Assembly (NCBI GenBank): GCA_013154005.1
Contig: JAADDK010000065.1
Coordinates: 1-40,176 of the forward strand
Reading direction: 5' to 3'
DNA from: Methanobacteriota archaeon
GTDB taxonomy: Archaea; Thermoplasmatota; Thermoplasmata; Thermoplasmatales; Aciduliprofundaceae
Length of the DNA: 40,176 bases
Shown: one piece after another, positions 1 through 40,176 of the stretch
How positions within the stretch are numbered: the stretch's first letter is position 1
Layout: each line of letters begins with the position of its first letter
The notes under the pieces: generated by a model
The model's database searches: none
The model's input: the letters and a program-made list of their open reading frames with translations, nothing else
Told to the model about the DNA's origin: nothing
Program-made: the position numbers and the translations under genes

Positions 1-121
1 CCAGTTTGCTGTAATCAATCCAGTCTCCCTCATTTTTGATGCGCTCAACTCTTGCCAGTTGCTCTCTCAGAATAGATTCAAAATGCTTCTTTGCATCTTC
101 TATGTAGCTTTCATAATTCAT
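1..121 (-). CDS. N-terminal fragment of a protein truncated by the window edge; possibly isocitrate/isopropylmalate dehydrogenase family
   Basis: Reverse-strand ATG at 121..119 reads MNYESYIEDAKKHFESILREQLARVERIKNEGDWIDYSKL..., open to the window edge. It resembles the N-terminal extension of some isocitrate/isopropylmalate dehydrogenases, recalled from memory only. Confidence 0.4.
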   Translation of the reverse strand, partial: MNYESYIEDAKKHFESILREQLARVERIKNEGDWIDYSKL

Positions 122-130
122 ACAACCACC

Positions 131-1180
131 TTAATGGAATAACTGTTTTCTGTAATTAAACTTACCGCTTTTGTCGAATATCGAGAGTCCGTACCTCTTT
201 TTGTACATATAAACCAGGGCCGCGTAGGTGCCCCAGCCCAGTGGCAGTTCGAGTATGTGCCCCATGGTTGCCAGGACCAAACTGTAGAACACAAGCCAGA
301 GCGAAAGTGCGCCGAGCATGAGCGCGTGAACATCTTTATCTTTCATATTTACCTGAACCATGTAAAATGCGATGGCCACCGGAATGCCCAGAATTATTGG
401 GATGATAAACGGTACCTTTGTGTACGGAATGAACACGAACACCGAGAAAATCCATACTGCGTATGCGAGTCCGAGCACGAACGGATTGGTGAGCCTGAAT
501 CTGTGCGAAATTTTGAGTTTTTTGGGATTTATGCGGTTTTGAGCGTTGTTTGCAAATCTGCACCTGAAAACGAGGTGCAAACATGATTTGAGCGGGGGAA
601 GTCGGAGCTTTGTGGAGTACCACAGAAACGCCACGGCAAGTGCGATGGTGAACAGGTATGGGAGTGGTGATGGGCGGTAATGGTCCAAGGCGATATTCAT
701 AAGTATGCCGACTGAGAGGTACAGCGCTATGAGAAATGAAGCGCTTTTTTTCGTGAGCAGAGGCTCGTGTTTCAGGTCGGGAAACAGCAGAATGAAAACC
801 ATGATGGGAACCCAGATGCTCATAAATCCGTGAAATATTGTGAGCCAGACTGCCCAGACAGTATTGACGCCGCCAATTCTGCCGTAAGTGCCCAGCAGGC
901 CGAGGTCGGGCCAGTGCGGGTCGAACCATGACTTGATAAACACGCCCTCTTCCAGCACTCCGTACGCGAACCCGCCGAGCATTATGCCTCCGGGAGTGGG
1001 GTTTTTTCGCACCCATAGCTCGCGAATCAGAAGCACGCCCGAGCCGTAAAATGCCCAGAGCGAGGGAAACGCCAGAGGATTCATTATGCATTCCAGAGGT
1101 GGCGTGGAGCCGGTGAGCACTTCTGCGAATATGGGTGAGAGAAGTGATAATATGATTGCCGCCTTAGTTTCACGCTTCAC
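131..1180 (-). CDS. Multi-pass membrane protein of unknown function
   Basis: 349 aa ORF with about 8 hydrophobic segments. Contains YGVLEEGVFIKSW and GVNTVWAVWLTIFHGF with polar/charged residues in membrane context. Confidence 0.75.
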   Translation of the reverse strand: MKRETKAAIILSLLSPIFAEVLTGSTPPLECIMNPLAFPSLWAFYGSGVLLIRELWVRKNPTPGGIMLGGFAYGVLEEGVFIKSWFDPHWPDLGLLGTYGRIGGVNTVWAVWLTIFHGFMSIWVPIMVFILLFPDLKHEPLLTKKSASFLIALYLSVGILMNIALDHYRPSPLPYLFTIALAVAFLWYSTKLRLPPLKSCLHLVFRCRFANNAQNRINPKKLKISHRFRLTNPFVLGLAYAVWIFSVFVFIPYTKVPFIIPIILGIPVAIAFYMVQVNMKDKDVHALMLGALSLWLVFYSLVLATMGHILELPLGWGTYAALVYMYKKRYGLSIFDKSGKFNYRKQLFH

Positions 1181-1235
1181 AGATAGAGATTAATTTTATA
1201 ATATTTAAATTCCGTGGGAAGAAATTTACCAGATT

Positions 1236-1457
1236 ATGCACGAAAATACACACCTGTTAATGTTCAGAATCCGTGTTTTGCTGCGCGTAAATATGGTGCG
1301 ATGCCTTGAATTTTTATCATTGGTGTATTTGTTTTCCATGGCGTGCTATATCATGACGCATTTGCATGGTGCTGATAATCTGCTCTATTTCCCTATTGCG
1401 CTCTCTCCGTTGATACTTATCCAAAATGAAAATTTCAAAAGAGTAAAACATTTATAA
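1236..1457 (+). CDS. Hypothetical small protein (doubtful)
   Basis: 73 aa ORF with a hydrophobic stretch. Its end overlaps the mutS TATA-like box. Confidence 0.25.
1450..1457 (+). promoter_or_regulatory. Box A (TATA) promoter of mutS, leaderless
   Basis: TTTATAA about 30 nt upstream of ATG 1480. The upstream in-frame GTG at 1459 lies too close to the box to be the start. Confidence 0.55.
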
Positions 1458-1479
1458 CGTGCACTCTTTATTCGTAGAG

Positions 1480-3954
1480 ATGACCCCGCTGATGCAGCAG
1501 TACTTCTCACTGAAATCGCAGTACAAGAACGCAATACTTTTTTTCAGAGTGGGGGATTTCTACGAGACCTTTGGCGACGATGCCAAGCTCGTCTCGAAGG
1601 AACTGAATATCGTGCTCACGCGCCGCAGCAAGGACGAGCCCATACCCATGGCGGGCATACCGCATCACGCCCTTGACGCATATCTATCGCGACTGATAAA
1701 AAAAGGTTATAGTGTGGCAATATGCGAGCAGCTTGAAGACCCGAAAAAAGCAAAAGGACTTGTTAAAAGAGACGTGGTGCGCATAGTCACGCCGGGCACT
1801 TTGATTGAAGATACCATGCTGGGCGAGGGCAACAACTTTCTGATGGCCATCTACGGAAAAGGCAAGCGATTCGGATTTGCGGCTCTCGACATCTCCACCG
1901 GCGAGTTCTTTGCAGGAGAGGTGGACAGAAACGGTGTGGAGGCGGAGATTCTGAGACTCTCACCCGCAGAGATTCTGGTGAACAATTCCTCCGGTATAAC
2001 GGTAGATGAGTGCAAGATAATGCCCGATGAATATTTTTCCGAGGAGGTGCTGAAAGAGCACTTTCATGTGCCCGAGCTGAGCGGATTTGGATTGTCGCAG
2101 CTTGCCCTCAAGGCGGCGGGCTGTGCACTGCGCTATGCGAAAGAAAACACCCGGAGCGAGCTGCGCAATGTGGATTCTCTTTTAGGCTATTTCAGCGAGA
2201 AGCATATGATTCTGGACTCAAGCACGCTTCGCAATCTGGAGATTTTCAAGAGCTTTGTGGGTGAGGAGCGCTTCACTCTTTACGGTGCATTGAATCGCAC
2301 CCGCACGCCCATGGGCGCCCGGCTCCTGCGCCGCTGGCTCGAAAAACCGCTTATTGATGTTAAACAAATAAAGATGCGTCTGGATTCGGTGGAAGAGCTC
2401 ACCAGAGAGCGAGGAATAGCAGAGAAAATAGACGAATCGCTTAAAAACATAAAGGATATCGAGCGGGTGGAATCGCGAATCTCGCTGGGCAAAGCGTCGC
2501 CCAGAGACCTGGTTGTGCTTCGAGAATCTCTGCGTCATGCTTCTAATCTGAGATTCGAATTTTCTGCATCGCTGCTGCGCACGCTTCGAGTGGACGAGAA
2601 CGTGGAGGAGATTGTGGAGCTTTTAGACCGAAGCATTGCGGGCGATTATCCGGTGGGCAGCGGTGCGATAAAAGAGGGCTACTCCGCAGAGTTAGATGAG
2701 CATCGACTGATTATAAGAGACGCCAAAAAGCTGATTGCAAAGATGGAAGCGGAAGAGCGAAAAAAGACGGGCATAAAAAGCCTTAAAATCGGATACAATG
2801 ACGTGATGGGTTATTACATAGACGTCAGCAAGGCGAATCTCAAATACGTGCCATCGCATTATAAGCGGAAGCAGACTCTGAAGAACTCTGAGAGGTTCAT
2901 CACCGACGAGTTGAAGGAGTTAGAGTACCGCATACTCACTGCCAGAGAGAGGGTGGAGGAAATTGAGCACAGGATATACGATGAGCTGATTCAAAAGCTT
3001 GCTGCATATGCGCCCATGCTTCGCGAAGTTGCCCGAAAAATTGCCACGATGGACGTGCTCCTCAATTTTGCCAGCATCGCGCTTGAACGGGATTATGTTC
3101 GTCCCGTAGTGGACGAAAGTATGGACCTGGAGATACGTGACGGGCGCCATCCGGTTGTGGAACAGTACGTTGATTTTGTGCCCAACGATACGCATCTTAA
3201 CCGTCAGGCGCGTTTTATAATTCTCACCGGGCCTAATATGGCCGGCAAGAGCACGTACATGAGGCAGGTGGCGCTCATCGCGATAATGGCTCAGATTGGC
3301 TCGTTTGTGCCCGCATCTTACGCGAAGATTGGCATGATAGACCGTGTGTATACCCGGGTAGGTGCGAGCGATGACATAACTCGCGGGCGCTCCACGTTCA
3401 TGGTTGAGATGCTGGAGGTGGCGAATATTCTCAACACTGCCACCGAGCGTTCGTTTGTGATTCTTGATGAGATAGGAAGAGGAACGAGCACGTATGACGG
3501 CATGGCAATAGCCTGGAGCGTGACCGAGCACATACACAACGTTATAAAATGTCGCACGATATTTGCCACACATTACCATCATCTTATAGACCTGGAGAAT
3601 GTTTTAGAGCACATTCGCAATTATCATATAGCCGTAAAGGAAACTCCGGACGGGCTGGTGTTCGTCCGTAAGGTGGTGCCCGGAGGAATGAGTAAAAGTT
3701 ATGGCATAGAAGTTGCTCGTCTGGCGGGGGTGCCCGGCAAGGTGGTTGAGCGTGCTAGAGAGATTCTGAACTTGATCGAGAAGGAAAACGCCATAGAGGT
3801 GCGCCGTAGCAGGCAGGTGATTCAGGCCACACTATTCCCTGTGGAAGATGATGAGCTTGTGGAAGAGATTCGCAGGCTGGACATAATGAATATGACGCCT
3901 CTCGAAGCGTTGAACAAGCTGCACGAACTGAAAAAGAAAGTTGATGAGCGGTGA
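1480..3954 (+). CDS. mutS: DNA mismatch repair protein MutS
   Basis: Mismatch-binding motif [11 protein letters not shown], Walker [15 protein letters not shown], and [19 protein letters not shown] opens at 1459 but the promoter position favours ATG 1480. Confidence 0.97.
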
Positions 3955-3986
3955 AATATTATATACTTCCATGTTAATTCTTTGTT

Positions 3987-4745
3987 ATGGATATGCTACT
4001 CTTGATTGCGGTTATAGTTGTGGCATTCACGCCCTCGCTTATTTACATGATTATCGTGCGCAATACTGAGCGTTATAGGCGCGAGCCGTGGCGCGCCGTG
4101 CTTCGCTCATTCTTCTGGGGCGCATCCGGCGGAGTGATTATTGCGGCCATTCTGGAAATAATACTTGTGCATTTCTACACGCAGTCTTTTGAGTTTCTGC
4201 GCGGTTATGAGTTTATTGCCGAGCATAAAGAGAGCATCGATGCCATAATACTTGCAGCTGTGATTGCACCGTTCGTGGAAGAGGCCACAAAGGCGTATGG
4301 TGTTATCACATCAAAACGTTATATAGATGAGGTTGAAGATGGACTGGTTTACGGTGCGTCCTCCGGATTTGGATTTGCAGCCACTGAGAACCTTCTTTAT
4401 GAGGTCTCTGCTTTGCTCACCGGGGGTATAGCATCGTGGATTGCAGTATCCGCCATACGCTCGCTTGCCTCTGCGCTGCTCCATGGCAGTGCCACCTCCA
4501 TGACCGGGCTTGGATACTCTTCAAAGCGCATTGCAGGGCGGGGAAGCATGCTCCACGGCTACGGCATCGCGGTGGCCATGCACTCATCGTTCAATATAAT
4601 CGCGTCCATACCCATACTTTTTGCCGCGCAGGGTAATCCCATTGTGTATCTTGTTCCCCTGGTGTTAGCTTTGCTTTATGGAACCATAGCGTTTCATCAT
4701 CTTCGCAACAAAATCAGATACTTTGATAGGCGCTCTCGGCCGTGA
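3987..4745 (+). CDS. PrsW-family intramembrane metalloprotease-like protein
   Basis: Multi-pass protein with APFVEEATKAYGV (EExxK), DGLVYGASSGFGFAATENLLYE, LLHGSATS and MHSSFN motifs. Confidence 0.85.
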   Translation: MDMLLLIAVIVVAFTPSLIYMIIVRNTERYRREPWRAVLRSFFWGASGGVIIAAILEIILVHFYTQSFEFLRGYEFIAEHKESIDAIILAAVIAPFVEEATKAYGVITSKRYIDEVEDGLVYGASSGFGFAATENLLYEVSALLTGGIASWIAVSAIRSLASALLHGSATSMTGLGYSSKRIAGRGSMLHGYGIAVAMHSSFNIIASIPILFAAQGNPIVYLVPLVLALLYGTIAFHHLRNKIRYFDRRSRP

Positions 4746-4974
4746 GCACGCAGGCTAAAAAATCGTCAATGGTGTGCCGTAGCGATGAGGGCTTATCGCT
4801 TTCCACCCTGCACTCAATTTTTTTCCCTTTTAGAGTGCAATGAATATACTGGTAATTATCCACGCTGACACTTTTGAATATGCTCTCTGCCATCTTCTCA
4901 TCTTCGAACTCGAGGCACAGAGTGGCGCTTATCCTGTGTACAGCTCTCTTCCCATTTTTCGTGAGTACGTCCAT
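4714..4974 (-). CDS. KEOPS complex subunit Pcc1-like
   Basis: 86 aa with a Pcc1/CTAG-like pattern (ATLCLEFEDEKMAESIFKSV...CRVESDKPSSLRHTIDDFLACVLTAE). Confidence 0.7.
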   Translation of the reverse strand: MDVLTKNGKRAVHRISATLCLEFEDEKMAESIFKSVSVDNYQYIHCTLKGKKIECRVESDKPSSLRHTIDDFLACVLTAESAYQSI

Positions 4975-5864
4975 TCTTCATCAACCCCGTCCGAAAACTC
5001 GCTCATAGTCAGGTCCAGCATGTCTGCATAGAACAGGATATACGCTTCTTTCGTGCGTATACGCTGAGGCACGTTATCCACTATGGGTGAATGATGCGCG
5101 ATTATGGCATGCAGCAGCATGTTTTTCAGCTCCTCCGGAAAATCCACAATCTCACGTATGCGTTCCTCAACCATGTTATACGATAGCACCGTGTGCCCCA
5201 GCAGCTTGCCCCGGGCACCGATTCTTATGCTCGTGTCCACATCGTAGCTGGCAAGCCTGCCAACGTCGTGAAGCAGTGCGGCAGTGAGCAGCAACTCTTT
5301 ATTGAGCTGGTAAATTTCACCCAGTGCCATGCACGCTTTTGCCACGTTTAGCGTGTGTCGTGCCAGCCCGCCCAGCACCGCGTACTTTCCCGTGGTGCCC
5401 GCCGGTGCGTCTTTAAAGCTCTCCACAAAATTTTGTGATGAAAAGAACAGCTCCAGAAGCTTGGCCAGATGCGGTTCTTTCACCTGTTCTATGAGTTTCA
5501 TTATCTCGCCCATAATGTGCTCAATTTCCTCGTCCTCTTCCAGAAACCGGGTCAGGTCGTAATGCTCCACCTTTTTTATGAATCCCCGGTCCGGATTGAC
5601 GTTTATGGATAGCGCATAACCATCGTGCCTGCACTCGCCGTCTATCTCTATCACATCGCCTTCCTGAATCTCTGAGTAAAGTTTCTCGGTGAGCCGGTCG
5701 TCATCACCCCAGTACTTCACCATAATGCTGCCGGTCCTGTCTCCCGCTTCCAGAATGAAGAATTTACCAAACTTGTTTCTGTAATCGCGCAGCCCCAGCT
5801 TTTTCTTCACGGCTAAGATTATGTTGACCGTATCACCATCTTCCAGCTCGGATACAAATTTCAT
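4929..5864 (-). CDS. OB-fold plus HD-domain protein, 3'-5' exoribonuclease YhaM-like
   Basis: N-terminal OB fold (GDRTGSIMVKYWGDD...) and HD motif TAALLHDVGRLASYD...LLGHTVLS...AIIAHHSP. Confidence 0.82.
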   Translation of the reverse strand: MKFVSELEDGDTVNIILAVKKKLGLRDYRNKFGKFFILEAGDRTGSIMVKYWGDDDRLTEKLYSEIQEGDVIEIDGECRHDGYALSINVNPDRGFIKKVEHYDLTRFLEEDEEIEHIMGEIMKLIEQVKEPHLAKLLELFFSSQNFVESFKDAPAGTTGKYAVLGGLARHTLNVAKACMALGEIYQLNKELLLTAALLHDVGRLASYDVDTSIRIGARGKLLGHTVLSYNMVEERIREIVDFPEELKNMLLHAIIAHHSPIVDNVPQRIRTKEAYILFYADMLDLTMSEFSDGVDEEWTYSRKMGRELYTG

Positions 5865-5896
5865 GAGTATTATGTATGAATTGCCACATAAAATAT

Positions 5897-6559
5897 TTAC
5901 CGTTTTGGAACGAGATGCATGTTCTCAATTTCCAGCTCTCCGCGCACTCCGTCCCAGTTTCTTCTGCGAATCTCCACTTCTATGCGACTTTTGAAATGTG
6001 GAGCGTCCACCACAAACGTTTCGTATTCTCCGCCCTCACCCGCAAGATTAATCTGATACTTTTCTTCCACTTTTTTCAATTTTTTCAGCGTTTCCTCGCT
6101 TATTATCTCGCCAAGATACGAAGCGTCGAGACCGTACGCGTAGACACCGATAATCATAATTTTCAGGCCCGCAGCGAGCATGTCTCGAAGAAGTAGCTCC
6201 TGGCTCTTGCCCCAGAGCGGAGCGAAGGATAGGACTCCGAGCTCAGTGCAAACCTCTTCAATCTTCGTTTTCTGAAAATTGGAAGCGATGGCACCGCTTA
6301 TCACCGCGTCCACGTCGTACTGTGATAGAACGTTTTTCAGTGCGTCCACAGAATCGTCAATGCGGTGCACGTCTCGCTCTATCCCCATCGCCCGCGCCTG
6401 CAGCTCGGTGCGGTCAATCATTGGAATGTGATACATAAACGAATCCTTCACGGACGGATAGATGGTTACAAGCTTTTCAATCTCATATCCCTGCTGCATG
6501 GCCAGATATATGGCGTAGGTGGAGTCCTTGCCTCCTGAGAATAAAGCAATGGATTTCAT
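5897..6559 (-). CDS. Diphthine-ammonia ligase family protein (Dph6-like, PP-loop ATPase)
   Basis: MKSIALFSGGKDSTYAIYLAMQQGY, MYHIPMIDRTELQARAMGI, VISGAIASNFQKTKIEEVCTELGV, FAPLWGKS. Confidence 0.88.
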   Translation of the reverse strand: MKSIALFSGGKDSTYAIYLAMQQGYEIEKLVTIYPSVKDSFMYHIPMIDRTELQARAMGIERDVHRIDDSVDALKNVLSQYDVDAVISGAIASNFQKTKIEEVCTELGVLSFAPLWGKSQELLLRDMLAAGLKIMIIGVYAYGLDASYLGEIISEETLKKLKKVEEKYQINLAGEGGEYETFVVDAPHFKSRIEVEIRRRNWDGVRGELEIENMHLVPKR

Positions 6560-6590
6560 TCCCTCAGTAATACGTTTTGGTAATAAAATT

Positions 6591-6598
6591 TTTATATG
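6591..6598 (+). promoter_or_regulatory. Box A promoter of the rpsL-rps7-EF2 operon
   Basis: TTTATATG 37-44 nt upstream of ATG 6635. The upstream ORF-track ATG at 6596 lies inside this box. Confidence 0.6.
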
Positions 6599-6634
6599 CT
6601 ACCATATTTAGGTGCTTCAAATAAGGTGATTGAG

Positions 6635-7063
6635 ATGTCCAATGGTCTTTATACTGCAAGAAAACTCCGTGAGGATCGTAAGGAGTTGAGGTGGAGCGAT
6701 AAGTATTACAAGCGAAGAGTGCTCAGGCTCAAAGAGAAAAGCGACCCGCTGGAGGGTGCGCCACAGGCACGGGGCATAGTGATTGAGAAGGTGGGAATTG
6801 AGGCAAAACAGCCCAACTCCGCCATACGCAAGTGCGTGAAGGTGCAGCTCATAAAAAATGGTAGAGTTGTTACTGCATTTGCCCCCGGCAACGGCGCGAT
6901 TAATTTTATCGATGAGCATGATGAAGTTGTGATAGAAGGCATAGGTGGAAGATTGGGCCGTTCGAAGGGCGATATCCCCGGAGTGAGATATAAAGTGATA
7001 AAGGTAAACGGCATCTCGCTAATAGAAATGGTTCGTGGAAGGAAGGAGAAGCCGGTGAGGTGA
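6635..7063 (+). CDS. rps12: 30S ribosomal protein S12
   Basis: [28 protein letters not shown]...[21 protein letters not shown]...[14 protein letters not shown]. Confidence 0.97.
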
Positions 7064-7068
7064 GCAAT

Positions 7069-7635
7069 ATGGCGGAATTTCTTATATTTGGCAAATACAG
7101 CACTGATGATGTGGTTGTCAACGACCCCGGACTGGTCAAGTACATCAATCTTGAGCCGCGTCTGGTGCTGCATACTCACGGCAAGCAGGTCAAGAAGCAT
7201 ATGGGCAAGGCAAACGTGAATATTGTGGAGCGGCTGATTAACAATCTTATGCGCACCGAAAAGTACACTGGAAAGAAGATGAGCGCTTATAAGGTTGTGA
7301 AAGAAGCGTTTGAGATAATCGAGAAGAAGACGAAGCAGAACCCCATGCAGGTTCTGGTGAATGCCATAGTGAACTCTGCGCCGAGAGAGGAGGTTACGCG
7401 CCTGAAGATGGCCGGCATAGCCGTGCCCAAGGCGGTGGATGTTGCACCTTCGCGCAGGGTGGATATTGCGCTTCGCAACATAGCGGTGGGTGCTGTGAAC
7501 AGCACGTTCCGCAACACCAAATCTGCGGCGGAGTGTCTGGCTGACGAGCTTATCAAAGCTTCAAGAAACGATGTATCCAGCTACGCAGTGTCCAAGAAAG
7601 AAGAAGTGGAGCGCGTGGCTGCCTCGGCAAGATAA
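7069..7635 (+). CDS. rps7: 30S ribosomal protein S7
   Basis: S7 motifs [52 protein letters not shown] precedes ATG 7069; the GTG at 7060 is part of the SD. Confidence 0.96.
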
Positions 7636-7646
7636 AGGTGATATAG

Positions 7647-9851
7647 ATGGGAAGGAAAGAGGACAATATTAAGAAGGCAATGCAAATAATGAGAAATGTT
7701 GAGTATATCAGAAACATAGGCACTGTGGCTCACATCGACCATGGTAAGACCACGCTCAGCGATAACCTTATTGCTGGTGCGGGAATGATGAGCGAGGAGC
7801 TGGCGGGCAAGCAGCTCGTGCTGGATTTTGATGAGCAGGAGCAGGCCCGCGGAATTACAATCAATACCGCATCTGCGAGCATGGTGCACGAGTACGAAGG
7901 AAAAGAGTATCTGATCAATCTTCTGGATACTCCCGGCCACGTGGATTTTGGCGGTGATGTGACTCGAGCAATGCGTGCCGTCGATGGTGTTATTCTTGTG
8001 GTATGCGCTGTGGAGGGCATAATGCCGCAGACCGAGACGGTGCTGCGTCAGGCCCTCCGTGAGCGAGTGCGGCCGGTGCTGTTTATTAATAAAGTGGACC
8101 GACTAATCAACGAGCTGAAACTGGATGGCAACCAGATGATGGCTCGTTTTGAGAAGATTATCAAAGAAGTCAACAAGCTCATAAGAAGATATGCAGAAGA
8201 GGAATATCGCGATAAGTGGATGGTAAGGGTGGAAGATGGCAGCGTTGCCTTCGGAAGCGCGTATCACAACTGGGCGATAAGTGTGCCGTTTATGAAGCGC
8301 ACGGGCATATCTTTCAAGGACGTTTACGAGTATCTGGCAAATGAGAACCAGAAGGAGCTGGCCAAGAAAGCTCCTCTGCATCAGATTGTGCTGGATATGG
8401 TGGTTAAGCACCTGCCCAATCCGAAAGAGGCGCAGAGATACAGAATTCCCAAGATATGGAAGGGAGATCTTGAGAGCCCGATAGGTAAGGCCATGCTCAA
8501 CTGCGACCCTAAGGGGCCTGTGGCCATGATGGTGACCAAGATAGTTATGGATCCGCATGCTGGCGAGGTCGCTGTGGGCCGTCTGTTCAGTGGTACACTG
8601 CGCAAGGGCAGTGAGCTTTACATCTCCGGTATGGGTAATCGTAAGTACAGAATACAGCAACTCTCAATGATGGTGGGTCCAGATCGTATTCAGGTAGATG
8701 AGCTCGATGCCGGAAATATCCCTGCCATAATCGGGCTCAGAGATGCGATAGCCGGTTCAACGGTGGCTTCCGAGCCGGATATTGAGCCGTTCGAGCCTAT
8801 GCGCCATTACAGCGAGCCCGTGGTTACAGTGGCCATCGAGGCCAAGCACACCAAGGACCTGCCAAGGTTGATAGATGTGCTTCGCTCAATATCCAAGGCT
8901 GATCCGAGCCTGAGAGTGGAAATCAATCAGGAGACCGGTGAGCATCTTCTCAGCGGTATGGGTGAGCTGCATCTGGAAGTCACGATTTATCGTATTGTTA
9001 ATGAATACAAGGTGGAAGTTACCACATCACCCCCGATAGTGGTGTATCGTGAGACGGTGGACCACAAGGGAGGACCATTTGAAGGAAAATCTCCAAATAA
9101 GCATAATAAGTTCTATATGGTTGTAGAGCCTCTGGAGCCCGGTGTTATTGATGCCATCGTTCGCGGCGATATACAGGAGATGGACAGAATAAAGAATCGC
9201 AAAGAAGTGGCTAAGGCGCTGGAAGATGCGGGCTTGCCCAGAGATGAGGCGAAGAAGGTTGAGGCAATTCGTGGTCCCAATCTGTTCTTAGATATGACCT
9301 GGGGTGTTCAGTATCTCAATGAAACAATGGAGCTTGCCAAGCAGGCGTTCTTCGAAGCGGTTGAGCGCGGCCCCCTTGCGAATGAGAAGCTGTTTGGGGT
9401 GAAGGTTAAACTGGTGGATGCAAAGCTGCACGAAGATAGCATACATCGCGGTCCCGCGCAGGTCATTCCTGCGGTGCGTAATGGTATTTACGGAGCCATG
9501 TGCAGGGGCGGACGCGTTCTTTTAGAACCAATGCAGAAGGTGTATGTGAACGTGCCCACCGAGCTTGTGGGTGCGGTGACTCGCGAACTGCAGCAGAGGC
9601 GCGGAGTGATAGTGGATATGGAGCAGGAAGATTATCAGACCATAATCCATGCAAAGGCGCCCGTGGCGGAGATGTTTGGCTTCGCTTCGGCGATAAGAAG
9701 CGCCACCGGTGGCCGCGTGCTGTGGAGCACGGAAAACTCCGGATACGAGCGCGTGCCGAGGGACCTGCAGCCGCAGATAGTGCGCCAGATTCGCGAGCGC
9801 AAGGGCCTGAAACCGGAGCCCTACGACGAGGATTATTACGCAAATCTATAA
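7647..9851 (+). CDS. fusA: Translation elongation factor 2
   Basis: [39 protein letters not shown], and [19 protein letters not shown] (diphthamide region). Confidence 0.98.
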
Positions 9852-9944
9852 TTTTTCCATTTTGTATTTACTTTTACTCTTGATAATTTTTGCATTTTTG
9901 GTGAGGTTCTGTGCTGTGCTCAACGCTTTTTGCGAGGAAAAGCA

Positions 9945-9952
9945 TTTATATA
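9945..9952 (+). promoter_or_regulatory. Box A promoter of EF-1alpha
   Basis: TTTATATA upstream of the GGAGGT SD (9985-9990) and start codon. Confidence 0.6.
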
Positions 9953-9997
9953 CAATGAGTATATGGGGTTGTCAGAGCAATAAAGGAGGTAATGAAG

Positions 9998-11269
9998 ATG
10001 GCAGAAAAACCACACATGAATATCGTGTTCATCGGCCATGTGGACCATGGAAAGTCAACCACGGTAGGACGCCTGCTCTACGAGCATGGCGAGATAGACC
10101 AGAGAATCATTGACAATTACAGAAAGGAGGCAGAAGAGAAGGGCAAAGCGACCTTTGAGTTTGCCTGGGTAATGGATCGCCTGAAGGAGGAGCGAGAGAG
10201 AGGCGTTACAATAGATGTGGCGCATCGCAAGTTCGTTACTGATAAGTACTATTTCACAATTATCGATGCTCCCGGGCACAGAGACTTTGTGAAGAATATG
10301 ATTACCGGAACCTCTCAGGCAGATGCTGCGATTCTGATAGTGGCTGCACCTGAGGGTGTGATGGAGCAGACCAAGGAGCATCTGTTCCTGGCGAGAACTC
10401 TGGGTGTGCCTCAGCTTATAGTGGCAATCAACAAGATGGACGCCACAAAGCCCCCGTACAGCGAAGAGCGATTCAAGCAGGTCAAGGCTGAGGTCGAGAA
10501 GCTTCTCGCAATGCTCGGCTGGAAGGATGTGCCCATCATACCCATCAGCGGTTACAAGGGCGATAACGTCATGAAGAAGAGCGAAAATATGCCGTGGTGG
10601 AACGGGCCCACTCTGATTGAGCTGCTCAACAACCTCAAGCTTCCTCCTAAGCCTACGGATAAGCCTCTGCGCGTGCCTGTGCAGGACGTTTACAGCATTA
10701 CTGGTATCGGCACAGTGCCTGTGGGTCGTGTGGAGACCGGCGTCCTGAAGGTTGGAGATAAAGTGACCTTTATGCCGGCAAATAAGACGGGTGAGGTTAA
10801 GAGCATAGAGATGCATCACCAGGCAATGAAGGAGGCATATCCCGGCGATAATATAGGTTTCAACGTGCGCGGTGTGGGTAAGAAGGATATTCGCCGCGGC
10901 GATGTGGCCGGACCGGCAAATGCGCCGCCCACGGTTGCCAAGACCTTCACCGCACAGGTGGTCGTGCTGAACCATCCCAGCGTGATTGCTGTGGGATATA
11001 CGCCCGTGTTCCATGCGCACACCGCGCAGGTGGCATGCACATTTGAGGAGATTGTCAAGACGCTCGACCCGAGAACCGGTGCAGTGAAGCAGGACCACCC
11101 CGACTTCATAAAGACTGGCGATATTGCCATAGTGAAGATTCGCCCGACCAGGCCTATGGTGATTGAGCCTGTGAAGGAGATACCTCAGTTGGGCCGCTTT
11201 GCTATACGCGATATGGGACAGACCGTGGCTGCTGGCCAGTGCATTGAGGTCGAGAAGAAACAGATGTAA
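9998..11269 (+). CDS. tuf: Translation elongation factor 1-alpha
   Basis: [61 protein letters not shown] spacing favours ATG 9998 over 9992. Confidence 0.98.
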
Positions 11270-11284
11270 TCTTTCCTCTCTTTT

Positions 11285-11611
11285 TTGGTGATTTTTATGG
11301 CAACATATAGGGCAAGAATAAAACTGAGCGGTACTGACCACAGGCGTGTGGACGAGGTTTGCAATCAGGTTAAGGCAATTGCTCAGCGCACAGGTGTGGA
11401 GATGCATGGCCCGATTCCTCTGCCAACAAAGCGCTTGGTGGTGCCTGTGAGAAAAGCGCCAGATGGCGAAGGCTCTGAGACATGGGAGCGCTGGGAGATG
11501 CGCATACACAAGAGGCTCATTGATATTGATGCGGATGAGCGTGCGCTTCGGCAGTTGATGCGTATCCAGATTCCTGACGGAATTCACATTGAGATTGAGC
11601 TCAAATCCTGA
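11285..11611 (+). CDS. rps10: 30S ribosomal protein S10
   Basis: [77 protein letters not shown]. Confidence 0.96.
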
Positions 11612-11655
11612 GTTTTGAAAAAGTTCTTTATATTCGTTTTACCTTTTGCATATGT

Positions 11656-12525
11656 ATGAGTGCTTCGCTGGAGCCTGCGCTGCTTCGTAAGGTTCTGGAA
11701 TACCAAAAAAATGAGATTACTGAGTATCACGTCTATTCTGAGCTGGCAAAGCGCTCCAAGAATAATGCGGAAGTGCTTCGCAAGATTGGAAAAGATGAGC
11801 TGGGTCATTATAAGTACTGGGTTCGAATCACGGGCAGGGAGGTAGAGCCCGACAGGCGTAAGATAAAAAAATATCTGCTCATCTCCAAGATTTTTGGAGT
11901 GACTTTTGCGATAAAGATGATGGAGCGCGGGGAGGGAGATGCGCAGGAAAATTATTCTTCACTGGTGGGAAAGATAGATGGCATAGAGGCGATAATTGAA
12001 GATGAAGAAAAACACGAAGAATTGCTTATTGATATGATTAAAGAGGAGAAAATCGAGTATGTGGGCTCCATGGTTCTGGGTCTGAACGATGCGCTGGTGG
12101 AGCTCACTGGCGCGCTTGCAGGCTTATCATTTGCGTTGCAGAACACGAAGTTAATAGGGTTTGTGGGGCTCATCACCGGCCTCGCAGCGGCGATGTCCAT
12201 GGCCTCTTCCGAATACCTTTCCAAGAAATCGGAGAAATTCGACAGGCCGGGCAGAGCGGCCACTTACACGGGCATTGCTTATTTTCTGACTGTGATGCTC
12301 CTCATCGCTCCGTATTTCATTCTCGACGCGTATTATTTCGCGCTCATCGCCACGCTTCTTCTCGGGCTGTTTGCGATATTCATATTCACGTTTTTCGTGG
12401 CAGTGGTGAAAGATATGTCGTTTAAGCGGTTGTTTGTGGAGATGGCTTTAATAAGTTTTGGCATCGCGGGAATATCGTTCCTTATAGGCGTGGTAATCCG
12501 CGTGCTGTTTGGCGTGGATATGTAA
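11656..12525 (+). CDS. Rubrerythrin-like (ferritin-like) domain fused to VIT1/CCC1-type membrane transporter
   Basis: N-terminal ferritin-like residues (NEITEYHVYSELAKRSKN..KDELGHYKYW...IEDEEKHEELLIDMI), then VGSMVLGLNDALVELTGALAGLSFAL (VIT1/CCC1). Confidence 0.88.
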   Translation: MSASLEPALLRKVLEYQKNEITEYHVYSELAKRSKNNAEVLRKIGKDELGHYKYWVRITGREVEPDRRKIKKYLLISKIFGVTFAIKMMERGEGDAQENYSSLVGKIDGIEAIIEDEEKHEELLIDMIKEEKIEYVGSMVLGLNDALVELTGALAGLSFALQNTKLIGFVGLITGLAAAMSMASSEYLSKKSEKFDRPGRAATYTGIAYFLTVMLLIAPYFILDAYYFALIATLLLGLFAIFIFTFFVAVVKDMSFKRLFVEMALISFGIAGISFLIGVVIRVLFGVDM

Positions 12526-12846
12526 TTATTTTTCCAGTCCAAAATAATATTTTTTACCCGGTTCTATTTTTATTTTGCCGCCGCGGGTGACTGTAATCAC
12601 TTCCATGATTTTCGAGTAAATTTTATCCTCTGGTGCAACCCATACAAATCCGCTGTGGTACACGTACACTTTATTCTTCTCCGTATAGAAAAACACATCA
12701 TGCAGCGGTTTTGTGTTGCAATCGAGAGGGTACACATTGCCGTGGAAAATAGGAGCATGTTTGGATACCATGGTTACTATATCAATTTTTGGAAATTGCA
12801 TTCTTATCTCTTCAATTTCTTCTTTGGACATATTTATTTTAACCAT
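12526..12846 (-). CDS. Hypothetical protein downstream of tRNA-Arg
   Basis: ORF 12526..12855. MVKINMSKEEIEEIRMQFP preceded by a GGTGGAG SD-like sequence, 12 nt after the tRNA 3' end. Confidence 0.65.
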   Translation of the reverse strand: MVKINMSKEEIEEIRMQFPKIDIVTMVSKHAPIFHGNVYPLDCNTKPLHDVFFYTEKNKVYVYHSGFVWVAPEDKIYSKIMEVITVTRGGKIKIEPGKKYYFGLEK

Positions 12847-12858
12847 CCGCTCCACCAG

Positions 12859-12933
12859 CGGGCGCGGCGGGATTCGAACCCGCGACTTGCAGCTTAGGAG
12901 GCTGCCGCCATGTCCTGGCTAGGCCACGCGCCC
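12859..12933 (-). tRNA. tRNA-Arg (anticodon CCU)
   Basis: Cloverleaf read by hand: acceptor GGGCGCG/CGCGCCC, anticodon arm GCAGC-CTCCTAA-GCTGC, T arm GCGGG-TTCGAAT-CCCGC, discriminator G; 75 nt. TTTATAAA box upstream at about 12952-12960. Confidence 0.95.
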
Positions 12934-13059
12934 ATGCCCGTATTGAAAACCCATTTATAAAGAATTCGCATAGGGGGCTGGAGTGCGTGTGTGTGGCGGA
13001 ATGATGCACAATTTAAATATACTAAATCGTTAATATCATATCTGTTGAAGGTGAGTAAA

Positions 13060-15426
13060 ATGAAGGTTGTGGCATGGCTGGTTGTATTCGGAATGGTTCT
13101 GGTTGCCTTTTCTCCATTTATGACTACCGCGCACGGTGTGTTATTTAGGAATGATTTTTCTGCCAGTGAACCTATAAATATAGATGGTAACAGTGCACTG
13201 TCAACGCTGGCAACACAGAACGGCTGGCCGGGTAACGGCACCCCCGAGAATCCTTACATTATTTCGGGATACGTTATAAATGCTACTGGAAACAGTTATG
13301 CGTTTAGCATCAGTAATACTGATCTGTGTTTTATTTTGGAAAATTCCGCTCTGAAGGGGGCTCAATATGGAGTGATTCTTAAAAATGTTAAAAATGCGGT
13401 TATTATGGGAAATAACGTGTCTGGAAATAGTGTGGCTGGATTGTGGATTGATAGTTCCTCAAATATCTCGGTATACAGTAACGTTATGTATGGTACTGGA
13501 ATACAGATATCCGGAGATCTCCAGAGTCTTGAATCCCTTAAAATTGCGTCCAATAATACTGTAAATGGGAAGCCTGTTTACTATTACAAGGATGCTTATG
13601 ATATATCTATCTCAGTGGATGCAGGTGAGATTATTATTGTAAATTCTACGCAGATATCCTGTGATTCACTTGCAATTTCTCATACAACCTTCGGTTTGGG
13701 TATTTATTACTCTTCTGAAATTGGTGTATATAATAGTACTTTTACCTATATGTCCACAGATGGTGTGTATGTGGCTGGGTCTAACAACGTAACAATATAT
13801 GCTGTTCAGAGTGGACTAAATAATGCAAGTGGGATTTTTGTTACTGGTTCAGAGAATGTGAACATTTCTTCTATCACTTCTGCTTATAATGCAAAGTCCG
13901 GAATCTATCTTGACCATACTGTTAATAGCAGGCTCAGTAATGATGTGGCTTACAATAACTATGTGGGTGTGGAGCTTTATTATTCATCTCAAAATGTGAT
14001 TGTGGGTGGTGATTTTTACAATAATACAAACAGTGGAGTTGAGCTGGCATACTCGTCGAATAATGAGGTTAGCGAAATCACCACATGGGGAAATGTGAAT
14101 GGTATATTTGTTAACTCTGCGCATTATAATACTTTCTACGGCAATACCATGAAAGATGATGGGATGGACATGACTGGAGATAAAACCACATTTATCTCGC
14201 AGGAAATTCCAGACAACAATACCGTTAATGGTAAGTCGTTGCTTTATTATGCAAACAAAAATTTTAACTGGGCAAGCGTTGGAAGTGGTGCGGGAGAGAT
14301 TATTCTGGCTGAGGTTTCCAGTGCACGGGTGGAAGGTCTAACCTTTTCGGGACAGTCGAACGCATTGATTATTGCATACTCTCAAAATATTTATGTGGTG
14401 AACACCTCATTTTCGAACGTTAAAACTGGAGTTTATGTGTTGAATTCCAGGTCAATATCTGTACAGGGTAACAGTTTCACATCTTTTTCATACAGTGTTT
14501 ATTTTGAGGGGGTTAATTATTCTGTTGTCTCAGATAATGTGATGTTCAACGGCTCTTACGGGGTGTATCTCACCAAGTCTTCATATGACCTGATAAACAA
14601 TAATACAGAGTCACATATGGGTGTCGGTGTGGATTTGATGTATTTCAGTAGCTGGAATGTGGTTGAGAGAAACAATATTTCTTACTGCGTTCCCTCGGCG
14701 ATGTTTCTGGTGGCGGCATATAACAATATAATTCGGGGAAATGTCTTTACTTACAGCAAAATGGATGCGATATGGATTATGGAAGGCTCTGACAACGTGC
14801 TTTACAATAACACCTTTAAATTCAATAACAATTCTGGCACCACGTACAATGCTTCTCATATTCAGGCTGAGGATGATGATGGTGGAAATCTGTGGAATAT
14901 TACCGGATACGGCAACTACTGGTATGACTGGGCAAACAACAATGATACCAATTACAATGTTACAACCGGAATAATAAAATGGCCTTACGTTATATACGGA
15001 GGTAGTGCGGGTTATTCTCTCGCTAAGGATTATCTACCTTTAAAATATCCGTCAAGTGCCAAAGTTTTTGTGCCGTCCGCGCCCACTGAACTGACTGCGC
15101 ATGCGGGCACAGGATATGTTTACATTTCCTGGAATTCTCCCATTGATGATGGTGGCTCACCGGTAACAAGCTACAGAATTTACAGAAATGGTGTGGTAAT
15201 TGCCACGGTGCCTGCGTATCAGCATGATTTTAATGATACCGGTGTGGAAGGTGGACAGACTTACACATATTATGTGATTGCGGTGAATTCGGTGGGCGGT
15301 TTGTTTAAAAGCAATACGGTGCAGGCCACGCCGGGAGGTGAGGTTCCGGAGTTTTCCAGCTACGCTGCAGTGCTGGTGATATTGAGTTTTGTGAGCGTTG
15401 TTGTATTAAGACGGAGACACCACTAA
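13060..15426 (+). CDS. Secreted NosD-type right-handed beta-helix surface protein with fibronectin type III domain and PEF-CTERM-like sorting signal
   Basis: Signal peptide MKVVAWLVVFGMVLVAFSPF; many N-rich parallel beta-helix repeats; FnIII (PSAPTELTAHAGTGYVYISWNSPIDDGGSPVTSYRIYRNG); C-terminus VPEFSSYAAVLVILSFVSVVVLRRRHH. Confidence 0.9.
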   Translation: MKVVAWLVVFGMVLVAFSPFMTTAHGVLFRNDFSASEPINIDGNSALSTLATQNGWPGNGTPENPYIISGYVINATGNSYAFSISNTDLCFILENSALKGAQYGVILKNVKNAVIMGNNVSGNSVAGLWIDSSSNISVYSNVMYGTGIQISGDLQSLESLKIASNNTVNGKPVYYYKDAYDISISVDAGEIIIVNSTQISCDSLAISHTTFGLGIYYSSEIGVYNSTFTYMSTDGVYVAGSNNVTIYAVQSGLNNASGIFVTGSENVNISSITSAYNAKSGIYLDHTVNSRLSNDVAYNNYVGVELYYSSQNVIVGGDFYNNTNSGVELAYSSNNEVSEITTWGNVNGIFVNSAHYNTFYGNTMKDDGMDMTGDKTTFISQEIPDNNTVNGKSLLYYANKNFNWASVGSGAGEIILAEVSSARVEGLTFSGQSNALIIAYSQNIYVVNTSFSNVKTGVYVLNSRSISVQGNSFTSFSYSVYFEGVNYSVVSDNVMFNGSYGVYLTKSSYDLINNNTESHMGVGVDLMYFSSWNVVERNNISYCVPSAMFLVAAYNNIIRGNVFTYSKMDAIWIMEGSDNVLYNNTFKFNNNSGTTYNASHIQAEDDDGGNLWNITGYGNYWYDWANNNDTNYNVTTGIIKWPYVIYGGSAGYSLAKDYLPLKYPSSAKVFVPSAPTELTAHAGTGYVYISWNSPIDDGGSPVTSYRIYRNGVVIATVPAYQHDFNDTGVEGGQTYTYYVIAVNSVGGLFKSNTVQATPGGEVPEFSSYAAVLVILSFVSVVVLRRRHH

Positions 15427-15489
15427 ATTCTTCATTTTTATTTTTGTTGTTTTCTGAGAAAGTTATTTATATCATACACTATCTCTGTT

Positions 15490-15861
15490 ATGTATATAAC
15501 GGTGTTAGGTATGCATGCCATTGAACGGAAAATAGACAGGGAGATGCGCTCCGGTGTGTATACGCTTCTGATTTTGAAAGCTATTTCTGAGCTGGGCGAG
15601 AGCTATGGATACGAGATTGAAAAGTACATCTATGAAAAGAGCGGTGGGCAAATAATGATTAAAGACGCCACGGTTTATCCCATTCTCAGGTATCTGACGA
15701 AAAATAAAGTTCTCAAATCGTACTGGACCGAGCCGGGAAAGGGCGTGCCGAGGAAGTATTATCAGCTCACGGACGAGGGCAAGGAGGTTTTTAAGAATCT
15801 GCTTAAGAGGTATCGCGAGCTGGAAGCGAGAGTGAACAAGGTTCTGGAGGGTGATGAGTGA
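15490..15861 (+). CDS. PadR-family transcriptional regulator
   Basis: MRSGVYTLLILKAISELGESYGYEIEKYIYEKSGGQIMIKDATVYPILRYLTKNKVLKSYWTEPGKGVPRKYYQLTDEGKE. Confidence 0.92.
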   Translation: MYITVLGMHAIERKIDREMRSGVYTLLILKAISELGESYGYEIEKYIYEKSGGQIMIKDATVYPILRYLTKNKVLKSYWTEPGKGVPRKYYQLTDEGKEVFKNLLKRYRELEARVNKVLEGDE

Positions 15862-16664
15862 TGTATTACTTTATGTTTATAATAACGTTAGTGTACCTGG
15901 CTGCCGGGCTGGCACAGTATTTCATCGCGCCGAAGGTGGGGCCGAACCCGTATTTTGGGTTCAGAGTGGGTTATACGCTGTCTGATAGAGAAGTTTGGAA
16001 TAAAGCTAATAGATTTCTGGGGCTGCTGATGACCATACACGGGCTCTTTCTGCTGCCCCTGTCCCTTATTCTGGACGTGCTCTGGTTCCTTATTCTGTTC
16101 CTTGTGCCGATGCTGGTTTTCATACCCATTGGCATAAAATACGCGGCGAATCTGCTCGAATTAAAGGGTGCAAAATCGGGAATTGTCGGGGAGAGAAAGA
16201 TGGAGCCCATCGTGCTCGGTTTTGCGTGGCTCATCACGCCCATGCTTTTTTATTCGATTCTTTTGCTTTATATGGCCTTTACATATCCGCAACTGCCTTC
16301 TGTGCTCGCCGTGCACTTCGATGCCGCGGGCAACCCCAACGGCTGGGCCACAAAGGAGAGCTTCTTTGTCAGTTATGCGGCATATTCTCTCATACTGCCG
16401 GGCACTGCGTATCTGTTTGCGTATCTGGGGTATCGGTATCCGATGTACGTGCACCCCGGCCGCACCCGTTTTCCCAGAGATGCGTATTTGAAAACACTGT
16501 TTCTGGCGATGGACGTGGCTCTGCTGTTTGAAATTTTCATCTATTACAGCATATACCTGTACGCAATGCAGGGAATTATGCTGAGCATTGGCTACACACT
16601 CATATTTACGATTATAATCGTGCTTGTGCCGATTGGCTATTTAGTATCTAAATGGAGGCGATAA
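15861..16664 (+). CDS. DUF1648 / SdpI-like multi-pass membrane protein
   Basis: GPNPYFGFRVGYTLSDREVWNKANRFLG (SdpI-like) and LPSVLAVHFDAAGNPNGWATKESFF (DUF1648-like). Start overlaps the PadR stop (TGATG). Confidence 0.8.
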   Translation: MYYFMFIITLVYLAAGLAQYFIAPKVGPNPYFGFRVGYTLSDREVWNKANRFLGLLMTIHGLFLLPLSLILDVLWFLILFLVPMLVFIPIGIKYAANLLELKGAKSGIVGERKMEPIVLGFAWLITPMLFYSILLLYMAFTYPQLPSVLAVHFDAAGNPNGWATKESFFVSYAAYSLILPGTAYLFAYLGYRYPMYVHPGRTRFPRDAYLKTLFLAMDVALLFEIFIYYSIYLYAMQGIMLSIGYTLIFTIIIVLVPIGYLVSKWRR

Positions 16665-16665
16665 G

Positions 16666-17577
16666 ATGGACCTGGAAGCGAAAGCATTAACAAAAAAATA
16701 TGGAAATTTCTACGCGCTGCGCGGACTTGACCTGAAAGTTAAAGGTGCCAAGTGTGTGGGCTATCTGGGCCCCAACGGCGCTGGCAAGACCACGACGTTG
16801 AAACTGTTCACGCACCTGCTGAACCCCACAGGGGGCGAGGCACTGATCAACGGATACAGCGTGCAGAAAGAGATGAAGAAAGCGCTTATGGAAGTGGGCA
16901 CTTTGATAGAAACGCCGGATTTTTATCCGTATTTGACTCCTGAGGAGTTGCTGACCATGCTTTGCAGGATTCGAGGCGCTACAAAATGCGATGTGAAGCA
17001 CGCGCTGGAAGAGGTGGGCATGTACGAGTGGCGAAACAAGAGGGTGGGCAAGTTTTCAAAGGGTATGAAACAGCGCATCGCGCTGGCCGCCGCGCTGGTG
17101 GCCAACCCGGAGATACTGATTCTTGACGAACCCACGACGGGCATGGACCCGCGGGGCATGGCGGAGATTCGCGAGGTAATTCGCGACCTGAAAAAATCGC
17201 AGCGCTTGATTTTCATGTCCTCGCATCTTCTATCCGAGGTCACCGAGGTGTGCGACGAGGTGGCAATGCTGGACCACGGCACCTTGCTTCTTCACGAGCC
17301 CATAGACGTGGTTTTAGAGCGATTCCGTGGCAATGTGGTGGAGGTAACTGCGCTGAACAAGATTGACGGTGAGGCAATCAAGGGCATCAAAGGAGTGGTG
17401 TCAGTGGAGCAGATATCCGACACGCGCGTGAGAATAGGATTCGATGACGGTGCGCAGACCCAGCACGCGATTCTCAGCGCTCTTATGCAGCAGGGTGTCG
17501 ATGTGGTGGAGTATCGCTCTGTGGGCATGGCGCTGGAAAAGGCGTATCTGGAGATGATTGGAGGTGATACAAAATGA
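16666..17577 (+). CDS. ABC transporter ATP-binding protein (copy 1)
   Basis: Walker A GPNGAGKTTTLKL, signature FSKGMKQRIALAAALV, Walker B ILILDEPTTGMDPRG. Confidence 0.95.
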   Translation: MDLEAKALTKKYGNFYALRGLDLKVKGAKCVGYLGPNGAGKTTTLKLFTHLLNPTGGEALINGYSVQKEMKKALMEVGTLIETPDFYPYLTPEELLTMLCRIRGATKCDVKHALEEVGMYEWRNKRVGKFSKGMKQRIALAAALVANPEILILDEPTTGMDPRGMAEIREVIRDLKKSQRLIFMSSHLLSEVTEVCDEVAMLDHGTLLLHEPIDVVLERFRGNVVEVTALNKIDGEAIKGIKGVVSVEQISDTRVRIGFDDGAQTQHAILSALMQQGVDVVEYRSVGMALEKAYLEMIGGDTK

Positions 17578-18383
17578 ACGATTTTGAACAGATGCTCATT
17601 TACTCCCGCTACCAATTTCGTAATTATGTGCGTGCAAAGCGATTATGGATTCTTCTTCTTATAACCGGGCTGGTAATCGCGCTAATCGTGAGTGTAAACG
17701 CCTATTTTGGCAATCCTGCGAGTGAGACAGCCAAGAAAACCGCGTCCACTTTCGCATCGTTTGCCCCAACACTTGTGGTGCTCACCGCACTGTTCTTTGG
17801 CGGTGATGCCATTGCTTCCGAGTATCAGAACAAGACCGGGTACTTTCTGCTGCCCAACCCGATACGCAGGTACGTAATTCTCTGGGGCAAGTACCTTGCC
17901 TCACTGGCGGCTGGCGGGCTCGTCGTGCTCATCTACTATCTCTCAGGGACGGTTTACACATACTACTATCACAGCACCGTGCCTGTGGAGTACTGGTACT
18001 CTCTCGCATACGCACTGGTGTTTCTGGTGAGCCTTTTATCGCTGACCTACATGTTTTCAACGTTCTTTAAAAACGGTGCGGTGGCGCTGGTGATTGTGGC
18101 GATACTTTACTTCTTCGTGTTCAACATAATTGACGGTGTGATTCAGCTCACGGGCATCGAGCCGTGGTTCTCCATAACCTATGCTGCGAACATAATCACG
18201 CTGGTGTTTCAGGGCTCGCACATGGGCGATTATCCGCACAAGACTGTGCTTCACCCCGGCAACGGTATAACGGTGACCATCTACAATCCGTACCTGTGGG
18301 AAGGGCTGGCCATAATGCTCGGGTATCTCATCATCTCAGCGATAATCTCCACGATAGTGTTCGAGAAGAAGGAAATGAAATAA
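17574..18383 (+). CDS. ABC-2 type transporter permease (copy 1)
   Basis: Six hydrophobic segments, GGDAIASEYQNKTGYFLLPNPIRRYVILWGKYLAS. 4-nt overlap with the upstream ATPase. Confidence 0.88.
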   Translation: MNDFEQMLIYSRYQFRNYVRAKRLWILLLITGLVIALIVSVNAYFGNPASETAKKTASTFASFAPTLVVLTALFFGGDAIASEYQNKTGYFLLPNPIRRYVILWGKYLASLAAGGLVVLIYYLSGTVYTYYYHSTVPVEYWYSLAYALVFLVSLLSLTYMFSTFFKNGAVALVIVAILYFFVFNIIDGVIQLTGIEPWFSITYAANIITLVFQGSHMGDYPHKTVLHPGNGITVTIYNPYLWEGLAIMLGYLIISAIISTIVFEKKEMK

Positions 18384-18450
18384 TTTTTTTATTTTTTTAG
18401 TAAAGTATTTATCTTGGCTGGCTATTACGCTTTTATAAAGGGTGGTGATT

Positions 18451-19365
18451 ATGTACCTTGAAGCAGTTAATCTGACCAAGCGGTATGGTAAGTTTTACGC
18501 ACTTAACGACCTGAACGTGAAAGTCGAAGGCTCTAAATGTGTGGGCTATCTGGGGCCGAACGGTGCTGGCAAGACCACGACCCTGAAGCTTTTCACCTCC
18601 TTGCTCAGGCCCACAAGAGGTGAGGCGATAATAAACGGGCACAGCGTTCAAAAAGATAAGGTACAGGCGCTCAAAGATGTGGCTGCGGTGGTGGAGACGC
18701 CCGAACTCTATCCCACGTTCACACCCGAGGAAATTCTTCAGATGTCCTGTGCGCTGAGAAGCGTGAATAAATGCGATATCAAGCATGCTTTGGAAGAGGT
18801 GGGCATGTACGAGTGGCGAAACAAGAGAGTGGGCAAGTTTTCAAAGGGAATGAAACAGCGCATCGCGCTGGCCGCCGCGCTGGTGGGCAATCCTGAGATA
18901 CTGATTCTTGACGAGCCCACGTCCGGCATGGACCCGCGGGGCATGGCGGAGATTCGCGAGGTTATTCGCAACATGAAAAAATCTCAGCGCTTGATTTTCA
19001 TGTCCTCGCATCTCTTATCGGAGGTGGCGGAAGTCTGCGATGAGGTAATAATGATCGACCGTGGCAAGTTCGTGCTGCATTCTTCCATGGATGATGTGAT
19101 TAAAAGATTCGGCGGAAACAGTGTGTACGTTACCGTTCTGGAGATGCCAGATATGGCGAAGATTGAGAGCATTCCCGGCGTGAAAAGCGTGGAAAAAGTA
19201 TCCGAAAATCGGCTTAATATCGTGTATGAGCCGGGCGAGGATGCGCAGTACAGGATTTTGAAAGAGCTGATTTATGCAGGAGTTAAGGTTACAGAGTACA
19301 ACGCAGCCAAGCAGATGCTTGAAAATGCATATCTCAAGTTGATTGGAGGCGATAGAAATGATTGA
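18451..19365 (+). CDS. ABC transporter ATP-binding protein (copy 2)
   Basis: Walker A GPNGAGKTTTLKL, FSKGMKQRIALAAALVGNPEILILDEPTSGMDPRG. SD GGTGGTGAT precedes ATG 18451; the ORF-track GTG 18442 is within the SD. Confidence 0.95.
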   Translation: MYLEAVNLTKRYGKFYALNDLNVKVEGSKCVGYLGPNGAGKTTTLKLFTSLLRPTRGEAIINGHSVQKDKVQALKDVAAVVETPELYPTFTPEEILQMSCALRSVNKCDIKHALEEVGMYEWRNKRVGKFSKGMKQRIALAAALVGNPEILILDEPTSGMDPRGMAEIREVIRNMKKSQRLIFMSSHLLSEVAEVCDEVIMIDRGKFVLHSSMDDVIKRFGGNSVYVTVLEMPDMAKIESIPGVKSVEKVSENRLNIVYEPGEDAQYRILKELIYAGVKVTEYNAAKQMLENAYLKLIGGDRND

Positions 19366-20155
19366 AGTGCATAAGGTTCTATCTCTTTACAGGTTTCAAA
19401 TTCTGTGGCACAAGAGAAGCATGGCGCTCTGGATTTTGCTTTTGCTCACTCTCGCCGTGGTCGCAGGCATTATCTTCGAGCCGTATCTGTTAAATCCCCG
19501 TGCCCACGTATCCGTTCACTCTGTGGCTGAGAGCCTGTCTGGCGGTTCTACGTTTGTGATACTGCTTGCCGCGCTGTTTCTCGGCTCAGATGCGCTATCG
19601 CGTGAGTTTCAGAGAAAAACTGCGTATTTCCTGTTACCCACTCCTGTTAAGCGAGTTACGATATTGACCGCCAAGTTTCTGGGCACGTATATAGTGTCCG
19701 GAGTGTTGCTGCTCATTTACTTTGGAGTGGGTGCCGGATACATGGCTGTTGCGTACCATGCTGTGCCTGTGCGATATTTTGCCTCAATGGCGCTTGCGTA
19801 TCTGTATCTTGCGAGTCTGCTCGCGTTTACGTACATGTTCTCTGCGGTGTTTGATAGCGGTGCGGCAGTGGCCACGTTGATTTTCATGATTGTAATCTTT
19901 GGAAATGTGGTTATATTCCTGGTGGAGAACGTGATGCACATAGAGCCGTGGTTCTGGCTGTGGTACGGCACCGGGATAATCACTCTTGTGTATGCGGGCA
20001 GCTATATCGGTGATTATTCGCATATTTCCCTGGGACCCATGGGCAATACCACGTACAATCCCTACATTTGGGAGGGCATTTTGATAATGCTCGGATACTT
20101 CATCATCTCATTCCTAGTTGCGGCGTGGTGCTTTGAGCGGAAGGAGCTGCGATGA
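19358..20155 (+). CDS. ABC-2 type transporter permease (copy 2)
   Basis: LGSDALSREFQRKTAYFLLPTPVKRVTILTAKFLGTY, paralogous to copy 1. Confidence 0.88.
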   Translation: MIEVHKVLSLYRFQILWHKRSMALWILLLLTLAVVAGIIFEPYLLNPRAHVSVHSVAESLSGGSTFVILLAALFLGSDALSREFQRKTAYFLLPTPVKRVTILTAKFLGTYIVSGVLLLIYFGVGAGYMAVAYHAVPVRYFASMALAYLYLASLLAFTYMFSAVFDSGAAVATLIFMIVIFGNVVIFLVENVMHIEPWFWLWYGTGIITLVYAGSYIGDYSHISLGPMGNTTYNPYIWEGILIMLGYFIISFLVAAWCFERKELR

Positions 20156-20205
20156 TTGAGGCTATTCTGGGCAATTTTTATATTATTTTTTACACTTTCC
20201 CGCGT

Positions 20206-20928
20206 ATGTTCGTTTTGAAGATAGGCGGTTCTGCGCTCACCGACAAAAAAACAGGCACGATTTTTGTGAATGAAGTTGCAGAGCGTGTGGCAAGGGAGCT
20301 GAATGATGAGCAGTGTGTGATAGTTCATGGTGTGGGTTATGTGGGCCACAAACTGGCAAAGCAGCATTCACTGCATCTGGGTCTGCAGGATAACCAGCTC
20401 GCGTGGGCGCGGCTCAGAGTTGAGGTTAAAAAGATGACCCGAATCATTGTTGAGAAGCTTGTGGAGCATGGCGTGCCCGCGGTGGAGGTCTCCTCCGCAG
20501 ATATTATGCGAGCCAGTAATGGTAAGCTTGTGAGCTTTGATGTGAGCATCATCGATGAGTTTGTGAAAAAGGGCTTTGTTCCAGTAATGCATGCCGACGG
20601 TGCGCTGGACGATGTTCGCGGGTTATCTGTCATTTCTGGCGATACCATTGTTACGGAACTCGCCCTGAAACTGGGTGTTTCACGCATAATTTACGGCACG
20701 GATGTGGACGGAATTTACGATGTGGAGGGTAAGGTGATTCCTGAAATACATGAGCTGTCCTCGGTTGAACTCTGGGAGGTTGACGACTTTTCTGGAGGCA
20801 TGAGAAAGAAAATAGAAGAGGCGCTGCGTTTGAAAAATGTAGATGTGCAGGTGATTAATCTCCGAAAAGACGGTGCACTGGCCGATGTGCTCGCTGGCAG
20901 ACATGCTGGCACACTCATAAGGAGGTGA
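20206..20928 (+). CDS. Isopentenyl phosphate kinase-like amino acid kinase family protein
   Basis: MFVLKIGGSALTDKKTG...IVHGVGYVGHKLA...VSFDVSIIDEFVKKGFVPVMHADGALDD...ISGDTIVTELALKLGVSRIIYGTDVDGIYD...SGGMRKKIEEA. TATA-like TTTTTATA about 30 nt upstream of ATG 20206. Confidence 0.85.
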   Translation: MFVLKIGGSALTDKKTGTIFVNEVAERVARELNDEQCVIVHGVGYVGHKLAKQHSLHLGLQDNQLAWARLRVEVKKMTRIIVEKLVEHGVPAVEVSSADIMRASNGKLVSFDVSIIDEFVKKGFVPVMHADGALDDVRGLSVISGDTIVTELALKLGVSRIIYGTDVDGIYDVEGKVIPEIHELSSVELWEVDDFSGGMRKKIEEALRLKNVDVQVINLRKDGALADVLAGRHAGTLIRR

Positions 20929-20932
20929 GACC

Positions 20933-21610
20933 ATGAGTCTGTGGATTGATATTGGAATTGGTGTGGCAGAACTGATTTACACATTCATAATAGTGTTCGT
21001 TATGGACGCTGCTGTGCGGCGCGGGTTTCCTCAGGACGTGTCGAGAAAGATAGTGCACATGTGGGCCGGCGGGCTCGTTGTGTTCTGGTTTTTTTACACG
21101 ACTCCCTACGGAAAGTACATATTCATGGCCACGCCTGCGCTGTGGGTGCTGCTTCTGGTGCTCACTGCACTTACCAAAGATGAAAATGATCCCACTGTGA
21201 AGAGCATGACGCGCACGGGCAACCCCAAAGAGCTGCTTCTGGGCGTGCTTTTCTTTCCGCTGATGCTCGTGATTATGACGTTTCTGGCGTATCGCACGCT
21301 TCCGGGTGCAGTTGCCATAGCCTCGGTGGGTTTTGGAGACGGCATTGCTCCCATATTCGGCAAGTACTGGGGCAAACACAAGTATCGTGTTGTGGGCAGG
21401 GTTAAAAGTATCGAGGGCTCAATAGGCGTGTTTCTGGGCACGTTCATTGTCTCCGAGCTCATAGCGCTGGTGTTCTTTGGTGCACCGTATCTTTACCCGA
21501 TTCTGCTTGCATCTGCTCTGGCAGTGGTGCTTGAAGCCATCTCGCCCAGCGATGTTGACAATTTCATAGTGCCCTTCGGTGTATGGCTTCTAATGCTCTA
21601 TCTTCTCTGA
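20933..21610 (+). CDS. SEC59/DGK1/VTE5-type (polyprenol/diacylglycerol) CTP-dependent kinase family membrane protein
   Basis: SRKIVHMWAGGLVVF, VGFGDGIAPIFGKYWG, GRVKSIEGSIGVFLGTF; multi-pass; GGAGGTGAG SD. Confidence 0.82.
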   Translation: MSLWIDIGIGVAELIYTFIIVFVMDAAVRRGFPQDVSRKIVHMWAGGLVVFWFFYTTPYGKYIFMATPALWVLLLVLTALTKDENDPTVKSMTRTGNPKELLLGVLFFPLMLVIMTFLAYRTLPGAVAIASVGFGDGIAPIFGKYWGKHKYRVVGRVKSIEGSIGVFLGTFIVSELIALVFFGAPYLYPILLASALAVVLEAISPSDVDNFIVPFGVWLLMLYLL

Positions 21611-21653
21611 ATTTTTTGGGAAATTTATTTATCCCTAAATTCAATACTACACT

Positions 21654-23342
21654 GTGGTATCCAGAATCAGAGTGCTGCCAGATGCGCTGGCAAATAAAAT
21701 CGCTGCGGGTGAGGTGGTGGAGCGACCTGCGAGCGTGATTAAAGAGCTTGTTGAGAACAGCATAGATGCGGGCGCCACCAAAATTTTCATCACTGTGAGA
21801 AATGGAGGCATCAAAGAGATTCGTGTGGTGGATAACGGAGCGGGTATGAACGAAGAGGAAGCAAAACTCGCGTTTCTCCGACACGCCACCAGCAAGCTCA
21901 GCTCCGAGGAAGAGCTGTCTCGAATCACCACGCTTGGGTTCAGGGGCGAGGCGCTGCCCAGCATTGCCTCCGTGGCAAAAGTTGAGCTGTACACCCGGCC
22001 AAAAGATGCGCTGGTGGGCACGCATGTGCTCATAGAAGGCGGTGAGTTCATAAAGGTGGAGCCCGGAGGCTGTCCGCCCGGCACGAGCATCGCAGTTCGT
22101 GAGCTATTTTACAATACTCCTGCACGCAGAAAGTTTCTGAAAACGCCACGCTCGGAGTTTGCCGCGATAGTGGGCGTGGTGGAAAAGTACGTGCTTGCAT
22201 ATCCTGCCATACACATAAAGCTCATTCACAATGGACGCACTGTCATAGATGCGCCCCCCGGTAAGGATATTGACCGCATACGCTCGGTATGGGGTGCAGA
22301 TGTGGCAGATAAGATGGTTTACGTGGAAGAAGATGCCCGGGTTTCTGTGCGCGGCTACGTGTCCAAGCCATATCTGAATCGTAAAGATAGAACGAAGATT
22401 GTGGTGTTTGTAAACGGTAGATACGTGAAAAATTCCTCTTTGCAAAACTATGTGGTGCAGGGATACCGGACCCTGCTGTTCAGAGACAGCTATCCATATG
22501 CGGTGCTTCATATCACCCTTCCACCGGAAGATGTTGATGTGAACGTGCACCCTGCGAAGTATTTGGTGAAATTTAAAGATGAGCAGGAAGTAAGAAAGCG
22601 CATTGATAAAGCAATCTGGAACGCGCTCACCGTGCAGGATAACATACCGACGCAGAGCAATGTGAAAGGAGAGCGTCGAGCACCCGTGCTTGGCGAGGTG
22701 AAAAAAGAGCGCCAGATGGTATTTGAGGTCAAACAGCAGAAAAAAGAAAAGAGTCTGTTCGATTACATATCGCGTGCCCGGCTGCCGGGCTACGAGGTGC
22801 TCGGACAGTTTGATGATACTTATATAATTGTCAAATCTCGTGATGCTTTAATTATCATTGATCAGCATGCGGCTCACGAACGCATTCGCTATGAGCGGTT
22901 TCTCAGGGAAATGCATGAGAAAAAGGTGCAGAGATTAATCGAGCCTGTGGTGGTCAATCTCGCAATGAGCGATTATGAGCAGATTCTTAAAATTAAAGAT
23001 TCGCTGGCAGAGTTCGGATTGATTGTGGAAGATTTCGGAGAGGGCGCCGTGGTGGTGCGCGGTGTGCCGCCGATAGTGAAGCGTGGCGAGATTGAAGAAA
23101 TTGTGCATGATATAATCTCGCTGGGTCCGGAGGCGGTGGATAGAAAGAGAGACGAGCTCATAAAATTGATGTCGTGTAAGGGCGCAATAAAGGCGCATGA
23201 TAAATTGTCCGTGTTCGAGATGGAAGAGCTCGTTGCTCAGCTTTTAAAATGTGAGAATCCGTACACGTGCCCGCATGGCAGGCCCACAATGATAAGGTTC
23301 ACGCCTCAGGAACTGGAGAAAATGTTTAAAAGAAAAGAATAA
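21654..23342 (+). CDS. mutL: DNA mismatch repair protein MutL
   Basis: GHKL ATPase motifs (IAAGEVVERPASVIKELVENSIDAGA, DNGAGM, TLGFRGEALPSI), DQHAAHERIRYE endonuclease motif, CPHGRP. GTG start. Confidence 0.97.
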   Translation: MVSRIRVLPDALANKIAAGEVVERPASVIKELVENSIDAGATKIFITVRNGGIKEIRVVDNGAGMNEEEAKLAFLRHATSKLSSEEELSRITTLGFRGEALPSIASVAKVELYTRPKDALVGTHVLIEGGEFIKVEPGGCPPGTSIAVRELFYNTPARRKFLKTPRSEFAAIVGVVEKYVLAYPAIHIKLIHNGRTVIDAPPGKDIDRIRSVWGADVADKMVYVEEDARVSVRGYVSKPYLNRKDRTKIVVFVNGRYVKNSSLQNYVVQGYRTLLFRDSYPYAVLHITLPPEDVDVNVHPAKYLVKFKDEQEVRKRIDKAIWNALTVQDNIPTQSNVKGERRAPVLGEVKKERQMVFEVKQQKKEKSLFDYISRARLPGYEVLGQFDDTYIIVKSRDALIIIDQHAAHERIRYERFLREMHEKKVQRLIEPVVVNLAMSDYEQILKIKDSLAEFGLIVEDFGEGAVVVRGVPPIVKRGEIEEIVHDIISLGPEAVDRKRDELIKLMSCKGAIKAHDKLSVFEMEELVAQLLKCENPYTCPHGRPTMIRFTPQELEKMFKRKE

Positions 23343-23344
23343 GA

Positions 23345-24271
23345 TTAGTGGTGTATTATCCGCACCAGAATGGCTTTCTGTGCGTGCAGGCGATTTTCTG
23401 CCTCATCGAACACCACACTGTTGCGCGAATCAATCACGTCATCGGTGACTTCAAGACCCCGATGTGCGGGTAGACAGTGCATGAATATGTAGTTCTGCTT
23501 TGCATGTTTGACGAGCTCGGCGTTTACCTGGAATGGTTTGAATACTTTCATTCTCTTCTCTTTCTCTTCCTCGTCGCCCATGCTTACCCACACATCTGTG
23601 TAGACAACGTCAGCGTCCTTAACCGCTTCCACAGGATCATGAGTGATGACAATCTTGGCGCCAGTTTCGTTTGCAATTTTCTTCGCGAGGCCGGTTATTT
23701 CTTTGTTGGGCTCGTAGCCCTCCGGGCAGCCAATGTAGAAATCCATGCCCATTATGGCAGCGCCAAGCATGAGTGAGTTGGCTACATTGTTTCCGTCTCC
23801 CACGTAGGCGAATTTCAGACCTGCGAGTTCGCCTTTTTTCTCTTTTACGGTCATCAGGTCAGCGACAATCTGGCAAGGATGCTCCAGATTATCCAGTGCG
23901 TTTATCACGGGCACAGTGGCATTCTCTGCCAGTTCCACCATCATATTATGGTCATACGCACGATATACAATTGCATCAGTGTATCTGGACAGCACTTTTG
24001 CAGTGTCTGCTATGGTCTCACCGCGGCCCAGCTGCATATCTCTGGGAGAGAGGTACAGCGCGTGCCCACCAAGCTGAGTCATCGCTACTTCAAAACTCAC
24101 TCTTGTCCGGGTGCTGGGCTTTTCGAAAATCATTGCAAGGCTTCTGTTCTTCAAAACCTGCTGCATCTCTCTCTCGCCCATTTGCTGTCTGCGCTTCATC
24201 TCCAGTGCCAGGTTTATGATGTCGGGCAGTTCTTCCTTTATGTCCACTATTGAGATAAGGTCCTTTTTCAT
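23345..24271 (-). CDS. argF: Ornithine carbamoyltransferase
   Basis: EKPSTRTRVSFEVAMTQLGGHALYL, NALDNLEHPCQIVADLMT, YTDVWVSMGDEEEKEKR, FMHCLPAHRGLEV. Confidence 0.95.
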   Translation of the reverse strand: MKKDLISIVDIKEELPDIINLALEMKRRQQMGEREMQQVLKNRSLAMIFEKPSTRTRVSFEVAMTQLGGHALYLSPRDMQLGRGETIADTAKVLSRYTDAIVYRAYDHNMMVELAENATVPVINALDNLEHPCQIVADLMTVKEKKGELAGLKFAYVGDGNNVANSLMLGAAIMGMDFYIGCPEGYEPNKEITGLAKKIANETGAKIVITHDPVEAVKDADVVYTDVWVSMGDEEEKEKRMKVFKPFQVNAELVKHAKQNYIFMHCLPAHRGLEVTDDVIDSRNSVVFDEAENRLHAQKAILVRIIHH

Positions 24272-24537
24272 TGAAGTTCACCTCTGGCGGAAAATCTCAA
24301 TGGAGTATTTAAATATTTGTCAGCGTCCGGTTTTTATGGTATTGTTAGTATGATATTTTATCCTGATTTTTTGTTACTCATGCAAACATTAATCCGTATG
24401 AATGTGTGAGAGGAAATCATTGATTTACTAATTAATATCTCATTATTTTGTTAATTTTCCGGCAGTTAACTTTATATGTTTCATCAGAGCTGTCCAAATG
24501 TGCACATTGATTTTAAATAACGCAAATCTTTATTTCC

Positions 24538-24768
24538 TTGGAGTGCATGGGGCACACAATGGAGGAAAACAGGTGTATTATTTGTGGCAAGAAACTTCAT
24601 GATCCACTGGCAGTTTATTGTGCCGAGTGTGAATACGAATTAAAGAGAGTGCGTCTGGCTGACGAAGAGTCTCTGGAGGAGTGGGTTGATCGGATGTCAG
24701 AGTCAAGGATGTATGCTCATAACGATACAGAATTCGAAAAGATAAAAACGCTGGATGCATGGTTTTAG
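24538..24768 (+). CDS. Small zinc-ribbon-like protein
   Basis: 76 aa ORF with two Cys pairs, RCIICGKKL...VYCAECEYEL; acidic C-terminus. Confidence 0.65.
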   Translation: MECMGHTMEENRCIICGKKLHDPLAVYCAECEYELKRVRLADEESLEEWVDRMSESRMYAHNDTEFEKIKTLDAWF

Positions 24769-25133
24769 TCAATAACTTTTACTTCTATTTGTTCTGAGTC
24801 TCTGTTATATGCCATCCACGAGTCCATTGTGAATGGGTGTGCCACGATAATATGCACATCTCCCGTACGTGCAAACATCTCTCTGTCTGCTCCGGACGGT
24901 ATTGGAAATCCTGAAGGGTGCGAATGCACACTGCCCACTATGGTGAAATCTATGGGCTTGGCAATGAGATTGTAGATGACCGAGCGCCCTCCGGACAGAG
25001 TGCCGGGCAACAGGACTATTTCGTAAATGATACCATGCTTCGCTCTGAGAAATGCCCCAAATTCGTCCGGGTACGAGGATTTTGCCGATTCCATAATTAA
25101 CCGCAGCACTTTTCTTCTGATTTTCCATGTCAT
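24765..25133 (-). CDS. JAMM/MPN+ (Mov34/PAD-1) metalloprotease domain protein
   Basis: Canonical HSHPSGFPIPSGAD (HxHx7SxxD) plus upstream Glu in YPDEFGAFL. Confidence 0.9.
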   Translation of the reverse strand: MTWKIRRKVLRLIMESAKSSYPDEFGAFLRAKHGIIYEIVLLPGTLSGGRSVIYNLIAKPIDFTIVGSVHSHPSGFPIPSGADREMFARTGDVHIIVAHPFTMDSWMAYNRDSEQIEVKVID

Positions 25134-25921
25134 CTTACCAGCATCCTCCTTTTAAGTTTTGTGAAAAATTTTGAGTCAAATCTTATAAATTCCGCATAGA
25201 ATTCTGATTTTTTCACAAACACCACATCTTCTGACTTCAGGTTAACACTTTTCTGGCCGTCCAGTACGAGCACGTTCTCTTTTTTATCGGGCATTTCGAT
25301 TTTCAGTTCACCCGTGGGCACTACAAACGCACGGGTGGCGGCTTTGAACGGTGCTATGGGTACTATCACGATGCTTTCGAGCGCCGGATACAGCACGGGA
25401 CCCCCAGCACTCAGTGCGTATGAGGTAGAGCCTGTGGGTGTGGATATGATTAACCCGTCTGATCTGATTTCATCAACGCATTCGTTATTAAAATGAATTC
25501 TGTAATTTCTGAGCTTTGCGATCTCTGAGGTATGTATTACCACCTCGTTCACGCAGTCGTAAAGGCGCTCTTTGTTCTTCCACACGGCAAGCTTCATTCT
25601 TCTGTCAATTATGTAGTCACCGTTTTCTATTCTCTCTATAGCGTCCCACAGATGCGCAGGCTCTATTTCGCTCAGAAACCCCAGCACGCCCAAATTCACA
25701 CCAAGCACAGCGCCTCTGGCGCGCTGCAGAGCAAGAAGTATAGTGCCATCTCCCCCAATGGTGATGATAATATCGGCGTTGAGTTCTTCAATTGGTGTGC
25801 CCTTCATCCCCATCTTTTCTGCCGTTTTCTGCTCGACCTCCGCACTTAGTCTTTCCATAACTTCCCGGGCCAGAGTGATGCAATCATCCCTCTCGGGATT
25901 GGCCACCACGGCAAATTTCAT
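25130..25921 (-). CDS. nadK: NAD kinase
   Basis: IITIGGDGTILLALQRARGAVLGVNLGVLGFLSEI and ISTPTGSTSYALSAGGPVLYP. Confidence 0.95.
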   Translation of the reverse strand: MKFAVVANPERDDCITLAREVMERLSAEVEQKTAEKMGMKGTPIEELNADIIITIGGDGTILLALQRARGAVLGVNLGVLGFLSEIEPAHLWDAIERIENGDYIIDRRMKLAVWKNKERLYDCVNEVVIHTSEIAKLRNYRIHFNNECVDEIRSDGLIISTPTGSTSYALSAGGPVLYPALESIVIVPIAPFKAATRAFVVPTGELKIEMPDKKENVLVLDGQKSVNLKSEDVVFVKKSEFYAEFIRFDSKFFTKLKRRMLVR

Positions 25922-26694
25922 TCTATCACCTTCTTCATCTCTTCACTGGCCAGTGCAAACACGTTTTTGCGGTCATCGAATTTGAGTTCCATCTCCAGGG
26001 GGGACAGCGTATCATCCAGTACCAGTCCACCAGCTTCTTTTACAATAAGATATGAAGCAGCGAGATCAACGATGCGGAGTGCTCCCCCCTCTGCAAATCC
26101 GTAATGAAACAGATCCGCTATGCCATCTGCCACCATAACCATTTCCAGAGATGCGCACCCCATATCTCTTACCCTTCGCGATTTTTTTGCAAGTCTGTAT
26201 GCTTTTTCCCATGCTTTTCTGCCCATGTACAGCACGAAAAGTCCCGTGCCGGGACGCACTTTGATGGGGCTGCCATCTTTATATGCCCCCCGTCCGCGCA
26301 CTGCCCAGTACTCGGTTCCAGTGGGTATATTTTTCACCAGCGCGTACTCCACGTCCTTGAGTGTGCCGGAAGTTATGGCAAGAGACACACTGAAGAACGG
26401 TATCCCCGATTCGGCGTTGTTCGAGCCGTCCACCGGGTCCATTATCAGGGTTCTGGTGTATCCCCTTTTCAGATGTCCCGCCTCTTCCGTGAATATGTTG
26501 AACGGCAGGTTATTGTTCTCAATGTAATTTATAATTTTGTCCTCCACAGTAATATCGATGAGTGAGGATCTGTGACCATATGCGCCGTCTCGCACTTTTT
26601 TAGCGGAGTCTTTACCGTATTTTTTTATGGTTCTGAGTGCCGTTTTACTGGCAAGGTTTGCAATGTTTCTGAGAATTTCGATGTAATCTTGCAT
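25918..26694 (-). CDS. Inositol monophosphatase / fructose-1,6-bisphosphatase family phosphatase
   Basis: IMDPVDGSNNAESGIPFFSVSLAI and LRIVDLAASYLIVKEAGGLVLDD. Confidence 0.92.
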   Translation of the reverse strand: MQDYIEILRNIANLASKTALRTIKKYGKDSAKKVRDGAYGHRSSLIDITVEDKIINYIENNNLPFNIFTEEAGHLKRGYTRTLIMDPVDGSNNAESGIPFFSVSLAITSGTLKDVEYALVKNIPTGTEYWAVRGRGAYKDGSPIKVRPGTGLFVLYMGRKAWEKAYRLAKKSRRVRDMGCASLEMVMVADGIADLFHYGFAEGGALRIVDLAASYLIVKEAGGLVLDDTLSPLEMELKFDDRKNVFALASEEMKKVIE

Positions 26695-26800
26695 GATATC
26701 GGTATGCTCTCGCTGCTATTTGTTTTTTTCCAAGTGTTATTTATGAGTTTTTAAGAACGATTTTAACTTTGCTAAAAAATAATAAGCACCTTATATCTAT

Positions 26801-26832
26801 GTTTTGAAGAGGTATGCTTGTTACTTCAAAAC
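26801..26832. repeat. Perfect 9-bp inverted repeat (hairpin/dyad)
   Basis: GTTTTGAAG - 14 nt - CTTCAAAAC in the intergenic region upstream of tRNA-Lys. Confidence 0.7.
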
Positions 26833-26921
26833 TTTGAATTTTACGGAAGATTTACTTTTGCCTCATGCTTATTTATTTTTTGAATCGTATTTTCAAAATT
26901 TTTCGCGATTGAGGGACAAAC

Positions 26922-26929
26922 TTTAAATA
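26922..26929 (+). promoter_or_regulatory. Box A promoter of tRNA-Lys (and probably the rpo operon)
   Basis: TTTAAATA about 39 nt upstream of the tRNA 5' end. No other TATA box is seen before rpoH. Confidence 0.6.
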
Positions 26930-26960
26930 TAACTCATATATGTAGGCACAAGTCCGAAGT

Positions 26961-27034
26961 GGGCCTGTAGCTCAGCTTGGTAGAGCACCTGGCTTTTAAC
27001 CAGGTGGTCCGGGGTTCGATTCCCCGCAGGCCCG
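26961..27034 (+). tRNA. tRNA-Lys (anticodon UUU)
   Basis: GGGCCTG/CAGGCCC acceptor, anticodon arm CCTGG-CTTTTAA-CCAGG, T arm CGGGG-TTCGATT-CCCCG; 74 nt. Confidence 0.96.
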
Positions 27035-27057
27035 TGTCCTCATGAGGTGATGAAAAG

Positions 27058-27309
27058 ATGAGATTCAATGTGCTCGAGCACGAGCTTGTTCCGGAGCATT
27101 ATTTGGTGCCAGCGGAAGAGGAGGATAAAATTTTAAAGGAGCTTGGGGCTAAAAAAGAAAATCTTCCCAAGATTCGGAAAAGCGATCCAGTGCTCAGAAT
27201 CCTTGAGCGCAATTACGGGCATATCCCCATCGGAAGCCTTATAAAAATCGTGAGAAAAAGCCCCACTGCTGGTAGAATTGTGGTTTATCGAGTTGTGGTT
27301 AGGGACTAA
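27058..27309 (+). CDS. rpoH: DNA-directed RNA polymerase subunit H
   Basis: FNVLEHELVPEHYLVPAEEEDKILKELG...LPKIRKSDPVLRILE...IGSLIKIVRKSPTAGRIVVYRVVV. Confidence 0.95.
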   Translation: MRFNVLEHELVPEHYLVPAEEEDKILKELGAKKENLPKIRKSDPVLRILERNYGHIPIGSLIKIVRKSPTAGRIVVYRVVVRD

Positions 27310-27323
27310 AAAGGTGAAATGTT

Positions 27324-30300
27324 ATGAGAAGTATTGTGGATTCCCTGTTTAAAAAGAGTGTTGTCAATCACCACATTGCGTCGTACAATGATCTGATTCC
27401 AACGCCGGACAATCTGAACAACATAATGCAGCAGATTGTGGATAGCACCAAAGTGACTGATGAGGATCCTCCGGGTATGATAACACTGGATCCCACCAAA
27501 ACGGGTGGCAGAATAATCAGAATAAAGTTTGGTCGTGATGTGCAGGGTGATGGAAAGAAGGCCATGCAGCCCACCATAAGAATAGGCAAGCCAGAAATAA
27601 AAGAAGCCACCGGCGCCACGGTGCAGATTACACCCATGGAAGCGAGATTGAGGGACATGAGTTATCTGGCACCCATATATCTGGATGTAATCATAGAGGA
27701 GTGCGATGCTGATGGTGTGTGCACGGAAAAGGAGCCTGAGAGTATAAAAATCGGCGATTTTCCGGTGATGGTAAAATCCAAAATATGCACAATTCATGAA
27801 GATAATATAGATGCATATCTGGAGGACATATCAAAAGATAAAAGTATTCTGAACCTGCCATATCGTGAGAAACTTCAGTATGTGGGTGAGGACCCGGACG
27901 ACCCCGGCGGTTATTTCATTGTCGGGGGCAGCGAGCGCGTGCTTGTATCTCTAGAGGACCTTGCACCCAACCGCGTGCTGGTCGAGAAGGAAGAAAAGTA
28001 CAACACGGTTATTGAGGTAGCGAAGGTGTTCTCCCAGCGGGGCGGGTATCGGGCGCTCACAACGCTCGAGAAGAAGGCAGACGGTATTTTGATGGTGTCA
28101 GTGCCCGCGGTGGCGGGTAGTGTGCCACTCATCGTGATAATGAAGGCGCTGGGGCTTGAGCGCGATGATGAGATATACAAATCCATAGTGAGCCATGAGA
28201 AGATGAGCGTCATTGTGATGGCGAATATAGAAGAAGCGGAGAACAAGGACCTGTTCCCTCCCAACGGCATAAGAACGCAGAAAGACGCAATTGCGTATCT
28301 TGAAAAGCGATTCGCTGCCGGACAGGCCAAAGAGTACAGAGAGAAGAGAATCTCGCAGATTCTGGATACTTCGCTTCTGCCCCATCTGGGTGTCAGCCAG
28401 GAGGATAGAATCAAGAAAGCTTACTATCTCGGGAGAATGGCCCGGCGCGTGCTGGAGCTGCATCTAGGGTTGCGCAAGGCGGACGACAAGGATCATCTGG
28501 CAAATAAGAGAATGAAACTATCCGGCGATTTGCTGGAAGAGATGTTCCGTACCGCTTTTGAAGCGCTAATGAAGGACCTTAAATACCAGCTTGAGCGCAC
28601 GTACAATCGCAAGAAAGGTATCAGAGCGCGTGCTGCGGTGCGTCAGGACGTGCTCACTCAGAAGATAATGCACGCGATGAGCACCGGCAACTGGGTTGGC
28701 GGAAGAACGGGTGTATCGCAGTTGCTGGACCGCACCTCGCATATGAGCACGCTCAGCCATCTCAGGCGCGTTATCTCGCCACTCACTCGCTCTCAGCCGC
28801 ACTTTGAAGCAAGAGACCTGCACCCTACGCAGTGGGGTCGGTTGTGTCCCAACGAAACTCCCGAAGGTCAGAACTGCGGTCTGGTCAAGAATGCCGCGCT
28901 GATTATTGACGTCTCCGAGGGGTATCCCGAAGAGGGTGTGATGAAGATTCTTCGCAGTCTGGGCCTGAAACAGATGGACACCGAGAAGGAAGGTTATTCA
29001 CGCGTTTACCTTAACGGTAATCTGGTGGGCTACGTGCGCGATGGTGCCGAGCTCACCACTGAGATACGCAACAGGCGCAGAAAAGGACTGATTTCGCATC
29101 AGATAAATATTCGCTATGATGCTTCCACAGATGAAGTAATCATAAACTCGGACCGTGGCAGGATACGCAGACCTCTGCTGGTTGTGGAGGATAGGAAGAT
29201 TAAGTACACAAGCAAGGTTCGTGAGAGGCTCAGGCAGGGCAAGATTGCCGTGGAGGACCTGGTAAAAGACGGCATTATTGAATGGATAGATGCGGAAGAG
29301 GAAGAGAACAGTTATATTGCAGTGTACCCGTACGATGTGCCAGAGCGCTGCCCGCACTGTGAGCGTGCGCTGGGCCGTAATGACGTGGAGTGGGTGAATC
29401 CGGGAGAGGATAGCATAGTGCTCAGATGCAAGCACTGCGGGCACACTTTCGAGGTGGAGAATCTCATCACCGAGGAGCACACGCATCTAGAGATTGATCC
29501 ACTCCTGATTCTGGGCGCCATTGCCGGGTGCATTCCGTATCCGCATCATAACTCGTCGCCCCGTATCACCATGGGTGCGGCGATGATGAAGCAGTCGCTG
29601 GGCTTGCCGAGCGCAAATTACAGGCGCAGGCCCGACACGCGCGGGCATCTGCTGCATTATCCGCAGGCGCCGCTGGTAAAGACCAAGACCATGGATTTCG
29701 TGAATTTCATGCATCGGCCCGGCGGCCAGAACGCTGTGGTGGCGGTCATCTCGTATCACGGTTATAACATGCAGGACGCCATAGTGATGAACAAAGCATC
29801 TGTGGATCGCGGGTTCGGACGCAGCACATTTTTCAGGACTTACAAGAGCGAAGAGCGCAGATATCCAGGCGGGCAGGAAGATAGATTTGAGATTCCGAGC
29901 CCGGACGTGCGCGGCGCCATGACCGAGGACAAATATCGACTGCTCAACGAGGATGGTATAATCTCGCCAGAAGTGTATGTGCGTGGTGGAGATGTGCTTA
30001 TTGGTAAGACCTCGCCACCCCGATTCCTTGATGAGGAGATGGAACTGCTGGGTCCGCAGAAGCGCAGAGAGAGCAGTGTGACGATGCGTGCAGAAGAGGA
30101 GGGCTGGGTTGATTCCGTGCTGCTCACTGTGAGCGAAAACAATTCCCGGCTTGTGAAGGTTAAGGTTCGCGATGAGCGCATTCCAGAGCTGGGAGATAAG
30201 TTTGCATCGCGCCATGGCCAGAAAGGTGTGGTGGGTGCGCTGGTGCCACAGGAGGATATGCCGTTCACCGAGAGCGGAGTGATTCCTGATTTAATCATCA

Positions 30301-30931
30301 ATCCCCACGCAATTCCTTCGAGAATGACCGTGGGCCACGTCCTTGAGATGATTGGTGGCAAGGTGGGCTCTCTTGAAGGCAGATTTGTGGACGGCACCGT
30401 GTTCAGCGGCGAGCCTGAAAAATCGCTTCGTGAGGCGCTGGTGCGCCACGGATTCAAGCACACCGGTCGCGAGATAATGTACGACGGCATAACAGGCAAG
30501 AAAATCGAGGCGGACATATTCGTGGGTGTGATTTATTACCAGAAACTGCATCACATGGTTGCGGGCAAGTTCCATGCACGCTCGCGCGGCCCTGTGCAGA
30601 TCCTGACCAGACAGCCCACCGAGGGTCGCTCGAGGCAGGGCGGTCTCAGGTTCGGAGAGATGGAGCGCGACACCCTGATCGGCCATGGTGCAGCCATGGT
30701 AATAAAGGATAGGCTACTCGATAACTCTGACGGCGTGGTGCTGTACGTGTGCGGCAATCCTGAGTGCGGACACGTGGCCATATACGATCGTAAGAAGGGC
30801 ATACTTCGCTGTCCCGTGTGCGGAAACACAACTAACATTTATCCGATAGAGACGAGCTATGCGTTCAAGCTGATGCGCGACGAGCTTGCCTCACTTGGCG
30901 TGATTATGCGTTTAAAGGTAGGTGAGATGAA

Positions 30932-30935
<4 letters not shown>
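27324..30935 (+). CDS. rpoB: DNA-directed RNA polymerase subunit B (unsplit)
   Basis: 1203 aa; [33 protein letters not shown]-terminal zinc ribbon [10 protein letters not shown]...CPVCG. Confidence 0.98.
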
Positions 30936-35175
<4,240 letters not shown>

Positions 35176-35181
35176 TGATAA

Positions 35182-35460
35182 ATGAAAAGAGAAGTGCTAG
35201 CAAAGGAAATGAAGAAGATAATGAAGACGGGAAAGATATATCTGGGTATGCGTCAGGCAGAGCGTGCCATAAAGAATGGCGAGGCAAAGCTGCTCATAGT
35301 GGCCAACAACGCACCAGAAGTGCCAGAGGCAAGTGTACCTATCATAAAACTGGATGGTGATGGGTTTGAGCTGGGTGCACTGTGCGGCAAGCCGTTCAGC
35401 GTGGCGATAGTCACAGTGGTATCCGAGGGCGAGGGTAAATTAAGCAGTATGGTGAAGTGA
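35182..35460 (+). CDS. rpl30e: 50S ribosomal protein L30e
   Basis: GKIYLGMRQAERAIKNGEAKLLIVANNAP...LDGDGFELGALCGKPFSVAIVTV. Confidence 0.93.
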   Translation: MKREVLAKEMKKIMKTGKIYLGMRQAERAIKNGEAKLLIVANNAPEVPEASVPIIKLDGDGFELGALCGKPFSVAIVTVVSEGEGKLSSMVK

Positions 35461-35462
35461 AG

Positions 35463-35885
35463 ATGAATATAACCCTGAACGCACAGACACTCAGATACAT
35501 TTCTATTTTTGAAGCGGCAACCAATGCCGAAGTGAAAGATTGCATTGAGAAAGAGGATACGATTATATTCATAGTGCAGCCGCATAACATAAAGAAGGTG
35601 CTCGTGAATCACGGTGAGAAAATACAGACGTTGCGTAAAATGCTGCAGAAAAACGTGATTGTTTACGAGTATTCTCCCGATGTGGTGCGCTTTACCAGAA
35701 ACGTGTTTCGGAGATACGGGGTGAAAAATGTAAAGGTGACCAACGAGAATGGTGAGTTCAGCTTGATAGTGTATGTTGACCAGAAAGAGAAGGCAAGAGC
35801 AATCGGCAGAGACGGAAAAAATCTGCGTCTTGCACGGGAAATTATAGGCAGGCATTTTCCCATAAAAAGTATAATAATAATGTGA
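35463..35885 (+). CDS. nusA: NusA-like KH-domain transcription factor
   Basis: Archaeal NusA-like; KH motif YVDQKEKARAIGRDGKNLRLAREIIGRHF. GTG 35457 is an alternative start. Confidence 0.92.
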   Translation: MNITLNAQTLRYISIFEAATNAEVKDCIEKEDTIIFIVQPHNIKKVLVNHGEKIQTLRKMLQKNVIVYEYSPDVVRFTRNVFRRYGVKNVKVTNENGEFSLIVYVDQKEKARAIGRDGKNLRLAREIIGRHFPIKSIIIM

Positions 35886-35895
35886 GGTGGTCGGT

Positions 35896-36114
35896 ATGAA
35901 GATGTTTATTAAGCTGTTTTTCAGCGCGGAGGGCCCAAATCCCTTGGAGATACTTAGGAAAATACAGGGGCTGGGTTTTCAGCCGGTGTTTGGGCAGTAT
36001 GATCTGGTGCGGGAGGTTAAAGATATCGACGAGTATATCCATGTGGTGGAGGAGCTGCACAACTCGCTGAGAGGTACGAAAGTATTTTATAATCTATACT
36101 CCACGAAGGAGTAG
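35896..36114 (+). CDS. Small conserved-looking hypothetical protein at the end of the rpo operon
   Basis: MKMFIKLFFSAEGPNPLEILRKIQGLGFQPVFGQYDLVREVKDIDEYIHVVEELHNSLRG. GAGGTGGT SD-like sequence just upstream. Confidence 0.65.
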   Translation: MKMFIKLFFSAEGPNPLEILRKIQGLGFQPVFGQYDLVREVKDIDEYIHVVEELHNSLRGTKVFYNLYSTKE

Positions 36115-36816
36115 ATAGTCTTTTATTATTTTACCGTGGTCAAAGGCGAGTTTGGGCAGGTTATTTAGGGGTATGAATTTTACTCCAGCAGCATCATCAC
36201 CGCTTTTCAGTTTTCCGCCGATTTTTTTCACCTCGTAAGCCACGGTTACTGTGTGGTCCCGCGGGTCTCTATTGGGATCAGAGTACACGCCTACCAGTTT
36301 GGTGACTTTTATATCCAACCCGGTCTCTTCTTTCATTTCTCTGACCGCTGCATCTTCGGTTTTTTCTCCATATTCCACAAATCCTCCGGGTAGCGCGTAC
36401 ATGCCTTTGAACGGCTCGCGTTTTCGCTGAATGAGCAGAATTTTATCCTTTTCCACTAAAATCATATCCACTGTGAGTGAGGGCTTGATGTACGGGTGCT
36501 TGCTTACGTACCTGAACACTTTATCGTATTTTTCGTATTCTTCTATCAATTTCTTGCCCGCCGGGGTGAGATGCGATTCCCCGCCTCCCTTGCCTCCACG
36601 GGCTGAGGCTATGATCTCCGTGCCCGTGTTTTCTTCAATTTCTTTAATCAGGCCCCAGGCATGACGATATGACATGCCCAGCTCTATGGCCGCCTGTCTC
36701 AAACTTCCCAGCTTTTCGATATTTTTCAGAAGGAGATAACCACCCTGTCCGAATATGTAACCGTTCCTGCCCTCGAACCAGAACTTATATTTCAGTTCCA
36801 TAATTCGCAAATGCAT
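36094..36816 (-). CDS. ModE-type winged-HTH domain fused to NUDIX hydrolase
   Basis: GSLRQAAIELGMSYRHAWGLIKEIEENTG...GGKGGGESHLTPAGKKL, then NUDIX box GFVEYGEKTEDAAVREMKEETGL. ORF opens at 36873; start probably 36816 or 36801. Confidence 0.9.
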   Translation of the reverse strand: MHLRIMELKYKFWFEGRNGYIFGQGGYLLLKNIEKLGSLRQAAIELGMSYRHAWGLIKEIEENTGTEIIASARGGKGGGESHLTPAGKKLIEEYEKYDKVFRYVSKHPYIKPSLTVDMILVEKDKILLIQRKREPFKGMYALPGGFVEYGEKTEDAAVREMKEETGLDIKVTKLVGVYSDPNRDPRDHTVTVAYEVKKIGGKLKSGDDAAGVKFIPLNNLPKLAFDHGKIIKDYLLLRGV

Positions 36817-36853
36817 TGCTGCAATTTTAAAGTTTCTAAAAAAGGAAAAAAGA

Positions 36854-37201
36854 TTACTGTTTGAAATCTTCAATTGCTTTCATCAACGGAATGAGATGCA
36901 TCAGTGCAGGGCCTCCGGCCATCATTACTGCCACAAATCCCGCTTCAATCAGTTCATCGGGCGTGGCTCCTGCCTGCAGCGCGTTCTTGGTATGGAATAC
37001 TATGCACCATTCGCAGCCTGTGGCAATGCCCAGAGCCATGGCAATGAGCTCCTTCGTCTTTGTATCAAGCGCCTTTTCACTAATTACCCGTCGAAGAAAC
37101 GACATGAACGAGCCGGTCTCCTGAGGATACTTTTCACTGAGGGCCTTCAGATATTTTTCTATCTCTTCGAGTTTCTCCTGCGAATTTTCCATATTATTCA
37201 C
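36854..37201 (-). CDS. Carboxymuconolactone decarboxylase / AhpD-like protein
   Basis: Motif ATGCEWCIVFHTKNALQAGATPDELIEA (CxxCxxxH). Confidence 0.9.
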   Translation of the reverse strand: MNNMENSQEKLEEIEKYLKALSEKYPQETGSFMSFLRRVISEKALDTKTKELIAMALGIATGCEWCIVFHTKNALQAGATPDELIEAGFVAVMMAGGPALMHLIPLMKAIEDFKQ

Positions 37202-37233
37202 CTCATTTAACCATAATACGACACAATATTTAA

Positions 37234-37266
37234 GAATTTCGTTTTTTTATTTACGAATTTCGTTTT
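37234..37266. promoter_or_regulatory. 21-bp-spaced direct repeat GAATTTCGTTTT in the AhpD / MFS divergent promoter region
   Basis: GAATTTCGTTTT at 37234-37245 and 37255-37266, immediately upstream of the reverse-strand TATA (TTAAATATT) of the AhpD-like gene. Confidence 0.55.
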
Positions 37267-37319
37267 ATGGCTGCGTCAGGAATTTGATAAACTGTTATAT
37301 ACTCATTCATCGATGCCGA

Positions 37320-38555
37320 ATGGTGATCCTGAAAGACAGGATGTTTTACAAGTTCTCCGCATACGGATTCTTGAAAAATCTCAGGCTGTTTGAGCCGTTC
37401 CTCATTCTGTTCTTTCTCAGCTCTGGATTATCTTACACGGATATCGGTATTCTTTACGCCACCGCGGAGATTTCCACCAATCTTGCCGAGATTCCCACGG
37501 GTATATATGCGGATATATTTGGACGGCGTAAGTCCATGCTGATGGGATTTGGGGCGTATCTGGTGACATTTTCATTGTTTTATCTCACTTCTAATTTCTA
37601 CGTTTTTTTAGTGGCGATGGTGCTCTACGGAATCGGCGATGCTTTTCGTTCCGGAACGCATAAGGCGATGATTTTAGAGTATCTGAAAATTAAGAATATG
37701 ATGGACAAGAAGGTAGAATACTATGGGAGCACGCGTGCTGCCTCGCAGTTCGGCTCTGCAATAAACTCGCTTCTCGCAGGACTAATCGTTTTTTACACGG
37801 GCGATTATCATCTTATATTTCTGATTACCATCATTCCGTACGTGGCAGATTTTATCAATCTGGCCACTTACCCGAAGGAGCTGGACGGAGATATAATAAA
37901 AAATAAGCGTCGTGATTTTCGCAAACAGGTTCGCGCTACGTTCTCGGATTTTGCAGCAATGTTCAAAAATAAATTTGCATTTAAAGCGCTTCTCAATTCT
38001 GCAGTGTTCGATGCGGGGTTCAAGTCCTCGAAGGATTATTTACAGCCAATTTTGCAGTCGTTTGCACTCTCTCTCCCGGTGCTTCTTTACATGAGCGGCG
38101 ATGAAAGAACCGCAATAGTTGTTGGCATTGTGTACTTTTTCCTGTATCTGCTTTCGAGCTATGCGTCCAAGAAGGCGCACGTGGTTGTGAAGAAAGTTAA
38201 GAATATTGTGTTTGCAATAAATATCATATTCGTTCTCGGCACTCTGTTCATCATGTTTGCAGGACTTGCATACGCGTTCGAGCTGTTTCTCTTGTCCATT
38301 GTTCTATTTATCTCTCTACACGTGCTCTTCAACATGCGCAGGCCCATGAATGTAAGCTATGTGAGCGATAAGATTTCGTCAAGGGTTATGGCTTCCGGGT
38401 TGAGTGTGGAGTCGCAGATGAAGATGATATTCTCCGCCACGTTTTCCTTCCTTATCGGGTTCTTTGCCGATAAGTTTGGAGTGGGACACGCGCTTTTTAT
38501 AGTGGGCATGCTCATTCTTATAATCTTTCCGCTGGCGTATCTGCGTGAAGAGTAA
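37320..38555 (+). CDS. Major facilitator superfamily transporter
   Basis: About 12 hydrophobic segments; EIPTGIYADIFGRRKSMLMGFGAYLV (MFS motif A-like). TTATATAC about 27 nt upstream of ATG 37320. Confidence 0.88.
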   Translation: MVILKDRMFYKFSAYGFLKNLRLFEPFLILFFLSSGLSYTDIGILYATAEISTNLAEIPTGIYADIFGRRKSMLMGFGAYLVTFSLFYLTSNFYVFLVAMVLYGIGDAFRSGTHKAMILEYLKIKNMMDKKVEYYGSTRAASQFGSAINSLLAGLIVFYTGDYHLIFLITIIPYVADFINLATYPKELDGDIIKNKRRDFRKQVRATFSDFAAMFKNKFAFKALLNSAVFDAGFKSSKDYLQPILQSFALSLPVLLYMSGDERTAIVVGIVYFFLYLLSSYASKKAHVVVKKVKNIVFAINIIFVLGTLFIMFAGLAYAFELFLLSIVLFISLHVLFNMRRPMNVSYVSDKISSRVMASGLSVESQMKMIFSATFSFLIGFFADKFGVGHALFIVGMLILIIFPLAYLREE

Positions 38556-38584
38556 ATTTAAACTTCTCTTTCACATGCCCCCAT

Positions 38585-39088
38585 ATGAATCCGAAAGTGC
38601 ATGAGTCTGCATATATTGCCCCAAGTGCGGTGATCGTTGGTGATGTTCGCGTTGCGGAGGGAGTGAGCGTCTGGGACGGTGCGGTGCTTCGCGGAGACGT
38701 CTCGTACATCGTGGTGGGAAAAAACAGCAACATTCAGGATAATGTGGTGGTGCATGTCTCGCACGGAGTGCCCACAGTAATCGGCGAAAACGTCACTGTC
38801 GGGCATCTGGCCATGGTGCATGCAGCAACTATACACGATAACGTGATAGTGGGAATCCATGCCGTGGTGCTGGACGGTGCGGAGATCGGAGAGGGAAGTG
38901 TGATTGGCGCGGGTTCGGTTGTCACTCCCGGCACAAAGATACCACCCAATTCACTCGTGCTTGGCATACCTGGCAAGGTGGTGCGGCAGGGTCCAGACGT
39001 GAAAGAGATGGCGGTGAAAAACGGGCTGGTTTACCAGCAATTGAGAGATGAGCATCTGGCCGGCAAATACGGACGTTATAGACAATGA
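38585..39088 (+). CDS. Gamma-class carbonic anhydrase-like protein (left-handed beta-helix)
   Basis: Hexapeptide repeats; NIQDNVVVHVSHG, VTVGHLAMVHAATIHDNVIVG (metal-binding His pattern). Confidence 0.9.
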   Translation: MNPKVHESAYIAPSAVIVGDVRVAEGVSVWDGAVLRGDVSYIVVGKNSNIQDNVVVHVSHGVPTVIGENVTVGHLAMVHAATIHDNVIVGIHAVVLDGAEIGEGSVIGAGSVVTPGTKIPPNSLVLGIPGKVVRQGPDVKEMAVKNGLVYQQLRDEHLAGKYGRYRQ

Positions 39089-39163
39089 ATTTGAAAGTTC
39101 AATAATTGTTCCAAAAAATTTATATTCTTATTTTTCATTAGTTCATATAGGGAGGTAAGTTAG

Positions 39164-39280
39164 ATGGTACCCCACAAGAAAAGACAGGAATACAGTATGG
39201 AAAGAGAAATTGAAAGAGAGGTGGAAGAAATTCTCAAGGGTGAGGAGGCGGATATTTTCGCCGAAGAAGAATCTATGTGA
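39164..39280 (+). CDS. Highly charged 38-aa small protein
   Basis: MVPHKKRQEYSMEREIEREVEEILKGEEADIFAEEESM. GGAGGT SD 7 nt upstream and AATTTATATT box at 39117-39126. Below the length limit of the ORF track. Confidence 0.6.
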   Translation: MVPHKKRQEYSMEREIEREVEEILKGEEADIFAEEESM

Positions 39281-39353
39281 TTTTTATTCTCATCTTTCAT
39301 TTTTCTTTTTTGAGCGAAAGGTAAATTAATAAGTTGTTCATACTCCACCCAGA

Positions 39354-39438
39354 GCGGGGGTTGTCGAGCTTGGCCAAAGGCGCTGGCTTGAGGGGCCAGT
39401 CCCGTAGGGGTTCCTGGGTTCAAATCCCAGCCCCCGCA
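39354..39438 (+). tRNA. tRNA-Leu (anticodon GAG)
   Basis: GCGGGGG/CCCCCGC acceptor, anticodon arm CTGGC-TTGAGGG-GCCAG, long class II variable arm TCCCGTAGGGGTTC, T arm CTGGG-TTCAAAT-CCCAG, discriminator A. Confidence 0.95.
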
Positions 39439-39439
39439 C

Positions 39440-39784
39440 TCACTTTGTTCGTGCGGTTCCTGTACTCGCAAAATTCCTTTGGAATTTTTCTCCTCCCTGC
39501 CCCCGCATCCCTTCGGGTTTTGGGTGTTTTTGAGGGTTTTCATTAACATTGCTATCTGCTGTTTTTGGCATACTAATATCATCTTGGGTTTTAAAACTCC
39601 TCACTGCGGTTTTATTCTCCTCCTCGCTTACGATTTCTACTAGAAAATGCGAAGAATCTATGCGATATATGTTCGCATACTTGCCTATACAATCACTGTA
39701 TTCTTTGGGGAATCTGAGCATGGGGTACGCGATATTTTTCTTTGCAGAAAGCCGTGTTATACGGGTTTTTCCAATCAGCTCCAT
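39440..39784 (-). CDS. Hypothetical protein ending next to tRNA-Leu
   Basis: 114 aa. Ordered N-terminal half (IAYPMLRFPKEYSDCIGKYANIYRIDSSHFLVEIV) and low-complexity C-terminus. Confidence 0.5.
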   Translation of the reverse strand: MELIGKTRITRLSAKKNIAYPMLRFPKEYSDCIGKYANIYRIDSSHFLVEIVSEEENKTAVRSFKTQDDISMPKTADSNVNENPQKHPKPEGMRGQGGEKFQRNFASTGTARTK

Positions 39785-39801
39785 GGCTGAGGTATTTACT
39801 T

Positions 39802-39819
39802 AAAAGTTTTAAAACTTTT
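39802..39819. promoter_or_regulatory. 18-bp perfect palindrome overlapping a putative TATA
   Basis: AAAAGTTTTAAAACTTTT, with a related GTTTTTAAAACT at 39825-39836. Confidence 0.6.
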
Positions 39820-39893
39820 GGGCGGTTTTTAAAACTCTATGAGACATAGGGGACTTTCAAAATAGATTTATACATTCAGGTATCTTTATCATT

Positions 39894-40176
39894 ATGACTG
39901 TCAGGGTAATGGTGGATATCTATGAACCCAAAGAGTTAAGGCTCGCGCTAGCTGGTGAGATTAGAGACATGGACTTGGAGTTGGTGGAAGAAGATCGCCG
40001 GGAGGCCGGCGGGGATTTCGTTATAGAATCGCCACGGAGCGAGATATGGATTGAGAGAAAAACAATCTCGGACATATTCTCATCACTCATGCGCAATGTT
40101 TACGAGCACGGCAAACCTAAACCAGAAGGGAGAGAGAGAAGGCTGTTTACGCAACTGCTGAAATTGAAAGGAGATA
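39894..40176 (+). CDS. ERCC4 (XPF/Hef/Mus81)-type nuclease domain protein, truncated by window edge
   Basis: MTVRVMVDIYEPKELRLALAGEI...VIESPRSEIWIERKTISDIFSSLMR...GRERRLFTQLLKLKGD (ERKxxxD nuclease motif). TTTATACA 27 nt upstream. Confidence 0.9.
   Translation, partial: MTVRVMVDIYEPKELRLALAGEIRDMDLELVEEDRREAGGDFVIESPRSEIWIERKTISDIFSSLMRNVYEHGKPKPEGRERRLFTQLLKLKGD

Follow-up and report, generated by a model that had tools for sequence, protein, structure and literature searches.

What does an isopentenyl phosphate kinase (IPK)-like protein with an altered glycine-rich loop do when its gene stands directly before one for a SEC59/VTE5-type membrane protein? The question is raised by the window, a 40,176-nucleotide stretch of an Aciduliprofundaceae genome (contig JAADDK010000065.1), in which the original prediction saw a candidate two-step salvage module. 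The IPK-like protein is called IPK2 here. Dozens of archaea from distant lineages carry the two genes side by side, and the pair probably recycles isoprenoid alcohols into archaeal membrane building blocks.

Organization of the locus

Both open reading frames were verified on the same (+) strand. The IPK2 start is the ATG at 20206, with an equivalent start residue in relatives, and its stop codon occupies 20926–20928. As predicted, the VTE5-like gene follows after a gap of 4 nt, with its ATG at 20933 and a Shine–Dalgarno sequence of its own. The features are as follows.

20177–20183, + strand: TATA-like TTTATAT, centred approximately 26 nt 5' of the IPK2 ATG; candidate promoter (sequence)
20206–20928, + strand: IPK2, 240 amino acids, amino acid kinase fold paralogue of the IPK family; proposed prenyl-monophosphate kinase (NF040647, IPK fold, catalytic residues)
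20326–20349, + strand: glycine-rich loop HGVGYVGH, IPK2 residues 41–48 (alignment)
20599–20601, + strand: Gly132 of IPK2, at the position of V130 (R3) in Thermoplasma acidophilum IPK (alignment; pocket definition from PMC8500459)
20921–20925, + strand: Shine–Dalgarno GGAGG of the VTE5-like gene, just 5' of the IPK2 stop codon (sequence)
20933–21610, + strand: SEC59/VTE5-type polytopic membrane protein, 225 amino acids; proposed CTP-dependent prenol kinase (PF01148, membrane model, motifs)

The position of TTTATAT suggests that the two-gene unit may have its own leaderless promoter. An assembly error or frameshift at the pair is ruled out by intact open reading frames in several genomes. Upstream (15490–20155) lie a PadR-like regulator, recognized by eye, and then two similar ABC ATPase/permease gene pairs; this block is not kept beside the pair in relatives. 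The window carries homologues of both MutS (1459–3954) and MutL (21654–23342), the latter directly 3' of the pair.

IPK2 is an IPK-family protein outside the canonical subclass

IPK2 scores 166.9 bits against the NCBIfam model IPPK_Arch (NF040647), which has a curated cut-off of 120 bits. Its AlphaFold model has a mean pLDDT of 85.6, and the first 33 PDB matches in a fold comparison are IPKs only. The protein is thus IPK-like overall, as had been proposed. It retains the catalytic residues K5, K14, H48, S144, and D146; K5, K14, H50, and D144 (T. acidophilum numbering) are invariant across all IPK groups aligned. The loop at residues 41–48 reads HGVGYVGH and not roughly HGGGSFGH, again in agreement with the prediction. 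Because score and fold fit and the loop does not have the Gly or Ala of canonical IPKs at position 45 (T. acidophilum numbering), we place IPK2 within the IPK family but outside the canonical subclass. Automatic annotation labels all proteins of the VTE5-linked class isopentenyl phosphate kinase.

The genome of the window encodes a further IPK on another contig (G000:C71:12557), which has the canonical loop HGAGSFGH, with a gene for a type 2 IPP isomerase (idi-2) directly 3' of it. This search had been proposed with the original prediction, and its outcome removes the case in which IPK2 is the only IPK of the genome. IPK2 is thus an additional copy, one that the genome can dispense with for IPP synthesis.

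The pair within its family

When the order was searched, close relatives of IPK2 (58–60 % identity) were found in four other genomes of the family, and in three of these a VTE5-like gene (70–73 % identity) adjoins IPK2 in the same order. The intact pair is present in G000, G017, G020, and G021 (DHVE2), and no other neighbour is common to these loci. No VTE5-like gene adjoins the IPK2 of G007, a genome with a second pair elsewhere. This second version, with the loop HGVGSYGH or HGVGSLGH, occurs in three family genomes (L016, L019, L039). Of the 18 family genomes, 8 have an IPK2/IPK3 paralogue as well as a strong VTE5-like gene, G018 being included on the strength of a remnant; neither is found in the other ten, and the distribution is scattered across genera. 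Fisher's test for co-occurrence in the 18 genomes, with phylogeny ignored, gives p = 2e-5, a value that is only descriptive because related sequences are not independent.

At a contig end in G018 (L036:1501–2193), a short IPK2 fragment is in frame with the VTE5-like protein, either a real fusion or deletion or an assembly artefact. In G019, the VTE5-like gene is weaker (29 % identity) and there is no IPK paralogue; this SEC59-like gene overlaps one for a thymidylate-kinase-like P-loop kinase (L040:878–2160), possibly a different two-kinase pairing.

Recurrence in distant archaea

A single-protein scan of genome contigs with IPK2 as the query found no relatives, and the alignment of the membrane protein was therefore used as the query. 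This profile scan revealed loci in Njordarchaeota in which an IPK-like gene directly precedes the VTE5-like one. Equivalent pairs are present in approximately 50 Asgard genomes, Njordarchaeota included. Across 228 Asgard genomes, an IPK-like gene adjoins 51 of the 79 best VTE5-like genes on the same strand. Seen from the other partner, of the 47 top linked-type IPKs, 46 have a VTE5-like gene as neighbour, and the remaining one lies near a contig end. The pair comprises the only genes common to all 20 Asgard loci compared with their flanks; no conserved lipid genes were found near the pairs in these 20 loci or in the family loci. Another IPK is present in 13 of the 15 paired Asgard genomes searched and in both Njordarchaeota. 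The SEC59-like genes of 84 other Thermoplasmatota genomes, scanned as a control, are all distant (≤118 bits vs. 295–327 bits), and among the matches listed none stands beside a listed IPK.

The proposed check for recurrence in other archaea thus finds the pair conserved in four DHVE2 genomes and approximately 50 Asgard genomes. Chance adjacency is ruled out by recurrence in two archaeal phyla without shared neighbours.

In several Asgard genomes, an IPK with Val in the loop (V-loop) is not linked to a VTE5-like gene. In G512, G514, and G518 (L173, L174, L175), the only clear IPK is of the V-loop type and the VTE5-like gene lies elsewhere; the loop class may hence at times occur in the absence of a second IPK. 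The locus in G535 (L233) has a tandem of two VTE5-like genes, followed by an IPK-like gene. Outside the archaea (L070, L074–L080, L082), VTE5-like proteins without an adjacent IPK were seen in Ignavibacteria (approximately 38–42 % identity) and a KSB1 bacterium (29 %).

A loop residue as marker of the VTE5-linked IPKs

We aligned 211 IPKs, 55 linked to VTE5-like genes and 156 others, and compared position 45, which corresponds to residue 43 in IPK2. It is Val or Thr in 54 of the 55 linked proteins and Gly or Ala in 147 of the 156 unlinked ones. Of the nine unlinked proteins with a V-type residue, eight belong to the linked classes: the orphan IPK2 of G007, one protein at a contig edge, and six Asgard proteins that are of the linked type or lie beside such proteins. 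Only one protein sampled clearly breaks the loop rule, L286 (G397), a seemingly ordinary Thermoplasmatota IPK with the loop HGVGSFGH. V43 marks the VTE5-linked class and is not ordinary IPK variation; the suspicion that the altered loop might be common among ordinary IPKs is not borne out. The Y-[VEI] that follows the loop valine (Y45 in IPK2 numbering) is restricted to the IPK2 clade in this sample, and the catalytic histidine (H48 in IPK2) is present in all 211 proteins.

In the phylogenetic tree, the Asgard and Njordarchaeota proteins and the second version from the family form a supported clade (99/93). The IPK2 clade is a long branch whose position is not settled by the tree. The best tree splits the linked IPKs, and a constraint of all of them to one clade is not rejected (AU test, p = 0.515).

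The membrane protein

The sole Pfam match of the membrane protein is CTP_transf_1 (PF01148), at a marginal 27.1 bits with a cut-off of 24 bits, which places it in the CTP-transferase superfamily. Most of its scanned homologues do not match this family, and one scores 22.9 bits. The model is helical and of the membrane type. Its top fold match is CdsA (PDB ID: 4q2e), and this match is weak (E = 7e-3, TM score 0.38). No sequence relatives were found in the PDB, and a search for plasmid copies found none. The motifs SRKIVH, GFGDG, and KSIEGS that had been read in the protein are all present, and the VTE5-like homologues keep RK..H, GDG.A, a K..EGS-like motif, and P...DN. Of these, K..EGS and DN are presumably closer to SEC59/VTE5 than to the CdsA signature, a lead only. 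From the weak Pfam score, the weak fold match, and these motifs, we infer that the protein may be a kinase and not a cytidylyltransferase.

The substrate pocket

Four positions that form the chain pocket of IPK (R1–R4) have been defined (PMC8500459). In the window protein, these are W, L, G, and V. The glycine at the V130 position is present in all five IPK2 proteins and in both Njordarchaeota proteins. The change of V130 to Gly is a strong opening of the pocket; the change of Y70 to Trp introduces a bulkier residue that fills it. The mean total volume of the four residues is 589 Å3 in the IPK2 clade vs. 609 Å3 in canonical IPKs, so this comparison does not demonstrate an enlargement at R1–R4. 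As originally worded, the idea of a loop change mirroring a longer chain is not supported, as the total is nearly unchanged and the one opening is accompanied by the bulkier tryptophan. Longer-chain specificity of IPK2 is plausible. A C15–C20 substrate is proposed mainly from the type of the partner membrane protein.

Proposed pathway and alternatives

Among characterized enzymes, those of the SEC59/VTE5 type are prenol kinases and those of the IPK family convert a monophosphate to a diphosphate (PMC9782597, PMC8500459). The tight linkage and the extra IPK make prenol-to-prenyl-diphosphate salvage the best explanation of the pair. In the reading we favour, and consider reasonably probable, the pair is a two-gene salvage module similar to VTE5–VTE6, with an IPK-family enzyme for the second step. 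In the first step, the membrane protein would transfer a phosphate from CTP to a hydrophobic prenol, with C15–C20 alcohols such as geranylgeraniol the likeliest substrates, and so yield the prenyl monophosphate. Soluble IPK2 would then use ATP to convert this to the diphosphate, which could re-enter prenyl transfer and ether-lipid synthesis. The two-step module of the original prediction is thus partly supported, having withstood the checks on a second IPK, on recurrence in two phyla, and on the loop class; its substrates and both activities are proposals. Points against it are the near-canonical total pocket volume, the IPK2 of G007 that has no VTE5-like neighbour, and the unlinked V-loop IPKs of several Asgard genomes, and its least certain part is the kinase identity of the membrane protein.

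The genome of the window and all others of the family (18 genomes; G000, G006–G022) show no match to DUF92/VTE6 (PF01940), the usual candidate for the second kinase, which is found in 92 of the order's 117 genomes. DUF92 is thereby ruled out as the second kinase in the window's genome. Its family-wide absence fits replacement by IPK2 and may stem from one ancestral loss.

IPK2 could also be a redundant ordinary IPK acting on isopentenyl phosphate or dimethylallyl phosphate, with the pair handling the C5 alcohols isoprenol and prenol in an isopentenol-use pathway. The NF040647 model names IPK2 as an IPK, characterized IPKs accept many small alkyl phosphates (PMC8500459), the total pocket volume is similar to the canonical one, and the V-loop protein is the only clear IPK in G512, G514, and G518. 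We nevertheless regard this as unlikely: a canonical IPK is already in the genome, the loop substitution spans the whole class, and polytopic proteins of the partner's type (VTE5, FOLK, SEC59) act elsewhere on long hydrophobic alcohols (PMC9782597).

Longer chains still are called for if the membrane protein is a dolichol or polyprenol kinase for glycan carriers and IPK2 converts the long polyprenyl phosphate to the diphosphate that a glycan pathway with diphosphate-linked carriers would use. Homologues of SEC59 act as dolichol kinases, and the archaeal ones have been given the same role (PMC5898192). Beyond the pair, however, the loci have no gene in common, hence there is no conserved glycosylation context, and chains of C50 or more would be unlikely to fit the pocket of a soluble IPK-fold enzyme; this reading appears improbable to us. 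We attach just as little weight to a scheme in which neither protein is a prenol enzyme, the membrane protein being a CdsA-like cytidylyltransferase and IPK2 phosphorylating some small molecule. The sole Pfam match and the top fold match both point in that direction, but the latter is weak, and K..EGS and DN, conserved motifs that serve only as a lead, presumably resemble SEC59/VTE5 and not the CdsA signature.

The IPK label on all these proteins conceals a second class, widespread among Asgard archaea, and has a bearing on genome-based interpretations of the mevalonate pathway. Together, the loop residue and the adjacent gene offer a simple test that separates the two classes. Both enzymes of a salvage module would be natural candidates for the production of long prenyl diphosphates from alcohols. 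Salvage kinases for farnesol and geranylgeraniol are few and poorly known, and the route has been called a missing pathway (PMC9782597). In the open-access literature, we found no description of the IPK2/VTE5-like gene pair and no archaeal genes named for the recycling of isoprenoid alcohols into membrane building blocks.

Comparison with known systems

IPK2 shares the fold, the catalytic Lys, His, and Asp residues, and a score above the family cut-off with archaeal IPKs (structures from M. jannaschii, M. thermautotrophicus, T. acidophilum, T. paralvinellae, and Ca. M. alvus). It differs from them (28–36 % identity) in the loop, where G/A45 is replaced by Val and S47-F48 by Y-[VEI], in the change of V130 to Gly, and in a deletion past the TDVDG motif, where canonical IPKs have ..DPK... 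Genomic linkage to a VTE5-like gene is likewise a feature of IPK2.

Geranylgeraniol kinase and geranylgeranyl phosphate kinase activities of Sulfolobus were described in 1996, and later literature continues to cite them as activities (PMC9782597). The chemistry proposed for the pair is the same; on the Sulfolobus side there are activities, and we found no gene assignment in open papers. The Methanosarcina SEC59–DUF92 fusion, for example Mbar_A3310 (PMC5898192), likewise ties a SEC59-like protein to a second proposed isoprenoid kinase, but the second partner is DUF92 there and an IPK-family protein in the window. The plant VTE5–VTE6 system of phytol kinase and phytyl-phosphate kinase (PMC9782597) resembles the pair in its proposed logic, with a SEC59-like kinase followed by a second kinase. 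Plant VTE6 is a DUF92/COG1836 membrane protein, whereas the second step here would be carried out by an enzyme of the amino acid kinase fold.
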